From positions 1-64,000 of the forward strand of contig NZ_JALPTH010000028.1 of the NCBI RefSeq assembly GCF_023218175.1: 64,000 nt of DNA, read 5' to 3'. The notes under the pieces are model-generated. The model was not told the origin of the DNA. It did no database searches and was given only the letters and a program-made list of their open reading frames with translations. Origin of the DNA: Streptomyces lichenis. GTDB lineage: Bacteria; Actinomycetota; Actinomycetes; Streptomycetales; Streptomycetaceae. Position 1 is the stretch's first letter. Every line of letters starts with the position of its first letter. A program made the position numbers and the translations under genes. This document shows positions 1 to 64,000 of the stretch, in pieces.

Positions 1-821
1 GTCTTGGCGGGCCGTCCGGCCGCCGCCCGAGCCGGCTCGGCCGACTTCGCCGCCCGGTCGTCGGATTCCCGCGGCCCGCGGTCCTCGGCGTCCCGGCCGC
101 GCGACTTCTCGGCCTCCTTGGCCCGCGCCTCCTCGGCCGCCCGCTCCACCTTCTCCGGGGCGACGAACCGGTAGCCCACGTTCCGTACGGTGCCGATCAG
201 CGACTCGTGCTCGGGGCCGAGCTTGGCGCGCAGCCGCCGGACGTGGACGTCCACCGTCCGCGTACCGCCGAAGTAGTCGTAGCCCCACACCTCCTGGAGC
301 AGCTGGGCGCGGGTGAAGACCCGGCCGGGGTGCTGCGCCAGGTACTTGAGCAGCTCGAACTCCTTGAAGGTCAGGTCCAGCACCCGGCCCTTCAGCTTGG
401 CGCTGTAGGTGGCCTCGTCCACCGACAGGTCGCCGTTGCGGATCTCCATCGGGGAGTCGTCGGCGGTGATCTGCTGGCGGCCCATGGCCAGCCGCAGCCG
501 CGCCTCGACCTCGGCCGGCCCCGCGGTGTCCAGCAGCACGTCGTCCACGCCCCAGTCGGCGGTGACGGCGGCCAGCCCGCCCTCGGTGACCACCAGGATC
601 AGCGGGCAGCCGGGGCCGGTGGAGCGCAGCAGCTGGCAGAGCGAACGCACCTGCGGCAGGTCGCGCCGCCCGTCGATGAGGATCACGTCGGCGCCGGGGG
701 TGTCCACCAGGGCCGGGCCCTCGGCCGGCGCCACCCGGACGTGGTGCAGCAGCAGTCCGAGGGCGGGCAGCACCTCGGTGGAGGGCTGCAGGGCGTTGGT
801 CAGCAGGAGCAGGGAACTCAT
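1..821 (-). CDS. glnR: GlnR, atypical OmpR-family nitrogen regulator (3' end outside window)
   Basis: The reading frame starts at ATG 821-819 behind a GGGGGAGG ribosome site and stays open to base 1, so the C-terminus lies outside the window. The N-terminus ([20 protein letters not shown]) is what I recall of Streptomyces GlnR, the global regulator of nitrogen assimilation (glnA, glnII, amtB). An OmpR-like receiver of about 110 residues lacks an obvious full phosphorylation pocket. A winged-helix domain follows, ending in the pattern VRRLRAKLG...[10 protein letters not shown]. After it runs a charged E/R/A/D-rich tail of at least 45 residues. The gene is divergent from a hydrolase across 277 bp. 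Identification is by recognition of the family, not by search. Confidence 0.9.
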
Positions 822-1098
822 CGCGCCTCCCCCGTCATCGGGGCGGTCGTCTGTTCGTCGTGCACGGTTCGGCGGCCCATCACGTCGGTTCCTCCTCGGT
901 CCCTTGCTGGGGCACCTCCCGCGGCCTGTCGCCCGCGGGGGAGTTGCGCGGAACTGCTTCGTACGGTGGTGCGGGACTCTCGCGCCCTGAGAGCCCGCCC
1001 CGTGAGCTTTTGTTCATCCGCCCGTAACAACGGTCGGAAAACACAAAAGGACCCGGGGGCTGCTTCGCCCGAGTCCTCTCCGCAGCACAATAGCTCAT

Positions 1099-1923
1099 AT
1101 GAGTTCCGAGCCGGAGGGGGCGTTTCACACTGTGGATGATCGGCCGGTCACCCGCGGTCGGCCCGGCGGTCTTCTCCGCGCAACCCTGCGGACATCCGAC
1201 GGCGTCCCGATCGAGGCCGTCCACACGCCTCCTACCAGGGCGTCTTCCCACGGTGACACCGCCATCGTCGTCGCGCACGGCTTCACCGGCTCGGTGGAGC
1301 GGCCCGCGCTGCGCCGGGCGGCCGAGGTGCTCCGCCGCCGGGCGGCCGTGGTCACCTTCTCCTTCCGCGGCCACGGCCGTTCGGGGGGCCGTTCGACGGT
1401 CGGCGACCGGGAGGTGCTCGACCTGGCGGCCGCGGTCGGCTGGGCCCGGCACCTGGGCTACCGGCGGGTGGTCACGGTCGGCTTCTCGATGGGCGGCTCG
1501 GTGGTGCTGCGGCACGCCGCGCTCTACCGGGAGGATCCGGGGGCGCGAACCGACGCGGTGGTCTCGGTGAGTGCGCCCGCGCGCTGGTACTACCGGGGTA
1601 CGGCGCCGATGCGCCGGCTGCACTGGGTGGTCACTCGGCCGGCCGGGCGGCTGGTGGGGCGGTACGGGCTGCGCACCCGCATCCACGACCGGGACTGGGA
1701 CCCGGTGCCGCTCTCCCCGGTGGAGGCGGTGCCGCTGATCGCCCCGGTCCCGCTGCTGGTGGTGCACGGCACCGCGGACCCGTACTTCCCGCTCGACCAC
1801 CCCCGGATGCTGGCCGCCGCCGGCCCCGCCGAGCTGTGGCTGGAGCCCGGGATGGGCCATGCCGAGGACGCGGCCGACGAGCCGCTGCTGGCCCGGGTGG
1901 GGGAGTGGCTGGCGGGGGCATAG
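1099..1923 (+). CDS. alpha/beta-hydrolase fold protein
   Basis: A 274-residue soluble hydrolase with a complete alpha/beta-hydrolase layout: oxyanion-loop HGFTGS near residue 60, nucleophile elbow GFSMG with Ser130, acid Asp227 in HGTADP, and His254 in GMGHAED. The substrate cannot be read from sequence; esterase, lipase and thioesterase are all possible. It diverges from glnR and is followed 77 bp later by a MoaD/ThiS-like gene, the order I recall next to glnR in other Streptomyces. No Shine-Dalgarno is obvious just before the ATG. The CACAAT at 1086-1091 could be a -10 box of a leaderless message. Confidence 0.85.
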   Translation: MSSEPEGAFHTVDDRPVTRGRPGGLLRATLRTSDGVPIEAVHTPPTRASSHGDTAIVVAHGFTGSVERPALRRAAEVLRRRAAVVTFSFRGHGRSGGRSTVGDREVLDLAAAVGWARHLGYRRVVTVGFSMGGSVVLRHAALYREDPGARTDAVVSVSAPARWYYRGTAPMRRLHWVVTRPAGRLVGRYGLRTRIHDRDWDPVPLSPVEAVPLIAPVPLLVVHGTADPYFPLDHPRMLAAAGPAELWLEPGMGHAEDAADEPLLARVGEWLAGA

Positions 1924-2000
1924 GAGTGCGGGCGGGAGGGCGTGCGGCGGGGTTGTCGGTGGCATGGCCCATCATGGATGCCGACGAAAGGAGCGTCGCT

Positions 2001-2255
2001 ATGGCAGCGGGCACCATCCGCTACTGGGCCGCGGCCAAGGCCGCCGCCGGCACCCCCGAGGAGCCGTACGCAGCGGACAACCTGGCCGAGGCGCTGGCCG
2101 CCGCCCGTGAACGGCACCCCGGCGAGCTGGTGCGGGTGCTCCAGCGGTGTTCCTTCCTTGTCGACGGCGACCCCGTCGGCACCCGTGGCCACGACACGGT
2201 CGCCCTCGCCGAGGGCGGCACGGTCGAGGTGCTCCCGCCGTTCGCAGGAGGGTGA
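2001..2255 (+). CDS. MoaD/ThiS-family sulfur-carrier protein
   Basis: An 84-residue ubiquitin-fold protein ending in Gly-Gly (PPFAGG), the diglycine tail that MoaD and ThiS proteins need for adenylation and thiocarboxylation. It begins with the beta-strand pattern TIRYWAAAKAAAG, typical of MoaD-like proteins (molybdopterin synthase small subunit). The start at 2001 is set by AAAGGAG 7 nt upstream. It lies 10 bp before the next gene and is probably co-transcribed with it. No moaE or thi genes are near, so whether it serves molybdopterin or another sulfur transfer is open. Confidence 0.82.
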   Translation: MAAGTIRYWAAAKAAAGTPEEPYAADNLAEALAAARERHPGELVRVLQRCSFLVDGDPVGTRGHDTVALAEGGTVEVLPPFAGG

Positions 2256-2265
2256 GCCGCGCAGC

Positions 2266-3966
2266 ATGAGCAGCAGCGAGCAGCAGTATCCGAGCGAGCA
2301 GTACGGAAACGGAAGCGGAAACGGGGAGGTGTACGGGGACGAGCAGCGGTACGGGAACGGCCAGTCGTACGGGAGCCAGGAGCCGTACGCGGACGGGCAG
2401 CCGTACGCGCAGGGGCAGCCGTCTCCGTACGAGCCCGGGCCCTATGCCCCGCGGACCCCGCAGGCTTCCCAGACCTCCCAGGCTCCGTACGGGCAGCCCG
2501 GTTCCGGCTACCCGGACGGGTCCCGCCCCGCCGAGCCGAACCCCTACGCGAGCGGCGCCGTCGGCCACCAGCCGTACGAGACGCAGCCGTACCAGGGGCA
2601 GCCGTACGAGAGCGCCCCGTCCTACGGCGGCGCACCGGCGCAGAGCGGCGGCACCCAGCCCCCGTACGGCACCCAGCCCCCGTACGGCGCTCAGCAGCCA
2701 TCCGATGCCCAGCAGCCGTACGGCGCTCAGCAGCCATCCCGGGCCCATGGGTCCCACGGCACTCCGCAGCCCTATGGCGCGCAGCAGTCGCAGCAGTCCT
2801 ACGGCGACCAGACCTGGGAGGGCCAGACCTGGGACACCCACGTCCAGCCCTCCCTCCGGCAGACCGCCCCGTCTCCTGCCCCCGCCCCCGGTCCCGCTCC
2901 CGTGGACCGGACCGCGATCCTGCGGCCGGTCCGGGACGAGCAGGGGCGGCCGGCGGAACAGCGGAGCCACCCGGTGGGCCATCCGCCGGCCGCACCGGAG
3001 ACGGGTGTCGGTGCTCCGCTGCCGCCCGAGGTGCCCTACGACCGGCCCACCGCGATGCTGCGTCCGATCACCGACGACGAACCCGCCCCCGGGGCGGCCG
3101 GCCCGGTGGCCGGCCAGAGCGTACCGGGGCCCGCCGCCGCGGTTCCCGCCCCGGCCGGCCCCGCCGAGCCGGCCTACGGGGCGCCGACCACCTCCGGTGA
3201 GGTCCGGCTGACCGACGCCCAGCGGGCGCGGGCCGAGGGCCGGTCGCCGATCATCGAGCCGGGCATGCAGCCGGCGGCGCTCACCGCCGTACTGGGCTGT
3301 CTGCTCGCCGGGGGCGCCGCCCTCGGGCCGTACGGGCTGCTGCTGCCGCTCGTCCTGCTCCAGGCGGTCACCGCGGCCGGCTGGTTCCGGCTCAACGGCA
3401 TGTGGCCGGCCCGGCAGGGCATCGCCCTGGCCTTCGCGGGCGGGGTCACCGCCGACGCCGCGCTGCTGGCGACCGGCCGGCAGCACGCACCGGCGGCGAT
3501 CATCGGCACCCTCGGGGTGTGGGTGCTGCTGGTGCTGGTCCTCCAGCTCCGCAGCCACGCCGGTGCGGACGAGCGGCAGTACGGGCTGATGGCCACGGTC
3601 GTCTCGTCCGCGCTGGCGGTGCTGGCGGCGGGCCATCTGGCGGCCGTCCAGGACGCCGTGGTGATCGGGGCGCTGGCGGTCGCGGCCGCCGTCCCGGTGC
3701 GCGCGCTGCCGCTGCCCGGCCCGGTCTCCCTGGTGGCCAGGCTGCTCGCGGCGGCCGGTGCCGGGGCGGCCGCGGGCCTGCTCACCGGGGCTGAGCCGCT
3801 GCGGGCGGCGCTGCTCGGGGCGGGCGCCGGGGTGTGCGCGCTGATCGGCCACCGGGTGGCGAGCTATGACTACCCGTCCCGCTTCGTCCATATGACCGCC
3901 GGGGTGGCGCTGCCGCTGGCGGCCGCCGCGCCCGCGGTGTACCTGCTGGGGCGGGCCCTGGTGTGA
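2266..3966 (+). CDS. large membrane protein with long Tyr/Gln/Pro-rich cytoplasmic region
   Basis: 566 residues. Roughly the first 350 are disordered and low-complexity, rich in QPYG/QQPYG units; GAQQP-type units repeat around residues 140-180. The last 200 residues contain about seven or eight hydrophobic helices ending in YLLGRALV. The pattern PYDRPTAMLRP resembles RTxILRP-like short motifs seen once more in the same linker (VDRTAILRPV). I know no function; it is a conserved Streptomyces hypothetical in this neighbourhood. Start ATG 2266 lies 10 bp after the MoaD-like gene with GGAGGGTGAG upstream, suggesting one operon. Confidence 0.8.
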   Translation: MSSSEQQYPSEQYGNGSGNGEVYGDEQRYGNGQSYGSQEPYADGQPYAQGQPSPYEPGPYAPRTPQASQTSQAPYGQPGSGYPDGSRPAEPNPYASGAVGHQPYETQPYQGQPYESAPSYGGAPAQSGGTQPPYGTQPPYGAQQPSDAQQPYGAQQPSRAHGSHGTPQPYGAQQSQQSYGDQTWEGQTWDTHVQPSLRQTAPSPAPAPGPAPVDRTAILRPVRDEQGRPAEQRSHPVGHPPAAPETGVGAPLPPEVPYDRPTAMLRPITDDEPAPGAAGPVAGQSVPGPAAAVPAPAGPAEPAYGAPTTSGEVRLTDAQRARAEGRSPIIEPGMQPAALTAVLGCLLAGGAALGPYGLLLPLVLLQAVTAAGWFRLNGMWPARQGIALAFAGGVTADAALLATGRQHAPAAIIGTLGVWVLLVLVLQLRSHAGADERQYGLMATVVSSALAVLAAGHLAAVQDAVVIGALAVAAAVPVRALPLPGPVSLVARLLAAAGAGAAAGLLTGAEPLRAALLGAGAGVCALIGHRVASYDYPSRFVHMTAGVALPLAAAAPAVYLLGRALV

Positions 3967-4112
3967 CGGCGGGCACTGGTCCGGCGGCCGGGGTCTGCGC
4001 GGGCCGGGGGCGGGAACAGGAACCGAACGGCCCCCTCGAACGTCGATCATGACGTGACGACCGGGGTCGGCAAGGACAGACCGGCGACGGCCAGGGTGGG
4101 GGACACCGAACG

Positions 4113-4805
4113 ATGCGTGCACTGCGGATACTTCTGATCACCGCCGTGGTCCTCGGGGGGCTGTTCGTCCTCGCGGACCGGCTGGCGGTGAAGTACGCGG
4201 AGTCCGAGGTGGCGGACCGGGTGAAGGCCAGCCGGGGCCTGTCGTCCACCCCCGAGGTGTCCATCAAGGGCTTCCCGTTCCTGACCCAGGTGGCCGGCCG
4301 GGAGCTGGAGCAGGTCGACATCGGCCTGACCGGGGCGGAGGCCTCGGCGGGCGGCCGGGCGGTCCGGATCACCGAGATGGACGCCTCCCTGCGCGATGTG
4401 CGGATCCAGGGCAACTTCGACCGGGCCATCGCGGCCACCGCCACCGGCACCGCCCGGATCAGCTACGGCGACCTCGCCGCCGCCGCCCAGGAGGACGTCA
4501 CCCTCGCCTACGGCGACAACGGCAAGGTGAAGCTCACCGGCTCCATCGAGGTGCCGGTGCTCGGCAAGATCAGCGAGAGCGTGCTGTCCACGGTGAGCGT
4601 GGTGGACGGGAACACCCTGCGGGTGCGCGCCGACAAGGTGCCCGGCGACTCCATACCCGGGGTGGAGGGGCGGATCCGCGAGCGCACCGACTTCGACCGC
4701 ACCATCAGCGGGCTGCCCACCGGGCTGAGCCTGCAGAAGGCCGAGGCGACCGCGGACGGCCTGCGGATCTCGCTGACCGGCAAGGACGTCGCCCTGGCCG
4801 GCTGA
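4113..4805 (+). CDS. DUF2993 family membrane-anchored protein
   Basis: 230 residues: one N-terminal hydrophobic anchor (residues 4-22, RILLITAVVLGGLFVLAD) followed by an extracytoplasmic beta-rich domain with the DUF2993 features VADRVKA, V-S-I-K-G-F-P-F-L-T-Q near residue 50, and a GLPTGLSLQ segment near the end. The family is common in actinomycetes; lipid or envelope binding has been suggested for its relatives but nothing here proves it. It precedes the sulfur leader peptide on the same strand, with 184 bp between. Confidence 0.85.
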   Translation: MRALRILLITAVVLGGLFVLADRLAVKYAESEVADRVKASRGLSSTPEVSIKGFPFLTQVAGRELEQVDIGLTGAEASAGGRAVRITEMDASLRDVRIQGNFDRAIAATATGTARISYGDLAAAAQEDVTLAYGDNGKVKLTGSIEVPVLGKISESVLSTVSVVDGNTLRVRADKVPGDSIPGVEGRIRERTDFDRTISGLPTGLSLQKAEATADGLRISLTGKDVALAG

Positions 4806-4976
4806 CCGCGCCCTGCCCCACATGGTGAGACGGAGCCGTCCGTTCCGCAGGCGGAGCCGGGCGAAACGGGTGCTCCGGGGTGGCGCCTGAGTGGTCTTTC
4901 GCTCCCGCCGTCCCACCATTCGGGCATTCTCGTCTCAGAATTCGACACGCCGGTGACACGGCCGCCGGTCCGTCCC

Positions 4977-4982
4977 TACGAT
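4977..4982 (+). promoter_or_regulatory. -10 element of the sulfurtransferase leader transcript
   Basis: TACGAT stands 7 nt before the ATG at 4990. This spacing puts the transcription start at or next to that ATG, so the leader peptide would be translated from a leaderless mRNA. Inference from spacing only; no -35 box is convincing. Confidence 0.5.
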
Positions 4983-4989
4983 CGGACGC

Positions 4990-5073
4990 ATGAAGCAGCG
5001 ACAGGCGGATCTCACGAAGCGGCGGGCAGTAGACCTGTGCCGCGTCGCCGCCATGCTCTGTCGCTCCCTCTGA
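4990..5073 (+). CDS. 27-aa leader peptide with cysteine codons upstream of sulfurtransferase gene
   Basis: A short frame, ATG to TGA, encodes 27 residues with Cys at positions 17 and 24 in the context VDLCRVAAMLCRSL. I recognise this pattern (R-R-x-VDLCR then a second Cys) as the actinobacterial 'putative leader peptide' found in front of sulfur-assimilation genes, proposed to sense cysteine supply through translation of its Cys codons. It lies 403 bp before the rhodanese-type gene. It appears leaderless because its ATG sits at the predicted transcription start. Regulation is inferred from the class and position; no clear attenuator hairpin with a T-run is visible downstream. Confidence 0.65.
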   Translation: MKQRQADLTKRRAVDLCRVAAMLCRSL

Positions 5074-5476
5074 GACGGGAGCCCGGTCTTCCGCAGCCCC
5101 GAGGTCCCCGCGCGTTCCGACGCCCCCGGCCGGACCCGGACCGTGCCCGAGCCGCACCAGCCAACGATCCCGTACCCGCAGCAGTGCCGTACGAGCCGCC
5201 AGACGGACCCGCACGGCCGCGACACGAGACGCGCAGAGGCGAGGAAGAGGCGAGCGAGGCCCGACGAAGGACAGGGTGAGCGGTCGGGGCGCGCGAGCGC
5301 CCGTCGACCGCACCGCACGATCCGAGACCGGGCCCGCCGCTCCGGCACCGGGCATCCGCACCGGCGCGGCGGAGCACGCCGCACCGAGGGAAGCCGCCAG
5401 GACCGGACCGGCTCCGGTACGAGCTCCACACCCCGCACCACACCGCCCGCCGCCCACTGCCCCGGAGGAGAACAGC
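5074..5476 (+). other. long untranslated leader between peptide and sulfurtransferase gene
   Basis: About 400 bp of GC-rich sequence without a supported gene. It has short inverted repeats (for example ACCGGA/TCCGGT around 5408-5424) but no run of T. It is most likely the 5' untranslated region through which the leader peptide would act, ending in the strong GGAGGAG ribosome site at 5464-5470. Confidence 0.4.
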
Positions 5477-6322
5477 ATGAGCCGCAGCGACGTCCTGGTA
5501 GACGCCGACTGGGTCGAGGCCCGGATCGACGACCCGAAGGTCGTCATCGTCGAGGTCGACGAGGACACCTCGGCGTACGACAAGAACCACATCAAGAACG
5601 CCGTCCGGATCGACTGGAAGCAGGACCTCCAGGACCCGGTGCGCCGCGACTTCGTGGACCAGGAGGGCTTCGAGAAGCTCCTGTCCGCCAAGGGCATCGC
5701 CAACGACGACACGGTCGTCCTCTACGGCGGCAACAACAACTGGTTCGCGGCGTACGCCTACTGGTACTTCAAGCTGTACGGCCACGACAGCGTCAAGCTG
5801 CTCGACGGCGGCCGCAAGAAGTGGGAGCTGGACTCCCGCGACCTGGTCGACGGCTCCCAGGTGCCCAGCCGCCCGGCCACCGAGTACAGGGCCCAGGCCC
5901 AGGACACCTCCATCCGTGCCTTCCGCGACGACGTGGTGGCCGCGATCGGCGCCAAGAACCTGGTCGACGTGCGCTCCCCCGACGAGTTCAGCGGCAAGCT
6001 GCTCGCCCCGGCACACCTCCCGCAGGAGCAGTCGCAGCGCCCCGGCCACGTGCCCAGCGCCCGCAACATCCCCTGGTCCAAGAACGCCAACGACGACGGC
6101 ACCTTCAAGTCGGACGACGAGCTGACGTCGCTCTACGCCGACGAGCAGGTCGATCTGGCGAAGGACACCATCGCCTACTGCCGCATCGGTGAGCGCTCGG
6201 CCCTGACCTGGTTCGTGCTGCACGAGCTGCTCGGCCAGGAGAACGTCAAGAACTACGACGGCTCGTGGACCGAGTACGGCTCCCTGGTCGGCGTGCCGAT
6301 CGAGCTCGGCGCCGCCAAGTAG
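5477..6322 (+). CDS. cysA: thiosulfate sulfurtransferase (two-domain rhodanese, CysA2/SseA type)
   Basis: 281 residues with two rhodanese domains. The first (about 1-140) carries the structural motif ALYGG-like VVLYGGNNNWFAAYAYW. The second holds the active-site loop YCRIGERS with catalytic Cys235, which carries the persulfide. RHIPGA-type motif appears as RPGHVPSARNIPW. Matches the actinobacterial CysA2/CysA3 proteins, which transfer sulfur from thiosulfate. Start ATG 5477 follows GGAGGAG by 6 nt. Followed 52 bp downstream by sseC, the usual partner. Expression is probably set by the Cys leader peptide upstream. The symbol should not be confused with the sulfate-transporter ATPase of the same name. 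Confidence 0.92.
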   Translation: MSRSDVLVDADWVEARIDDPKVVIVEVDEDTSAYDKNHIKNAVRIDWKQDLQDPVRRDFVDQEGFEKLLSAKGIANDDTVVLYGGNNNWFAAYAYWYFKLYGHDSVKLLDGGRKKWELDSRDLVDGSQVPSRPATEYRAQAQDTSIRAFRDDVVAAIGAKNLVDVRSPDEFSGKLLAPAHLPQEQSQRPGHVPSARNIPWSKNANDDGTFKSDDELTSLYADEQVDLAKDTIAYCRIGERSALTWFVLHELLGQENVKNYDGSWTEYGSLVGVPIELGAAK

Positions 6323-6374
6323 GCAGCAGCCCCCGACCCCTCCCTCCCCCCCGTTTGACCTAGGAGTACCCCTT

Positions 6375-6662
6375 ATGTGTGGAGCACAGGCCGGCGGCCC
6401 GGACGCTTCGGCGATCAAGCCCGGCGAGACCACCATCCAGGGCCAGGTGACCCGCGACGGCGAGCCCGTCACCGGTTACGTGCGCCTGCTGGACTCGACC
6501 GGCGAGTTCACCGCCGAGGTCCCGACCTCCGCGACCGGGCAGTTCCGCTTCTACGCGGCCGAGGGCACCTGGACGGTCCGCGCGCTGGTGCCGGGCGGCA
6601 CGGCCGACCGCACGGTCGTCGCCCAGCAGGGCGGACTCGCCGAGGTCGCCATCGCGGTCTGA
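6375..6662 (+). CDS. sseC: DUF1416 protein, SseC-like
   Basis: A 95-residue protein beginning MCGAQAGG and continuing with a carboxypeptidase-regulatory-like beta-sandwich (IQGQVTRDGEPVTGYVRLLD... GQFRFYAAEGTWTVRAL). This is the DUF1416 family; in mycobacteria the homologue sseC sits directly behind cysA2, as here. Role in sulfur metabolism is inferred from this fixed pairing. The start is preceded by a weak AGGAG at 6361-6365 with 9-nt spacing. A hairpin at 6701-6758 ends the operon. Confidence 0.9.
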   Translation: MCGAQAGGPDASAIKPGETTIQGQVTRDGEPVTGYVRLLDSTGEFTAEVPTSATGQFRFYAAEGTWTVRALVPGGTADRTVVAQQGGLAEVAIAV

Positions 6663-6700
6663 GCACCGCAGTACCGGGGCCGCGAGGCCCGCAGAGCGGT

Positions 6701-6758
6701 CGAAGGGCCGTGCCTCCTGGGGGTTGGACGCTTACCGGGACCGGGGCACGGCCCTTCG
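6701..6758 (+). terminator. hairpin after the sulfurtransferase operon
   Basis: Arms CGAAGGGCCGTGCC (6701-6714) and GGCACGGCCCTTCG (6745-6758) are perfectly complementary over 14 bp with a 30-nt loop. There is no T-run, which is usual for GC-rich actinomycete terminators. Confidence 0.65.
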
Positions 6759-6828
6759 GTCTGCCCGGACGCCGGTCGGCCCGTCCGGGCACTGCCCGAA
6801 GGCCGGCGGCGGCTCGTACCCTGGAGGT

Positions 6829-7104
6829 ATGTACGCACGGCGTCGGCATCTCTACTTCGGGATGATGGCGGTCTGCCTGGTCCTCTTCGTGGGGGCCTGG
6901 GCCGTGGTCCGGCTCTGGTCGGTGCCGGCCGCCATCGCCATGTGCGTGGTCGCCATGGTCATCCCGCCGATCGCGGCCATGGTCGCCAACCGGCGGGGCC
7001 CGGAGGACCGCTGGTGGGACGAGATGCCTTCCGGGGACCAGAAGTCCGACGAGTGGTGGGACGAGCTCGACGGGCGCCGCCGCCCCCGCCGGCCCAGTCC
7101 CTGA
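6829..7104 (+). CDS. DUF3099 family small membrane protein
   Basis: 91 residues: basic N-terminus (MYARRRHLYF), two hydrophobic helices (about 9-28 and 34-52), then an acidic, tryptophan-rich tail (DRWWDEMPSGDQKSDEWWDEL) and a basic proline end. This is the DUF3099 layout of actinomycetes. Function unknown. The ATG has GGAGG only 1-2 nt before it, too close for use, while TACCCT at 6817-6822 is at -10 distance, so the message is probably leaderless. It converges on the DsrE-like gene 25 bp away. Confidence 0.82.
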   Translation: MYARRRHLYFGMMAVCLVLFVGAWAVVRLWSVPAAIAMCVVAMVIPPIAAMVANRRGPEDRWWDEMPSGDQKSDEWWDELDGRRRPRRPSP

Positions 7105-7129
7105 TCCCCGTAGACCAGATCCCCGTAGA

Positions 7130-7492
7130 TCAGTAGACGAGGGCCTGGGCGCCGTCGGCCGTCGCCTCGCTGACGAAGACCTGCGCTCCGGCGATCCGCA
7201 CCCCTTCCAGCACGTCCCGCTCGGTGATCTCGCGGCGGGCCGCGCACTGGGTGCACAGGGTGATCAGGCCCCCGGCCAGGATCGAGTCGAGCAGGTCCGG
7301 CAGCGGCGCCGCGTGCGGCAGCTCGAACTCGGCCGCCTTGCCCGGCAGGGCGAACCACGAGGACTCACCGGTCAGCCAGAGGGACACCTCCACCCCGCTG
7401 GCGACGGCCACCGCCGCCACCGTGAACGCCTGCGAGCAGCGCTCGGGGGCGTCGGCCCCCGCGGTCACCTTGATCACGAGCTTCTTCGCCAT
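7130..7492 (-). CDS. DsrE/DsrF-like family protein
   Basis: 120 residues with the DsrE fold pattern: KLVIKVTAGADAPERCSQAFTVA at the start, SGVEVSLWLTGE in the middle, and a TLCTQCAARR segment with two Cys three residues apart near residues 82-85. DsrE-like proteins act in sulfur-relay chemistry, so its position next to the sulfurtransferase block is suggestive. The exact reaction is unknown. Confidence 0.85.
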   Translation of the reverse strand: MAKKLVIKVTAGADAPERCSQAFTVAAVAVASGVEVSLWLTGESSWFALPGKAAEFELPHAAPLPDLLDSILAGGLITLCTQCAARREITERDVLEGVRIAGAQVFVSEATADGAQALVY

Positions 7493-7647
7493 ACCGGGAA
7501 CTGTACGGCGCGGGGTACGGCCCGCCCGGGCCGCGCCCCGTACCTCGCGAGGAGCGGCGGGGTGCCACCCATTAGGCTGGGAGGCGGTCCGCGTACCCGC
7601 CGTACCACCCCGGCGCCGCCGTCAGCCCCGCTCACCGAGGAGCACCC

Positions 7648-7749
7648 GTGCTTGAGACCTTCTTCTCCGCCCTGCTGGTCCTGGTCTGCGTCGGCGTGCT
7701 CGCCTTCGCCTTCCTGACCGTGAAGAAGCTGTACCAGGGCCAGCGCTGA
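7648..7749 (+). CDS. 33-aa single-pass membrane protein
   Basis: A GTG start 6-7 nt behind GAGGAG opens a 33-codon frame: a hydrophobic stretch over residues 5-24 (LVLVCVGVLAFAFLTV within it) and a basic end KKLYQGQR. The good ribosome site, single clean helix and position 71 bp before the FABP-like gene support a real small gene. A conserved small protein here agrees with my memory of Streptomyces genomes. Function unknown. Confidence 0.6.
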   Translation: MLETFFSALLVLVCVGVLAFAFLTVKKLYQGQR

Positions 7750-7820
7750 GCGCCCCCCTGGCCTCGTAGAACGACCTTCCCGAACGACCCCTACGCCCCG
7801 AGAGACCGGCAGAGCAGCCC

Positions 7821-8393
7821 ATGATCGAGATCCCGTCCGACCTGAACCCGGAACTCGTCCCCCTCGCGTTCCTCCTCGGCACCTGGGAGGGCGCGGGCGT
7901 CTCGGACTTCCCCGGCGCCGAGAAGTGCAACTTCGGCCAGTCGGCCACCTTCAGCCATGACGGCCGGGACTTCATCGAGTACGTGTCGCACACCTGGGTG
8001 CTGGACTCCGAGGGCAACAAGGTCCGCCCGCTGGAGACCGAGAGCGGCTTCTGGCGCGTCGACAAGGACCGCAAGGTCGAGGTCGTGATGGTGCGCGACT
8101 CCGGGGTCGTCGAGGTCTGGTACGGCGAGATCGCCGACAAGAAGCCGCAGATCGACCTGGTGACGGACGCGGTCGCGCGGACCGCCGCCTCCGGGCCGTA
8201 CAGCGGTGGCAAGCGGCTCTACGGCTATGTGAAGGGCGACCTGATGTGGGTCGGCGAGAAGGCCACCCCGGAGGTCCCGCTGCGCCCGTACATGTCCGCG
8301 CAGCTGAAGAAGGTCGTCACCCCGCAGCAGGTCGAGGCGTGGGCCAAGGACCTGGGCGACCTCCCCGACGACGGGATCGCCTTCTTCAAGTAG
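7821..8393 (+). CDS. FABP/nitrobindin-like beta-barrel protein
   Basis: 190 residues with the family signature GTWEGAG at residues 20-26 and the repeated beta-strand patterns of the lipocalin-like FABP (UPF0678/nitrobindin) group, ending DDGIAFFK. Nitrobindins bind heme through a C-terminal-half His; the corresponding stretch MSAQLKKVV here shows no obvious His, so heme binding is doubtful. Ligand unknown. It sits upstream of nur on the same strand. Confidence 0.87.
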   Translation: MIEIPSDLNPELVPLAFLLGTWEGAGVSDFPGAEKCNFGQSATFSHDGRDFIEYVSHTWVLDSEGNKVRPLETESGFWRVDKDRKVEVVMVRDSGVVEVWYGEIADKKPQIDLVTDAVARTAASGPYSGGKRLYGYVKGDLMWVGEKATPEVPLRPYMSAQLKKVVTPQQVEAWAKDLGDLPDDGIAFFK

Positions 8394-8501
8394 GCCCTTC
8401 GCGCGAGGACCGGCGGTACGCGGCGCGTGGATCGGACGCTCGCTTGTGCGGGACGGCCGCTGACCGCCATCAGAGCCCTGAGCCGGACGGGCCGGGGCTC
8501 C

Positions 8502-8507
8502 TACACT
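8502..8507 (+). promoter_or_regulatory. -10 element of nur
   Basis: TACACT lies 6 nt before the GTG start of nur. At this spacing the transcript would begin at the start codon, so nur is predicted to be leaderless. No ribosome site is visible before the GTG, in agreement. Confidence 0.55.
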
Positions 8508-8513
8508 GGACGC

Positions 8514-8993
8514 GTGGTGAGCACCGACTGGAAAAGCGACCTGCGGCAGCGCGGCTACCGGCTGACTCCCCAGCGCCAGCTCGTCCTGGAGGCCGTGGAC
8601 GTGCTGGGGCACGCGACGCCCGACGACATCCTCACCGAGGTGCGCAGGACCGCCTCCGGGGTCAACATCTCCACCGTCTACCGGACCCTGGAGCTGCTGG
8701 AGGAGCTGGGGCTGGTCAGCCACGCCCATCTGGGCCACGGCGCGCCGACGTACCACCTGGCGGACCGGCACCACCATCTGCACCTGGTGTGCCGGGACTG
8801 CACCGAGGTGATCGAGGCGGAGGTGGAGGTGGCCGCCGAGTTCACCGCCAAGCTGCGCGAGACCTTCGGCTTCGACACCGACCTCAAGCACTTCGCGATC
8901 TTCGGCCGCTGCGCCGACTGCACGGAGAAGGCCGAGGCGGACGCCCGCACCGCGGGGGGTGACACGGGCGACGCCCGTACGGGGGAGTCGTAG
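8514..8993 (+). CDS. nur: Nur, nickel-responsive Fur-family repressor
   Basis: 159 residues starting VVSTDWKSDLRQRGYRLTPQRQ. The sequence matches what I recall of Streptomyces Nur, which represses nickel uptake and iron superoxide dismutase genes when Ni is bound. Both metal sites are intact: His70, His72, His126 (Ni site) and His33, His86, His88, His90 (M site). A CxxC pair occurs at 93/96 and another near 133. A winged-helix domain covers residues 1-85 and a dimer domain follows. The GTG at 8514 was chosen because the mature sequence begins there and a -10 box stands right before it; GTG 8517 is possible. Six bp after its stop lies ygfZ. Confidence 0.93.
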   Translation: MVSTDWKSDLRQRGYRLTPQRQLVLEAVDVLGHATPDDILTEVRRTASGVNISTVYRTLELLEELGLVSHAHLGHGAPTYHLADRHHHLHLVCRDCTEVIEAEVEVAAEFTAKLRETFGFDTDLKHFAIFGRCADCTEKAEADARTAGGDTGDARTGES

Positions 8994-9002
8994 GCTGATC
9001 GC

Positions 9003-9983
9003 ATGCTGCGACAGTCACCGACCAGCCCCCTGCTCTCCCTGCCCGGTGCCGTGCCCGCCGAGGGCGCGGACGAAGGGGTCGCCGCGCACTACGGCGACCT
9101 GTTCCGGGAACAGCGCGCCCTGGCCGACGGCCGGGGCCTGGTCGACCTGAGCCACCGGGGGGTCGTCGCGGTCAGCGGCGCGGACCGGCTCACCTGGCTG
9201 CACCTCCTCCTCACCCAGCACGTCAGCGAGCTGCCCCCGGGGCAGGCCACCGAGGCGCTGGTGCTCTCCGCCAACGGGCACATCGAGCACGCCCTCTACC
9301 TGGTGGACGACGGCGAGACGGTCTGGGCGCATGTGGAGCCCGGCACCCAGGAGGCGCTGATCGGCTATCTGGAGTCGATGAGGTTCTTCTACCGGGTGGA
9401 GGTCGCCGACCGCACCGAGGACTTCGCCGTGGTGTACCTGCCCGCGGGCTCCATCGCCGAGGTCCCGCCCGGCGCCGTGGTCCGCGAGACCCCGCACGGC
9501 CGGGACGTGCTCCTGCCGCGCGGCGAGCTGGCGGCGTTCGCGGAGCGGCACGGCCCGGCGGCCGGCGTGTGGGCGTACGAGGCGCTGCGGGTCGAGTCGC
9601 ACCGGCCCCGCCTCGGCTTCGAGACCGACCACCGGACCATCCCGCACGAGCTGGGCTGGCTGGAGAGCGCGGTCCACCTCCAGAAGGGCTGCTACCGGGG
9701 CCAGGAGACGGTGGCCCGGGTCAACAACCTGGGCCGGCCCCCGCGCCGGCTGGTCTTCCTGCACCTGGACGGCAGCGAGGTGCACCTGCCGGGCCACGGC
9801 ACCCCGGTGCGGCTGGCCTCGGACGGGGAGGAGGGCCGCCAGCTGGGCTTCATCACCAGCTCGGCCCGCCACCACGAGCTCGGCCCGATCGCGCTCGCCC
9901 TGGTGAAGCGGAACGTCCCGGTGGACGCCCCGCTGCTGGCCGGCACCACGGCCGCCGCCCAGGAGACGGTGGTCGAGCCGTAG
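9003..9983 (+). CDS. ygfZ: YgfZ/GcvT folate-binding protein (Fe-S cluster assembly)
   Basis: 326 residues with the YgfZ hallmark KGCYRGQE, Cys230, followed by RVNNLGRPPRRL. YgfZ proteins bind tetrahydrofolate and assist repair or assembly of certain iron-sulfur clusters. GcvT-like domain covers the first 220 residues and a beta-barrel the rest. ATG 9003 is 9 nt downstream of the nur stop, so co-transcription is likely. It converges on dtd with a hairpin between. Confidence 0.9.
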   Translation: MLRQSPTSPLLSLPGAVPAEGADEGVAAHYGDLFREQRALADGRGLVDLSHRGVVAVSGADRLTWLHLLLTQHVSELPPGQATEALVLSANGHIEHALYLVDDGETVWAHVEPGTQEALIGYLESMRFFYRVEVADRTEDFAVVYLPAGSIAEVPPGAVVRETPHGRDVLLPRGELAAFAERHGPAAGVWAYEALRVESHRPRLGFETDHRTIPHELGWLESAVHLQKGCYRGQETVARVNNLGRPPRRLVFLHLDGSEVHLPGHGTPVRLASDGEEGRQLGFITSSARHHELGPIALALVKRNVPVDAPLLAGTTAAAQETVVEP

Positions 9984-9990
9984 CCCGTAC

Positions 9991-10014
9991 GGCCCCGGGG
10001 TGGATCCCGGGGCC
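9991..10014. terminator. hairpin between convergent ygfZ and dtd
   Basis: GGCCCCGGG (9991-9999) pairs perfectly with CCCGGGGCC (10006-10014) across a 6-nt loop, in the 45-bp gap between two converging genes. It can serve both directions. Confidence 0.6.
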
Positions 10015-10028
10015 ACCTTGGGGCGTGC

Positions 10029-10454
10029 TCAGACCTCCACGAGGACCGTGAAGGGCCCGTGGTTGGTGAGCGAGAGGCGCATGTCCGCGCCGAACCGGCC
10101 GGTCGCCACCGTCGCCCCCTGCTCCCGCAGCCGGGCGACCACCTCGTCGACCAGCGGTTCGGCGACCGGGCCGGGAGCGGCGGCGTTCCAGGTGGGGCGG
10201 CGGCCCTTGCGGGCGTCCCCGTACAGCGTGAACTGCGAGACCACCAGCAGCGGGGCGTCCACGTCGGAGCAGGACCTCTCGCCGTCGAGGATCCGCAGCG
10301 ACCACAGCTTGCGGGCCAGCCGCTCCGCCTTCTCGGGGGTGTCGTCATGGGTGACCCCGACCAGGACGCACAGCCCCTCGCCGGTGATCCCGCCCACCGT
10401 CTCGCCCGCCACCACGACGCTCGCGCCGTCCACCCTCTGCACCACCGCACGCAT
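10029..10454 (-). CDS. dtd: D-aminoacyl-tRNA deacylase
   Basis: 141 residues, full length for DTD. It begins MRAVVQRV and contains the catalytic SQFTLYGD motif (residues 73-80) and the Gly-cisPro motif NHGPF near residue 131 that enforces selection for D-amino acids. It removes D-amino acids wrongly attached to tRNA. The in-frame upstream extension belongs to noncoding or antisense sequence, so the ATG at 10454 is the start. Confidence 0.95.
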
Positions 10455-10613
10455 GGCGACCAACCTATCGCCCCGCCCGTCCCGCTCCCGAAGCGAACCC
10501 CGGCGTGATTCGTACGCGTCCGAACGGGTGCAGCCGCCTGCACCGGCGGTGGCACAACTGGCACCATTCCTCTCAGGCGGTGCCTTACGCACCGGTCGAG
10601 GGGACGGAATCAC

Positions 10614-11306
10614 ATGAGCACTTCTGGCGCCGGGCAGTCGCCGCATCCCGTACCGATGACATGTGCCACCGGCAGGCGAGGTGGTGGACCGGCGGACCGC
10701 CCGCCCGCCCAGCGGACCGGGGTGCCGGCCGGTCAGCCGGGCCCGGGCGCCCCGGGCGGCGAGGGCACGGCCGCCGCCGTGCTTCCCGGTGACGGCCAAC
10801 CGGGCGGCCTGCCCGCCGCCGAGCAGCCGCCGTACGACCTGTCCGCGCTGCGGCTGCCGGAACTGCGGGCGCTGCGCCGGGACTCCGGTGCCGACGAGGC
10901 CGACCTCAGCTATGTCCGCCGGCTGCTCCAGGGCCGGATCGACATCCTCCGGGCCGAGCTGGCCCGGCGCGGCGGGGCGCAGCCGCCGGTGGTGGACCGG
11001 CTGTCCGAGATCCTCGCGGACACCCCCTCCCGGCACCGCTCCTCGGCCCGGCATGTGACGCTCTCCACCCCGCGCGGCGAGGAGTACCGGCGCTTCGCGG
11101 CCGAGGTGCTGGCCGAGGTGGAGCTGTCCGACCTGGCCGCCCGGACGGACCAGGAGCTGCACGACGGGCTGGGGCGGCTGGCGGGCTACGAGCAGCAGGT
11201 CTCGCGCCGCCGCCAGCAGCTCCAGCGGACGGCGGACGGTTGCAGTGCCGAGATCGCCCGCAGGTACCGTGAGGGCGAAGCTCAAGTAGACGACCTGCTG
11301 CGCTGA
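10614..11306 (+). CDS. rsiG: RsiG, c-di-GMP-dependent anti-sigma factor for WhiG
   Basis: 230 residues with a disordered, Gly/Pro-rich N-terminus (1-75) and a helical C-terminal domain. The domain has two exact copies of the c-di-GMP signature E(x3)S(x2)R(x3)Q(x3)D: E95, S99, R102, Q106, D110 and E193, S197, R200, Q204, D208. This is the known signature of RsiG, which with c-di-GMP sequesters the sporulation sigma factor WhiG in Streptomyces. Start ATG 10614 follows GAGGGGA at about 10-nt spacing. It is the first gene of a rightward group with asparaginase 39 bp downstream. Confidence 0.93.
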
Positions 11307-11345
11307 GGCAGCGGCGGCGGGTCCCTCCCGGAAGGCCGCCGTCCC

Positions 11346-12323
11346 ATGACCTCCTCCGCCCCCGCCGCATCCCCGGCCGCCGCCGCGCCGCCGGTCCTCG
11401 CCGAGGTGGTCCGCTCGGGCTTCACCGAGGGCCACCACCGGGGGTCGCTGGTGCTGCTGGCCGCCGACGGCAGCGTGCTGGACTCGGTCGGCGACCCGGC
11501 GGCGCCGGTCTACCCGCGCTCCTCCAACAAGCCGATGCAGGCGGCGGCGCTGCTGCGGGCCGGGTTGGAGCTCTCCGGTGAGCGGCTGGCGCTGGCCGCG
11601 GCCAGCCACTCAGGCGAAACGATTCACCTGGACCTGGTCCGCACCATGCTGGCCGAGCACGGGCTGACCGAGGCCGACCTCCAGACCCCGCCCGACCTGC
11701 CGCTGGACCCGGTCGAGGCGGAGGCGTACCTGGCCGCCGGGCACCGCCGCGCCCGGCTGGCCATGAACTGCTCGGGCAAGCACACCGCGATGCTCGCCGC
11801 CTGCGCCCTCAACGGCTGGGACCCCGGGAGCTATCTGGACCCGGCGCACCCGCTCCAGCGCCTGGTCCACGAGGAGGTGGAGGCCGCCGCCGGGGAGCCG
11901 GTGGCCTCGGTCGGCACGGACGGCTGCGGGGCGCCGCTGATGGCGATCAGCCTGCTGGGGCTCGCCCGGGCGTTCCGCTCCTACGTCCTGGCGGAGCCGG
12001 GCACCCCGCAGCGCCGGGTCGCCGACGCGATGCGGGCGCACCCGGAGTACGTGGCGGGCACCCGGCGCCCGGACACCTGGCTGATGCGGGCCGTCCCGGG
12101 CACCCTGTCCAAGATGGGCGCGGAGGCGGTGCAGGCGGTGGCGCTGGCGGACGGCCGGGCGCTCGCCTTCAAGATCGACGACGGCTCCACCCGGGCGCTG
12201 GGCCCGGTGCTGGCGCGCGCCCTGGAACTGCTCGGGGTGTCCGACCCGGTACTGGAGCGGATCGCGGACACCCCGCTGCTGGGCGGCGGGCGCCGGGTGG
12301 GCGAGGTCCGCGCCGCGTTCTGA
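11346..12323 (+). CDS. asparaginase, ReAV/asparaginase-II type
   Basis: 325 residues of the Rhizobium-type (class 3) asparaginase family. It keeps the two Ser-Lys pairs and cysteines of that family: Ser59-x-x-Lys62 (RSSNK), Ser89 (HSGE), Cys142 and Lys145 (NCSGKH), Cys194 (TDGCGAP) and Lys256 (LSKMGAE). Expected reaction is hydrolysis of L-asparagine to aspartate and ammonia. No signal peptide, so cytoplasmic. The first 15 residues are Ala/Pro-rich and may be dispensable. Confidence 0.92.
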
Positions 12324-12401
12324 ACCCGTGCGGCCGGGACACGGGGGCGGGTGCGGAAATCGGATGCGAGGGGCACGTACGCGCACCTAGCCTGTGCCGC
12401 C

Positions 12402-13652
12402 ATGAGCCCCCACATCCGCACCCTCACCGACACCGACGCCGACCTGGCCGACTGGATACGCGCCATGCACGTCGGGTTCCTGTTCCCGCCGTCGGTGAGC
12501 GAGGAGGTGCTCAGGGTGCGGGGCGCGAACATCGATGTCACCCGCACCCAGGGGGCCTTCGAGGACGAGCGCTGTGTGGCCACCTTCCGCTCGCACGACC
12601 AGGACGTCTCCGTACCGGGTGGCGCCCTGGTCCAGGCGAACGCGGTCACCAACGTCACCGTCTCGCCTACCCACCGGCGGCGCGGGCTGCTCAGCCGGAT
12701 GATGGCGGCCGACCTGGCGGCGGCCCGGGAGCGCGGTGACGTCCTGTCCACCCTGATCGCCGCCGAGTACCCGATCTACGGGCGGTACGGATTCGGGCCC
12801 GCCGCCTGGTCCACCGAGTGGACCGTCGACCTGCGCCGGGCCGGGCTGGACCCGCGCCGGTCCGGTCCGGGCGACGGCGGCCGGATCGACCTGGTCACCC
12901 CGGAGGAGCTGCGCAAGCTGGGGCCGGACCTCTTCGAGCGGGTACGGGCGGTCCGGCACGGCATGGTCAGCCGCTCCGCGCGCTGGTGGGAGCGGAGCAC
13001 CGGGATGCACCGGATTCCGGAGGAGCCGTGGAAGGAACCGTTCTTCGCGGTGTACCGCTCGGCCTCCGGAGAGCCGGACGGCTACCTCGCGTACACCGCC
13101 GACGACCACTGGGAGGACGGCAAGCAGCCGCTGAACACGGCGACCGTCCGCCAGCTGGTCGCCGCCACGCCCGCCGCCGAGCGCGCGCTCTGGCTCTTCC
13201 TCTGCTCCGTCGACTGGATCACCCTGGTCAAGACCGGCCACCGCGCCCCCGACGACCTGCTGCCGCTGCTGCTGCCCGACCCCCGCGCGGCCAGGGTCAC
13301 CACCCACGCCGACTTCCTCTGGCTGCGGATCATGGACGTGGCACGGGCCCTGGAGGCGCGGAGCTACGCCGCCGAGGGCGCCCTCGTCCTGGAGGTGCGC
13401 GACGAGTCGGGGCTCTCCGGCGGGCGGTTCCGGCTGGAGGCCGGCCCGGGCGGCGCGAGCTGCGCGCCGACCACCGCCTCCGCCGAGCTGACCCTCGGCG
13501 TCGCGGAGCTGGGCACCCTCTACCTGGGCGACGAGTCGGCGGTACGGCTGGCCGCGCTCGGCCGGGTCGAGGAGACGGCCCCCGGCGCCGCGGCCCGCGC
13601 CGACGCCCTGCTGCGCACCTCCCGCCGGCCGTGGTGCCCGGACGTCTTCTGA
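12402..13652 (+). CDS. Eis-like GNAT N-acetyltransferase
   Basis: 416 residues from ATG 12402 ([10 protein letters not shown]). The order is GNAT domain with the acetyl-CoA loop [18 protein letters not shown] (about residues 85-103), second GNAT-like domain, and an SCP2-like C-terminal domain ending RRPWCPDVF. The terminal Phe carboxylate is the catalytic base in Eis enzymes, and it is present. Mycobacterial Eis acetylates aminoglycosides and proteins; the substrate here is unknown. TAGCCT at about 12389 is positioned as a -10 for a near-leaderless message. An upstream in-frame ATG (12351) is less likely. Confidence 0.88.
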
Positions 13653-13801
13653 CGGGGGCGGGTCCGAAGAGGCGGGCGCGCCCGGTCGCCACTCCGCGCC
13701 CGCGGCGTCCGAAGCGCGATCTCGGCGTGCTTGCGGCCGAGGGGCCCGGCGGCCCGGAAATCCGGTGGCCGCCCCGGTCACCCGACGGTCACCATCGGCG
13801 G

Positions 13802-14464
13802 ATGGACACCTCCCGGCCCCCCTCCCCCCGGCCGTTCCTGACGACGGAGCGGCTGGTGCTGCGGCCGTTCACCGGCGGGGACCGCGACATCGAGCGTCTG
13901 CTCGCACTCGACAGCGACCCCGAGGTCACCCGCTTCCTCACCGGCGGCCGGCCGACCAGCCGGGAGGCCCTGGTGACCCGGGTCCTGCCGAGGCTGCTGC
14001 ACATCCACCCGTGCCTGGGCACCCCCGGCTACTGGGCGGCGGAGGAGCGTGGGACCGGGGCGTTCCTCGGCTGGTTCGAGTTCCGCCCCCTGGAGGAGGG
14101 CAGCCCGGCCGTGGTGGAGCTCGGCTACCGCCTGAGGCGCGAGGCATGGGGCAGGGGGCACGCCACCGAGGGCTCGCGGGCGCTGATCCGCAAGGGCTTC
14201 ACCGAGCTCGGCGTCGAGCGGGTGACCGCCGACACCATGGCGGTCAACACCGGTTCGCGGCGCGTGATGGAGAAGGCCGGGCTGTCCTTCGTACGCGCCT
14301 ACCGCGACGACTGGCCGGAAACGATCCCCGGCTCCGAGCACGGCGAGGTCGAGTACGCCCTTACGCGCCAGGAGTGGTCGGAGCGGTGGGAGGGGGCGGA
14401 GGGGTCGGAAGAGGCGAAGCCGTCGCAGCCGCCGGCTCGCGCAGGTCGGCCACGGCACAGCTGA
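13802..14464 (+). CDS. RimJ/RimL-type GNAT acetyltransferase
   Basis: 220 residues, starting RPFLTTERLVLRPF, the usual opening of RimJ/RimL-like acetyltransferases, with ELGYRLRREAWGRGHATEGSRAL as acetyl-CoA loop (R/Q-x-x-G-x-G/A) and N-TGSRRVMEKAGL near the end. Substrate unknown. The last 35 codons (WSEWEGAEGSEE-like, then PARAGRPRHS) overlap the 3' end of the opposite-strand MerR-PP2C gene by 104 bp, so the true C-terminal tail of one gene is constrained by the other. No clear ribosome site; the ATG at 13802 begins the conserved domain. Confidence 0.8.
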   Translation: MDTSRPPSPRPFLTTERLVLRPFTGGDRDIERLLALDSDPEVTRFLTGGRPTSREALVTRVLPRLLHIHPCLGTPGYWAAEERGTGAFLGWFEFRPLEEGSPAVVELGYRLRREAWGRGHATEGSRALIRKGFTELGVERVTADTMAVNTGSRRVMEKAGLSFVRAYRDDWPETIPGSEHGEVEYALTRQEWSERWEGAEGSEEAKPSQPPARAGRPRHS

Positions 14465-15563
14465 CGTTGTCGGGGCCGCCGTACCGGTTGGCCAGCTCGA
14501 CGAGCCGGTGCACCGCCTGCTCGGGGCCGTCGGCCGAGGCGACCACCCGGCGCAGCTCCTCGGCCGGCACGACGGCGGACAGCCCGTCGGAGCAGAGCAG
14601 CCAGCGGTCGCCGGCCCGTGCGTCATGCAGCCGCACGTCCGCCGGGGCCGTCCCGGCAGCCCCGTTGCCGGCCTGGGCGTGCAGACCCAGGGCCCTGGTC
14701 AGCAGGGACCGCTGCGGATGGGAGCCGGCCTCGTCCGGGCTGAGCCGTCCCTCGTCCACCATCGACTGGACCAGGGTGTGGTCATGGGTGATCTGGAACA
14801 GCTCGCCGTCGCGCAGCAGATACGCGCGGGAGTCGCCGACGTGGGCGAGGGCCAGCCGCGACCCGGTCCAGAGCAGCGCGGTGAGCGTCGTACCGGCCTC
14901 CTCCCCGGGCCCGTCCCCGTCCCCGCCCTCGGCGGTGATGCTCCGTACGGCCCGTCCGGCCTGCTCGACCGCGTCCTGAAGGGCCCCCAGCAGACTGCCG
15001 ACCGGCAACCCGCCCTCGTCCCCCTCCCACGCGTCGCCCTCCAGCCGCTTGAGCGCCTCGATCGCGGCGGAGCCGGCGGGTGCGCCCGCCCCGCCGAAGC
15101 CGTCGGCGACCGCGAGCAGCCGGGAGCCGGCGTAGGCGGTGTCCTGGTTGCTGCTGCGGACCAGGCCCTGGTGGGACAGGGCGGCGTAGCGGATCTCCAG
15201 CGGTGGTGTGGTGATCGCGGGCATGTCGGAACCCCTTCGGCTCAGATGGTCGACGAGGAAGGCGGCCAGGTGCCGCCGTTCGGCGGTCTCCGCCTCGACC
15301 CGTGCCCAGAACGCCCGGATCTCCTGGGCGGCCGCGTCCGCGTCCAGCGTGCCGATCCGCTGGATGCGGGCGAGCGGCATGCCCAGCCGGCGCAGCCAGG
15401 CGACCAGCCGCGCGTGCTCCAACTGCTCGGGCGCGTAGTGGCGGTATCCGGTCAGCGGGTCGACCCGGGCGGGGGTCAGCAGGCCGAGTTCGTCGTAGAG
15501 GCGCAGGGCCTTCGGGGACAGCCGGGACGCTCTGGCGAACGCTCCGATGGTCAGCAACCGCAT
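14361..15563 (-). CDS. MerR-type regulator fused to PP2C-family protein phosphatase
   Basis: 400 residues. Residues 1-110 are a MerR-type winged helix-turn-helix and dimer helix (TIGAFARASRLSPKALRLYDELGLL). Residues 115-375 are a PP2C phosphatase with all metal motifs: SSNQD (D141), ADGFGG (D154), GTTLTALL, HVGDSRAYL, CSDGL (D326), GGPDNVS (D365). The tail is Pro/Thr-rich. Expected action: DNA binding coupled to Mn/Mg-dependent Ser/Thr dephosphorylation. The target is unknown. No kinase gene is near. The 3' end overlaps a convergent GNAT gene by 104 bp. Confidence 0.9.
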   Translation of the reverse strand: MRLLTIGAFARASRLSPKALRLYDELGLLTPARVDPLTGYRHYAPEQLEHARLVAWLRRLGMPLARIQRIGTLDADAAAQEIRAFWARVEAETAERRHLAAFLVDHLSRRGSDMPAITTPPLEIRYAALSHQGLVRSSNQDTAYAGSRLLAVADGFGGAGAPAGSAAIEALKRLEGDAWEGDEGGLPVGSLLGALQDAVEQAGRAVRSITAEGGDGDGPGEEAGTTLTALLWTGSRLALAHVGDSRAYLLRDGELFQITHDHTLVQSMVDEGRLSPDEAGSHPQRSLLTRALGLHAQAGNGAAGTAPADVRLHDARAGDRWLLCSDGLSAVVPAEELRRVVASADGPEQAVHRLVELANRYGGPDNVSCAVADLREPAAATASPLPTPPPPPTAPTTPGA

Positions 15564-15653
15564 GGCTCCCCGTCCCTTGTCTTCCTCGGATTCCTCGGGC
15601 CGGGCGCTCGGTGCCCGGCCCGGCCGATGCTGGGGCCTGCCCCAAGGACAAGG

Positions 15654-16568
15654 TCAACCCCGGCTCGTACGCGCGTGGTCGGCGGGCCCCAGGAAGTCGT
15701 ACACCGCCCAGTCGGTGAGCGTCCGATAACCCAGGCGCTGGTAGAGGGCGTTGCTGGTGGGGTTGGCCAGATCGGCGAACAGCGCGACCTCCCGCGCGCC
15801 CGCGGCCAGCGCGGCCCGGCTCACCTCCGCGGTCACCGCGCCCGCGTAGCCGTGGCCGCGCAGCCGGGCCGGGGTGTAGACGATGTCCACCTGGATCTGG
15901 CCGCCGATCAGCGGGTTCATGCCCGCGACGGAGACGGGGGTGCCGTCCGGGGTCTCCCAGAGCGTGTAGCACTTGTCGGCGAAGCGGGAGTTGGCCCATG
16001 ACTCGGCGCTGAGGGAGGCGGACTCCCCGACCGCCTTGGCGAACTCGCCGCACCAGTACACGGCCTGGTCCAGGTCCTCCTCGCCCAGGACGCGGCCCCG
16101 GCCGGCCGGCAGTGGGTCCGGCGGGGTGAGCGTGCCGAGGCGGTACAGCCGCAGTCGTACGTCCCGCAGTCTCGGCGTCACCCCGGTGTGCCGCTGCCAG
16201 GCCTCGGCGAAGGCGGTGGCGCTGCCGTGGTCCGCGCTGACGTAGGGCGGGGAGTGCCCGAGGGCGGCCAGCTGCGCGGCGAGGGTGTCGGCCTGCTCGG
16301 GGGTGAGCGGGGTGAGGCCCAACCCGCGGGAGGGCAGGCGGAAGAAGGCGGCGTGGACCTCGCCCGCCCGCTCCAGCCGGCCGAACAGGGCGGGTCCGGT
16401 GCCGAACGCGCCCGCGCCGCGCGCCCGCAGCCGCGCGGTCCAGGTCAGCGGCATGACATGCGGGCCGGGCCGCGAGCGCAGGAAGTCACCGGCGTGGGCA
16501 AGGAAGTCGTCGACATCCTCCGTGAGATGCCAGTCACGCCGTCCACCGGTCCCACTCGCCCTCGTCAT
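15654..16568 (-). CDS. GNAT acetyltransferase coupled to glycosyltransferase
   Basis: 304 residues. A family-typical C-terminal GNAT domain holds the acetyl-CoA loop YTPARLRGHGYAGAVTAEV (about 230-250) and NPTSNALYQRLGYR near the end, as in GNATs with an N-terminal regulatory half. The start ATG 16568 overlaps the stop of the upstream glycosyltransferase (ATGA), which implies translational coupling. Substrate unknown. The extension upstream of 16568 is antisense reading of the glycosyltransferase and is not used. Confidence 0.85.
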   Translation of the reverse strand: MTRASGTGGRRDWHLTEDVDDFLAHAGDFLRSRPGPHVMPLTWTARLRARGAGAFGTGPALFGRLERAGEVHAAFFRLPSRGLGLTPLTPEQADTLAAQLAALGHSPPYVSADHGSATAFAEAWQRHTGVTPRLRDVRLRLYRLGTLTPPDPLPAGRGRVLGEEDLDQAVYWCGEFAKAVGESASLSAESWANSRFADKCYTLWETPDGTPVSVAGMNPLIGGQIQVDIVYTPARLRGHGYAGAVTAEVSRAALAAGAREVALFADLANPTSNALYQRLGYRTLTDWAVYDFLGPADHARTSRG

Positions 16569-17740
16569 CCGCCAAGCATGCCCCGGATCTCCCCGAAATC
16601 CAGCGGCGGCAGCCGCGCCAGCTCGGCGCCGGCCGCGCTCATCGCGGCGCCGTAGCCCGGGGTGTCCAGCAGGTCCGTCAGGGCGTCGGCGATCGCCTCG
16701 TGTCCCGCCGCGATGCCCAGCGCCCGGCCCAGGCCGCGGCGGACGAACGCGGCGGTGTTGCCGGGCTGGTCGCCGAGAACGCCCATGCCCAGGACGGGGG
16801 TTTCGCCCTGCACCGCGTCCAGCAGGGACGCCCGGCCGCCATGCGTCACGAACAGGTCGGCCCGGTGCAGCAGCGCGGGCTGCGGGGCGTGCCGGACGAC
16901 CCTGATGTGCGGGCTCCCGCTCGGCAGCCGGCCCGCGAGGTCCCCCGCGGACACGATCGCGTCGCAGTCGATCGCCCGGAGCGCCGCCATGATCTCCCGG
17001 TACGCCTCCCCGGCGACTCTCCGCAGGCCGGACATCGCGGTGGTCAGGGTGCCGAGGCTCACATAGACGAGCGGGCGCCCCGGGCGGAGGGTCAGGGCCG
17101 GAACCGGACCCTCCGCCGGCACGGTACGGAAGGGTGCGAGGGTGCGCCGCACCACCCGCGCCGAGGGCGGCGGCGGAATCTCCCTCTCCCCGTGGAACCA
17201 GTGCATCGGCGCCGGGCCGAGCATCGGCGGGAGTGCGGGCGGGTCCAGCTCGTACCGCTTGTGGAGGGGGAGCAGCGCGGGCGCGACATGGGCGTCCCAG
17301 AGGTCCAGGAGCACCGGGCCGAGGCCGTTGTCCGCCGCGAGCAGCGGCAGTTCCAGCACCCTGGCCGCGAGATGCGCGCCGAGGTCGCTGCACTCGGCGA
17401 TCACCAGATCGGGACGCTCCCGGCTCCACGCGGTGAGCAGGTCACGGGCCTTCACCTCGGCCTGCCCGGGCCAGAGGCCGCCGAAGACGTACCGGTTGAA
17501 CGCGGCGTTCCCGTGCCGCCGCCACACCTCGCTCGCCGCCCGCTGGACGGCGGGGTCGCACGTCCACTCCGTACCCGCGCCACGGAACCCCGCCCCGCGC
17601 AGCCGGGCTTCGCGGCGGAACACGGGCGGGGCGTGCAGCGTGACCCGGTGGCCCTGTTCCACGGCCGGGCAGATGACGTAGTCCAGCGCGGACACGTGCG
17701 AGGGGATCGGTTCGGCGGTGATCGCTATCCGCAAGGCCAT
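16565..17740 (-). CDS. GT1-family glycosyltransferase (macrolide/UGT type)
   Basis: 391 residues from ATG 17740 (MALRIAITAEPIPSHV). The C-terminal nucleotide-sugar motif is present: FVTHGGRASLLDAV..ETPVLGMGVLGDQPGN, with the HGG and D-Q pair of GT-B enzymes acting on natural products or lipids. N-terminal acceptor domain is typical of MGT/DesVII-like enzymes. GGAG 9 nt before 17740 supports this start over ATG 17776. It is coupled to a GNAT by a 4-bp overlap. Acceptor unknown; no biosynthetic genes are near, so resistance or detoxification by glycosylation is possible. Confidence 0.85.
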   Translation of the reverse strand: MALRIAITAEPIPSHVSALDYVICPAVEQGHRVTLHAPPVFRREARLRGAGFRGAGTEWTCDPAVQRAASEVWRRHGNAAFNRYVFGGLWPGQAEVKARDLLTAWSRERPDLVIAECSDLGAHLAARVLELPLLAADNGLGPVLLDLWDAHVAPALLPLHKRYELDPPALPPMLGPAPMHWFHGEREIPPPPSARVVRRTLAPFRTVPAEGPVPALTLRPGRPLVYVSLGTLTTAMSGLRRVAGEAYREIMAALRAIDCDAIVSAGDLAGRLPSGSPHIRVVRHAPQPALLHRADLFVTHGGRASLLDAVQGETPVLGMGVLGDQPGNTAAFVRRGLGRALGIAAGHEAIADALTDLLDTPGYGAAMSAAGAELARLPPLDFGEIRGMLGG

Positions 17741-17982
17741 CGGGGCCACTCCAAGCTCTGTCCATCGGGTCGACACCCGGGCGGATCAGCAGCCTGCGGC
17801 CCGATCCGTCCCAGCCGCCACGGCCCACGGCCGGCCCGGGACACCGGAACGCCCGCACCACCTCCGACCAGTGCTCCTGTGCCCCGGCTGGAACGCCGGA
17901 ATGGAACACGGAGCAGCAGCCCCGTCCCTACCAGCCCCCGACCGGAGGCCTGCCGGCCACCACCCTCACCGGAGTTCGCCCC

Positions 17983-18412
17983 TCACCCCTTGACGGCCTC
18001 CGCGATCCGCAGGGCGGCCTGGGCGGGTGTGCGGTGCGTGGTGTCGATGACTTCCGCCTCCCCGTGCAGCCAGGTGCGGGCCGACGCCGCGTCGGCGTCA
18101 ACGCTGCTCAGCGCCGCGACATGGCCGACACGCTCAGCGGCCACGGCGGCGACCACATTGCGGTGGTGCAGCAGCACCCGTGCATCGGGCCCGGTCGCCG
18201 GACACGAACACCAGCGTGTCCACGCCCTTCAGCGCCGCCCGCAGCGCCGCCGGATCGCCGTAGTCGGCGACGGCGACCTCCACCCCCGGCGGAAACGCCT
18301 CAGCAGGCGGCTTCCGCCGGGTCATCGCCACGACGTCCGCGTCCGGCCCCGCGAGCAACCGCACCACCCGCCCGCCGAGGCTGCCCGCCGCCCCCGTCAC
18401 CGCGATGCGCAT
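17983..18412 (-). pseudogene. NmrA/SDR-like NAD(P)-binding protein, frameshifted and shortened
   Basis: The frame beginning at ATG 18412 reads MRIAVTGAAGSLGGRVVRLL, a Rossmann GxxGxxG start of NmrA-like reductases. It leaves the correct frame at GGGCCC 18187-18192. The matching continuation, DARVLLHHRNVVAAVAAERV then HVAALSSVD, is in the next frame to 17983. After SSVDADAAS the normal NmrA sequence is missing and a different end follows (EAVKG), so an internal deletion also seems to have happened. Together the pieces make about 140 codons against about 280 in the family. Probably nonfunctional. Confidence 0.7.
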
Positions 18413-18490
18413 CCTTGCCCCTTCGGTGAGACAGGTCGTTGCCGCGGATCACGCTAGCGCGCTGTTGTTCCGGACGGCCGGGTTGGCAGA

Positions 18491-18516
18491 CTTTTGCAAG
18501 CGGTTGCTTGCAAAAG
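18491..18516. promoter_or_regulatory. perfect palindromic operator upstream of XRE regulator
   Basis: CTTTTGCAAGC (18491-18501), spacer GGTT, GCTTGCAAAAG (18506-18516): 11-bp arms without mismatch, 28 bp before the ATG at 18544. It is AT-rich for this genome. A likely binding site for the XRE protein itself or another dimeric regulator, controlling 18544-18996. No T-run follows, so a terminator is less likely. Confidence 0.7.
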
Positions 18517-18543
18517 TTAGCGAGTGGGGGCACCATCGGAGGC

Positions 18544-18996
18544 ATGGCATCGCTCAACGTCGGCAACCTCGGTGACTACCTCCGGGAGCAGCGCCGCAGT
18601 GCGCAGCTCTCGCTGCGGCAGCTCGCGGAGGCGGCCGGGGTGTCCAACCCGTATCTGAGCCAGATCGAGCGCGGGCTGCGCAAGCCGAGTGCCGAGGTGC
18701 TCCAGCAGGTCGCCAAGGCGCTGCGGATCTCCGCGGAGACGCTGTATGTGCGGGCCGGGATCCTGGACGAGCGGGAGCGCGAGGAGCTGGAGACGCGTGC
18801 GGTCATCCTCGCCGACCCCTCGATCAACGAGCGGCAGAAGCAGGTGCTGCTCCAGATCTACGACTCGTTCCGCAAGGAGAACGGCCTCGACGCGACCGAG
18901 GGTGTCAAAGACGGCGGCGATGCCGGCGAGGGCGTGGGCATCGGCGGTGCGGCCGGTACCGGTGCGGCCGGTACGGCGCCTGAGGGCCGTACCTGA
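18544..18996 (+). CDS. XRE-family helix-turn-helix regulator
   Basis: 150 residues. The HTH covers about residues 6-65 (LGDYLREQRRSAQLSLRQLAEAAGVSNPYLSQIERG...), followed by a short helical stretch (DPSINERQKQVLLQIYDSF) and a Gly/Ala-rich end. This small XRE type is conserved in Streptomyces next to the HbhA-like gene. Start ATG 18544 begins the conserved domain; the in-frame upstream codons run through the palindromic operator and are excluded. Autoregulation through that operator is inferred. Confidence 0.85.
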   Translation: MASLNVGNLGDYLREQRRSAQLSLRQLAEAAGVSNPYLSQIERGLRKPSAEVLQQVAKALRISAETLYVRAGILDEREREELETRAVILADPSINERQKQVLLQIYDSFRKENGLDATEGVKDGGDAGEGVGIGGAAGTGAAGTAPEGRT

Positions 18997-19100
18997 GCGG
19001 CGGCCCGCGCCCCGGGTGGCGGGCTGCGCCCCTTGCCCGGTCCCGAACCAGTTCCCAGATTTCCGACTCTCCCGACTGTGCGATCCGGAGGATCACCACC

Positions 19101-19706
19101 GTGGCCATCATCGAAGAACTGCGTACCCCCTTCTACTTCGCCGCCGGTACGGCGGACCTCGCCGTGCGGCAGGCGCGCAAGGTCCCCGGGCTGATCGAGC
19201 AGATCGCCGCCGAGGCGCCGGCGCGGATCGACGCGGTACGCCGGACCGACCCCAAGGCCGTGCAGGAGCGGGTCAGCACCCAGGCCAAGGAGGCGCAGGC
19301 CACCGTGCAGGCCCGGGTCACCGAGGCGTTCGGCAGCATCGACACCGACTTCAAGAAGATCGGCGAGACCGCCCAGGGCCTGGCCTTGCGGAGCGTGGGC
19401 GTGGCCGCCGAGTACGCGGTCAAGGCCCGTGAGGCCTACGAGCGGGTCGCCGAGCACGGTGAGCAGGCCGTGCGCACCTGGCGCGGCGAGGCCGCCGACG
19501 AGCTGACCGAGATCGCCGTGGTGGTCGAGCCCGAGCCGGCCCCGAAGCCGGCGCAGCCCGCCACCAAGGTGTCGGAGGCCCCGGTCGAGCCCCCGGCCGC
19601 GACCGCGGACACTCCGGCGGCGGCCGCGCCCAAGCGGGCCGCCGCCAAGAGGGCGCCCGCCGCGCGCAAGCCGGCCGCGAAGAAGCCGGCCGGCGGCGCC
19701 GAGTAG
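19101..19706 (+). CDS. heparin-binding hemagglutinin (HbhA)-like helical protein
   Basis: 201 residues starting at GTG 19101 with GGAGG at 19087-19091. A long amphipathic helix region (1-135) is followed by an acidic linker and an Ala/Lys/Pro-rich end with repeated KRAAAKRAPAARKPAAKKPA-like composition. The layout, helix plus lysine-rich tail, is that of mycobacterial HbhA, which in mycobacteria binds sulfated glycans and also has intracellular roles. No signal peptide is seen. The role in Streptomyces is unknown. Confidence 0.78.
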   Translation: MAIIEELRTPFYFAAGTADLAVRQARKVPGLIEQIAAEAPARIDAVRRTDPKAVQERVSTQAKEAQATVQARVTEAFGSIDTDFKKIGETAQGLALRSVGVAAEYAVKAREAYERVAEHGEQAVRTWRGEAADELTEIAVVVEPEPAPKPAQPATKVSEAPVEPPAATADTPAAAAPKRAAAKRAPAARKPAAKKPAGGAE

Positions 19707-19859
19707 CCGTGAGCCTGTCCGGCCCGCGCACCCGGGGGAGCACCCCGGCTGCGCGGGCTCGGGCACGTTCGGCGGCGCGGCCGCGTTGTACGAGTACCTT
19801 GGCCGCGAGGGGATACGACGGTACGACGGGGTCCCACGACTGACTAGGCGGTGCTCACC

Positions 19860-20204
19860 ATGTTGCTCCAGGGGTTCGGCACGTTCATCTCGCTGCTGTA
19901 TCTCGCCATGACCCTGCTCGCCGTGGCCGCCTTCCTGCTCGCGGTGACGGCCCGCGAGGACGCGTACCGGGCGGCCGACAAGCAGAGCAAGACCTTCTGG
20001 CTGGTCATCCTGGGCATCACGGTCGCGGTGAACCTGCTGGTGCCGATGCTGTTCCTGCAGATCGCCGGGCTGATCGCGTCGATCGTCTTCATGGTCGACG
20101 TGCGCCCCGCCCTCCGGCAGGTCTCCGGCGGCGGCAAGCGGGGCGGCCGCCGCGGCGGCTCCAGCAGCGACGGTCCCTACGGGCCGTACAACGGCGGCCG
20201 GTAG
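19860..20204 (+). CDS. DUF2516 family small membrane protein
   Basis: 114 residues from ATG 19860, with two or three hydrophobic segments (5-30, 45-78) and a Gly/Arg-rich end KRGGRRGGSSSDGPYGPYNGG. This matches the actinobacterial DUF2516 family, whose role is unknown. AGGCGG about 8 nt upstream favours 19860; GTG 19851 is in frame and possible. The stop is followed by three copies of GGTAGCC (20199-20219). Confidence 0.8.
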   Translation: MLLQGFGTFISLLYLAMTLLAVAAFLLAVTAREDAYRAADKQSKTFWLVILGITVAVNLLVPMLFLQIAGLIASIVFMVDVRPALRQVSGGGKRGGRRGGSSSDGPYGPYNGGR

Positions 20205-20246
20205 CCGGTAGCCGGTAGCCGATTGGGCGGGCGGCGGGGCCGTCCG

Positions 20247-21509
20247 TCAGCGGCGGTCGCGGCGGTGGCGGGAGAGCAGCAGGACGGCGACGTCGTCCGT
20301 CAGCTCCCCGCCGTTCAGCTGCCGGACCTCGGCGACCGCCGACTCCAGCAGCTCCTCGCCGTCCAGGCCCTGGGCGAACTGGCGGGAGACCATCTCGACC
20401 ATGCCCTCCTGGCCCAGCCGGGGCGAGCCGGGCCCGGCGGTGCGGCCCTCGATCAGCCCGTCGGTGTACATCATCAGGCTCCATGAGCCGCCCAGCTCGA
20501 CCTGCTTGCGAGGCCAGCGGGCGCGCGGCAGCACCCCGAGGGCGGGGCCGGAGTCCTCGTAGGGCAGCAGTCCGGTGGGCGCGCCGCGCCGGGCGATCAG
20601 CGGCGAGGGGTGCCCGGCCAGGCACAGCCCGGCCCGCCGCCCGTCCGGGGCGATGTCCACGGTGCACAGGGTCGCGAAGATCTCCTCGCTCTCCCGCTCG
20701 TGCTCCAGCACCTTCTGGAGCGTGGAGAGCAGCTCGTCCCCGCACAGCCCCGCGAAGGTCAGCGCCCGCCAGGCGATCCGCAGCTCCACCCCGAGCGCGG
20801 CCTCGTCCGGCCCGTGCCCGCTGACGTCGCCGATCATCGCGTGCACCGTCCCGTCGGGGGTGCGCACGGTGTCGTAGAAGTCCCCGCCGAGCAGTGCCCG
20901 GGACCGGCCCGGGCGGTAGCGGGCGGCGAACCGCAGGTCGGAGCCCTGGAGCAGCGGGGTGGGCAGCAGTCCGCGCTCCAGCCGGGCGTTCTCCTGGGCC
21001 CGCAGCCGCGACTCGGCCAGCTTCACCTGTACGGAGTCGGCCCGCTTGCGCTCGACCGCGTACCGGATGGCACGGCTGAGCAGCGGCCCGTCCAGCTCCT
21101 CGCGCAGCAGATGGTCCTGGGCCCCGGTGCGCACCGCCTCGGCGGCCAGCTCCGCGTCCCCGGCGGAGGTCAGCGCCAGCACGGCGTGCCGGGGCGCGAG
21201 GCGCAGCACGTGGCGGAGCGCGGTGAGCCGGTCGGCGTCCACCGGCCCGGCCGCGGTGGAGGAGGGCAGGGCGAGGTCGACGAGCACGCAGTGCACGTCG
21301 TCGGTGAGCAGCCGCTCGGCCTCGGTGAGGTTGCGGGCGGTCCGGATACGGACGCGGTTGCCGGAGGCGTCGGTCAGTTCCGGTGCGGTGAAGGTGCCCG
21401 CCGGGTCGTCCTCGATCACCAGCAGGGTGAGGTCGGTGCCGCCTGTGTGCTCCGCGCCGGCGGCGCGGTCCGATGGGTCCACCCTCTGCCGCGGTACGGG
21501 TACGGGCAT
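20247..21509 (-). CDS. receiver-like domain fused to SpoIIE/PP2C phosphatase
   Basis: 420 residues from ATG 21509 (MPVPVPRQRV), set by GGAAGGAAG upstream. Residues 28-145 resemble a CheY receiver (LLVIEDDPAG... CVLVDLALPSS... VLALTSAG). A coiled linker follows, then the PPM/SpoIIE domain: RSRALLGGDFYD, GDVSGHGPDEAALG, LYTDGLIEGR-like MMYTDGLIEG and DDVAVLL. Such proteins dephosphorylate anti-anti-sigma factors in sigma-B-type or developmental signalling. No sigma or anti-sigma gene is adjacent, so the target is unknown. Confidence 0.9.
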   Translation of the reverse strand: MPVPVPRQRVDPSDRAAGAEHTGGTDLTLLVIEDDPAGTFTAPELTDASGNRVRIRTARNLTEAERLLTDDVHCVLVDLALPSSTAAGPVDADRLTALRHVLRLAPRHAVLALTSAGDAELAAEAVRTGAQDHLLREELDGPLLSRAIRYAVERKRADSVQVKLAESRLRAQENARLERGLLPTPLLQGSDLRFAARYRPGRSRALLGGDFYDTVRTPDGTVHAMIGDVSGHGPDEAALGVELRIAWRALTFAGLCGDELLSTLQKVLEHERESEEIFATLCTVDIAPDGRRAGLCLAGHPSPLIARRGAPTGLLPYEDSGPALGVLPRARWPRKQVELGGSWSLMMYTDGLIEGRTAGPGSPRLGQEGMVEMVSRQFAQGLDGEELLESAVAEVRQLNGGELTDDVAVLLLSRHRRDRR

Positions 21510-21909
21510 GGCTTGCTTCCTTCCCTCCCCCCGAGGGCACGGCGGCACGTCGGACGACACACCGCCGACGGGACCATAGCGGTACGCGGCGGCCCAACGG
21601 AATGGCGATCACGGGATGGCTGTTGGCATATGCCGCGCAGTGGGAGGTAGTTGGCCCCGCCTCATGACGAACATCACGCGTGTGGTGTCGGCCCGGTCAC
21701 ATGCCGGACGCGGTGGGGGACGGCTCCCGGGGCCGTGAGCGCCTTGCCGGGCCCGGGGCAACCGGATGCCTCGCGGGGCCGGCCGGGCGCCTGGGGCGAC
21801 CGGATGTCTTGCCGGTCCCGGCCGCCCGGGGTGCGGTCTGCCAGGCCGACGGCTCCCGGCGCCGCCCGGCCCGGGACTCGAGGTCCGGGGGCCGGCCGGA
21901 CCGGTGTGT
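21510..21909. other. 400-bp gap with a candidate hairpin, no gene
   Basis: The region lies behind the NlpC/P60 gene and ahead of the SpoIIE gene, both leftward. It contains GC-rich imperfect repeats around 21764-21840. At 21866-21895, just after the NlpC/P60 stop, CCGGCCCGGGAC and GTCCGGGGGCCGG pair with one bulge over a 5-nt loop and may terminate that gene. I see no coding sequence with normal codon use. Confidence 0.4.
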
Positions 21910-23070
21910 CTACTCGGCGGCCGAGGCGGAGGTGGCCGCGTCGGGGCGTACGGCTCCGAGGATCCGCATCGAGCCCGCGCCCGCAATCGTCACCTGCCGG
22001 CCGGGGCGGGGGGCGTGCACGATCTGGCCGTCGCCTATGTACATCCCGACATGGCTGGCGTCCGCGTGGTAGATGATCAGGTCCCCGGGGCGCAGGTCCG
22101 CGACGTCGACGCGCGGCAGCAGCCGCCACTGCTCCTGGGAGGTGCGGGGGATGAGCGTGCCGGCCGCCGCCCAGGCCTGGGAGGTGAGCCCCGAGCAGTC
22201 GTAGGAGTCCGGGCCCTCCGCACCCCAGACGTACGGCTTGCCGATCTGGGCCGTCGCGAACGCCACCGCCTTGCCACCGGCCGTGCTCGCCTCCGCCCCC
22301 GCCCCGGTCGGCTTCTCCGCCGACTTCAGGGCGCCGGACTCCAGCCACGCCCGCTGGGCCCTGGCCTGCTCCTGCCGCTCCAACTCCAGCAGCCGCTCCC
22401 GCTCGTCGGCCTCCAGCCGAGACTCCAGCTTCTCGGCCGCGTCGATCTTGGCCTCGATCTCCTTCTTCCGCTCCGCCTGCCGGGCCCGGGCGTTCTCCAG
22501 CCGGGTCCAGTGCGCGCTGGCGTCCTTGGTGTACTGCTCCAGGTCGCCCTGCTTCTGCTTCAGTTCAACCAGCAGGTCCTTGGTGGCCTTCTGGCCCTGG
22601 CGCAGCCGGCCGACCCCGTCGAGGAAGAGGTCCGGGTCGTCGGTGAGCACCAGCCGGGCCTGGTCGGGCATCCCTCCGGCGCGGTACTGCGCCCGGGCCG
22701 CGGCACCCGCGCGCCGCTGGAGGTCGTCGATGCGGAGCTGGCCGTCCACGATGGCCCGGGACAGCCGCACGATCTCCGTGGACTGCTTCTCCGCCTGCTC
22801 CTCCGCGAGGTTGTACGCGTCGGTGGCGGAGGCGGCCTGTCCGTACAAGTCCTCTATCTCCTGGCGCACTTGCTCCAGGGAACGGCCCTCCCCGGAAGCG
22901 GGGGCGGAGGCCGAGGTGGGGTCGGGGGCCACGGGGGCGCCCGGGACCGCGTAGGCCGCCTGGGCGGGCAGTACGAGCACGGTCAGCGCGCAGATGACGG
23001 TGATCGCGGCGGCGGTGCTCCGGCGCCCGCGCCCCTCACCCGGCCGAGCGTCACCACGGCGTCGGTCCAC
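21910..23070 (-). CDS. secreted NlpC/P60 peptidoglycan hydrolase with coiled coil (RipA-like)
   Basis: 386 residues from GTG 23070, which has GGAGGGG 7-8 nt upstream. N-terminal signal peptide (STAAAITVICALTVLVLPAQAAYA). A long coiled coil of about 200 residues (EEQAEKQSTEIVRL, ERKKEIEAKIDAAEKLES) follows. The C-terminal NlpC/P60 domain has Cys in DSYDCSGL, His in ADASHVGMYIG and the following polar residue near HAPRPG. It cleaves stem peptides in peptidoglycan during growth or germination. An in-frame upstream ATG at 23187 is not supported by a ribosome site. Confidence 0.9.
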   Translation of the reverse strand: MDRRRGDARPGEGRGRRSTAAAITVICALTVLVLPAQAAYAVPGAPVAPDPTSASAPASGEGRSLEQVRQEIEDLYGQAASATDAYNLAEEQAEKQSTEIVRLSRAIVDGQLRIDDLQRRAGAAARAQYRAGGMPDQARLVLTDDPDLFLDGVGRLRQGQKATKDLLVELKQKQGDLEQYTKDASAHWTRLENARARQAERKKEIEAKIDAAEKLESRLEADERERLLELERQEQARAQRAWLESGALKSAEKPTGAGAEASTAGGKAVAFATAQIGKPYVWGAEGPDSYDCSGLTSQAWAAAGTLIPRTSQEQWRLLPRVDVADLRPGDLIIYHADASHVGMYIGDGQIVHAPRPGRQVTIAGAGSMRILGAVRPDAATSASAAE

Positions 23071-23255
23071 GACGTCCCCCTCCAGCCCCTCCTGATTAAC
23101 CGCCAGTAACTTAGCGGCACACGAGATCGTGCCATGGGACGGGGGATTCCAACACCCCTGTGGATCCCTGTGGATGCCGGTGGACAACCGCCCCGGAGGC
23201 GTTCACCCGTCCCGGTGGTGGGTGCGGTCGTCAGCCGATCGGGGAGCCGGTGCGG

Positions 23256-24644
23256 TCACTCGGCCGGGGCGGCGGCCGGGGCAGGTGCCGGGGCCGGGGC
23301 CGCGGTCGGAGCCGGGGACTGGGCGGCGGTCGGAGCCGGGGCCGTGCCGGCCGGTGGGGCCGACGCCTCCGGATCGTCCGGCGCCTCGCCCAGCGCGGCG
23401 GGCAGGCCGCGCATCAGCAGCCAGTACCCGGCACCGGCCAGGGTGCCGATCACCGCGCAGCCCGCCCACAGCCAGCCCGCGCCGTAGTGGTCGATCACCG
23501 CGCCGGAGACGAGCGGGGCGACCAGGGCGGCGACCGACCAGGACATGCTGTAGACGCCCTGGTAGCGGCCGCGGCCGTGCACTGGGGAGAGCTGGACCAC
23601 CAGGCTGGTCTGGGTCGGGGCGTTCACGATCTCGGCGAGGGTCCACACGCAGACGGTCAGCGCGTAGACGGCCACCGAGTCGGCGAAGGCGGTGAGCCCG
23701 AAGCCGTACCCGGCCAGGATCGAGGACACGATCAGCAGCCGGCGCGGATCGCGGCGCACCAGCCAGCGGGTGACCGGGATCTGGAGGACCACGATCAGCA
23801 TCCCGTTCATCGCCATGGCCAGGCCGAAGTCCGCCGCGTCGAAGCCGTCCGCCCCCATGGCCACGGGCAACCCGACATAACCCTGCTGGAAGATCAGCGA
23901 GATCAGGAACGACAGCCCGACGACACCCATGAACCGCCCGTCGGCCACCACGTCCCGCAGCCGGACACCGTCCCGCAGCCGGACACCGTCCCGGGCCCGT
24001 GCCCCCTTCCGCGCCCCCGCGCCCTCGCCGCCGGTCTTCTCCCGCGCCTCAGGCCGGGTCTCGGGGAGCTTGACGAAGACCAGCACCGCGCAGATCAGGG
24101 TGAGCGCCGCCTCGCCGAGGAAGCCGGCCAGATAGCTGTGCTCGGCGATGAACCCGGCCGCCGCGGAGGAGACCGCGAAGCCCATGTTGATCGCCCAGTA
24201 GTTCAGGGAGAACGCCCGCACCCGGTCCTCGGGCGGCACGATGTCCGCCATCATCGCCTGCACGGCGGGCCGGGAGGCGTTCGAGGCCGCGCCGACCAGG
24301 AAGCCGACCGCGGCGATGGCCACCGGGTGCTCCATGAAGCCGAGCAGGGCGACGGAGCCCGCGGTGGCCAGCTGGGCGGCCAGCAGGGTGGGCCGCCGCC
24401 CGAGCCGGTCCGCCAGCACGCCGGCGACCAGCGAGGAGATGACCCCGCCGAGCCCGTGCAGGGACGCGACCAGCCCCGCGTACGAGGCGGAGTAGCCCCG
24501 CTCAAGGGTCAGGTACAGCGCCATGAAGGTGGCGACGAAGGCGCCCAGCCGGTTGATCAGGGTGCTGGTCCACAGCCACCAGAACGCCCGTGGCATACCC
24601 GCCACGCTCTCCCGTGCGGCCCGTCCCACCGCTGCGACCGACAT
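23256..24644 (-). CDS. MFS transporter (DHA1-type efflux)
   Basis: 462 residues with about 12 transmembrane helices and the MFS motif A version GVLADRLGRRPTLLAAQ after helix 2. The central loop carries a duplicated RDGVRL unit coded by an 18-bp tandem repeat (23953-23988). The C-terminal tail is Ala/Pro-rich. Likely drug or metabolite export; substrate unknown. No ligand regulator is adjacent. The 185 bp to the next leftward gene hold no visible terminator. Confidence 0.85.
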   Translation of the reverse strand: MSVAAVGRAARESVAGMPRAFWWLWTSTLINRLGAFVATFMALYLTLERGYSASYAGLVASLHGLGGVISSLVAGVLADRLGRRPTLLAAQLATAGSVALLGFMEHPVAIAAVGFLVGAASNASRPAVQAMMADIVPPEDRVRAFSLNYWAINMGFAVSSAAAGFIAEHSYLAGFLGEAALTLICAVLVFVKLPETRPEAREKTGGEGAGARKGARARDGVRLRDGVRLRDVVADGRFMGVVGLSFLISLIFQQGYVGLPVAMGADGFDAADFGLAMAMNGMLIVVLQIPVTRWLVRRDPRRLLIVSSILAGYGFGLTAFADSVAVYALTVCVWTLAEIVNAPTQTSLVVQLSPVHGRGRYQGVYSMSWSVAALVAPLVSGAVIDHYGAGWLWAGCAVIGTLAGAGYWLLMRGLPAALGEAPDDPEASAPPAGTAPAPTAAQSPAPTAAPAPAPAPAAAPAE

Positions 24645-24727
24645 GTCCCGCCCCCGTAACCCTGTAAGTGCCCTACCCGGTACTCGGACGTTACGAGGCG
24701 GGGGTGCGGGAGGCCAGCGAATTGACG

Positions 24728-24773
24728 CCGACCGTCAACCGTGCCGCCGCCCGACCGTCAACCGTGCCGCCGC
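24728..24773. repeat. two exact 23-bp tandem repeats
   Basis: Positions 24728-24750 and 24751-24773 are identical (each begins CCGACCGTCAACC); a third degenerate copy begins at 24774 and related CGACCG units run on to about 24835. They lie between divergent MFS and gpm genes. Function unknown; slippage of GC-rich DNA is enough to explain it. Confidence 0.75.
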
Positions 24774-24865
24774 CCGACCGCCAGCCGGCCGCGGGCCGAT
24801 CGCCAGGCGTCCGCCGCCCGACCGTCCGCCGCCGAGCGTCAGGGGCGTCCATTAACCTCGTACGC

Positions 24866-25627
24866 ATGGCCGACGCACCGTACAAGCTGATCCTGCTCCG
24901 CCACGGCGAGAGCGAGTGGAACGCGAAGAACCTGTTCACCGGCTGGGTGGACGTCAACCTCACCGACAAGGGCGAGAAGGAGGCGGTACGCGGCGGTGAG
25001 CTGCTGAAGGACGCCGGCCTGCTCCCCGACGTCGTCCACACCTCCCTGCAGAAGCGGGCCATCCGCACCGCCCAGCTCTCGCTGGAGGCCGCCGACCGCC
25101 ACTGGATCCCGGTCCACCGCTCCTGGCGGCTGAACGAGCGGCACTACGGCGCGCTCCAGGGCAAGGACAAGGCGCAGACGCTCGCCGAGTTCGGCGAGGA
25201 GCAGTTCATGCTCTGGCGCCGCTCGTACGACACCCCGCCGCCGGCCCTCGCCGACGACGCCGAGTTCTCGCAGGCCCATGATGCCCGCTACCAGACCATC
25301 CCCCCGGAGCTGCGGCCGCGCACCGAGTGCCTGCAGGACGTCGTGGTCCGGATGCTGCCGTACTGGTACGACGCCATCGTCCCGGACCTGCTCACCGGCC
25401 GCACGGTGCTGGTCGCCGCGCACGGCAACAGCCTGCGCGCCCTGGTCAAGCACCTGGACGGCATCTCGGACGAGGACATCGCCGGGCTGAACATCCCCAC
25501 TGGCATCCCGCTCGCCTACGAGCTGGACGCCGACTTCAAGCCCGTGGTCAAGGGCGGCACCTACCTCGACCCGGACGCGGCCAAGGCGGCCATCGAGGCG
25601 GTCAAGAACCAGGGCAAGAAGAAGTAG
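24866..25627 (+). CDS. gpmA: 2,3-bisphosphoglycerate-dependent phosphoglycerate mutase
   Basis: 253 residues, usual length for dPGM. Phospho-histidine His13 in LRHGESEWN, Glu91 in [11 protein letters not shown], and His186 in [13 protein letters not shown] are all present. It interconverts 3- and 2-phosphoglycerate in glycolysis. ATG 24866 is preceded by TAACCT at 24853-24858, so the transcript may be leaderless; there is no ribosome site. A strong hairpin follows the stop. Confidence 0.96.
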
Positions 25628-25647
25628 CAGCTTCACAGCGTGCTGGG

Positions 25648-25690
25648 AGGGCCCCCTGTCTGCCGGTTTCCCGGCGGGCGGGGGGCCTTC
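25648..25690 (+). terminator. terminator after gpmA
   Basis: Nested inverted repeats: GGCCCCC (25650-25656) with GGGGGCC, and inside them GCCGG with CCGGC around a TTTC loop, then CTTC. It starts about 20 nt after the gpmA stop. Confidence 0.6.
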
Positions 25691-25737
25691 TCGCGTACGG
25701 CGGGGGAGAGGCGGGCCGCCAAGGCCCGCGCCCCCCG

Positions 25738-25890
25738 GGCCCGCGCCCGCCCCTCGGGCCCCCGCCCGCCTTTCAGGCCCCCGGGCCCCCGCCCGCCTTT
25801 CAGGGCCCCGGGCCCGCGCCCGCCCTTCGGGCCCCCGGGCCCGCGCCCGCCCTTCAGGCCCCCGGGCCCGCGCCCCTCGGGCCCTCGGCC
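25738..25890. repeat. GC-rich direct repeat array, about 27-30-bp unit
   Basis: Five to six imperfect copies of a unit like GGGCCCGCGCCCGCCCTTCA, with CTTTCAGG or CCTCGGG variants, fill the space between gpmA and the convergent YihY gene. Each unit has self-complementary GGGCCC. There are no unique spacers between units, so this is a slippage-type array and not CRISPR. Confidence 0.75.
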
Positions 25891-25899
25891 CTGGCCCCC

Positions 25900-26862
25900 T
25901 CAGGCTCCCGGCCCCGGGTCGGGGTGGACGGTCTGGGTGATGCCGGCGCGGGCGGCCTCCAGCTGGGCGGCGAAGGCGATGCCGAGGAAGAGCGCGACCC
26001 CGGTCACATTGGCCCACAGCAGCAGCGCGACGAAGGCGGTGAGCGGGCCGTAGACGGCGCCGAAGGAGCCGCTGAGGTTCACGTACAGGCCTAGCAGCCA
26101 GGTGGCGCCGATCCACAGCAGCAGATGCACGGCCGAGCCGAACACCAGCCAGGTGTAGCCCGGTTGGTCGCGCCGCGGGGCCCAGCGGAAGACCACCGCG
26201 GAGGCCAGGGCCGCCAGCAGCACCCCGGCGGGTACGTGCAGCGGGCCCCACCAGTCGAGCAGCCCGGGCGGCCAGTGCAGCGCCCGCACCACCGCCTCGC
26301 CCGTCTCCCGGCCCGCGACCAGGATCAGGAACCCGCCGCCCAGCGGCAGCCCGGCGCCCACGGCCAGGGCGAGCGCGCGCAGGTACTTGCGGAGGAAGGG
26401 GCGGTCGCGCTCGATTCCGTAGATCCGGTTGCAGCCGCGCTCCACCTGCCCCATCGCGGAGGCGAGGTTGAGCAGCGCGAAGCCGAGGCCGAGCCACATG
26501 GCGACGGCGGCGGCCGTGTCCGCGCCCGCCTGGCGGGTGCCCTCCAGCGCCTCCTGGACCACCTCGGCGCTCGCGCCCGGGACGATGCCCTCCAGGGTCA
26601 GCTCCACCACCCGGCCCGCGCTGCCGGTGTGCAGGCTGGCGGCGACGCCGACCAGCGCGATGGTGAACGGGACGATGCCCAGCACCACCTGGTATGCCAG
26701 CGAGCGCGCGAACGAGAAGCCGTCGGCGTAGCGGAACCGGGCGAAGGAGTCGAGCAGCAGCCGGCGGCCGCCGTAGCGGCGCAGCGCGGCGAACGCCTCG
26801 TCCCCGGAGAGCTCCTCGCCGATCATGTCCCGGGTCTGCGGAACGTGCACCACGGTCCCCAC
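25900..26862 (-). CDS. YihY/BrkB family membrane protein
   Basis: 320 residues from GTG 26862, chosen for GGAGG with 6-nt spacing; GTG 26853 is an alternative. It has the YihY (formerly RNase BN-like, virulence factor BrkB) pattern: FSFARSLAYQVVLGIVPFTIALVG, then five more membrane helices, and YGPLTAFVALLLWANVTGVALFLG at the end. Inner membrane; function unknown for the family. Confidence 0.87.
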   Translation of the reverse strand: MGTVVHVPQTRDMIGEELSGDEAFAALRRYGGRRLLLDSFARFRYADGFSFARSLAYQVVLGIVPFTIALVGVAASLHTGSAGRVVELTLEGIVPGASAEVVQEALEGTRQAGADTAAAVAMWLGLGFALLNLASAMGQVERGCNRIYGIERDRPFLRKYLRALALAVGAGLPLGGGFLILVAGRETGEAVVRALHWPPGLLDWWGPLHVPAGVLLAALASAVVFRWAPRRDQPGYTWLVFGSAVHLLLWIGATWLLGLYVNLSGSFGAVYGPLTAFVALLLWANVTGVALFLGIAFAAQLEAARAGITQTVHPDPGPGA

Positions 26863-27449
26863 CGCGCGCCTCCCCCTCTGTCTCCCGCCCTGCCTCCCGG
26901 GCGCCTCGCCGTTGTGTTGCCTTCCCGCGACCGCGGGGCGCACGCGCGACGGCTACCGGTCATCCGCACGGCGGCTCGATATGCCATGGACATCCCGGGA
27001 GGTGAACTGTTGCCGCACGGCAGCGATGATGCCGCCCCTGCTCACGACCGCGCACCCGCCGGCCGACGCCCGTGCTGGTGCCCGAGGGGCGGCTGGGAGG
27101 CGGAATACCGTCACCGTGACGTTGGCCGACCGCCGGTCACTTCTGCTCGGCAGATGCCAACGGGCCCATGCCGCCGGCAACGCGCCGCCCGCGCGGTGCG
27201 GACCACGGCCGGGCGTACGGGCTGGGCCGGGTCCGCTCCGGTGCGGACCAGCCGCCGGCGGGGCCGCGGGGGCGGCTTCGCGCCGGAAGGCGGTACGGGG
27301 CGAGGGGACCGGAAGGCTACTGGCAGCGCCGGCGCGGGCAGCGGCAGTGTCGTCCCCGCACACAGCAAGGCAGCACTTCAGCGCACCACCACGCACCACT
27401 TCCGCTCATCCGTCCACCGGGCCGTAGGCCCCTTCCGAACGGAGTCCCC
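26863..27449. other. 587-bp intergenic region, no gene seen
   Basis: It separates the divergent YihY gene and small secreted-protein gene. Open frames here have poor codon structure. A short palindrome GTCACCGTGAC (27110-27120) and the ribosome site GGAG before 27450 are the only visible features. It must contain promoters for both flanking genes, but none is clear. Confidence 0.4.
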
Positions 27450-27857
27450 ATGCGTACGAGGTCCGTGCTTGCCGCCATCGGTGCCGCCGGCACCCTGGTG
27501 CTGACCGGAGCCGTCCTGCCGGCGTCCGCGGCCGCACCGGCGCCCGCCACCACGACCCACCCCTACACCTGCTCCAACTCCGGCAGCGGGTCCGCCCACA
27601 TCGTCAACTGCGTGGGCACCATCACCGGCATCGGCAACGTGGTGAAGAACGTCGACATCGACATCTCGGACATCAACGTGCTCAGCGGCAACGAGCTGAA
27701 CATCCTGGAGACGTCGCTGGAGGACGTCGCCGACGTCAAGGCGGGCACCTCGGTGATCCTCCAGAAGGTCGACCTGGCCCTGGTCACCGTCGACACCTAC
27801 GTCAACAAGCTGTCGATCCCGATCGACATCAGCAAGGTGCTCGTCGACGTCCTCTGA
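27450..27857 (+). CDS. small secreted protein
   Basis: 135 residues with a clean signal peptide (MRTRSVLAAIGAAGTLVLTG, cleavage near ASAAA at about 27-30). The mature part has two Cys (CSNSGSGSAHIVNC) that may form a disulfide, and Val/Ile/Asp-rich strands (VDIDISDINVLSGNELNILE). I recall similar secreted proteins in Streptomyces but no function. GGAG lies 5 nt before the ATG. A hairpin at 27894-27932 follows. Confidence 0.75.
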   Translation: MRTRSVLAAIGAAGTLVLTGAVLPASAAAPAPATTTHPYTCSNSGSGSAHIVNCVGTITGIGNVVKNVDIDISDINVLSGNELNILETSLEDVADVKAGTSVILQKVDLALVTVDTYVNKLSIPIDISKVLVDVL

Positions 27858-27893
27858 CGCCCGCACGGCCGCCGAGCCGAGCGCGGAGGACAT

Positions 27894-27932
27894 GGGAACG
27901 CCCGGCCGGGGACGCCCGGCCGGGCGTTTCCC
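27894..27932. terminator. bidirectional hairpin terminator
   Basis: GGGAACGCCCGGCCGGG (27894-27910) pairs with CCCGGCCGGGCGTTTCCC (27915-27932) with one unpaired T over a 4-nt loop, between two converging genes. Confidence 0.7.
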
Positions 27933-27973
27933 GTGCCGGGCGCCGTTCCCGCCGTCCCAGCCCCGTCCGCGGG

Positions 27974-28123
27974 TCAGCCGCAGCAGCCGCCGCACTGGCA
28001 GGGCGCGCCCGACTGGCAGCCGCAGCCGCAGCCCGAGCCGCAGCCGCAGGCACCGAGGAGGGGCAGGGGGATCACATCGGCGGGGGTGTCCTGACGGGGG
28101 TCGGTCATGGGTGCGTCGGCCAT
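27974..28123 (-). CDS. 49-aa cysteine-rich peptide, metallothionein-like
   Basis: ATG 28123 lies 6 nt behind GGAGGGAAC and opens a 49-residue frame. The first half is plain (MADAPMTDPRQDTPADVIPL); the last 25 residues contain nine Cys and ten Gly in CxC, CxxxC and CC spacings (ACGCGSGCGCGC ... CQCGGCC). Such density suggests binding of soft metals or an Fe-S or Zn cluster, as in metallothioneins. It could alternatively be a precursor of a modified peptide; no maturation enzyme is adjacent. It lies behind phoU on the same strand, 158 bp away. Function unknown. Confidence 0.65.
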   Translation of the reverse strand: MADAPMTDPRQDTPADVIPLPLLGACGCGSGCGCGCQSGAPCQCGGCCG

Positions 28124-28281
28124 GGGGTTCCCTCCTCGAAGGCGTACGTCGGCGTGCGCAGCCTCACCCCATTGGACGACCGGCGGGCAGGGCGCATCAA
28201 CGGCGCACGGGGTTGCGACCGCCCCCGCCGCCCGCCGTACGCGCCCCGGGCCGATCGTCCGAGGACACCCGCCCCCGCCCG

Positions 28282-28989
28282 CTACGCCTCCCCGGCCGCC
28301 GTCTCCGTACGGGACTCCGCCGGCCCCTCCTGCTGCTGCTGGAGCTCGTCGGCGTGCTCGCCGGTCACCAGGTAGACCACCCGCTTGGCCACCGACACCG
28401 CGTGGTCGGCGAACCGCTCGTAGTAGCGGCCCAGCAGCGTCACGTCGACCGCGGTCTCGATGCCGTGCTTCCAGCGGTCGTCCATCAGGTGCCGGAACAG
28501 CGTGCGGTGCAGCCGGTCCATCTCGTCGTCGTCGTGCTCCAGCTGGATCGCCAGGTCCACGTCCTTGGTGATGATCACCTCGCCGGCCTTCGCCATCAGC
28601 CGCTGGGCCAGCTGCCCCATCTCCAGGATGGTGGCCTGGAGGTCGCGCGGCACCGCCGTGTCCGGGAAGCGCATCCGGGCCAGCTTCGCCACATGCTCGG
28701 CCAGGTCCCCGGCCCGCTCCAGGTCGGCGCTCATCCGCAGCGAGGTCACCACGATGCGCAGATCGGTGGCGACCGGCTGCTGGCGGGCGAGCAGGGCGAT
28801 GGCGCGCGCCTCCAGGTCGTGCTGGAGGGTGTCGACCCGGCGGTCGCCCTCGATCACCGCCTCCGCGAGCTTGAGGTCCGCGTCGAGCATCGCCGTGGTC
28901 GCCCGGCCGACGGCCGAGCCGACCAGCCGGGCCATCTCGACCAGTGCGTCGCCGATCGAGTCCAGTTCCTCGTGGTACGCGTCCCGCAT
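28282..28989 (-). CDS. phoU: PhoU, phosphate signalling regulator
   Basis: 235 residues, all helical, from ATG 28989 (MRDAYHEELDSI). Two PhoU repeats are visible with E/DxxxD metal patterns (LRMSADLERAGDLAEHVAK and GRYYERFADHAVSVAKR). PhoU links the Pst transporter to the PhoR kinase and damps the Pho response. It is divergent from phoR across a 236-bp region holding a PHO box. The in-frame ATG six codons earlier has a weaker context. Confidence 0.95.
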   Translation of the reverse strand: MRDAYHEELDSIGDALVEMARLVGSAVGRATTAMLDADLKLAEAVIEGDRRVDTLQHDLEARAIALLARQQPVATDLRIVVTSLRMSADLERAGDLAEHVAKLARMRFPDTAVPRDLQATILEMGQLAQRLMAKAGEVIITKDVDLAIQLEHDDDEMDRLHRTLFRHLMDDRWKHGIETAVDVTLLGRYYERFADHAVSVAKRVVYLVTGEHADELQQQQEGPAESRTETAAGEA

Positions 28990-29122
28990 GGGTTGTCCCT
29001 CTCTCACTGCGCGCGGCAGGGTGCTCGTACCGCGTCCGTACTGCGTCCGGGGTCCGGGTGGCCGCTCTCGGCCCCCGTGACCGCCACGGTCCGGGCCGAA
29101 GGCGTCGGATGCCGTCCGCCCA

Positions 29123-29151
29123 AGTGAACCGGCACTTGCCCCTCGGTGAAC
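29123..29151. promoter_or_regulatory. PHO box (PhoP binding site) between phoU and phoR
   Basis: Read on the minus strand, three 11-bp direct repeat units begin GTTCACC (29151-29145), GGCAAGT (29140-29134) and GTTCACT (29129-29123). The outer units match the Streptomyces PhoP repeat consensus GTTCACC and the middle one is degenerate, as is common. It lies 75 bp before phoR and about 130 bp before phoU, so it can control both and give autoregulation. Confidence 0.8.
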
Positions 29152-29225
29152 TCTGGGCGACGACTGTCCGGGGCGGCCCCCGGACGGCTGGGAGCATGTC
29201 CGAGGGCCCGCCTAACCTGGGAGCC

Positions 29226-30587
29226 ATGGACGTGAACGCGGCGGTCGCCGCAGTGGCCGCGATCGCCGGGGCGTGCACCGGTGTCATCGCCATGCTGGCG
29301 TTCCGCTGGAGCGAACGCGAGCAGCGCAGGCCGAGCCCCCGGGTCCGCGCCTCCCCGCACACCGACGCGGTGCTGCCGCCGGGCGTGGACACCGTGCTGT
29401 CGGTGCTGCGCTCCTCCGCCGTGGTCCTCGACGAGAGCGACTCGGTGGTCAAGGCCAGCTCCGCGGCGTACGCGCTGGGACTGGTCCGCGGCGGGAAGCT
29501 GGCCATCGAGCCCATGCTGCACCTGGCCCGGGACACCCGGCGGGACGGCGAGATACGGCAGGTGGAGCTGGAGCTGCCCCGGCGCGGCACCGGCCTCGGC
29601 GGGGCGCTGGCGGTCTCCGCGCGGGTCGCCCCGCTCGGCTCCCGGCTGGTCCTGCTGCTGGTCGAGGACCTGACCGAGGCGCGCCGGATCGAGGCGGTCC
29701 GCCGCGACTTCGTGGCCAATGTCAGCCATGAGCTCAAGACCCCGGTCGGCGCGCTCTCCCTCCTCTCCGAGGCGGTGATGGACGCCTTCGACGACCCCGA
29801 GGCGGTGACCCGCTTCGCCGGCCGGATGCAGATCGAGGCGACCCGGCTCACCAACCTCGTACAGGAGCTCATCGACCTCTCCCGGGTGCAGAACGACGAC
29901 CCGCTGGAGGACGCCGAGCCGGTCCGGGTGGACGAACTGGTCGCCGAGGCCGTCGACCGCTCCCGGCACACCGCCTCCACCAAGCAGATCACCATGGCCG
30001 CCGGCGGCGCCTCGGGCCTGAAGGTCTGGGGCAACCGCGGCCAGCTCGCCGCCGCCCTCGGCAACCTGGTGGAGAACGCGGTCAACTACTCCCCGGCGCA
30101 CACCCGCGTCGGCATCGCCGCCCGCCGGATCGCCGCCCCCGGCGGTGACGCGATAGAGATCGCCGTCACCGACCAGGGCATCGGCATCCCCGACAAGGAC
30201 AAGGAGCGCATCTTCGAGCGCTTCTACCGGGTCGACCCCGCCCGCTCCCGGGCCACCGGCGGTACGGGCCTGGGCCTGGCCATCGTCAAGCACGTGGCCG
30301 CCTCGCACGGCGGCGAGGTCTCCGTCTGGAGCACCGAGGGCCAGGGCTCCACCTTCACCCTCCGCCTCCCCGAGGCCGGCACCGCCCGCCCCGACCAGGA
30401 GGCGGACCTCGACCCCGGCCTGGGCACCGGCCGGCCCGGCGCCGCCCCGTCCGGTGGCGGGCCCGCCGAGCGGGCGTCCCAGGCGGCCGCCGACCGCCCC
30501 GCCGGGCCGACCGCCCGGCACCCGCAGCGCCACCAAGCCTTTCCCCGTACCCATGAACCGCTCATCGCCCCGGAGGTCCGTCCGTGA
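29226..30587 (+). CDS. phoR: PhoR (SenX3-type) sensor histidine kinase
   Basis: 453 residues. One N-terminal membrane helix (about 5-25), a PAS-like sensing region (55-150), HisKA with phospho-acceptor His168 in NVSHELKTP, and HATPase with N-box LVENAVNYS, DQGIGIP and GGTGLGLAI. The last 75 residues are disordered. It senses phosphate limitation together with PhoU and phosphorylates PhoP. TAACCT at 29213-29218 stands 7 nt before the ATG, so the transcript is probably leaderless. Its stop overlaps the phoP start. Confidence 0.95.
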   Translation: MDVNAAVAAVAAIAGACTGVIAMLAFRWSEREQRRPSPRVRASPHTDAVLPPGVDTVLSVLRSSAVVLDESDSVVKASSAAYALGLVRGGKLAIEPMLHLARDTRRDGEIRQVELELPRRGTGLGGALAVSARVAPLGSRLVLLLVEDLTEARRIEAVRRDFVANVSHELKTPVGALSLLSEAVMDAFDDPEAVTRFAGRMQIEATRLTNLVQELIDLSRVQNDDPLEDAEPVRVDELVAEAVDRSRHTASTKQITMAAGGASGLKVWGNRGQLAAALGNLVENAVNYSPAHTRVGIAARRIAAPGGDAIEIAVTDQGIGIPDKDKERIFERFYRVDPARSRATGGTGLGLAIVKHVAASHGGEVSVWSTEGQGSTFTLRLPEAGTARPDQEADLDPGLGTGRPGAAPSGGGPAERASQAAADRPAGPTARHPQRHQAFPRTHEPLIAPEVRP

Positions 30588-31264
30588 CCCGAGTGCTTGT
30601 CGTCGAGGATGAGGAATCCTTCAGCGACGCCCTGTCCTACATGCTCCGCAAGGAGGGCTTCGAGGTCGCGGTCGCGACCACCGGGCCCGACGGACTGGAC
30701 GAGTTCGAGCGCAACGGCGCCGACCTCGTGCTGCTCGACCTCATGCTCCCCGGCCTGCCCGGCACCGAGGTCTGCCGCCAGCTGCGCGGCCGCTCCAACG
30801 TGCCGGTCATCATGGTCACCGCCAAGGACAGCGAGATCGACAAGGTCGTCGGGCTGGAGATAGGCGCCGACGACTACGTCACCAAGCCGTTCTCCTCCCG
30901 CGAGCTGGTCGCCCGCATCCGCGCGGTGCTGCGCCGCCGGGGCGAGCCGGAGGAGGTCACCCCGGCCGCGCTGGAGGCCGGCCCGGTCCGGATGGACGTG
31001 GACCGCCATGTGGTCACCGTCTCCGGCGGCAAGGTGGACCTGCCGCTGAAGGAGTTCGACCTGCTGGAGATGCTGCTGCGCAACGCGGGCCGGGTGCTGA
31101 CCCGGATGCAGCTGATCGACCGGGTCTGGGGCGCGGACTACGTCGGCGACACCAAGACCCTCGATGTCCATGTGAAGCGGCTGCGCGCCAAGATCGAGCC
31201 CGACCCGGGCGCCCCGCGCTACCTGGTCACCGTCCGCGGACTGGGCTACAAGTTCGAGCCGTAG
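30584..31264 (+). CDS. phoP: PhoP response regulator
   Basis: 226 residues, OmpR/PhoB family: receiver with acidic pair E8-D9, phosphorylation site Asp52, Thr79 and Lys101, then a winged-helix domain ending YLVTVRGLGYKFEP. Master regulator of the phosphate response and of secondary metabolism in Streptomyces. The GTG start (30584) overlaps the phoR stop (GTGA), so the two are translationally coupled. A perfect 20-bp hairpin follows. Confidence 0.97.
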   Translation: MTRVLVVEDEESFSDALSYMLRKEGFEVAVATTGPDGLDEFERNGADLVLLDLMLPGLPGTEVCRQLRGRSNVPVIMVTAKDSEIDKVVGLEIGADDYVTKPFSSRELVARIRAVLRRRGEPEEVTPAALEAGPVRMDVDRHVVTVSGGKVDLPLKEFDLLEMLLRNAGRVLTRMQLIDRVWGADYVGDTKTLDVHVKRLRAKIEPDPGAPRYLVTVRGLGYKFEP

Positions 31265-31295
31265 GCCGCGGGCCGGCGCCGTGGCGCGGTGACGG

Positions 31296-31340
31296 TACGA
31301 GGAGGGGCGCCCCACCACTGGTGGGGCGCCCCTCCTCGTA
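31296..31340. terminator. perfect 20-bp inverted repeat after phoP
   Basis: TACGAGGAGGGGCGCCCCAC (31296-31315) and its exact reverse complement at 31321-31340 flank a 5-nt loop. It lies between phoP and the converging lipoprotein gene and should stop transcription both ways. Confidence 0.85.
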
Positions 31341-31392
31341 TCCGGCCCGCACGGCTCTCACCACGCCGAGCCGCCACGGCCGCTCCCGGCCG

Positions 31393-32115
31393 TCACTCCT
31401 GGCCGTCGGCCTGGCCTTCCTGGCCCTCCTGGGCGTCCACCGAGGCGGAGGCCGAGTCCGAGGCGTCCGGTGCCGGGGCGCCGTCCTCCTGGCCCTCGCC
31501 CTCGGCCCCCTCCTGGCCCACGGCGGGGCCGCGGGTGGAGGACGCCGTCGGGGACGGGGAGGTGGCCGGGCCGGACGGCTGCGTGGAGGGGGCCTTCGGC
31601 ATCTCCGAGGGGCCGAAGCCGGTGAAGTAGCTGTGCGCCGGGGTGACGAACGCCTTCATCTTCACCTCGCCGGTCTCGCTCAGCGAGAAGACGATGTCCT
31701 GCACGTTGCCGTCCTGGGCCGCCTCACGGCCCTGGGCGATCACCGCGGAGGCGTTGCCCTCGCCGCCGAGCAGCACCGAGCCGCCCGCCGGAACGGTGAT
31801 CTTTCCGCCGCCCTGCGCGGCGGTCAGCTTCACCGGCGCGTCGGCGTCCGGCAGCGCGATCCGGTCCAGGGTCTGCGGCTTGGAGCCGTTGTTGAAGATC
31901 TTCGCGGTGACGACCGCGGGGCCCGCCGCCTCGCGCTCGGGCTGGGTGACGACCGCGACGTTCTGGATCTGGATGTCCCCGACGGTGGCCGCGGCGTTGT
32001 CCGGCCGGACCCCCAGCGTCTGCGCGTCGTTGCCCGCACCGCAGGCGGAGAGCGAGGCGATCGAGAACACGATGGCGGTGGCGGCGAGGGCGCCGCGTCG
32101 AAGGCTGCGGCTCAC
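31393..32115 (-). CDS. surface lipoprotein
   Basis: 240 residues from GTG 32115. Signal peptide SLRRGALAATAIVFSIAS followed by lipobox LSAC, so it is lipidated at Cys25. The middle domain (about 30-165) is Ig-like beta-rich, similar to the DUF461 group of actinomycete lipoproteins (VTAKIFNNGSKPQTLDRI). The tail is Ser/Ala/Glu-rich. Function unknown. It sits between phoP and carD as I recall in other Streptomyces. GGAG is 11 nt upstream of the GTG. Confidence 0.82.
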   Translation of the reverse strand: MSRSLRRGALAATAIVFSIASLSACGAGNDAQTLGVRPDNAAATVGDIQIQNVAVVTQPEREAAGPAVVTAKIFNNGSKPQTLDRIALPDADAPVKLTAAQGGGKITVPAGGSVLLGGEGNASAVIAQGREAAQDGNVQDIVFSLSETGEVKMKAFVTPAHSYFTGFGPSEMPKAPSTQPSGPATSPSPTASSTRGPAVGQEGAEGEGQEDGAPAPDASDSASASVDAQEGQEGQADGQE

Positions 32116-32844
32116 GGCGGCGGCAACTCCTATGACGTACGGACTACGGGGCACGGACGGCAACTGCCGCTCCGGTCGCACGGATCGCACGGGGCGACGG
32201 CGGCCGGTTCGGCGGGCTCAGGTTACCGACCCCGTGTCACCGACCCGCATCCGACCCGCCCCGAGGCTCCACCGACCCCCTGCCGCCGGTGTCCGGCACC
32301 CGCCCGGCACCCGTGTGCGGCCCCCGTCCGCGCGACCGGCGGTGAGCCGCGTCACCCGGACTTCGCACCGCGTTCACATAAGCCGCCGACAACCCGGCCG
32401 GACAAGCGCCGGAGAACCGCCGTACAAGCCGCCCCGACCGTCCTTGATCAATTCTGTCGGCGGCCGGGATTTCCCCGGTGAAAAGCCTGCGGAGGCCGCC
32501 CGCGGGTGATCGGGCGCGGCATTTCCGGAATCACCGGGACGCCGTGCCGGCGGATGTACGGGCGGGTGCGCGGAGGCCGAACGGAGTACGGGAAGTCCAC
32601 TCCGGGGAACCCGGCAAACCGGACGTAAGGCCCCTTCGAACCATCCGTCGAAGCGTGTAGCGTACGCGTTTCCCTGTGTCCGCAGAGCCGCTCCGACCTG
32701 CGAATACCCCCTTCCGCATGCCGGTCGCAGCACGTCCCGGTCACTGTTGTCAAGCCCCGAGATATGCCCTGACCTGCGAAAACGTCATTCAGAAGAACCC
32801 GAATCCGTGTTACCCTGGATAGCCACGGAAGGGGTACCTGTCAC
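32116..32844. other. 729-bp intergenic region with carD promoter
   Basis: It separates the divergent lipoprotein gene and carD. A promoter candidate for carD is TTCAGA (32789-32794), 17 nt, TACCCT (32812-32817), then GGAAGGGG (32827-32834) as ribosome site before ATG 32845. The remaining 670 bp have no frame with Streptomyces codon bias. A long 5' region or an unseen small RNA is possible but I find no positive signal. Confidence 0.5.
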
Positions 32845-33327
32845 ATGACGTTCAAGGTTGGCGACACCGTGGTCTATCCCCATCACGGGGCCGCGCTGAT
32901 CGAGGCTATCGAAACTCGTCAGATCAAAGGCGTGGACAAGACCTACTTGGTGCTCAAGGTCGCCCAGGGCGACCTGACGGTGCGCGTACCCGCGGACAAC
33001 GCGGAGTTCGTCGGTGTGCGCGATGTGGTCGGTCAGGACGGACTGGACCGGGTCTTCGAGGTGCTGCGCGCACCGTACGCGGAGGAGCCCACGAACTGGT
33101 CCCGCCGCTACAAGGCGAACCTGGAGAAGCTCGCCTCCGGCGACGTCATCAAGGTCGCCGAGGTCGTCCGCGACCTGTGGCGCCGCGAGCGCGAGCGCGG
33201 ACTGTCCGCCGGTGAGAAGCGGATGCTGGCCAAGGCGCGCCAGATCCTGGTGAGCGAGCTGGCGCTCGCCGAGAACACCAACGAGGACAAGGCCGAGGCG
33301 CTGCTCGACGAGGTCCTCGCCTCCTGA
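32845..33327 (+). CDS. carD: CarD-family RNA polymerase-binding regulator
   Basis: 160 residues, full length. N-terminal Tudor-like RNAP interaction domain ([21 protein letters not shown]) and C-terminal helical domain ([32 protein letters not shown]). CarD binds the RNAP beta subunit and stabilises open complexes at rRNA and other promoters in actinomycetes. Followed by 463 bp and then ispD. Confidence 0.96.
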
Positions 33328-33790
33328 GAGCCGGTACGCACCCCGTACGGCCTGCGAGTTCCCTGACACCCCGCTCGTCGCCCATGAACGTCCTGCCCGC
33401 ATCGGCGGACCTCACAGGCAGCGGACGCCCCGGCGCCCGTCGTAAGCGGGACCCCTGACGCACCACCCGTCAGAGCAGGACTCCGAAGCAGTGATGCCGC
33501 GGTGCCCGCTGACCCGCCGTCCGCCACACATCCCGTGTGGCCCGGAGCGTGTCGCCGGGCGCTGCGGCATGTCCGCCCCCGGACAGCCCAGGGAGCCCCG
33601 GAGAGCCCGAAGCCGGGAATCCGGAGATTCCCGGGCAGGTCGGCGCGGTGCGCTCCACCGGTCGTCACGGAAGGGGCCGGTCGAGGCGTCGCGCCGATGC
33701 TCCCCCACTCCGCGGATACCCTGCGGACGAGGGCGCACCCATGGCCATACCCACGACTCCCGAGCCGACAAACCTGCCGGAGCGCATCCG
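33328..33790 (+). other. 463-bp gap with inverted repeat and ispDF promoter candidate
   Basis: No supported gene. CCGGGAATC (33613-33621) and GATTCCCGG (33626-33634) make a perfect 9-bp stem with a 4-nt loop; it could end carD transcription or be an operator. GATACCCT with TACCCT at 33717-33722 looks like a -10 box for ispD, with CGGAG just before its ATG. Confidence 0.4.
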
Positions 33791-34528
33791 ATGACTGACG
33801 CAAGCACGCCCGTCCGCACCGCCGTGGTCATCCCCGCGGCCGGCCGCGGGGTACGCCTGGGGCCGGGCGCCCCGAAGGCGCTGCGCGCGCTGAACGGCAC
33901 CCCGATCCTCATCCACGCCGTCCGCGCCATGGCCGCCTCCCGGGCCGTCTCGCTGGTCGTCGTGGTCGCCCCGCCGGACGGCGCCGGCGAGGTCAAGAAC
34001 CTGCTGGACGCGCACGCCCTGCCCGAGCGCACCGACTACCTGGTGGTGCCCGGCGGGGACACCCGGCAGGAGTCCGTCCGGCTGGGTCTGGAGGCCCTGC
34101 CGGAGGGTGTCTCCGCGGTGCTGGTGCACGACGCCGCCCGCCCGCTGGTGCCGGTGGAGACCGTGGACGCCGTGGTCGAGGCGGTACGGGACGGGGCGGT
34201 CGCCGTCGTCCCCGCCGTGCCGCTGGCCGATACCGTCAAGCAGGTCGCCCCGCGCGCCCACGGCGAACCGGAGCCGGTGCTCGCCACCCCCGACCGGGCC
34301 GCGCTGCGCGCCGTGCAGACCCCGCAGGGCTTCGACCGGGACACCCTGGTCCGGGCGCACGCCGAGATCACCGCCGACGTCACCGACGACGCGAGCATGG
34401 TCGAGCAGCTGGGCGAGCTCGTGGTGGTGGTGCCCGGGCACGAGGAGGCGTTCAAGGTGACCCGTCCGCTGGACCTCGTACTCGCCGAGGCCGTACTCGC
34501 CCGCAGGAGGGCCAACGATGGCTTCTGA
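33791..34528 (+). CDS. ispD: 2-C-methyl-D-erythritol 4-phosphate cytidylyltransferase
   Basis: 245 residues. CTP-binding start [21 protein letters not shown], then HDAARPLVP and the metal/substrate segment [17 protein letters not shown]. Third step of the MEP isoprenoid pathway. The downstream ispF start lies 11 bp inside its end, so the two genes form a coupled unit. An upstream in-frame extension (to 33491) has no homology and is excluded. Confidence 0.97.
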
Positions 34529-35018
34529 CCCCCGGAACCCGGTCCTCCCGCTGGTCGGCGTCGGCACCGACGTCCACGCCTTCGAGCGCGGCCGCGAGCT
34601 GTGGTGCGCCGGGCTGCGCTGGGAGGGCGAGGAGTACGGCCTGGCCGGCCACTCCGACGGCGACGTGGCCGCGCACGCCGCCTGCGACGCGCTGTTCTCC
34701 GCGGCCGGGGTCGGCGACCTCGGCGCCCACTTCGGCACCTCCCGCCCCGAGTGGTCCGGCGCCTCCGGCACCACCCTGCTCGCCGAGGCGGCCCGGATCG
34801 TGCGCGCCGAGGGCTTCGAGATCGGCAACATCGCCGTGCAGGTCATCGGGGTCCGCCCCAAGGTCGGCAAGCGGCGCGAGGAGGCCCAGAAGGCGCTCGG
34901 CGCGGCGGCGGGCGCCCCGGTGTCCGTCTCCGGCACCACCACCGACGGACTGGGCCTCACCGGGCGCGCCGAGGGGCTGGCCGCCATCGCCACCGCCCTG
35001 GTCTACCGCGCCCCGTAG
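34518..35018 (+). CDS. ispF: 2-C-methyl-D-erythritol 2,4-cyclodiphosphate synthase
   Basis: 166 residues. Metal-binding motif VGTDVHAF (Asp, His), [11 protein letters not shown] and the end segment [19 protein letters not shown]. Produces the cyclic diphosphate in the MEP pathway. It overlaps ispD by 11 bp with AGGAGG inside ispD as ribosome site. Confidence 0.97.
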
Positions 35019-35173
35019 TCCGGCAGTCCCGTACTCCGCGGCCTCGGGGCCGTTGGGGTGGGGGCGTGCGGCGTTCGGGTGCGGGTCCGTTTCCCCGCCC
35101 CGTAACGGAGCACCCGGCCGCCGGGCGCGACCGTGCGCCCGTGAACGGACCCGTGAACCGATGGGGAGCCCGG

Positions 35174-35581
35174 ATGGCCCACGCCTCGCTCAGCGAACAC
35201 CTCAAGGCCCTGCTCGACAGCGCCGTCTTCGTCAACATCGCCACCATCCAGCCGGACGGCCGTCCGCAGGTCTCCCCGGTGTGGGTCAAGCGCGACGGCG
35301 AGCAGGTGCTGATCTCCACCACCGCGGGCCGCCGCAAGGAGCGGAACCTCCGCCGTGACCCCCGGGTCACCGTGCTGCTCCAGCCCTTCGACGCGCCCTA
35401 TAGCTACGCCGAGATCCGCGGCACCGCCGAGCTGGAGACCGAGGGCGCCGACGCGCTGATCGACGAGCTGTCGATGAAGTACACCGGGAAGCCGTACGCG
35501 GAGTTCAACCCCGCCTCCGCCGAGGACGCCCAGCGGGTGACCGTCCGCGTGACCCCGGAGAAGATCGTCGGCTCGATCTGA
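35174..35581 (+). CDS. PPOX-class pyridoxamine 5'-phosphate oxidase-fold protein
   Basis: 135 residues with the split beta-barrel pattern of F420/FMN-dependent actinobacterial PPOX proteins (FVNIATIQPDGRPQVSPVWVKRDGEQVLISTT...RRKERNLRRDPRVTVLL). It probably binds FMN or F420; the substrate is unknown. ATG 35174 follows GGGGAG by 5-6 nt. A hairpin is placed 10 nt after the stop. Confidence 0.88.
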   Translation: MAHASLSEHLKALLDSAVFVNIATIQPDGRPQVSPVWVKRDGEQVLISTTAGRRKERNLRRDPRVTVLLQPFDAPYSYAEIRGTAELETEGADALIDELSMKYTGKPYAEFNPASAEDAQRVTVRVTPEKIVGSI

Positions 35582-35590
35582 CCCCTGTTC

Positions 35591-35613
35591 TTCCCCGGGA
35601 TCGTCCCGGGGAA
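35591..35613 (+). terminator. hairpin after PPOX gene
   Basis: TTCCCCGGGA (35591-35600), loop TCG, TCCCGGGGAA (35604-35613): a perfect 10-bp stem. The following 180 bp up to cysS are C/T- and G-rich low complexity (GGCCCTTCCGGCC-like units). Confidence 0.7.
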
Positions 35614-35796
35614 GGACCCCGGGGCAGCGGGGGCCGACCCCGGCAGGGGACTCCCCCCCGGCCCTTCCGGCCTTTCTCGGCCCTTCCCGGCCTCACCGGC
35701 CCTTCCGGCCTCCCCGGAGGACCGGGTCGCGGACCCGTTACCACGGAACCGCGAAACCGGGGCGGGGCACTGCCGGGGGCCCACTACCCTGGGAGG

Positions 35797-37206
<1,410 letters not shown>

Positions 37207-37354
37207 CCTCCCGGCCGCCGCCCGCTCCAGCGGCGCGGCACACTTGTCGTACGCGGTACCGCGTCCGTACGCGTCGCCGCACCCGTACGCGCGCGGGGCC
37301 CGCACCCCTTTCGCGTACCCCACACGCCACACCACGTCACGAAGCAGGTAAGTC

Positions 37355-38305
37355 ATGGCCGGGAACAGCCAGCGCAGGAACCGCCGCACGTCCAACAAGA
37401 AGGGCGCGCAGGTCGGCAGCGGTGGCCAGCGTCGCCGGGGCCTGGAGGGCAAGGGCCCCACGCCGCCCGCCTCCGCGCGCAAGGGCCACGTCAAGAACCG
37501 CGCCGCCAACGCCAAGGCCAAGCAGGCCCAGCGCCGCCCGGTCGTCCGGCGCGGCGGCAAGGGCCAGTCCGAGATGGTCGTCGGCCGCAACCCGGTCTTC
37601 GAGGCGCTGCGCGACGGCGTGCCCGCCTCCACCCTCTACGTGCAGCAGTTCATCGACAACGACGAGCGGGTGCGCGACGCGCTCAAGCTCGCGGCGGACC
37701 GCGGCGGCATCAACCTGATGGAGGCCCCGCGCGCCGAGCTGGACCGGATGACCAACGGGCTGAACCACCAGGGCCTGGTGCTGAGCGTCCCGGCCTACGA
37801 GTACGCGCACCCCGAGGACCTGGCCGCGGCCGCCTTCGACGAGGGCGAGGACCCGCTGATCGTCGCCCTGGACGGGGTCACCGACCCGCGCAACCTCGGC
37901 GCCGTCGTCCGCTCCGTGTCGGCCTTCGGCGGCCACGGCGTGGTCGTCCCCGAGCGGCGCGCCGCCGGGATGACCGCGGGCGCCTGGAAGACCTCCGCCG
38001 GCACCGCCGCCCGCACCCCGGTGGCCCGCGCCACCAACCTGACCCGGGCCCTGGAGGCGTACCAGAAGGCCGGGCTGACCGTGGTCGGCCTGGCCGCGGA
38101 CGGCGAGGCCGAGGTGGGCGACCTGGAGGCGCTGGGCGGCCCCGTGGTCATCGTGGTCGGCAGCGAGGGCAAGGGCCTGTCCCGGCTGGTCGGCGAGACC
38201 TGCGACATCCGGGTCCGCATCCCGATGCCGGGCGGCGCCGAGTCGCTCAACGCCGGTGTCGCGGCCGGTGTGGTGCTGTACGAGGCGGCCCGCCGCCGCG
38301 TCTGA
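37355..38305 (+). CDS. rlmB: 23S rRNA (guanosine-2'-O)-methyltransferase, TrmH/SpoU family
   Basis: 316 residues. A basic, disordered N-terminus of about 70 residues rich in Lys/Arg/Gln, then a substrate-binding domain ([14 protein letters not shown]) and the SPOUT knot with motif 1 [17 protein letters not shown], motif 2 [12 protein letters not shown] and motif 3 [22 protein letters not shown]. Likely methylates G2251 of 23S rRNA. The long basic tail is common in Streptomyces versions. It lies 148 bp after cysS. Confidence 0.93.
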
Positions 38306-38408
38306 CGGCGCCGCCGTCCGGTAGCCCGGCCGGGCGTACATGATCTTGACGGGTCTCGGACATTCCGCGGCCGTCAAGCAGTGTCCTATCGCCGCATCAC
38401 TCGGTTAG

Positions 38409-40184
38409 ATGAGTGTGGACACCAGAACGCCCCGGCCCGGGTTCGACGACCAGCCTGCGCTGAGCATGGTCAAGGTGGATTGCGATCCCGCGCAGGTCAT
38501 CGTGAACCACGCCAGCTTCCGTGTGAGGCTCGCCCCGGCGCAGCAGCCCCGGTACACGGCGAACCCCACCCGGGTGCCCGCCTTCGGCGCGGGCGCCAAG
38601 CCCGTGCCCCGGGCCGGGGCACCCGCCCGCCGGCGTGCGCCGGTGGTGTGGAGCGGCAAGTCCTCACCCGGCGACCCGGGCGCCACCGGCCTCCTCCAGG
38701 CCGTCCGCCAGACCGCCGCCGTGCCGGCCGCCGCCGGCGCGCTCCGGGACACCGGTGCCATCGGGACCGTGGACGCCGGCTCCACCCAGCTGATCCCCCG
38801 GGTGGACCTCACCGGCGACACCATGCCCAACCCGGTGGTCGCCCCCCGCCGCAGCCCGGACGCCGGGCCGATCCTGCCCCCCATGCGGCGGGCGGTCGGC
38901 GCCTACGACGAGCGCCCCGCCGAGACCACCGCCTTCCCCGGCTACGGCGGCCCCTCCGGTCACGGCGACGACCGGTACGGCTACGAGGACCACCGCTCCG
39001 CCGACGTCCGCGAGGACGCCGACATCGACGGCCCCGCCACCGGCGCCCTCCCGGCCGCCTCCCACCGCCACGCCTACTACCCCGGCCGCCGGATGAACCT
39101 CGGGGTGGTCCTGCTCCCGCTCCGGGTCTTCCTCGGCTTCATCTCCATCTACGCCGGGATGGGCAAGCTCTGCGACCCCGTCTACTTCGACGGCGGCGAG
39201 CGGGGCTCCATGGTCACCTGGCTGACCTCGCTGCACCCCTGGCCGCTCGCCGAGCCGCTGCGGGACTTCGCCCTGGCCCACCCGGTCGGCGCGGGCCTCA
39301 CCGTGGCGTTCGCCCAGGTGATCGTGGGTGTGCTCACCGTGCTCGGCCTCTGGCAGCGGGTCGCCGCGGTCTTCGGCGCCCTGCTCTCGGCCGCGCTGAT
39401 CCTGACCGTCAGCTGGAAGTCGGTGCCGGTCTACGAGGCCCCGGACTTCATCTTCCTGGCCGCCTGGTCGCCGCTGCTGATCGCGGGCGCCCCGGTGTAC
39501 TCGCTGGACGGCCGGCTGGCCGGCGAGGCCTGGCGCACCCTCGGCCCGCGCTCCGACCTGCGCGACCTGCGCCGCCGGGTGCTGCGCCGGGGCGGGATCA
39601 TCGCCGCCGTGGTCGTCGGGCTCACCCTGCTGGTCGGCTCGGTGCTCGGCGGCGCGGTCCGCTCCACCCAGATGGTCACCGTGCCCGGCCCGGACGGCGA
39701 CCCGATCAACCACCTGCCCGGCCAGGTGCTGCCCCGCGAGCGCCAGCAGCAGCGCTCCTCCTCCACCTCCCCCGAGTCGGCCACCCGCAGCCCCGAGCCG
39801 TCCGCCTCCACCGCCGGCCCCGCGGGCACCTCGGCCGAGGACCGCACCGCCACCCCGACCGAGGAGGCCGCCCCCGAGGCCGAGCAGGGCGTGGACGAGC
39901 AGCCGGCCGCCACCCAGGGCACCGGCCAGGAGGCCCCCGAGCAGTCCGAGCCGGTCCCGCCCCCGTCCTCCAGCGCCGGCCCCAGCTCCAGCGGCGGCGG
40001 CGACGAGGCCCCCTCCTACGACGGCGGCTCCTCCGGCGGCAGCGGCGGCAGCGAGGAGAACACCTCCTCCACCGGCGGCGGCACCGACGGCGGCTCCTCC
40101 TCCACCGGTGGCTCCTCCTCCACCAGCGGCGGCTCCAGCGGCAGCGGCGGCAACCGCAACCCTCTGGGCGGCCTGCTCGGCTGA
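38409..40184 (+). CDS. DoxX-family membrane protein with long disordered flanks
   Basis: 591 residues. Residues 1-225 are disordered cytoplasmic sequence with little hydrophobicity. Residues 230-370 hold the DoxX domain of four helices (LGVVLLPLRVFLGFISIYAGMGKL...). A further membrane helix occurs near 400 (IIAAVVVGLTLLVGSVLG), followed by a 170-residue Ser/Gly/Pro/Thr tail. DoxX proteins act in redox or quinone-linked processes in some bacteria; function here is unknown. A perfect palindrome follows the stop. Confidence 0.85.
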   Translation: MSVDTRTPRPGFDDQPALSMVKVDCDPAQVIVNHASFRVRLAPAQQPRYTANPTRVPAFGAGAKPVPRAGAPARRRAPVVWSGKSSPGDPGATGLLQAVRQTAAVPAAAGALRDTGAIGTVDAGSTQLIPRVDLTGDTMPNPVVAPRRSPDAGPILPPMRRAVGAYDERPAETTAFPGYGGPSGHGDDRYGYEDHRSADVREDADIDGPATGALPAASHRHAYYPGRRMNLGVVLLPLRVFLGFISIYAGMGKLCDPVYFDGGERGSMVTWLTSLHPWPLAEPLRDFALAHPVGAGLTVAFAQVIVGVLTVLGLWQRVAAVFGALLSAALILTVSWKSVPVYEAPDFIFLAAWSPLLIAGAPVYSLDGRLAGEAWRTLGPRSDLRDLRRRVLRRGGIIAAVVVGLTLLVGSVLGGAVRSTQMVTVPGPDGDPINHLPGQVLPRERQQQRSSSTSPESATRSPEPSASTAGPAGTSAEDRTATPTEEAAPEAEQGVDEQPAATQGTGQEAPEQSEPVPPPSSSAGPSSSGGGDEAPSYDGGSSGGSGGSEENTSSTGGGTDGGSSSTGGSSSTSGGSSGSGGNRNPLGGLLG

Positions 40185-40202
40185 GCCGCTCTCTCCCCCC
40201 GC

Positions 40203-40242
40203 AGGGGCGCCGCCCGTGGATCGATCCACGGGCGGCGCCCCT
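40203..40242. terminator. perfect 40-bp palindrome between convergent genes
   Basis: AGGGGCGCCGCCCGTGGATC (40203-40222) is followed directly by its exact reverse complement (40223-40242). It lies between the DoxX gene and the convergent nucleotidyltransferase gene and is expected to stop both transcripts. Confidence 0.85.
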
Positions 40243-40259
40243 CTCCGTCTCCCAAGTCC

Positions 40260-41006
40260 CTATCGGCCGCCCAGCTCCCTCCCCGCCTCCCTCAGGTCCT
40301 TCGCCGTGTCGATGGCGCGCCAGTACGCGCCCTGAGGCAACGGGAAGCCGGCGAGCCGCCGTTCACGGGCGAGCCGGGGGAAGGTGGTGCGCTCGTGGTC
40401 CCCGGTGTCGGGCAGCAGCGCGGCGAACTCCGCGGCGAAGACGTACACCCCGGCGTTGATCAGATACGGGGACGGGGGCGCCTCGACGAAGTCCGTGATG
40501 TGCCCGAAGGCGTCCGTCTCCACGGCCCCCCACGGGATACGGGGCCGGGCCAGGGCCAAGGTCGCGAGGGCGTCCCGCTCGGCGTGGAAGGCGGCCATCT
40601 CGCGCAGCGGGAAGCGGGTCCAGATGTCCCCGTTGGTGGCGTACCAGGGCTCCTCGGGGTGCGGCAGCCGGGCCGCCGCGTACTTCAGCCCGCCGCCCCG
40701 CCCCAGCGGCTCCTCCTCCACCACGGTGCTGACCCGCAGCGGCAGTTCCGCCGTCTCCAGCCACGCCTGCAGCACACCGGCCAGATGCCCGCAGGAGACC
40801 ACGGCGTCCGTCACGCCCTCCTGGGCCAGCCAGGCAAGCTGAAAGCCGATGATCGGGGTCCCGGTGCCCGGGATCTCGACCATCGGCTTGGGTCGGTCGT
40901 CGGTGTAGGGGCGCAGCCGCGAGCCCTGCCCGCCCGCCAGCACAACGGCCTGCGTCGGGCCCTGCGCCGCCCCGGAGGCGGTACGGGGCGTGGGTGAGGT
41001 GTCCAT
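40260..41006 (-). CDS. sugar nucleotidyltransferase
   Basis: 248 residues. NTP-transferase signature VVLAGGQGSRLRPYTDDRPKPM near residues 21-42 and the metal-site segment YATNGDIWTRF near 128. Such enzymes make NDP-sugars for cell wall or glycan synthesis. The sugar is unknown. ATG 41006 was chosen because the conserved domain starts 15 residues later; no longer frame is supported. Confidence 0.9.
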   Translation of the reverse strand: MDTSPTPRTASGAAQGPTQAVVLAGGQGSRLRPYTDDRPKPMVEIPGTGTPIIGFQLAWLAQEGVTDAVVSCGHLAGVLQAWLETAELPLRVSTVVEEEPLGRGGGLKYAAARLPHPEEPWYATNGDIWTRFPLREMAAFHAERDALATLALARPRIPWGAVETDAFGHITDFVEAPPSPYLINAGVYVFAAEFAALLPDTGDHERTTFPRLARERRLAGFPLPQGAYWRAIDTAKDLREAGRELGGR

Positions 41007-41121
41007 GGGCCGCACCCTAGGCGCGCTGACGCCCAGGCGGCGTGCCAACGGCCGCGCGGCGCGGGCGCGGTGGGGGTGCCACGGGGCGGGGCGGGCGCGG
41101 CGCGGCTGGGCCCGACCGCCC

Positions 41122-41538
41122 TCAGCCAGTGTGGGCGACGCCGGAGGCGAAGGAGGTGTCGCAGACCGGGCGGGAGTAGGTCTGGGCGCGCACCGGGCCG
41201 TAGTGCTCGACGGCGGCGCGGCCGAGGGCCTTGGCGATCGACATGCAGTGCTTGGCGAGCGACGGACGCTCCTCGACCTCGCGCTGGAGGCTGGTGAGGG
41301 CGAAGCCCGGGTCCTTCTGCTGGAGCTCGACGAGGAGCTTGTCCCGGAGCACGTCCTGCGGCGCGCGGCTCTTGGCGGCCGGGACGGAGACGTTCTCCGA
41401 GGAGGCGGTGAGCATCTGCGTCCCGGCGGTGTTGCCGGCCCACGGGACACTGGCGACCGCGAGGGTCCCGGAGAGCACCAGGACGACGGGCAGGACGAAG
41501 GCGAGGGAACGGCCGATACGGCGTGCGCTGTGGGTCAC
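41122..41538 (-). CDS. small secreted protein
   Basis: 138 residues from GTG 41538. Signal peptide (RRIGRSLAFVLPVVLVLSGTLAVAS), then a helical mature part with two Cys (KHCMSIAK and RPVCDTSFASG). The minus-strand TACGCT (41551-41546) is 7 nt before the GTG, so the message is probably leaderless. Conserved between msiK and the nucleotidyltransferase in Streptomyces as I recall; function unknown. Confidence 0.75.
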   Translation of the reverse strand: MTHSARRIGRSLAFVLPVVLVLSGTLAVASVPWAGNTAGTQMLTASSENVSVPAAKSRAPQDVLRDKLLVELQQKDPGFALTSLQREVEERPSLAKHCMSIAKALGRAAVEHYGPVRAQTYSRPVCDTSFASGVAHTG

Positions 41539-41724
41539 GGACGTGAGCGTAGCGGCCGGTAGTGATTTGGAGACATTTAGTCACCCCCACGAGGGATGGT
41601 TCGATGCTCCTTTTCGAATGGAGAGTTGACGCGGCTGCCCGAATTGACCACTGTGCCGGGGTATTTGTCCCCAAAGATGATCATGTGAACCACGGCCTGA
41701 GCGCGTCCCCTCCGCCCGACGCAC

Positions 41725-41757
41725 GGACGGCCCCGTACCCGAAGTACGAGGCCGTCC
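41725..41757 (-). terminator. hairpin after msiK
   Basis: GGACGGCCCCGTAC (41725-41738) pairs with GTACGAGGCCGTCC (41744-41757) with one mismatch over a 5-nt loop, 24 bp beyond the msiK stop in its direction of transcription. Confidence 0.6.
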
Positions 41758-41781
41758 AGGAGCGTTGATCACTCAGCCAAG

Positions 41782-42924
<1,143 letters not shown>

Positions 42925-43024
42925 GGTGATGCGGTCCCTTCACCGGCAGGAACGTGCCGGACGATCCGAGTAAAGGAAGGAAGCCCCCTGTTTCGAGGGT
43001 GAGGAGTGCCCTCCCCTCTCTCCC

Positions 43025-43040
43025 AGGGGTCTAGTCCACG
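43025..43040 (-). promoter_or_regulatory. candidate DasR (dre) site upstream of msiK
   Basis: AGGGGTCTAGTCCACG agrees with ACTGGTCTAGACCACT at 12 of 16 positions, including the core GGTCTAG and CCAC. It stands 100-116 bp before the msiK start. DasR is the GntR-type N-acetylglucosamine regulator of chitin uptake, and MsiK drives chitobiose import, so the link is sensible. Inference from a motif remembered, not scanned. Confidence 0.5.
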
Positions 43041-43146
43041 TCGCGGACTGCCGTGACGGTACCCCGCCCGCCCCCTCCTGTCAGCCCTCCTCTACCCCCG
43101 TAATCCCGACCGTGACCCCTCCGTGTCCGGCTACACTCACCCCAGC

Positions 43147-43220
43147 GCCTCCTTAGCTCAGCTGGCCAGAGCACCGCTCTTGTAAAGCGGGGGTCGTCGG
43201 TTCGAACCCGACAGGGGGCT
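43147..43220 (+). tRNA. tRNA-Thr (anticodon TGT)
   Basis: 74 nt. Acceptor stem GCCTCCT pairs with AGGGGGC; D-arm AGCTCAGCTGGCCAGAGC; anticodon stem CCGCT/AGCGG with loop CTTGTAA, anticodon TGT; T-arm GTCGG TTCGAAC CCGAC; discriminator T. CCA is not encoded. TACACT at 43132-43137 is placed as a -10 box. An integrase remnant begins 91 bp downstream, so this tRNA probably served as an integration site. Confidence 0.97.
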
Positions 43221-43237
43221 CGATCCCTACCAGGGTG

Positions 43238-43270
43238 AACGCCCCCGCGGTCTCGGACCGCGGGGGCGTT
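43238..43270 (+). terminator. terminator after tRNA-Thr
   Basis: AACGCCCCCGCGGTC (43238-43252), loop TCG, GACCGCGGGGGCGTT (43256-43270): a perfect 15-bp stem 18 nt after the tRNA end. Confidence 0.85.
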
Positions 43271-43310
43271 GAGGTAGTTCTTGACGGCAGTCCCGCTCAG
43301 CGACGCCGTT

Positions 43311-43463
43311 TCAGCAGGCAGCCATAGCCTCCCAGCGGTGGTTGTCGCTGACGTGGGTGTCGACGTTCATGGTCACCGCGATCTGCGAGTGGCCGAGGAT
43401 CTCCCTGACGGTGCGGGGCGCGACGCCGGCGGCGAACAGCAGGGACGCGCAGCCGGAAAGCAT
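43311..43463 (-). pseudogene. tyrosine recombinase (integrase) C-terminal remnant
   Basis: 50 codons survive: LSGCASLLFAAGVAPRTVRE then ILGHSQIAVTMNVDTHVSDN, clearly the end of an actinomycete phage-type integrase (LGHSQIAVTMNVYTHV). The catalytic Tyr is Asp here (GAC for TAC), and the N-terminal 85 percent with the other catalytic Arg and His residues is gone. It cannot be active. It sits right behind tRNA-Thr, so it is a scar of an integrated element. Confidence 0.85.
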
Positions 43464-43497
43464 TCGGCCAATTACTCATGTACTACGCTGAAAGTCC

Positions 43498-43974
43498 CTA
43501 GACCGCGCTCCCTGCGGTTGGTGGGGCTGGGGGGATGCCGCCTGCGGCCGCCGGTGGGGAACCGGCTTGAGGCGGCACCGTTGGAGCGGTGTTGGCAGCC
43601 ATGGCGTTCACCTGACGGGCAAAGCTGCTCATGGCCTTGAAATCCGGCATTTTGCGCAGAACGAATATGGCTGCGATCGAGCTCGCTGGCATACCTACCA
43701 GCAGAACGGCGTAACCGGATTCCCCCTTTTTCACCATCTCAAATGCCAACAAGGTGAATCCGAGAATGAGCCCGGCGGCGGCGAGTTGGCCGACCAGCAC
43801 TTGAAGCATCTTGCCGATCGCCTCTAGCCGTTGCGCCCGATAGTCGGTGGTCAGGGTACGCAGTACGATTCGCAGGTTCTTCTTATTCGCTACTTCTAAG
43901 TGCTTGATCATTTCAAGTAGCTGCCCGGCCAGGTGGGAGTCTGCAGCGGCGTAGGACTCCGAGCGGTCGTTCAA
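43498..43974 (-). CDS. two-helix membrane protein, accessory
   Basis: 158 residues, family not recognised. A charged helical N-terminus (HLAGQLLEMIKHLEVANKKN), two membrane helices (about 62-82 and 88-107) with only a few residues between, then a Pro/Ala-rich cytoplasmic-like end. GC is clearly lower and third positions less biased than in the core genes, which suggests transfer. Its ATG overlaps the stop of the next upstream gene by 4 bp (ATGA), so both are coupled. A DUF2335-like relation is possible but not demonstrable. Confidence 0.7.
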   Translation of the reverse strand: MNDRSESYAAADSHLAGQLLEMIKHLEVANKKNLRIVLRTLTTDYRAQRLEAIGKMLQVLVGQLAAAGLILGFTLLAFEMVKKGESGYAVLLVGMPASSIAAIFVLRKMPDFKAMSSFARQVNAMAANTAPTVPPQAGSPPAAAGGIPPAPPTAGSAV

Positions 43975-44657
43975 GCGCTCTTCTCCTGCAGGTCTGAGAC
44001 CATCAAGGTGAGTGTCTGCTTCACTGGGTGGCTGGGATCGACGCTCTGCATGACCCGGCGTGCCGTGTCATGGTGGTGGTCGGCGTCTGCCGTTCCGTCA
44101 CGGAGGCCGGATGCCTGTCCGTACTCTGCCACGATCTGCATAAGCAGAGTGAGCGCCGCAGTTGGATCCGTCTGACTCTTGCGTACGAGCCGGTTGACCG
44201 TGAGGTCTTCGACCCGTTCGTCCGCCAAGGAGTGCAGAGTCGCGTACAACTCACTGTTGCGACGCATCCTTCGATCCAGGGAGAATCTAAGGGCGGCAAG
44301 AAAGAAGGCGACCGCGACCAGGGAAAATGCCGAGACCAAGCCGATGACCAGGATTGGCCAACGTGTATCGGCGGCGAGGGCGACCGCGGCAAGGCCAGCT
44401 GACACGGCGGCGGACACGAAGCTACCCATCACGGCAGCGAGGCGTAATGAGGAAAGTCGCTTATGCGCCTTGCTGTCCGCAGGCCCCTTTGCCTCCGGCA
44501 TGGTGCTGGTGATAGCGCTCAGCAGGGCGTTGAGCTCCTCTAGCCTGCCATTGAGGTCGCCTGAGCACCCCTCGCTCACATAGTGCGTTGGAGGCGAAGC
44601 GCCTGTGGGGGCTAAGACGCTCAGCACGCCGGCCCGTACGTTCTTCTTCCACGCCAT
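43971..44657 (-). CDS. two-helix membrane protein, first gene of accessory pair
   Basis: 228 residues from ATG 44657 (MAWKKNVRAG); the in-frame ATG at 44714 is possible. Not recognised. N-terminal 70 residues soluble, then two adjacent membrane helices (about 73-95 and 100-122), then a soluble helical domain (LTLLMQIVAEYGQASGLRDG...HHHDTARRV). Same topology as the downstream partner: helix pair in the middle with cytoplasmic domains on both sides. Lower GC than neighbours. Coupled to 43498-43974 by ATGA. A Crp-like palindrome lies 113 bp upstream in the 322-bp gap. Confidence 0.68.
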   Translation of the reverse strand: MAWKKNVRAGVLSVLAPTGASPPTHYVSEGCSGDLNGRLEELNALLSAITSTMPEAKGPADSKAHKRLSSLRLAAVMGSFVSAAVSAGLAAVALAADTRWPILVIGLVSAFSLVAVAFFLAALRFSLDRRMRRNSELYATLHSLADERVEDLTVNRLVRKSQTDPTAALTLLMQIVAEYGQASGLRDGTADADHHHDTARRVMQSVDPSHPVKQTLTLMVSDLQEKSA

Positions 44658-44769
44658 GTGGCCCCCAGCTGACAGCACGGTGGCGCACCGAAGGCGCGCC
44701 ATGCACCTAATCAACCCGTACCCCTAGAGAACGGGCAACAAACACCCACAGCACCCACTTTGGTGCTCG

Positions 44770-44789
44770 GCTGTGATGTGTGTCACAGC
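44770..44789. promoter_or_regulatory. Crp-like palindrome upstream of membrane-protein pair
   Basis: GCTGTGA, TGTGTG, TCACAGC: perfect 7-bp arms with 6-bp spacer. It contains GTG(N6)GNCAC, the site I recall for Streptomyces Crp, and the classical TGTGA-N6-TCACA. A minus-strand TACAAT (44804-44799) lies just upstream as a possible -10, which would put the site over the start of transcription. The rest of 44658-44979 shows no gene. Confidence 0.55.
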
Positions 44790-44979
44790 CTAAGTGGCAT
44801 TGTAGTAGGGCGTGCCTCGTCGCGTAGGCGTTTTGGGCAAGGAGCGAGGCCGTTCCGCATGCGTTTCCTGGGCGTGTGATCCGGGGACGGGGCCCGGTGG
44901 GTGTTTCACCGGGGGAACGGCCGGCGTCCGGGGTCCCGGGTGCCACCCCTTCCACGTGAGTGACGCAGCGTATCTGCGT

Positions 44980-45309
44980 CTACGTGGTCAAGCTGGGCAG
45001 GTCGCCGTGTTCCGTCCACGTGTGTGGCGCGGCATGCCGAGCGAACAGACTGCACCCCTTCCCGTCCGCCCCTGGTTCCGCCGTCGGACAGTCCGCTAGC
45101 ACCGCCGGCGCCACCTGTCCGTCCCCCCGCCACCGGAGCCAGAGCGCCGTCCCGTACTCCTGCTCATCGTCCAGCAGCCCGAAGTGCTCCCCGTCGCCAT
45201 GCGCCCCCAGCTGGCACTGGACGCTGCGGTCCACGTCCCCCGCCCCCGACCGCTCCCGCGCCTCCCGCATCAGGTCGAGCGGCACCCGCCGCGTCCGCGT
45301 GCACCGCAT
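44980..45309 (-). CDS. small Cys/His-containing protein, Streptomyces-specific hypothetical
   Basis: 109 residues from ATG 45309, supported by GGAGGG 7 nt upstream; the frame is open to 45495 with a further CGCAVCR motif, so a longer protein starting at GTG 45423 is possible. It has the repeated pattern C-x-L-G-x-H-G-D-G-E-H-F-G-L-L and CSLFARHAAPHTW, two Cys/His units resembling small zinc sites. I recall similar proteins next to XRE/TPR regulators in Streptomyces, and it is divergent from one here. Function unknown. Confidence 0.55.
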   Translation of the reverse strand: MRCTRTRRVPLDLMREARERSGAGDVDRSVQCQLGAHGDGEHFGLLDDEQEYGTALWLRWRGDGQVAPAVLADCPTAEPGADGKGCSLFARHAAPHTWTEHGDLPSLTT

Positions 45310-45573
45310 CACGGCACCCTCCGCACGGAGGTGAGGGAGTGGAGCCGCCGCCGCTCGACATACCGCGCACCCGCAGGGCGGGAAGACGGTGGGGCTGACG
45401 GGTAGGGGGGTGTCCTCGTCCACACGCACTTCGGTGGGCGTCCCCCAGGTGCGTCCGGAGTCGCGCGAGATCCGCGGACGGCGAAGAAGGGCCAACGGGT
45501 ACGCAACCTGGGTAACATCACGAACGGTTGGCAGTGAACAGCGTTAGGTAGCTTCAGCGCCGGCGAGTGGCCG

Positions 45574-46862
45574 ATGCCCCAGCCGTCCCGTCCGCGGGGA
45601 CTTCCCCTCGAACTGCTCAGTGACCCGATGATGGTCGAGGCATGCCGGGTCAAGGACTTCGGCCGCATCTTCCAGTTGGCCAAGCACCGGGCCGGTGTCT
45701 ATCCATCCATGATCGCTCGGTGCTGTGACCTCATCCCGAGCCGCGTCGGGGAGGTGATGGCCGGACGTCGCCAGCTTCTCCACATGGACGTGGTCGAGCG
45801 GATCGCGGACGGTCTGCGAATCCCCGGGCACATGCTCGGGCTGGCCCGGCGTGACTGGGAGCCCCCGCAGACTCCAAGCGGGTCCCTCGGAGAACAACAC
45901 CGGCCTCGCTCGTCCAGTGCAGCGGCCGCGTTTCCGGGCGCCGGACTGGACGACGTCCTCACCCTGGTAGCGGAGCGCGACCTCACCGCGTCCACCCTGA
46001 TCGCGCTGCACTCCGCCATAACGGACTACTGGCGCCGCGACGACGAACACGGCGGTGAGACCTTACGGCCGGCCCTCCTGGACCACCTGCGCTACGTCTT
46101 GGCCCTGCTGCACGAGCGGCCCTCCCCGGCCATCCGCAATGGCCTGCACGGCGTGGCGGCCGAGTTGGCGCGCCTCACCGGATGGACCTACTTCGACGCC
46201 CGCCGGCATTCCCATGCGCGGGGCACCGCACCAAAGCCCTCGGACTGGCGAAGGCCATCGATGACAGCCTGTTCGTCGCCAATGTGCTTGCGTGTATGAG
46301 CCTTCAGGCCACCTACCAGGACAAGTCCGCCGATGCTCTGGCACTCGTCCGCGTGGCACAGGACCAAGCGGAGATGTCCTCGATGGCGACTCCCCGCCTC
46401 ACAGCCATGCTCGCCGTGCGTAAGGCCTTCGCCCATGCGAGTCTCGGTAACCGCAGCGCCGCTCACTCGGCGATCTCGGCAGCCCACGCCTCCTTCGATC
46501 GGGTCAGCGTCCACGACCCCGATCCGACCTGGGTGGCGTACTTCAACGAGCCGAAGCTGATCGCGGACACCGGCATCGTGCACGGCCAGCTCGGCGAGGT
46601 GGCCCTGGCCGAGCCGCTGATCGCGGACGCCCTGCGCCGCGAGCCATCGGCACACCATCGCAGCCGTGCCTTCCATGCCTTCTGGCTGGCCCGCGTCCAG
46701 CTCCGGCGGGGAGGTCTCGACCAGGCATGCCATACGGCTGCCGTAGCCCTCGTACCAGCCGGAGGGGTGGACTCACCACGCCTCACCGGCCATCTGCTGG
46801 AGCTGTACGAGGAGCTGCGGCCCTTCCACAGGCGCGGAAGACATGGTGCTGGGAGTCGGTGA
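45574..46862 (+). pseudogene. XRE/TPR-type transcriptional regulator, frameshifted and 3'-truncated
   Basis: The first frame (45574 onward) gives an HTH region (DFGRIFQLAKHRAGVYPSMI ... RVGEVMAGRRQLLHMDVVERIADGLRIP) and reaches LARLTGWTYFDARRHSHARG. The homologous continuation ALGLAKAIDDSLFVANVLAC with TPR-like helices is one frame away, to 46862. The shift is at the GGGG 46220-46223, consistent with one extra G. The end (ELRPFHRRGRHGAGSR) runs into the opposite-strand Nudix gene, which suggests that the native C-terminus was lost too. Could be a sequence error at the G run. Confidence 0.72.
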
Positions 46863-47199
46863 TGCCGTTGGCCGGCTCGGCGTAGATGAGCGGCTTCATC
46901 GGGCCGGGTCGCCAGCCGGTCTCCTCCAGCACCTCGCGGGCGGCGGCCTCGCCGGGCGTCTCGCCCACCTCGACCAGACCCATGGGCAACTCCCACGCCC
47001 AGGCATCCGTGATGAAGCGGTGCCGCCACATCATCAGCACCTCGCGACGGTCGTTGACGACGGCGGCCACGGCCAGGTGCCGGAGCTTGAGCACATGGTG
47101 CTCCCACCGGCACCCGTCCGGCTGCTCGACCTCCGTCAGCCAGACGTTCACCCAGGGGTTCTCGTAGATCTGTCGTTCCCCGTGGATCTTCCACCGCAT
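46783..47199 (-). CDS. Nudix hydrolase, C-terminally truncated
   Basis: 138 residues with a complete Nudix box GLVEVGETPGEAAAREVLEETGW (G-x5-E-x7-REVxEExGW) and the ADP-ribose pyrophosphatase-like start WKIHGERQIYENPWVNVWLTEVEQPDG. After GITDSQHHVFRA the expected last helix and strand (about 45 residues) are replaced by CGRAAAPRTAPADGR read through the end of the convergent regulator. So both convergent genes are cut at about 46835-46845. Catalysis might survive because the box is intact, but folding is doubtful. GAGGGG lies 9 nt before ATG 47199. Confidence 0.72.
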   Translation of the reverse strand: MRWKIHGERQIYENPWVNVWLTEVEQPDGCRWEHHVLKLRHLAVAAVVNDRREVLMMWRHRFITDAWAWELPMGLVEVGETPGEAAAREVLEETGWRPGPMKPLIYAEPANGITDSQHHVFRACGRAAAPRTAPADGR

Positions 47200-47387
47200 C
47201 GCCGCAGCCCCTCTCGATCGTTCTCAGGATCGCGGAACGACCGCCGACGGTGGCCTCGTTGGAGTCATTTACGTCAGAAGGACGAAATCGGCTCGGGCGA
47301 GCTCATAGACTCCCCGCGCTGCCCAGCGGTTCGGGCAGCCGAGCCGAAGCCGTCGCGCCATGTGCGCCGAGATGAAGAGGGATGGCC

Positions 47388-47747
47388 ATGTCGCAGACCG
47401 AGGGTGCACGACTGTTCCGCGAGGCTTGGATCGACGGCGTCCGCCGCCACCTCCCCGGCGAGCCGAAGGCCGGGTACATCACGCCCTGGGGCGACACCCC
47501 GCAGTGGGAGCGCGAGGCCGCGGGCGCGGTCTACGAGCAGGTCCGCCAGTTCGTCGCCGTGAGCGGCGGCACCACGGCCCGGCTCAGCCGCGAGCAGAAG
47601 GGCCGCTTCGTGGCCATCTGCTGGATCGCTCAGATGTACAAGCACTTCGGCGACCCGAAGCCGGGGTATGTGGCCGACTGGGCAGAGCTGCCCGGGTGGC
47701 AACAGGAGACGGACGCGGACATCTTCGAGGCCATCGAGAGGACCTGA
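47388..47747 (+). CDS. conserved actinomycete hypothetical protein
   Basis: 119 residues from ATG 47388, placed 6 nt after GAGGG; ATG 47382 touches that site and is less likely. Soluble, with repeated Trp/Asp/Gly patterns (PKAGYITPWGDTPQWE and PKPGYVADWAELPGWQQETD are two related units) and end IFEAIERT. The internal similarity suggests a duplicated small domain. I recall such proteins in many Streptomyces mobile regions, without a known role. Divergent from the Nudix gene. Confidence 0.7.
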   Translation: MSQTEGARLFREAWIDGVRRHLPGEPKAGYITPWGDTPQWEREAAGAVYEQVRQFVAVSGGTTARLSREQKGRFVAICWIAQMYKHFGDPKPGYVADWAELPGWQQETDADIFEAIERT

Positions 47748-47765
47748 AGAGGCCAGCCGGCGTGT

Positions 47766-48084
47766 TCACCGGTTCCAGACCACCTGCTGGAACTCCTCGG
47801 CGGGGACGGCCTCCAGTAGATCCGCTTCAGGCTCGATCGCCTGGTCCGTGAGGAAGCCGTGCTCGTCCGCCAGGTGCTTCCAGCTGTACTGGTAGGAGTC
47901 GGCCGGTGGAGGTGAGCTCGGCTTGCCTGATGACGACCAGCTCGCCGCGGTCGGGTACGGCCTCGACGTACCAGAGGCCGCCCTCCTCATCAGCGTGCCG
48001 GAAGTGGTGCCGCTGAGTGGCGCCTTGGGCGAGGGCGCGAATGTACGTCGCGGTCTCCGCTTCGATGCGCTCCAGGTCGACCAC
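47766..48084 (-). pseudogene. hypothetical protein gene with frameshift
   Basis: From GTG 48084 the frame reads VVDLERIEAETATYIRALAQ ... DRGELVVIRQAELTSTGR, then the natural continuation YQYSWKHLADEHGFLTDQAI appears one frame away and ends at 47766. The shift lies at about 47895-47898 (one extra base in GGAG). The joined product would be about 105 residues. Function unknown. It stands 59 bp behind the lipoprotein gene. Confidence 0.65.
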
Positions 48085-48143
48085 GGGACCGTCGTGGCAG
48101 CCGGCCGGAGGTGTCCGCAGTGCTCCAGCCGCCCCGGTCGCCC

Positions 48144-48671
48144 TCAGAAGCGCTCGACCTTCTGGCCGTCGGGGACCTGGTAGCAGCCGCTGGTGACGAA
48201 GAGGTTCAGCTTCGGGGGGTCCTCGTTGGCCCAGTGGGTGATCTCGACGCTGTACTTCTTCCGGTCGTTGTCGGCGACCAGGGTGACGCTTCGGTTCTTG
48301 CTGGTATTGGGACCGTAGGAGACGATCTTCCAGCCGTGCTTGGGCATCTCCTCCTTGAGCCGCTCCATCACGCCGGTGAGTTCGTCGGGGCTCTTGGGGG
48401 TGAAGGTCCACGGGTGGAAGACCGTGAAGTACTTCTCCGCGTCCTTGTCCGAGCACTCCGATACGCCGGGACCCGTGTTGGTCGCCTTGCCCTGGAGGCC
48501 GATGAGGTCGTAGAGCTCGCTGGAGACCTTCTCCGCCTGGTCGGCGGCGGCATCGGTGGTGGCGGTGCCCGCGGAGGGGAGGGAGTCTTCGGTGTTGGTC
48601 ATGCTGCATCCGATGAGGGTCGTGAGGGCGAGGGACACGAAGAGTGCGAACGCACCTGGCCTGGCTTTCAT
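48144..48671 (-). CDS. lipoprotein of the WXG100/DUF1023 operon
   Basis: 175 residues with signal peptide (FALFVSLALTTLIGC; lipobox LIGC, lipidated Cys near 22). The mature part has a conserved pattern around SECSDKDAEKYFTVFHPWTF and ends VTSGCYQVPDGQKVERF; two further Cys may pair. Its ATG is 4 nt after the stop of the upstream hydrolase frame, so it belongs to that operon. Function unknown. Confidence 0.8.
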   Translation of the reverse strand: MKARPGAFALFVSLALTTLIGCSMTNTEDSLPSAGTATTDAAADQAEKVSSELYDLIGLQGKATNTGPGVSECSDKDAEKYFTVFHPWTFTPKSPDELTGVMERLKEEMPKHGWKIVSYGPNTSKNRSVTLVADNDRKKYSVEITHWANEDPPKLNLFVTSGCYQVPDGQKVERF

Positions 48672-48675
48672 CTGA

Positions 48676-50497
48676 CTAACGCACTCCTGGTGTGGGGTTC
48701 GGCGGCGGCTTCAGGTGCACCTCATCCTGCTTGCCTGCGACGACCAGGCCCTGGTTCTTCAGGCTCCTGGTGTTCTCCTTCCAGTAGTCGCTGTGGCCCG
48801 AGGTGTCCGTGGTCATCTGGTTGGCGCCGAAGCGCTCGTCACTGGGGTTCGTCCACGGGCCGTCCCAGTCGGTTCCACCGTGTCCGAACCGGCCGACGTC
48901 CGGGACGATGTCCCCGTCCGCCTCCTGGTTCCAGACGTGGGCCCTTGGGCACGTCCAGCTGCTCCGCCTTGGGCACCTGCACGCCAGGGCTGCCGGCGAG
49001 GACCACGTCGTCCGCGTTCAGGTCCCCCTGCCGGGCCGCCGAACCGATCACGGTGGTGCCGTACGAATGGCCGATCGCCGTGCGGTGCGGGTCCGTGTCG
49101 GATGTGCGCGAGGCGTCGAGGCCGTCGAGGAAGCGGTTGTAGGCCGGTGCGCCGTCATCGGCGTAGTGGCTGAACGGCGAGTCCTTCACGATGTCCTGCG
49201 GGGCGTCGTAACCGAGCCAGGTGATCGTGGAGACGGAGCCGTTGTTCGCGCCCTCGGCCGCCCGCCAGACGTTCTCCATCCGGTTGATGTCGCCGTTGAT
49301 GCTGCTCAGGTTGGACTTGGTGCCGGGTACGAAGACGGCCTGGTGATCGGCCGTGTCCGGGTTGCCGTTGGCGACGATCGCCCGGCCATTGCCCTCGGCG
49401 CTGAAGCCGAGCAGATAGGCCTCGGGAAGGCCCCGCTCACCTGACCGGTCGATCCGGGCCTGGATGGCGTTCATGCCCCTCAGAGAGTTGTTGAGCCGCT
49501 CGTAACGATCGTTGTACGCGCGGTGCCACTCCATGTACTCGTCCGTGTGCACCCTGACCGGGGCGCGGCCCGTGGTGACCCACGTCCATTCGTTGCGGGG
49601 TGGCTCGGGAATCGAGGCCAGTTCCAGCTGGTACTGGCCTCGCCTCTCCGCGAGCACCGTCCGGTTCGCCTCGTCGCGCACGGTGGCGGGCAGGCCGTCG
49701 AGGGCCCCCGTGGCCGCGGGCCGGAGTGACAGCCATGCCTCCTGCTGCTCGGCAGTGAGCCCCTTCCACCAGGCGGCGTTGTCCTTCGGGGTGCCGTCCT
49801 TGGGCGGCTGGGGGAGCGAGTCGCGGTAGGCCGCGCCCGCCTGCTCGACCCCGGCCATGTCCGACTGCGCGTCGGCCCAGTCCGCGTCAGACACCATCAG
49901 GTCGTCGTCGGCCTTCAGCGCCCGCAGCTTCGGCGCCCACTTCGCGTCCGCGTCCGAAGCCTCCCTGAGCGCGTCGGCGATCCGGTTGGCGAACTCGATC
50001 GCCTTGCCGTAGTTCGGGTTGGGGTGGATGTTGATCGCCTGGCGCTCGATGGCGTCCGACGTGGCGGTGCCCCCGGCGCTGCCGGTCACCGTGCCGCCTT
50101 CGGCGGCCTTCTCCGCGCCGGGCTTCGCACCCGCCGGGAAGGCCACCGATCCGTCCGGATTCACCGTGCATCCGGCGGCTTGGGCGTCGGCGAGCGCCAC
50201 GTCCAGCCGCCGCTTGGCCGCCCCGACGTCGAAGGCGAACGCGTTCAGCGCCGTGCTCACCAGACCGCACTCGACCTGCGTGTAGTGGAAGTTGCCCGAT
50301 AGGCTCTTCAGTTCGTCCAGGGCGGTGCTCGCCGCCTCGCCTTGCAGCCGGGCGCTGACGCCCATGGAGATCCGGCCGTCGAGGGTGTCCTTGGCCGTGC
50401 GCGCCATGTCGGCGACGGCCCGGTAGCCGTCCGCCGCCTCCTCGTACTCGGACTGCCGGAAGGCTTGCAGGGTCTTGATGTCCATGACCGCGCTCAC
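48676..50497 (-). CDS. DUF1023 alpha/beta-hydrolase with WXG-like N-terminus (frameshift near 3' end)
   Basis: Start GTG 50497 overlaps the upstream stop (GTGA). Residues 1-190 are helical and WXG100/secretion-substrate-like. The hydrolase part holds HRTAIGHSYGTTVIG with the nucleophile Ser near 478 and the core of DUF1023. In the uninterrupted frame the protein stops at 48839 (552 residues) after an unrelated end. The expected ending HVWNQEADGDIVPDVGRFGHGG ... is in the next frame, and restores a stop TAG at 48676-48678 right before the lipoprotein ATG. One extra C in GGGCCC (48939-48944) accounts for it. Native length would be about 606. Confidence 0.8.
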
Positions 50498-50940
50498 TTC
50501 GCCTTCGCGCCGCCGCCGACGGGCTCGGTGTCCCCGTATCGCGCGGTGATCGCGTCCAGCTCCTGCTTGACCGACTCGTCGGTCTTCGCCAGGTCGTGCC
50601 CGGCCCGCCGGAGGAGACCGCCCAGCGCGTCACAGCGGCCGCTCACGTCCCCGACGTACTTCTTCCAGGAGGCGTACAGCTCCTTCTGCGCGGCCGCGCT
50701 CGCGATCCCGCCGGTGTCGCCCAGCCCGGCCTGCCCGGAGTCCAGCTTCGTGAGCGAGGAGGCGATGCCCTCCTTCAGGCCGATCACACCCGACCCGGCC
50801 TCCGCCCATGCCTTCTTGTCCGTCTTCAGGTCCTCGGAGAACCCGCCGCCCGGCCCGGCCGCGGCCTGGTTCAAGCTCATCGACGTCGGCTCGCGCCCCG
50901 CCGCCTCGCTCTTGAGCCGTTCCCACTCGTCCCACGGCAC
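50494..50940 (-). CDS. WXG100-like helical protein, ESX-type partner
   Basis: 148 residues from GTG 50940 with GGGGGG 7 nt upstream. Begins PWDEWERLKSEAA and is wholly helical, with a long C-terminal helix (SVKQELDAITARYG). Length and pattern resemble the small helical partners of WXG100/LXG systems. Its stop overlaps the hydrolase start by 4 bp. Likely secreted or membrane-associated through a type VII-like route, but no secretion genes are in the window. Confidence 0.75.
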   Translation of the reverse strand: MPWDEWERLKSEAAGREPTSMSLNQAAAGPGGGFSEDLKTDKKAWAEAGSGVIGLKEGIASSLTKLDSGQAGLGDTGGIASAAAQKELYASWKKYVGDVSGRCDALGGLLRRAGHDLAKTDESVKQELDAITARYGDTEPVGGGAKAK

Positions 50941-51086
50941 TGCTGAACCCCCCTTTGTCCACCGGGCCACGCTATCGCCCGGACACGGCGTGATGATCTC
51001 AGACGTTCCGTCAACGCGTGAGCCGGTCAACCGCGGCGCGCGGAGAGCTATCAGACGGAAGGGAACGACGAGAGGGAGTGGTGGAG

Positions 51087-51989
51087 ATGGGTGGCCAGGC
51101 GGTAGGCGGGAGCGGGGCGGCTTGGGCGGTGGGGGATGTGGTGGTTCATCGGGTGGATGAGCTGCTGCTGGCGGAGGGGACGGGGGCCTGGTTGCTGCCG
51201 GGGGCCACGCCGGAGGTGGTGGGGCGGGAGGAGTGGTTGCGGCCGGACTTCGCGGATGCGGAGGGGGTGTTGCGGCTGGCCAGCCATAGCTTCGCGTTCG
51301 AGGTGGGCGGGGTGAAGGTGGTGGTGGACACCGGGATCGGGAACGGGAAGGAGCGGGCCAATCCGGCGTGGCACGGGCTGCGGACGGACTACCTGGAGCG
51401 GTTGGCGGCGGTGGGGTTCGCGCCGGAGTCGGTGGATGTGGTGGTGCTGACGCATCTGCATGCTGATCATGTGGGGTGGAACACCACGATCACCGAAGAG
51501 GGTTGGGTGCCTACGTTTCCGAATGCGCGGTATGTGGTGTCGCGGGTGGAGCGGGAGTTCTGGGCCGGGTACGCGATGGACGAGGCGCGGCGGCAGATGT
51601 TCCGGGACTCGGTGGAGCCGGTGGAGCGGGCGGGGCTGATGGACGCGGTGGAGGTGGGGGCCCAGGGGCGTGAGCTGGTGCCGGGGGTGCGGTTGGTGCC
51701 GACGCCCGGACATACGCCGGGGCATGTGGCGGTGCGGGTCGACGGGGATGGTGGGGCGGGGGCGGTGATCACGGGGGACTGTGTGCACCATCCGGTGCAG
51801 CTCGTCCGGCCGGGGATCGGGTCGTGTGTGGACATCGATCCGGAGGCGGCGGAGGAGACGCGGCGGGCGCTGCTCGGGGAGCTGGCCGGGACCGGGACGC
51901 TGCTGCTGGGGACCCATTTCGCGCCGCCCACGGGTGGGCTGGTGGTGCGGGAGGGGGAGGGGTACCGGCTGGTGGCCGGTGAGAGGTAG
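51087..51989 (+). CDS. metallo-beta-lactamase-fold hydrolase
   Basis: 300 residues. Zn motif THLHADHVGW (HxHxDH), then GHTPGHVAVRV, ITGDCVHH and GTHFAPPT supply the remaining metal ligands. Related to lactonase-type MBL hydrolases (quorum-quenching AiiA-like or other). Start ATG 51087 follows GTGGAG/GGAG; conserved sequence begins after residue 15. Codon choice favours G in third position (GTG, GGG) more than the neighbours. Substrate unknown. Confidence 0.87.
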   Translation: MGGQAVGGSGAAWAVGDVVVHRVDELLLAEGTGAWLLPGATPEVVGREEWLRPDFADAEGVLRLASHSFAFEVGGVKVVVDTGIGNGKERANPAWHGLRTDYLERLAAVGFAPESVDVVVLTHLHADHVGWNTTITEEGWVPTFPNARYVVSRVEREFWAGYAMDEARRQMFRDSVEPVERAGLMDAVEVGAQGRELVPGVRLVPTPGHTPGHVAVRVDGDGGAGAVITGDCVHHPVQLVRPGIGSCVDIDPEAAEETRRALLGELAGTGTLLLGTHFAPPTGGLVVREGEGYRLVAGER

Positions 51990-52060
51990 GGGCGTTCAAC
52001 TCCTTGCGGTGGGAGACGGGTTGCCCTAGGTTGAGCGCCCAGTTAAGCGACCGTGTCAAT

Positions 52061-52072
52061 CGACTTAAGTCG
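52061..52072. promoter_or_regulatory. 12-bp perfect palindrome in peptidase promoter region
   Basis: CGACTTAAGTCG, AT-rich in its centre, flanked by TCAA and TTGA at unequal distances, 111 bp before the peptidase ATG. A related GTTAAGCGAC lies 20 bp earlier. It could be an operator; the 193-bp gap has no other visible signal. Confidence 0.4.
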
Positions 52073-52182
52073 GTAGTTGAGTCGCGGGCCGCCGCTGCAC
52101 CCCGCGCCGCCGGATCCCCCCGGCGCACCGCTCCCCCGGTGCGCCGGCCGGTGGCCTCCCCCACGCCAAGGAGTCCGTTTCC

Positions 52183-53517
52183 ATGAGCAGATACCCAGAT
52201 CGGGGCGCCCTGGTGGCGCCCGCCCGCCCGATGTCCCGCAGCCGGAGGCTGATGACGGCCGCGGTGGCCGGGGCGTTGACCGTCGGCGCGCTGGGCCTCG
52301 CGGCCTCGCGGGTGGAGGCGGCCCCCGCCGGAGTGGAGAGCCCGGCGGGGGTGGTAGGGACGGAGCATCGGGAGGTGTTCTCGCCGGACGGGTCCATACG
52401 GACGGTCGAGATACCCGTGCAGCGCGAAGCGGCGCCGGACGCGCGGTCGTCGAGGGCAGCGGCGGCGGCCACCGTGGAGCCGGTGGAGGTGAACGGGCCC
52501 AGCAGCAGCAAGGTGGACCTGGTCTTCGTCGGTGACGGCTACACCTCGGCGCAGATCGCCACCTACCGCGGGCATGTGAAGTCCAAGGTGAACGAGCTGT
52601 TCGCGGTCGAGCCGTTCAAGAGCTACCGCTCGATGTTCAACGTCTGGCAGGTCAACGTGGTCTCCCGGGAGTCCGGGGTGGACGACGACCCGACCCAGGG
52701 CGTCCGCCGGGACACCGCGCTGGACATGAACTACTACTGCGGCGGCATGGCCCGGCTGCTGTGCGTCAACGAGGCCAAGGCCGCGCAGTACGCGGCGGCC
52801 GCGCCGCAGGTGGACCAGGTCGTCGCCCTCGCCAACAGCACCACCTACGGCGGCGCCGGCGGCACGGCGGCCACCGCGGCCGGCGGCAACGCCCAGGCCG
52901 GGCAGATCATGGTCCACGAACTGGGCCACTCGCTGGGCGGGTTGGCCGACGAGTACGACAGCCCGGGCCGCTACCAGGGTGGCGAGCCGTCCGAGCCGAA
53001 CGTCTCGGTCTACCCGCAGGCCACCATGAAGCAGTACAAGCTGAAGTGGCACCGCTGGCTCGGCCAGCCCACCCCGGACGGCGGGACGATCGGCACCTTC
53101 GAGGGCGCCAAGTACGCCACCCAGGGGATCTACCGGCCCAGCCAGAACTCGATCATGCGGACGCTGGGCAGGGAGTTCAACGCCCCGGGGCGGGAGACCA
53201 TGATCGCGGCGTTCTACCGGAAGGCGGGGGTCGCGCAGAAGGCGGCCACCACCAAGGGCTCGTCCGGTGGGCAGCGGCTGGGCGTGGAGGCGCAGCGGCC
53301 GGAGGGTGCGGCGCTGACGGTGAAGTGGGCGATCGACGGCAAGCCGTACGCCCACAAGGGCTCCTGGCTGGACACCTCGCGGCTGCCCAAGGGGCTGCTG
53401 AAGGGGAAGGGCGCCCACAAGGTTACGGCGACGGTCGTCGACCGGACCCCGTGGGTGCGCGACCCGGCGCTGAAGGCCGACCTCACCCGCACCCTCACCT
53501 GGACCGTGCGCCGGTAG
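52183..53517 (+). CDS. secreted M64 (IgA peptidase-like) metallopeptidase
   Basis: 444 residues. Signal peptide with RR pair (MSRSRRLMTAAVAGALTVGA), cleavage near VEA-AP at 45-48. Catalytic motif HELGHSLGGLADEY: His245, Glu246, His249 and Asp256 fit the M64 family (HExxHxxGxxxDE). Secreted zinc peptidase, perhaps degrading extracellular protein. The C-terminal 110 residues form a beta-rich accessory domain. The upstream region has a palindrome at 52061-52072. Confidence 0.92.
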   Translation: MSRYPDRGALVAPARPMSRSRRLMTAAVAGALTVGALGLAASRVEAAPAGVESPAGVVGTEHREVFSPDGSIRTVEIPVQREAAPDARSSRAAAAATVEPVEVNGPSSSKVDLVFVGDGYTSAQIATYRGHVKSKVNELFAVEPFKSYRSMFNVWQVNVVSRESGVDDDPTQGVRRDTALDMNYYCGGMARLLCVNEAKAAQYAAAAPQVDQVVALANSTTYGGAGGTAATAAGGNAQAGQIMVHELGHSLGGLADEYDSPGRYQGGEPSEPNVSVYPQATMKQYKLKWHRWLGQPTPDGGTIGTFEGAKYATQGIYRPSQNSIMRTLGREFNAPGRETMIAAFYRKAGVAQKAATTKGSSGGQRLGVEAQRPEGAALTVKWAIDGKPYAHKGSWLDTSRLPKGLLKGKGAHKVTATVVDRTPWVRDPALKADLTRTLTWTVRR

Positions 53518-53538
53518 GGGTAGGGACGAGGGGACGGG

Positions 53539-53578
53539 CGGATGGGCCGCCGGCTGAGGAGGGCCGGCGGCCCATCCG
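53539..53578. terminator. perfect 16-bp hairpin between convergent genes
   Basis: CGGATGGGCCGCCGGC (53539-53554) and its exact reverse complement (53563-53578) enclose an 8-nt loop. It separates the peptidase from the convergent TPR regulator. Confidence 0.8.
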
Positions 53579-53623
53579 CGTACGCCCGGGGCTTGGCGTA
53601 CGCGCGGGGGCACCCGGGTCGGC

Positions 53624-55042
53624 TCAGACCGGGGGTTCCTGCGGGGCGGGGCCCAGGGTGGTGGCGCCGGTGGCGGCGTAGCGGGTGAGGCCGCTGCGGT
53701 AGACGGTGATCGCCTCCTCCGTACGGCCGGTGCGGTGCAGCAGATCGCCCAGCAGCCGGCAGAGGTCGGCCATGTCGCCGGCGGCCCCGGCCGGGCGCAG
53801 CAGGTCCAGGGCGTGCCGGTAGGACCGTTCGGCGCCGGTGTCGTCGCCCCGGTCCTCGGCCAGCAGCCCGAGCAGCCGGTGCGCGCCGCCCGCGTGGACG
53901 GCGCCGTGCTCGGGGCCGAGCCGCTCCAGCAGCCCGGTGAGCAGTTCGGCGGCCTCCTCGGCCCGGCCCCGGCGGCGCAGCACATCGCCGAGCTCCACGC
54001 CCACCTGGGTGGCGAACAGCTCGGCGCGGCGCTCGACCAGGATGGTGTGCGCGGTGCGCAACTCCGTCTCCGCACGGTCCAGTTCGCCGACCTGGGCGTG
54101 GACATAGCCGCGCATCCAGTGGCAGTGGGCCAGCTCGGTGCGGATCTGGAGCCGGCGGTACATCTCCTGGGCCCGGACCAGGTGGTCGGCGGCCTCCTCG
54201 GTGCGGCCCTCGGCGATCAGGGTGCGGGCCACCCCCCGGTGCATCCGGGCCACCAGCGCCGGGTCCTCGATCCGGGGCACCAGGGAGAGCGCGAGGTTCG
54301 CGGCCTGGGCGGCCCGGGTGTGCGCGCCCATGTCCATGTACGGGGCGATCACCGCCGTGTAGAGCAGGACCAGCGCCTCGGGGTCGGGCAGACCGGAGGC
54401 GTTCAGCCGGTCGATGGCTGTCTCCAGCAGATAGCAGGCGTACCGCAGGTCGCCCGCCAGGAGGTGGGCGGTGGCCCGGCCGCGCAGGGCCGGCACCCGG
54501 TGGTGCAGCGGCGCCTCGGCGAGGACCTCCTCGCAGGAGCGGAAGAGCTCGATGGCACGCTGGAGGTCGCCGGTCTCCAGGGCGCAGTCGCCGAGTCCCA
54601 GCAGGGCCGCCGCCTCCTCGTCGGGCAGGTCCAGCCGTACGGCGTCGGCGCGGACCGCCTCGAAGAGCGCCCGCGCCTGGTGGGCGTCCCCGGTGGCCAG
54701 TTCCCGGCGGGCGTCGGTGGCGCGCAGCCGCACCTCGCCGACCAGCCGGGCGGAGCGCCCGGTGGCCAGTTCGTCCAGGCCGACACCGAGCTTGGCGGCG
54801 ATATGCCGCAGCGCCGCCTCGGAGGGGCGGACCTTTCCCGCTTCCAGGGTGGAGATGTAGCCGGCCGTGTAGTTGGGCTCGGCCACCTGCCGCTGGGTGA
54901 GGCCGCGCTCCCGCCGCAGCCGCCGTACCCGCTCGCCCAACTCGGGGTCGGGAGAGGGGGAAGGGGAGGGGGAGGAGGTCGGGGAGGGGGCGGGGTCAGG
55001 GCCGGGTTCGGGTTCGGGGTCGGGGGCCGCTCGGTCGGTCAT
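53624..55042 (-). CDS. XRE-type regulator with TPR domain
   Basis: 472 residues. A Pro/Asp/Ser-rich stretch of 35 residues, HTH at about 38-95 (ERVRRLRRERGLTQRQVAEP...GYISTLEAGKVRP), then about eight TPR-like helix pairs (ALLGLGDCALETGDLQRAIELF). The architecture is that of Streptomyces pleiotropic XRE/TPR regulators. It is divergent from the Mrr-TerD gene across 199 bp and may regulate it. ATG 55042 has no good ribosome site, so leaderless translation is possible. Confidence 0.85.
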   Translation of the reverse strand: MTDRAAPDPEPEPGPDPAPSPTSSPSPSPSPDPELGERVRRLRRERGLTQRQVAEPNYTAGYISTLEAGKVRPSEAALRHIAAKLGVGLDELATGRSARLVGEVRLRATDARRELATGDAHQARALFEAVRADAVRLDLPDEEAAALLGLGDCALETGDLQRAIELFRSCEEVLAEAPLHHRVPALRGRATAHLLAGDLRYACYLLETAIDRLNASGLPDPEALVLLYTAVIAPYMDMGAHTRAAQAANLALSLVPRIEDPALVARMHRGVARTLIAEGRTEEAADHLVRAQEMYRRLQIRTELAHCHWMRGYVHAQVGELDRAETELRTAHTILVERRAELFATQVGVELGDVLRRRGRAEEAAELLTGLLERLGPEHGAVHAGGAHRLLGLLAEDRGDDTGAERSYRHALDLLRPAGAAGDMADLCRLLGDLLHRTGRTEEAITVYRSGLTRYAATGATTLGPAPQEPPV

Positions 55043-55241
55043 GGGGTCATGATCGCTCAGGGGCGACCCGAAGGCAGCCCGTCGGAGCGGTCGCGTTCGC
55101 GCAGCAAGACGCAGCAAGACGCAGGATGACGGGGAGTTTCGGCCGGAAGTCTCCCTCGGGGGTGGATCGTCCGGGACACTTGATACTTCAACGGGCGGTA
55201 GTGCGCGGGGAGTACGGCGGGAGCAGGGGAGGGGTGCGTCG

Positions 55242-57356
55242 ATGGGGCGTCGTGCCAGTGGGCTGATCGCGACCTGGGCGGAGGCGCAGCGGCAGACGCA
55301 GCGCCAGCGGGAGGCCGAGCAGCGGGAGACCGCGCGGCTGTACCGGGAGGCCGAGCGGCGGCAGCGGGCGTACGAGCGGGATGTGAACCGGATGCAGCGG
55401 GAGCAGCGGGACGCGTACCGCAGGCAGCGGGAGGCGGAAGCGCTGCGGGCGACCGGGGAGTTGGAGGACCGGGTACGGGAGCTGGAGGGCTTGCTGGCCG
55501 CCGGGTGCGCCGGGAGGGCGTTCGGGGTGGCGGCGCTGCGGCGGCCGGAGGCGGTGGAGCCGTTCGCGCCCGGGGCGCTGGCCCGGCCGGTGCCGGAGCC
55601 GGACCTCGGGGCGTATCTGGCGGGCGCGGGGCGCTGGCCGCACCAGCAGACCGAGGCGCGGGCGCGCTTCGAGCGGGACTGGGCGGCGGCCAGTGCGGCC
55701 GAGGAGCAGCGGCGCCGCCAACTCGCCTCGTACCGGGCCCAGTACGACAGCTGGGCGGCGGGCCGGCTGGCGGAGATACGGGAGCACAACGCCTCCATCG
55801 CGGAGATGGACCGGGCCCTGCGGGCGGGCGAGCCGGACACCGTGGTCGAGTACTTCTCGGCGGCGCTGTACGCGTCGGAGTGCTGGCCGGAGGGGTTCCC
55901 GCGCCGGCTGACGGCCGCGTACGACCGGGGCGCCCGGCAGCTGGTGGTGGAGTGGGAGCTGCCCGGCTTCGAGGTGGTGCCCGAGCACCGGATGGTGCGC
56001 TATCTGATCAACGCGGACCAGCACAAGGAGGTGCCCCGGCCGGTCACCCAGCGCCGGGCGCTGTACCGGGACGTGCTGGCGCAGAGTGTGCTGCTGGCAC
56101 TGCGGGAGCTGTTCGCCGCCGACGAGGCGGGGGTGCTCGACTCGGTGGTGCTGAGCGGCTTCACCGACGGGCCCGATCCGGCGACCGGGCGCCCGGCGCG
56201 GGTGGTGCTGGCGACGGCGGCGGTGGAGCGGGCGGCCTTCGCCGGGATACGGATGGAGCTGGTCAGCGCGGTGGAGTGCCTGACCGGTGCCCTGGGCGGG
56301 CGGCTGTCGGCCAAGCCGGACGCGCGGACCCCGGTACGGGCGGTGCGCACCCCGGGCCAGGTCGGCACCGGGGTCGTCTCGCACGGCGGCGGCGAGGAAC
56401 CGGACCTGCTGGCGATGGACCCGGTGGAGTTCGAGCACCTGGTGGCCGAGCTGTTCCGGGCGCGCGGCCTCCAGGCGGTGACCACCCGGCGGTCCAACGA
56501 CGGCGGGGTGGACGTGGAGGCGGTCGACCCCGACCCGCTGAGCGGCGGCTCGATCCTGGTGCAGGTCAAGCGGTACCGGAACACCGTCCCGCCCAGCGCG
56601 GTACGGGACCTGTACGGCACCGTGCAGGGGGCGGGCGCCAACAAGGGCGTGCTGGTGACAACCTCCGGCTTCGGCCCCGGTTCGTACGCCTTCGCCGAGG
56701 GCAAGCCGCTCACCCTGGTCTCGGGCGCGGAGCTGGTGGACCTGCTGCACCGGCACGGGCTGCGGGGGCGGTTGGGGACTGGCACTCCGGAGCCGGCCCG
56801 GCCGCAGGAGGCCTCCGGGGACGGGAACGGAGACAGGGGCGGGGACAGGGACGGGGACTTCAATGTGCTGGGGATGGCGTGGACCGGGGCGGTGGCGGTG
56901 GATGTGTGCGCGCTGGTCTGCGCCGGCTCCCGGGCGCTGAGCGAGGAGCACTTCGTCTTCTACAACAACCCGGCCACCCCGGAGGGGGCGGTGCGGATGC
57001 TGCCCCGGCGGGCCGACCGGGGGAGTGCGCGGGGCGGTGACCGGGCGGCGGTACGGGTGGAGTTCGACGCCCTGCCGGCCGGCGCCGACCGGCTGGTGCT
57101 GGCGGCGGCCGTGGACCTGGAGGCGGACCCGGGCGCCGACCTGGGCGGGTTCGCCGAGGCGGCGATCCTGCTGCGGGACGCGGGCGGGGAGGAGCTGGAG
57201 CGGCTGGCGGTGTCGGACGGGCGCCCCGGCGAGACGGCCCTGGTGCTCGGGTCGTTCCGCCGCCGGGGCGGGGACTGGTCCTTCGTCCTGGGCGGGCGCG
57301 GCTACCGGGGCGGGCTGGCGGAGCTGGTGGGGGACTTCGGGATCGAGGTGGCGTGA
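55242..57356 (+). CDS. coiled-coil / Mrr-type endonuclease / TerD fusion protein
   Basis: 704 residues. Residues 10-85 are a highly charged coiled coil (QRQTQRQREAEQRETARLYR). Residues 140-345 are an uncharacterised middle region. Residues 390-505 match the Mrr_cat restriction-endonuclease fold: Glu397 (EFEHLV), Asp424 (NDGGVDV) and QVK at 441-443 with Lys443, the D...QxK core. A Gly/Asp linker (525-540) leads to a TerD domain (540-704) with NVLGMAWTG, FVFYNN and the Ca-site-like DLEADPGADLGGF. Expected: DNA cleavage linked to a Ter stress-sensing module. Possible promoter -10 GATACT at 55182-55187; GGGGAGGGG before the ATG. Confidence 0.88.
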   Translation: MGRRASGLIATWAEAQRQTQRQREAEQRETARLYREAERRQRAYERDVNRMQREQRDAYRRQREAEALRATGELEDRVRELEGLLAAGCAGRAFGVAALRRPEAVEPFAPGALARPVPEPDLGAYLAGAGRWPHQQTEARARFERDWAAASAAEEQRRRQLASYRAQYDSWAAGRLAEIREHNASIAEMDRALRAGEPDTVVEYFSAALYASECWPEGFPRRLTAAYDRGARQLVVEWELPGFEVVPEHRMVRYLINADQHKEVPRPVTQRRALYRDVLAQSVLLALRELFAADEAGVLDSVVLSGFTDGPDPATGRPARVVLATAAVERAAFAGIRMELVSAVECLTGALGGRLSAKPDARTPVRAVRTPGQVGTGVVSHGGGEEPDLLAMDPVEFEHLVAELFRARGLQAVTTRRSNDGGVDVEAVDPDPLSGGSILVQVKRYRNTVPPSAVRDLYGTVQGAGANKGVLVTTSGFGPGSYAFAEGKPLTLVSGAELVDLLHRHGLRGRLGTGTPEPARPQEASGDGNGDRGGDRDGDFNVLGMAWTGAVAVDVCALVCAGSRALSEEHFVFYNNPATPEGAVRMLPRRADRGSARGGDRAAVRVEFDALPAGADRLVLAAAVDLEADPGADLGGFAEAAILLRDAGGEELERLAVSDGRPGETALVLGSFRRRGGDWSFVLGGRGYRGGLAELVGDFGIEVA

Positions 57357-57396
57357 GCCTCCGTGTGCCCGTTGACGGACTCCGGCATGGTGCGGC

Positions 57397-58785
57397 TCAC
57401 CGGCCCGAGATGCGGTCGGCGAGGGTGGCGATGCGGTCGGTGGCCGTGGAGCGGGCGGCGGACTCGCGGCGGTCGGCGGCCCGGTAGGCGGCGTACAGGG
57501 TGTGCACCCCGAGCCAGCGCAGCGGCTCCGGCTCCCAGGTGCGCACCTGGTGGTCGACCCAGGGCAGGGTGGTCAGCTCGGTGGGGCCGGCCTGGCCGGA
57601 GTCCTGCTGGATGAGGTCGCGCAGGGTGCGGGCGGCGAGGTTGGCGGTGGCGACACCGGAGCCGACGTAGCCACCCGCCCAGCCCAGCCCGGTCGAGCGG
57701 TCCAGGGTGACCGTGGCGCACCAGTCGCGGGGCACGCCGAGGACGCCTGACCACGCGTGCTCGACGGCGGCGCCCGCCAGGCGGGGGAAGAGGCGGATCA
57801 GGATCTCGCGCAGGGCGAGCACGGTCGCCGGCTGCGTACGGCCGTCGTTGTCGGTGCGCGAGCCGTAGCGGTACGGCACACCCCGGCCGCCGATCGCGAT
57901 CCGGTCGTCGGCGGTGCGCTGGGCGTACATATAGGCGTGCGCCATGTCGCCGAGGGTCTCCCGGCCGTTCCAGCCGATCGCGTCCCACACCTCGGCGGGC
58001 AGCGGCTCGGTGACGATCATGGAGGAGTTCATCGGGAGCCAGGTCCGCTTGAGCCCCTTGAGGGTGGGCGTGAACCCCTCGGTGCAGCGCAGTACGTAGG
58101 GGGCGCGGACCGTGCCGTAGGGGGTGACGGCGTGCTTGGGCTTGATCTCGGTGACCGGGGTCGACTCGTGGATGGTGACGCCGAGGGCCTCCACGGCGGC
58201 CGACAGCCCCTGCACCAGCTTCACCGGGTGGATACGCGCCCCGTGCGGCGTCCAGCTCGACCCGACGGCGCCCGCCACCCGGATCCGCTCGGCGGTCTCC
58301 CGAGCCCCGAACAGCAGCCGGTCGGTCTCGCCGAAGGCCAGCTCCACGGAGTGGAAGTCGCGCAGCCGGGCGAGCTGGGCCGGGGTGTACGCCACTTCGA
58401 GGACGCCGCCCTGGTGGATGTCGGCGTCGATGCCCTCCTCGGCGGCGACCGTGATCACCTCGCCGACGGTGTCGTTCATCGCCCGCTGGAGCCGCTGCGC
58501 CGCCTCATGCCCGTGCGCCCTGGCGTAGCGGTCGCGGCCGGCGATGCCGTTGTAGAGCCAGCCGCCGTTGCGGCCGGAGGCCCCGTACCCGCAGAACGCC
58601 GCCTCCAGGACGGTGATGTTGAGGAAGGGCACGGCCTTCTTCAGGTAGTACGCGGTCCACAGTCCGGTGTACCCGCCGCCGACGATGCAGACGTCGGCCG
58701 TGGCGTCGCCGGGCAGCGGCTCCCGGGGCACGGGCGCGCCCTGCTGTGCGTACCAGAACGATATGCCGCCGTTGACGGTGTTCAT
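57397..58785 (-). CDS. FAD-dependent oxidoreductase (DAO / PuuB-like)
   Basis: 462 residues. FAD-binding ADVCIVGGGYTGLWTAYYL near 31-49, then CGYGASGRNGGWLY typical of gamma-glutamylputrescine oxidase and related DAO enzymes, and GWAGGYVGSGVATANLAARTL near the end. Likely oxidises an amine or amino acid, releasing H2O2 or reducing another acceptor. Substrate unknown; no puu or other polyamine genes are near. It converges on the TerD fusion gene, 40 bp apart. Confidence 0.9.
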   Translation of the reverse strand: MNTVNGGISFWYAQQGAPVPREPLPGDATADVCIVGGGYTGLWTAYYLKKAVPFLNITVLEAAFCGYGASGRNGGWLYNGIAGRDRYARAHGHEAAQRLQRAMNDTVGEVITVAAEEGIDADIHQGGVLEVAYTPAQLARLRDFHSVELAFGETDRLLFGARETAERIRVAGAVGSSWTPHGARIHPVKLVQGLSAAVEALGVTIHESTPVTEIKPKHAVTPYGTVRAPYVLRCTEGFTPTLKGLKRTWLPMNSSMIVTEPLPAEVWDAIGWNGRETLGDMAHAYMYAQRTADDRIAIGGRGVPYRYGSRTDNDGRTQPATVLALREILIRLFPRLAGAAVEHAWSGVLGVPRDWCATVTLDRSTGLGWAGGYVGSGVATANLAARTLRDLIQQDSGQAGPTELTTLPWVDHQVRTWEPEPLRWLGVHTLYAAYRAADRRESAARSTATDRIATLADRISGR

Positions 58786-58887
58786 ATCAGGGCCTTGTTC
58801 ATATGGGGGACTCGCGATCCTCGACGGGGGGCGTGAGGCGGGACGTTACTTCATGGTGGCCCGAGCAGGAGACGGAGGTGGGGTCCG

Positions 58888-59787
58888 GTGGTCGAGATCC
58901 CCGAGGGGCTGGTCAGGGCGCAGCTGCGATGGGGCGGGGAGCGGGGGCGGGCCTTCCTCGCCGCGCTGCCGGAGCGGGCCGAGCTGTTCCTGACCGGGTG
59001 GAGGCTGCGGCGCACCGGGCCCGCGATGTACGGGATCGGGTCGCTGGTGCTGCCGGTGGAGGCGGTGGCGGACGGCACCCGGGCCGCGCTGAAGCTCACG
59101 TCGCCGGACGAGGAGAGCGCGGGCGAGGCGGACGCGCTGCGGGCCTGGCGGGGTGCGGGCGCGGTACGGCTGCTCCGCGACGACCCGGGGACCGGCACCC
59201 TGCTGCTGGAGCGGCTGGACGAGCACCGGCCCCTGTCGGCGGTCCCGGACAGCCGGTCGGCGGTGCGGGTGCCGGCGGGGCTGGCGGCGCGGCTGTCGGC
59301 CGTGCGGGCGCCGGACGGACTGCGGCGGCTGGACGCCATCGTCCGGCGGCTGCTGGACCGGGCGCCCCCCGCCCTGACCGTGCTGGGGCGGCCGGAGGAC
59401 CGGCGGCTGGTACGGGGATGCGCGGCGGCGCTGGCCGAGGTGGCCGGCGAGCCCGGGGACCGGCTGCTCCACTGGGACCTGCACTACGGCAATGTGCTGG
59501 CGGCCGACCGCGAACCCTGGCTGGCCATCGACCCCAAGCCGCTCGCCGGGGACCCCGGCTTCGAGCTGCTGCCCGCGCTGTGGAACCGGTTCGAGCCCGG
59601 TGAGGTGCGGTGGCGGTTCGACCTGTTGACCGAGGTGCTGGACCTCGACCGGGAGCGGGCCCGCGCCTGGACCCTGGCCCGGGTGCTCCAGGACGCCCTG
59701 TGGCGGGTGGAGATGCAGGTGGGGGAGAGCGGGGAGGCGGTGCTGGAGGGGGAGGTGAGGGAGGTGGGGCGGATGTTGCTGGAGTGA
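58888..59787 (+). CDS. APH(6)/streptomycin 6-kinase-like phosphotransferase
   Basis: 299 residues from GTG 58888 with GGAGGTGG upstream. Aminoglycoside-phosphotransferase fold with catalytic loop HWDLHYGNVL (Asp near 195) and metal segment LAIDPKPLAGDPGFEL, as in APH(6) streptomycin kinases and hydroxyurea phosphotransferases. Whether it gives resistance is unknown; many Streptomyces encode such orphans. Divergent from the FAD oxidoreductase. Confidence 0.85.
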   Translation: MVEIPEGLVRAQLRWGGERGRAFLAALPERAELFLTGWRLRRTGPAMYGIGSLVLPVEAVADGTRAALKLTSPDEESAGEADALRAWRGAGAVRLLRDDPGTGTLLLERLDEHRPLSAVPDSRSAVRVPAGLAARLSAVRAPDGLRRLDAIVRRLLDRAPPALTVLGRPEDRRLVRGCAAALAEVAGEPGDRLLHWDLHYGNVLAADREPWLAIDPKPLAGDPGFELLPALWNRFEPGEVRWRFDLLTEVLDLDRERARAWTLARVLQDALWRVEMQVGESGEAVLEGEVREVGRMLLE

Positions 59788-59869
59788 GAAAGGCGCATGT
59801 GCGGGACGGGCCGTCCACAAGGTGGAAGTCGGTGGCGGTGGGGCGGGGAGGTTCGGCAGGCTGCGGGCC

Positions 59870-60349
59870 ATGATTCGTACCGCCGTACCCGAAGACGTCC
59901 CCGTCATCCTCGCCCTGGTCCATGAACTGGCCGCCTATGAGCGGGCCTCGCACGAGGTGCTGGCCACCGAGGAGCAGTTGCGCGAGGCGCTGTTCGGGGA
60001 GCACCCGGCCGCCTTCGCCCATATCGCGGAGGACGGGGGCGGGGAGCCGGTCGGCTTCGCCCTGTGGTTCCGCAACTTCTCCACCTGGCGTGGGACGCAC
60101 GGGATCTATCTGGAGGACCTGTACGTCCGGCCGGAGGCCCGGCGCGGCGGGCACGGCCGGGCGCTGCTGCGGGAGCTGGCGCGGATCTGCGTGGAGCGCG
60201 GCTACGGGCGGCTGGAGTGGTCCGTACTGGACTGGAACGCCCCGGCCATCGAGTTCTACCGCTCGATCGGCGCCGAGCCGATGTCGGAGTGGACGGTGAA
60301 CCGGGTGTCGGACGGGGCGCTGGTGAAGCTGGCCGCGGCGGACGGGTAG
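59870..60349 (+). CDS. GNAT acetyltransferase (diamine-acetyltransferase-like)
   Basis: 159 residues. ITIRTAVPEDVPVILALVHELAAYE-type opening and YLEDLYVRPEARRGGHGRALLREL as acetyl-CoA loop, LEWSVLDWNAPAIEFYRSIGAEPM at the end. This subfamily includes spermidine/spermine acetyltransferase-like proteins. Substrate unproven. ATG 59870 is chosen by homology to the common N-terminus; upstream in-frame sequence has no match. Confidence 0.88.
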   Translation: MIRTAVPEDVPVILALVHELAAYERASHEVLATEEQLREALFGEHPAAFAHIAEDGGGEPVGFALWFRNFSTWRGTHGIYLEDLYVRPEARRGGHGRALLRELARICVERGYGRLEWSVLDWNAPAIEFYRSIGAEPMSEWTVNRVSDGALVKLAAADG

Positions 60350-60377
60350 CCACCGGCGGGCGGCCGGGGGCGGGCGG

Positions 60378-61406
60378 TCAGTCCCCGGACGGCTCGCAGG
60401 GGACGGTCGGGCCGTCGAGCATGCCGCCGGTGGGGCTCTGGCCCCTCGGCGTCCAGTGCCCGAGCTTGGCCACCAGCGTGGAGCAGACGTCCCGCACGGT
60501 CGCCCGCACCGTGACGGTGGCCGGGCGCCCCGGCTGGATGTCGGTGAGGGTGCAGTCCAGGGCGTGCCGGGTGCGCGTGGTGGACGGGTAGCGCCCGGGC
60601 AGCGGGTTGACGCAGCGGGCGTCGGCGGAGGTGACCTCCATCCCGCTGCCGGCCTCGCCGATCAGGCCCAGCCGCGCGCTGCCGTCACCGTGCTCGCCGG
60701 TGGCGGTCACGGTGTACGTGAGGAGGGTCGCCGTCCCCGGTGCGAGGGCGGCGGCCCGTCCGTCCGGGCCGGCGACCTCGGTGCGGTAGGCCGGCTGCGG
60801 CTTCGGCTCGGTCAGGGTGAAGACGGCCCCGACCCGGCCGCGCAGGGTCTCGGCGGGGGCGTGCGAATCCGCGGGGGCGTCCGCCGGAGGGGCCGCGGTG
60901 ATCCGTACGTCGGCCTCCACCCGGTAGGTGCCGGGGCCCGGGTAGTCGGTGCGGCCGGCGAGGGCGCCGGTGGCGGGGGCCTCGCCGGCCGGGACCGGGA
61001 TCGGGGTGACGGCCGGGCCGCCGCCGGGTTCGCGGTGCATGGTCCAGTCGCCGGCGGTACGGCACACCCGCGCACGGGCACCGGCCGCGGTGGTCCGGCA
61101 GTCGGCGGCGGCCGTGACGGTCATGCTGCCGCCGCCGGCGGTGACGCACAGGGTGACCTCCGCGTACTGCCCGAGCCGCCCCCGTACCGTCCCGGCGGGC
61201 GCGCACTGGGTGGCGGGACCCTCGGCCAGCGTCCCGGGCGAGGGGGGCGCGGGGACGAGGCCCGAGGCGGTGGCGGGGGAGGACCCGACGGGCCAGAGCA
61301 GCAACGTTCCTGCCAACCCGGCGACGGCCGCGTACCGCCCCCGCCGGACCCGTCCCCTCGGAAGCCGCCCGTCCATGCCCCCGTCTGCCATGCCTGTGCT
61401 CGTCAT
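60378..61406 (-). CDS. secreted protein of unknown function
   Basis: 342 residues from ATG 61406 with GGAGGG 7 nt upstream. Basic N-terminus and hydrophobic helix (YAAVAGLAGTLLLWPVGSS), then beta-rich sequence with regularly spaced Cys (about nine) suggesting disulfides and immunoglobulin-like or DUF11-like domains (ATLLTYTVTATGEHGDGSA). No anchor is seen at the end. Function unknown. Confidence 0.75.
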   Translation of the reverse strand: MTSTGMADGGMDGRLPRGRVRRGRYAAVAGLAGTLLLWPVGSSPATASGLVPAPPSPGTLAEGPATQCAPAGTVRGRLGQYAEVTLCVTAGGGSMTVTAAADCRTTAAGARARVCRTAGDWTMHREPGGGPAVTPIPVPAGEAPATGALAGRTDYPGPGTYRVEADVRITAAPPADAPADSHAPAETLRGRVGAVFTLTEPKPQPAYRTEVAGPDGRAAALAPGTATLLTYTVTATGEHGDGSARLGLIGEAGSGMEVTSADARCVNPLPGRYPSTTRTRHALDCTLTDIQPGRPATVTVRATVRDVCSTLVAKLGHWTPRGQSPTGGMLDGPTVPCEPSGD

Positions 61407-61523
61407 GTCCCTGCCCTCCGGTCCCGGGTCCGCGGTCGGCATGGATGGTGCGGGAGCGGGACGGGGCGGGCCGCGCCGCCACACCCGGCGCTGCGGCGGT
61501 CGCGTGAAGGCTTTCACCCGGGT

Positions 61524-61581
61524 GAGTCCCTGGGTGGCGGGCGGCTCAGGGCGAGTCCCTGGGTGGCGGGCGGTTCAGGGG
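61524..61581. repeat. two 29-bp tandem repeats
   Basis: 61524-61552 and 61553-61581 begin GAGTCCCTGGGTGGCGGGCG and differ at two positions. The second copy covers the stop codon and last residues of the quinone oxidoreductase gene (61575), so the copy number change reached into the 3' end of that gene. Confidence 0.75.
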
Positions 61582-62573
61582 ACGAGGACCACCTTGCCGA
61601 CGGTCGCCCGGGTCTCCAGGGCCAGGTGGGCGGCGGCCGCCTCGGCGAGCGGGAAGCGCTGGACGGCGGGGCGCAGCCGGCCGGCGGCGGCCTCGGCGAG
61701 TGAGCGGAGCTCCAGGTTGCGGATGTCCCCGCCCGCCTTGCGGATCATCTCCGGGCCGAGCACCTGGAGGGAGGTGATGGCGCGGTCGGCCTGCTCCTCC
61801 TCGGCGACGATGAGCGGCTCGCCGTCGCGCAGCCCCTTCCCCGCCCAGCCGTACCCCAGGTGCCGCCCGCCCGGGCCGAGGAGGTCCACGGCAGCCCGTG
61901 CGGTGTCCCCGCCGAGGCCGTCGAACACCTCGGTGACCCGGCGTTCGCCCAGATACGCCCGGACCTGCTCGGGCCAGTCGGGGCGCAGGTAGTCCACCGC
62001 CAGGTCGGCGCCGTTGGCCCGGACCAGGGCGGTCTTCCCGGGTCCGCCGGCCAGGCCGACCACGGTGGCCCCGGCCGTCCTGGCGTGCTGCACCAGCAGG
62101 GTGCCGATGCCGCCGGCGGCCGCCAGGACCAGGGCGGTGTCGCCGGGTCGGAGGGCCGAGGACTGGAGGATGCCGAGGGCGGTACGGCCGGTGCCGATCA
62201 TGGCGACGGCCTCGGCGGCGTCCAGCCGGTCCGGGATCTCGTGCAGCCGCGCGGTGTCGGTGACGGCCAGCTCGGCGTAGCCGCCGGGGACCATGCCCAG
62301 ATGGGTGACGACGCGCTTGCCCAGCCACCCGGGGTCGGTGCCCTCGCCGAGCCGGTCCACCGTCCCGGCGACCTCCCGCCCCGGGATGGTGGGCAGCTCC
62401 ACGGGGGCGGGGAACGGGCCCTGCTCGCCCTCGCGCAGCACGGTGTCGATCAGATGCACCCCGGCGGCGGCGACGGCGATCCGCACCTGTCCAGGGGCGG
62501 GTACGGGGTCGGCGGTCTCCTCGTATACGAGGTTCTCGGCGGGGCCGAAGGCGTGCAGACGTACGGCGTGCAT
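61575..62573 (-). CDS. zinc-free quinone oxidoreductase (NADPH:quinone reductase family), SoxR target
   Basis: 332 residues, MDR superfamily without catalytic zinc. GroES-like N-terminal part, then nucleotide motif LAAAGGIGTLLVQHA (AxxGGxG) near 155 and the family end VGKVVLVP. NADPH-dependent reduction of quinones. A perfect SoxR box lies 52 bp upstream, so induction by redox-active compounds is expected, as in the known S. coelicolor SoxR regulon member (SCO4266, from memory). Confidence 0.9.
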   Translation of the reverse strand: MHAVRLHAFGPAENLVYEETADPVPAPGQVRIAVAAAGVHLIDTVLREGEQGPFPAPVELPTIPGREVAGTVDRLGEGTDPGWLGKRVVTHLGMVPGGYAELAVTDTARLHEIPDRLDAAEAVAMIGTGRTALGILQSSALRPGDTALVLAAAGGIGTLLVQHARTAGATVVGLAGGPGKTALVRANGADLAVDYLRPDWPEQVRAYLGERRVTEVFDGLGGDTARAAVDLLGPGGRHLGYGWAGKGLRDGEPLIVAEEEQADRAITSLQVLGPEMIRKAGGDIRNLELRSLAEAAAGRLRPAVQRFPLAEAAAAHLALETRATVGKVVLVP

Positions 62574-62624
62574 GGCGGGCTCCTCAGACGCGTCAACTCG
62601 GTGGGTACGCCGACGAGCCTCGGT

Positions 62625-62642
62625 CCTCAAGTTTGCTTGAGG
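62625..62642 (-). promoter_or_regulatory. SoxR box
   Basis: CCTCAAGTTTGCTTGAGG, an 18-bp near-palindrome with perfect 7-bp arms, matches the SoxR operator CCTCAAG-N4-CTTGAGG. On the minus strand a -35 TTGACC (62646-62641) begins it; the -10 candidate GAGGCT (62621-62616) is 19 nt away, the long spacer typical of MerR-family promoters. It drives the quinone oxidoreductase at 62573. Confidence 0.88.
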
Positions 62643-62674
62643 TCAAGGGTCTGGCGGACCGAACCGGCCGGCGG

Positions 62675-63871
62675 TCAGACGCGGCCGGGCGCCGGCCGGA
62701 GCGCCCGCAGGGCCAGTGCGGCGGCTCGCGCGCCGCTGGCGAAGGCCACCTCGGCCAGCAGGCCCGGCGCCGCGACCTGGTCCCCGGCGAGCAGCAGCCC
62801 GTCGCCGCGGTCGATCGCGGGGCGGTCCCGCCAGGTGGTGCCGGGGTGGTCCACCGCGCCGGTGCGCCCGCTCGCCACAGCGACGGCACGGTGCCGCTCG
62901 CGGTCGCGCCAGCCGGGGCAGGCGGTGTCGAGCACCCGCTCGGCGTGGGCCAGCCCGTCGGCCTTGGCCTGGTCGGGCGCGATCGGGAACTGCCCCTGGA
63001 ACAACTGCTCCCCGGCCGGGGCCAGCCCCGGGTCCTGGGCGGTGTACCGCTCCAGCCAGCCCGGCGCGTCCAGGTCGGAGACCACGAACGGGTCGCCGGT
63101 CCGCTGCCGCAGCGCCAGGTCCAGCAGCACCGTGCGGCCCCCGGGCCAGCTCAGCGAGGGGTCGCCCAGCAGGGTCCGGGCCGCGTCGAGCGAGGTCGCC
63201 ACGATGACCGGCCCGCCCCCCGAGGGCGGCGCGTCCAGCCGGGCGGAGGTCTCGATCACCACGCCGAGGTCCCGGGCGCGGGCGGCCATCCGGTCCACCA
63301 GCCGCCCCCAGCCGCCGCGTACGAAGTGGGCCTGCGGCGGCAGGGCGGCCGACCGGCGCAGCCGCTCCTGGACGAAGCGGGCGGAGAGCGAGCCGGGGTC
63401 GTGGTGGAAGGTGCCCACCGCCGCGAAGTGCGCCGCGGCCCGGGCGGCGGCGGGACCGGCCAGCCCGGTCGCCCAGTCGGTGAAGGAGAGGTCGACCGGA
63501 GCGGCGTCGGCACGCACCCGGGTCAGCCGGAGCAGACCGGGCGGCGGAGTGCGGCGCAGTCGCCCGTCCCGGAGGAACCGGAAGCGGGCGGCCTCGCGCA
63601 GCGGCAGTGCGGCGAGCGGGCGGAGCAGCCCGCGCGGCGCGAGCCAGGCCCATGCGGCGCCGCCGCGGTAGAGGGCGTGCGGGCCCTCGTTGGTGCGGTA
63701 CGGGCCGTCGGCGGTACGGGCCCGGCCGCCGGGCCGGGTGTGCGCCTCGTACACGGTGACGGCGGCCCCGGCCTCGGCGGCGCTGATGGCGGCGGTCAAC
63801 CCGGCCAGCCCGGCCCCGACCACGGTGACGGCGGGGTGGCGAGCGGCGGCGGACGGCGGGGTGCTCGGCAT
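62675..63871 (-). CDS. FAD-dependent NAD(P)-binding oxidoreductase, phytoene-dehydrogenase-like
   Basis: 398 residues from ATG 63871, with GGGAG 6-7 nt upstream. Dinucleotide motif VTVVGAGLAGLTAAISAAEAG and VYEAHTRPGGRART give an FAD-binding amine oxidase/CrtI-type fold, ending LLLAGDQVAAPGLLAEVAFASGARAA. Possible carotenoid, amine or steroid substrate; not determinable. Three 15-bp direct repeats stand 65-110 bp upstream. Confidence 0.85.
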   Translation of the reverse strand: MPSTPPSAAARHPAVTVVGAGLAGLTAAISAAEAGAAVTVYEAHTRPGGRARTADGPYRTNEGPHALYRGGAAWAWLAPRGLLRPLAALPLREAARFRFLRDGRLRRTPPPGLLRLTRVRADAAPVDLSFTDWATGLAGPAAARAAAHFAAVGTFHHDPGSLSARFVQERLRRSAALPPQAHFVRGGWGRLVDRMAARARDLGVVIETSARLDAPPSGGGPVIVATSLDAARTLLGDPSLSWPGGRTVLLDLALRQRTGDPFVVSDLDAPGWLERYTAQDPGLAPAGEQLFQGQFPIAPDQAKADGLAHAERVLDTACPGWRDRERHRAVAVASGRTGAVDHPGTTWRDRPAIDRGDGLLLAGDQVAAPGLLAEVAFASGARAAALALRALRPAPGRV

Positions 63872-63935
63872 GGGGTGCTCCCTGAGGCGTGGGTGCCGGT
63901 CGTTGGTCACAAGGACTCCGGCCGTCGTCCGGATG

Positions 63936-63980
63936 TGACACCGGTGGGTCTGACACCCGTGGGTCTGACACCTGTGCGGG
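63936..63980. repeat. three 15-bp direct repeats upstream of flavoprotein gene
   Basis: TGACACCGGTGGGTC, TGACACCCGTGGGTC, TGACACCTGTGCGGG follow each other without gaps (63936-63950, 63951-63965, 63966-63980), differing at one position in the first two and at a few in the third. Spacing of 15 bp, and location before a gene, fit an operator with repeated half-sites. Confidence 0.65.
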
Positions 63981-64000
63981 GCGGGTGATCCCGGGGGATC

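Follow-up and report, generated by a model that had tools for sequence, protein, structure and literature searches.

In CBASS, SAVED-nuclease effectors join a ligand-binding domain to a nuclease. In TerD proteins, whose function has long been obscure, acidic residues in the DxD and GDN/GDDE motifs bind Ca2+, and calcium binding is named in the title of structure 2kxt. SAVED and TerD are both treated in PMC7159879, and it has been proposed, there and in PMC7824862, that TerD may bind a nucleotide-derived signal. Several Mrr-type nucleases are also described. MspJI and AspBHI are modification-dependent enzymes with an Mrr-like nuclease and an SRA-like domain (for MspJI, PMC3874153); EcoKMrr carries an N-terminal winged helix (PMC12707154); and ScoA3Mrr of S. 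coelicolor (SCO4213) is listed as acting on m6A DNA in PMC3874153 and sits in a genomic islet according to PMC1934918. The mREase_IV family (PADLOC PDLC03663, 'type IV methyl-directed restriction enzyme') includes proteins that lack TerD and consist of a coiled coil, a middle domain, and an Mrr core. The protein analysed here resembles these last proteins in all three parts and in its catalytic set, resembles EcoKMrr and ScoA3Mrr at the level of the Mrr_cat nuclease and MspJI/AspBHI in the fold of its core, and differs from the mREase_IV members in that it bears a TerD domain as well. This makes it a direct test case for TerD function, i.e., a TerD domain covalently joined to a restriction-type nuclease.

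The gene (55242..57356, + strand, 704 aa from an ATG start) lies in the window, i.e., the whole stretch of 64,000 nucleotides of Streptomyces lichenis DNA that was analysed. It is preceded, at a distance of 7 nt, by the purine-rich stretch AGGGGAGGGG (55225..55234, +), which was read by eye as a likely ribosome-binding site. In most relatives, a start codon in the same frame stands at the aligned position or close to it, which speaks weakly for this ATG because the nearest in-frame codon was picked. According to an AlphaFold2 model (23 sequences, mean pLDDT 79, pTM 0.50), the protein begins with two long helices, the first a charged coiled coil (residues 8-82, 55263..55487, +) and the second spanning residues 133-194 (55638..55823, +), followed by a middle domain common to TerD-less relatives (residues 198-350, 55833..56291, +), a nuclease core (394-504), a disordered linker (514-545), and TerD strands (543-698). 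Pfam places the Mrr_cat nuclease domain at residues 390-502 (56409..56747, +) and the TerD domain, a degenerate one, at residues 549-699 (56886..57338, +). The intervening Gly/Asp-rich linker (56781..56876, +) is modelled with pLDDT below 50 and contains the least conserved 20-residue block of the fusion alignment (521-540); the TerD part is itself modelled less confidently, with residues 565-603 also below pLDDT 50. The sequence-only reading of a single open reading frame joining a coiled coil, an Mrr core, and a TerD domain is thus borne out by Pfam, AlphaFold2, and Foldseek.

The nuclease half of the protein is supported by strong family evidence. The Mrr_cat match (PF04471, profile positions 2-115 of 115, E 4e-32) covers the whole domain and lies far above the cut-off, as had been predicted from the letters, and the best solved nuclease matches found by Foldseek are MspJI (1.7e-6) and AspBHI (3.5e-5). 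Positions 398, 424, 441, and 443 are E, D, Q, and K in 59 of 59 aligned fusion rows, in 21 of 21 TerD-less relatives, and in 22 of 22 aligned TerD-less proteins from viral contigs (24 were translated, and two incomplete ones were dropped). Asp424 (56511..56513, +) and the Gln and Lys of Gln441-Val442-Lys443 (56562..56570, +) had been named correctly as catalytic residues, and a loss of Asp424 or Lys443 in most homologues was not found; the proposed Glu397, by contrast, is a Phe, and the conserved acid is the neighbouring Glu398 (56433..56435, +). Membership in a restriction and defence family is likewise supported, in that PDLC03663 aligns over its length with residues 18-512 (profile positions 22-533 of 544, 194 bits, E 9.5e-58). 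The same model gives higher scores of 355, 395, and 637 bits to three actinobacterial TerD-less proteins that were scanned, the highest belonging to a relative from the same genus. Because of this end-to-end match and of the 637-bit relative, the coiled coil, middle domain, and Mrr core together constitute an established family to which TerD alone has been added.

Less can be said about target recognition, which is presumed to reside in the middle domain. Modelled alone (residues 195-372), this part reaches a pLDDT of 93.8 and has no match among solved structures with E ≤ 0.001. Its description as an uncharacterised domain therefore holds insofar as it is a confident model with no clear solved match, but it is not specific to the fusion and forms part of the known TerD-less family. 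As for its identity, the best rows were sex-pheromone precursor proteins (Z 7.1-7.4) and MamM-CTD (Z 6.8), which fall within the range of unrelated models and were rejected. An SRA-like recognition domain, such as that of MspJI, was sought in the lone middle domain, and the best result, VIA at Z 7.4, was unspecific. Nor did Pfam reveal the N-terminal winged helix of EcoKMrr in the fusion: the matches with E up to 1 are Mrr_cat, TerD, and NA-iREase1 only, and Mrr_N is not among them. The nuclease may plausibly depend on modified DNA, given its family label.

The TerD assignment also withstood a profile search (PF02342, profile positions 37-187 of 187, E 2.8e-24, far above the cut-off), and the fold matches 3ibz from S. 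coelicolor (Foldseek, solved structures, E 6.5e-10). The fused domain resembles 3ibz and the Klebsiella structures 2kxt/2kxv in both fold and sequence, but canonical TerDs keep six acidic positions in the DxD and GDN/GDDE motifs, whereas this one, whose Pfam match starts only at profile position 37, keeps two of the six compared (D554 and D600). All 20 distinct Mrr-fused TerDs compared (21 rows) retain two or three. Among 59 other distinct TerDs, 29 retain all six (36 of 67 rows) and 25 keep three or fewer, the latter all in open reading frames of at least 241 aa, read from stop to stop; the overall share of degenerate domains is biased, since the set was partly hand-picked (20 regions were chosen, many of them for a match that starts late in the profile) and the 30 loci obtained by searching seven genomes are the best-scoring ones. 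Every one of the 59 fusion rows has D554 and D600, 52 of them carry Ala in place of the first Asp of DxD, and the DVCALVC motif is almost unchanged, the divergent fusions L129 and L130 differing from it. Two cysteines, C556 and C560, are likewise present in all of these rows. A redox role is not argued for them, because 16 of 67 other TerD rows share C560, and L129, L130, and the short form described below lack C556.

Since most of the acidic positions are absent, it is unlikely that the fused TerD senses Ca2+ or is controlled by it, and binding of another ligand or docking to a partner appears more likely. Within this context, the best reading, to which we give about half of our belief, is that of a solitary restriction nuclease whose TerD domain senses the Ter stress pathway or docks to it. 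The coiled coil would mediate oligomerisation, the middle domain would recognise the target, which, judging by the family, is plausibly foreign DNA that carries modifications, and the Mrr-type PD-(D/E)xK core would cut the DNA so recognised. In Streptomycetaceae, a TerD module would have been added behind a flexible linker; it would most likely sense the Ter machinery or dock to it, with a signal or a canonical TerD as its binding partner, and thereby gate or place the nuclease when the Ter pathway is active. The benefit would presumably be protection against phages. Such licensing by TerD would parallel that of CBASS nucleases by SAVED, the proposed layouts being alike. This comparison concerns the manner of working only, and the fusion has no conserved neighbouring synthase: no linked CBASS-like signal-synthase gene is conserved among 40 loci, and an unlinked one may exist. 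Ten open reading frames of this genome that were looked at for Ter signal-making genes gave matches to TerD, AhpC/TSA, and DUF3052 only.

TerD coupling, the other half of this reading, rests on published proposals and on recurring joins between TerD and nucleases. TerD is joined to Mrr in three layouts, i.e., the full fusion, a short form, and a reversed form. The short form, in which Mrr and TerD are joined without the middle domain, was found in one other genus of the family (L121-L128, of which L121 was profile-scanned); by eye, L124 has Arg in place of the catalytic Gln of QxK. In the reversed form, TerD comes first and Mrr last; it belongs to another family, in one genus of which an Mrr match of this kind occurs in five genomes. 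The four reversed proteins that were read (L133-L136) have Mrr matches with E 1.5e-32 or better and Pfam TerD matches with E 6e-15 to 1e-13 in three and just below the cut-off in L133. All four have Ser in place of Gln441, and their activity is uncertain; this substitution, like the Arg of L124, counts against the best reading. The TerD-Mrr pairing thus recurs in both domain orders. TerD trees place the reversed form and the fusion L130 among other TerDs with high support. However, an AU test, run on a tree from which six long-branch TerD rows had been dropped, does not reject a single clade for the C-terminal, reversed, and L130 fusions (p 0.265, 0.256, and 0.339), and separate origins of TerD are therefore not claimed. 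The branching order of the Mrr tree is unresolved; L107 and L132, which stand in both the TerD and the Mrr trees, are the same gene.

Nucleases of other folds are also joined to TerD. Among ten multidomain proteins scanned, taken from seven genomes searched for TerD, three combine an RNase_T-type exonuclease with TerD (L007 from this genome, L203, and L215) and one combines TerD with HNH (L201). The remaining partners were TerF-like vWA (L202 and L204), CAP (L209), and TerB (L196, below the cut-off), and in L195 and L208 TerD was the only domain seen. The protein from this genome (L007:1489-3435, -, near position 6163 of contig C34) consists of an RNase_T-type exonuclease, BRCT, and a degenerate TerD, and L201:1326-3338 (-), from another actinomycete family, holds TerD, DUF2510, and an HNH endonuclease in one open reading frame. 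A protein of Streptomyces radicis (L119:8628-10232, +) has an N-terminal part that by eye resembles a Ser/Thr kinase and a C-terminal TerD. The repeated pairing with nucleases in both orders fits a class of effector-borne TerD switches. In a broader and rather doubtful extension of this idea, effector-borne TerDs of actinomycetes that have lost most acidic positions would serve as switches or docking pieces for Mrr, RNase_T-type, and HNH nucleases, and the present fusion would be the restriction branch of the Ter pathway, licensed by a nucleotide-like signal or by a canonical calcium-binding TerD partner.

A simpler view is that the protein is a plain modification-dependent restriction enzyme, in which TerD conveys no signal and only oligomerises, stabilises, or localises the nuclease. 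The loss of most acidic positions agrees with this, as does the retention of the catalytic set by TerD-less relatives of the same layout in many genomes; because the TerD-less form occurs by itself, TerD cannot be essential for the basic activity of the family, a point that counts against the Ter-coupled reading. Nevertheless, TerD has been kept across the family with DVCALVC almost unchanged in the 59 rows (L129 and L130 again apart), and it recurs with nucleases of other folds, so that this view is possible but clearly less probable than a nuclease coupled to the Ter pathway. The distinction matters, since if TerD gates the nuclease, the Ter stress system is linked to genome defence in these bacteria, whereas if it does not, the fusion is a decorated type IV-like enzyme. 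The TerD-less relatives provide natural controls for the effect of TerD.

The distribution of the fusion bears on both the nuclease coupled to the Ter pathway and its competitors. Its nearest named relatives are found in S. pyxinae (80%), S. huiliensis (64%), and S. roseus (61%). A match at E ≤ 1e-30 occurs in 83 of 199 same-genus genomes; counted by hand from the match rows, 65 of these hold a one-piece full-length copy (including L027 of G072, which has an internal TAG), two a full-length copy in two in-frame pieces with a longer linker, eight a partial, split, or remnant copy, and eight a TerD-less relative only; partial or split matches were noted in G013, G112, G118, G164, G168, G171, G190, and G196. 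The fusion thus occurs in roughly one in three of the sampled genomes from the same genus, and full-length copies also exist in several other genera of Streptomycetaceae, where a search returned matches in 136 of 150 genomes at E ≤ 1e-20, a threshold at which single TerDs also count. Among 394 genomes of the class, the middle and Mrr parts were found in 24 outside the family (hand count), and none of these matches extends past query residue 540. The fusion is further present on two Streptomyces plasmid records (60-62% identity over 93% of the query), and TerD-less relatives occur on plasmids of Methylobacterium, Xanthomonas, Agrobacterium, and others and at 29 loci on viral contigs, three of which match over the Mrr part alone. 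No description of a TerD-Mrr fusion was found in the literature searched; Anantharaman et al. 2012, which lies outside that search and may describe it, limits the statement that the protein body appears to be of a known type and its TerD-bearing form new.

It might also be asked whether the nuclease is aimed at foreign DNA at all. Since TerD is a stress-linked domain, and pressure stress can turn E. coli Mrr against the cell's own chromosome (PMC3874153 and PMC12707154), the protein could be a stress-triggered nuclease that cuts the DNA of its own cell, leading to cell death of an abortive or developmental kind. In keeping with this, 8 of the 83 matching genomes have a partial, split, or remnant copy as their sole fusion match. 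However, 67 of the 75 fusion-bearing genomes keep a full-length copy (one with the internal TAG), and no antitoxin-like or immunity neighbour is conserved among the loci compared, which makes self-directed cleavage decidedly unlikely. The joining of TerD to RNase_T/BRCT and HNH proteins could in turn point to a housekeeping nuclease of the Ter system, active in DNA repair or DNA processing and not directed against foreign DNA. The patchy presence of the gene (one-piece copies in 65 of 199 genomes), its changing chromosomal sites, its relatives on viral contigs and plasmids, and its match to a restriction-family profile all argue against this proposal, which we consider very improbable.

The surroundings of the gene were compared among relatives as well. 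Approximately 200 bp from the fusion and divergent from it lies a gene for an XRE and TPR protein (53624-55042, -), and it had been asked whether homologous fusions recur next to this regulator. The gene is real and divergent, as described, and the arrangement in this genome is what a two-gene system in which the regulator controls the nuclease would look like. However, it is absent from the 32 other fusion or remnant loci and from the 7 TerD-less loci, within stretches of up to 20 kb, so that a conserved partnership is not supported. A two-gene system is hence the least credible of the explanations, and as a conserved feature it is close to refuted; control of the nuclease in this strain is a separate matter. 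More generally, the fusion family apart, each gene cluster occurs in at most 9 of the 40 loci compared; there is thus no conserved neighbour that could make or relay a signal, which counts against the Ter-coupled reading.

A second question, whether such fusions recur in defence islands, was addressed at 20 loci. The genes called mechanically within three places of the fusion (118 of 120, two L054 genes being omitted) were compared with 120 of the 145 genes that lie five or more places from it at the same loci, with a threshold of E ≤ 1e-15. In the near set, two genes have helicase-type matches (to the DpdF, PsyrT, and BrxH models, with E values as low as 1.7e-297), and five models match a single gene apiece; in the far set, mad3 matches two genes and nine models match a single gene apiece, including mREase_IV at 4e-21. 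Defence families near the fusion are therefore in no excess over the far genes at these 20 loci, which speaks against a general defence-island setting.

The window itself shows a setting of a different kind. The fusion lies in a 14.2 kb gap (43147-57396), at the end formed by a gene for an FAD-dependent oxidoreductase (DAO; 57397..58785, -); the other edge is a tRNA-Thr (TGT) gene (43147..43221, +), beyond which lies a conserved gene for a sugar-type ABC ATPase (41782..42924, -), which we take to be msiK-like. At E ≤ 1e-150, 72 of the 101 genomes searched from the same genus contain the oxidoreductase gene. Among 20 chosen loci without the fusion at this place, 16 have the order oxidoreductase, tRNA-Thr (TGT), and ABC ATPase, the distance from oxidoreductase to tRNA ranging from 63 bp to 14.1 kb; in the remaining four, such an order is not visible within the stretch fetched. 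Since the gap is variable, the best-scoring frames 3' of the oxidoreductase fall into 22 groups in 30 loci (mechanical call). The same gap holds the fusion in L040, L042, L043, L071, and L077. In L039 and L066, the fusion is near the oxidoreductase gene with no tRNA within the stretch, and in L041 it stands beside the window's GNAT and alcohol-dehydrogenase-like genes without a close copy of the oxidoreductase. As 24 of the 32 loci are without this flank, the hotspot is a property of the window and its near relatives and not of the family.

In this clade, the fusion gene is thus accessory cargo at a variable, tRNA-linked site: the tRNA-Thr gap in which it lies contains different genes in different genomes. 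Among 81 open reading frames in 14 such gaps, three match phage integrase and one matches NaeI. In the corresponding gap of a further genome (L251:8760-11203), a type II REase, taken to be this NaeI match, stands with Vsr and a cytosine methylase. Three of the 81 match a TNT toxin domain (hotspot gaps of L247-L263). No direct repeats of at least 22 bases were found in 42-52 kb of the window. The GC content drops to 66-69% at 42-50 kb, and at 48839-51030 (-) a WXG100-like gene (a weak match, below the cut-off) overlaps a gene for an Abhydrolase_8-type hydrolase.
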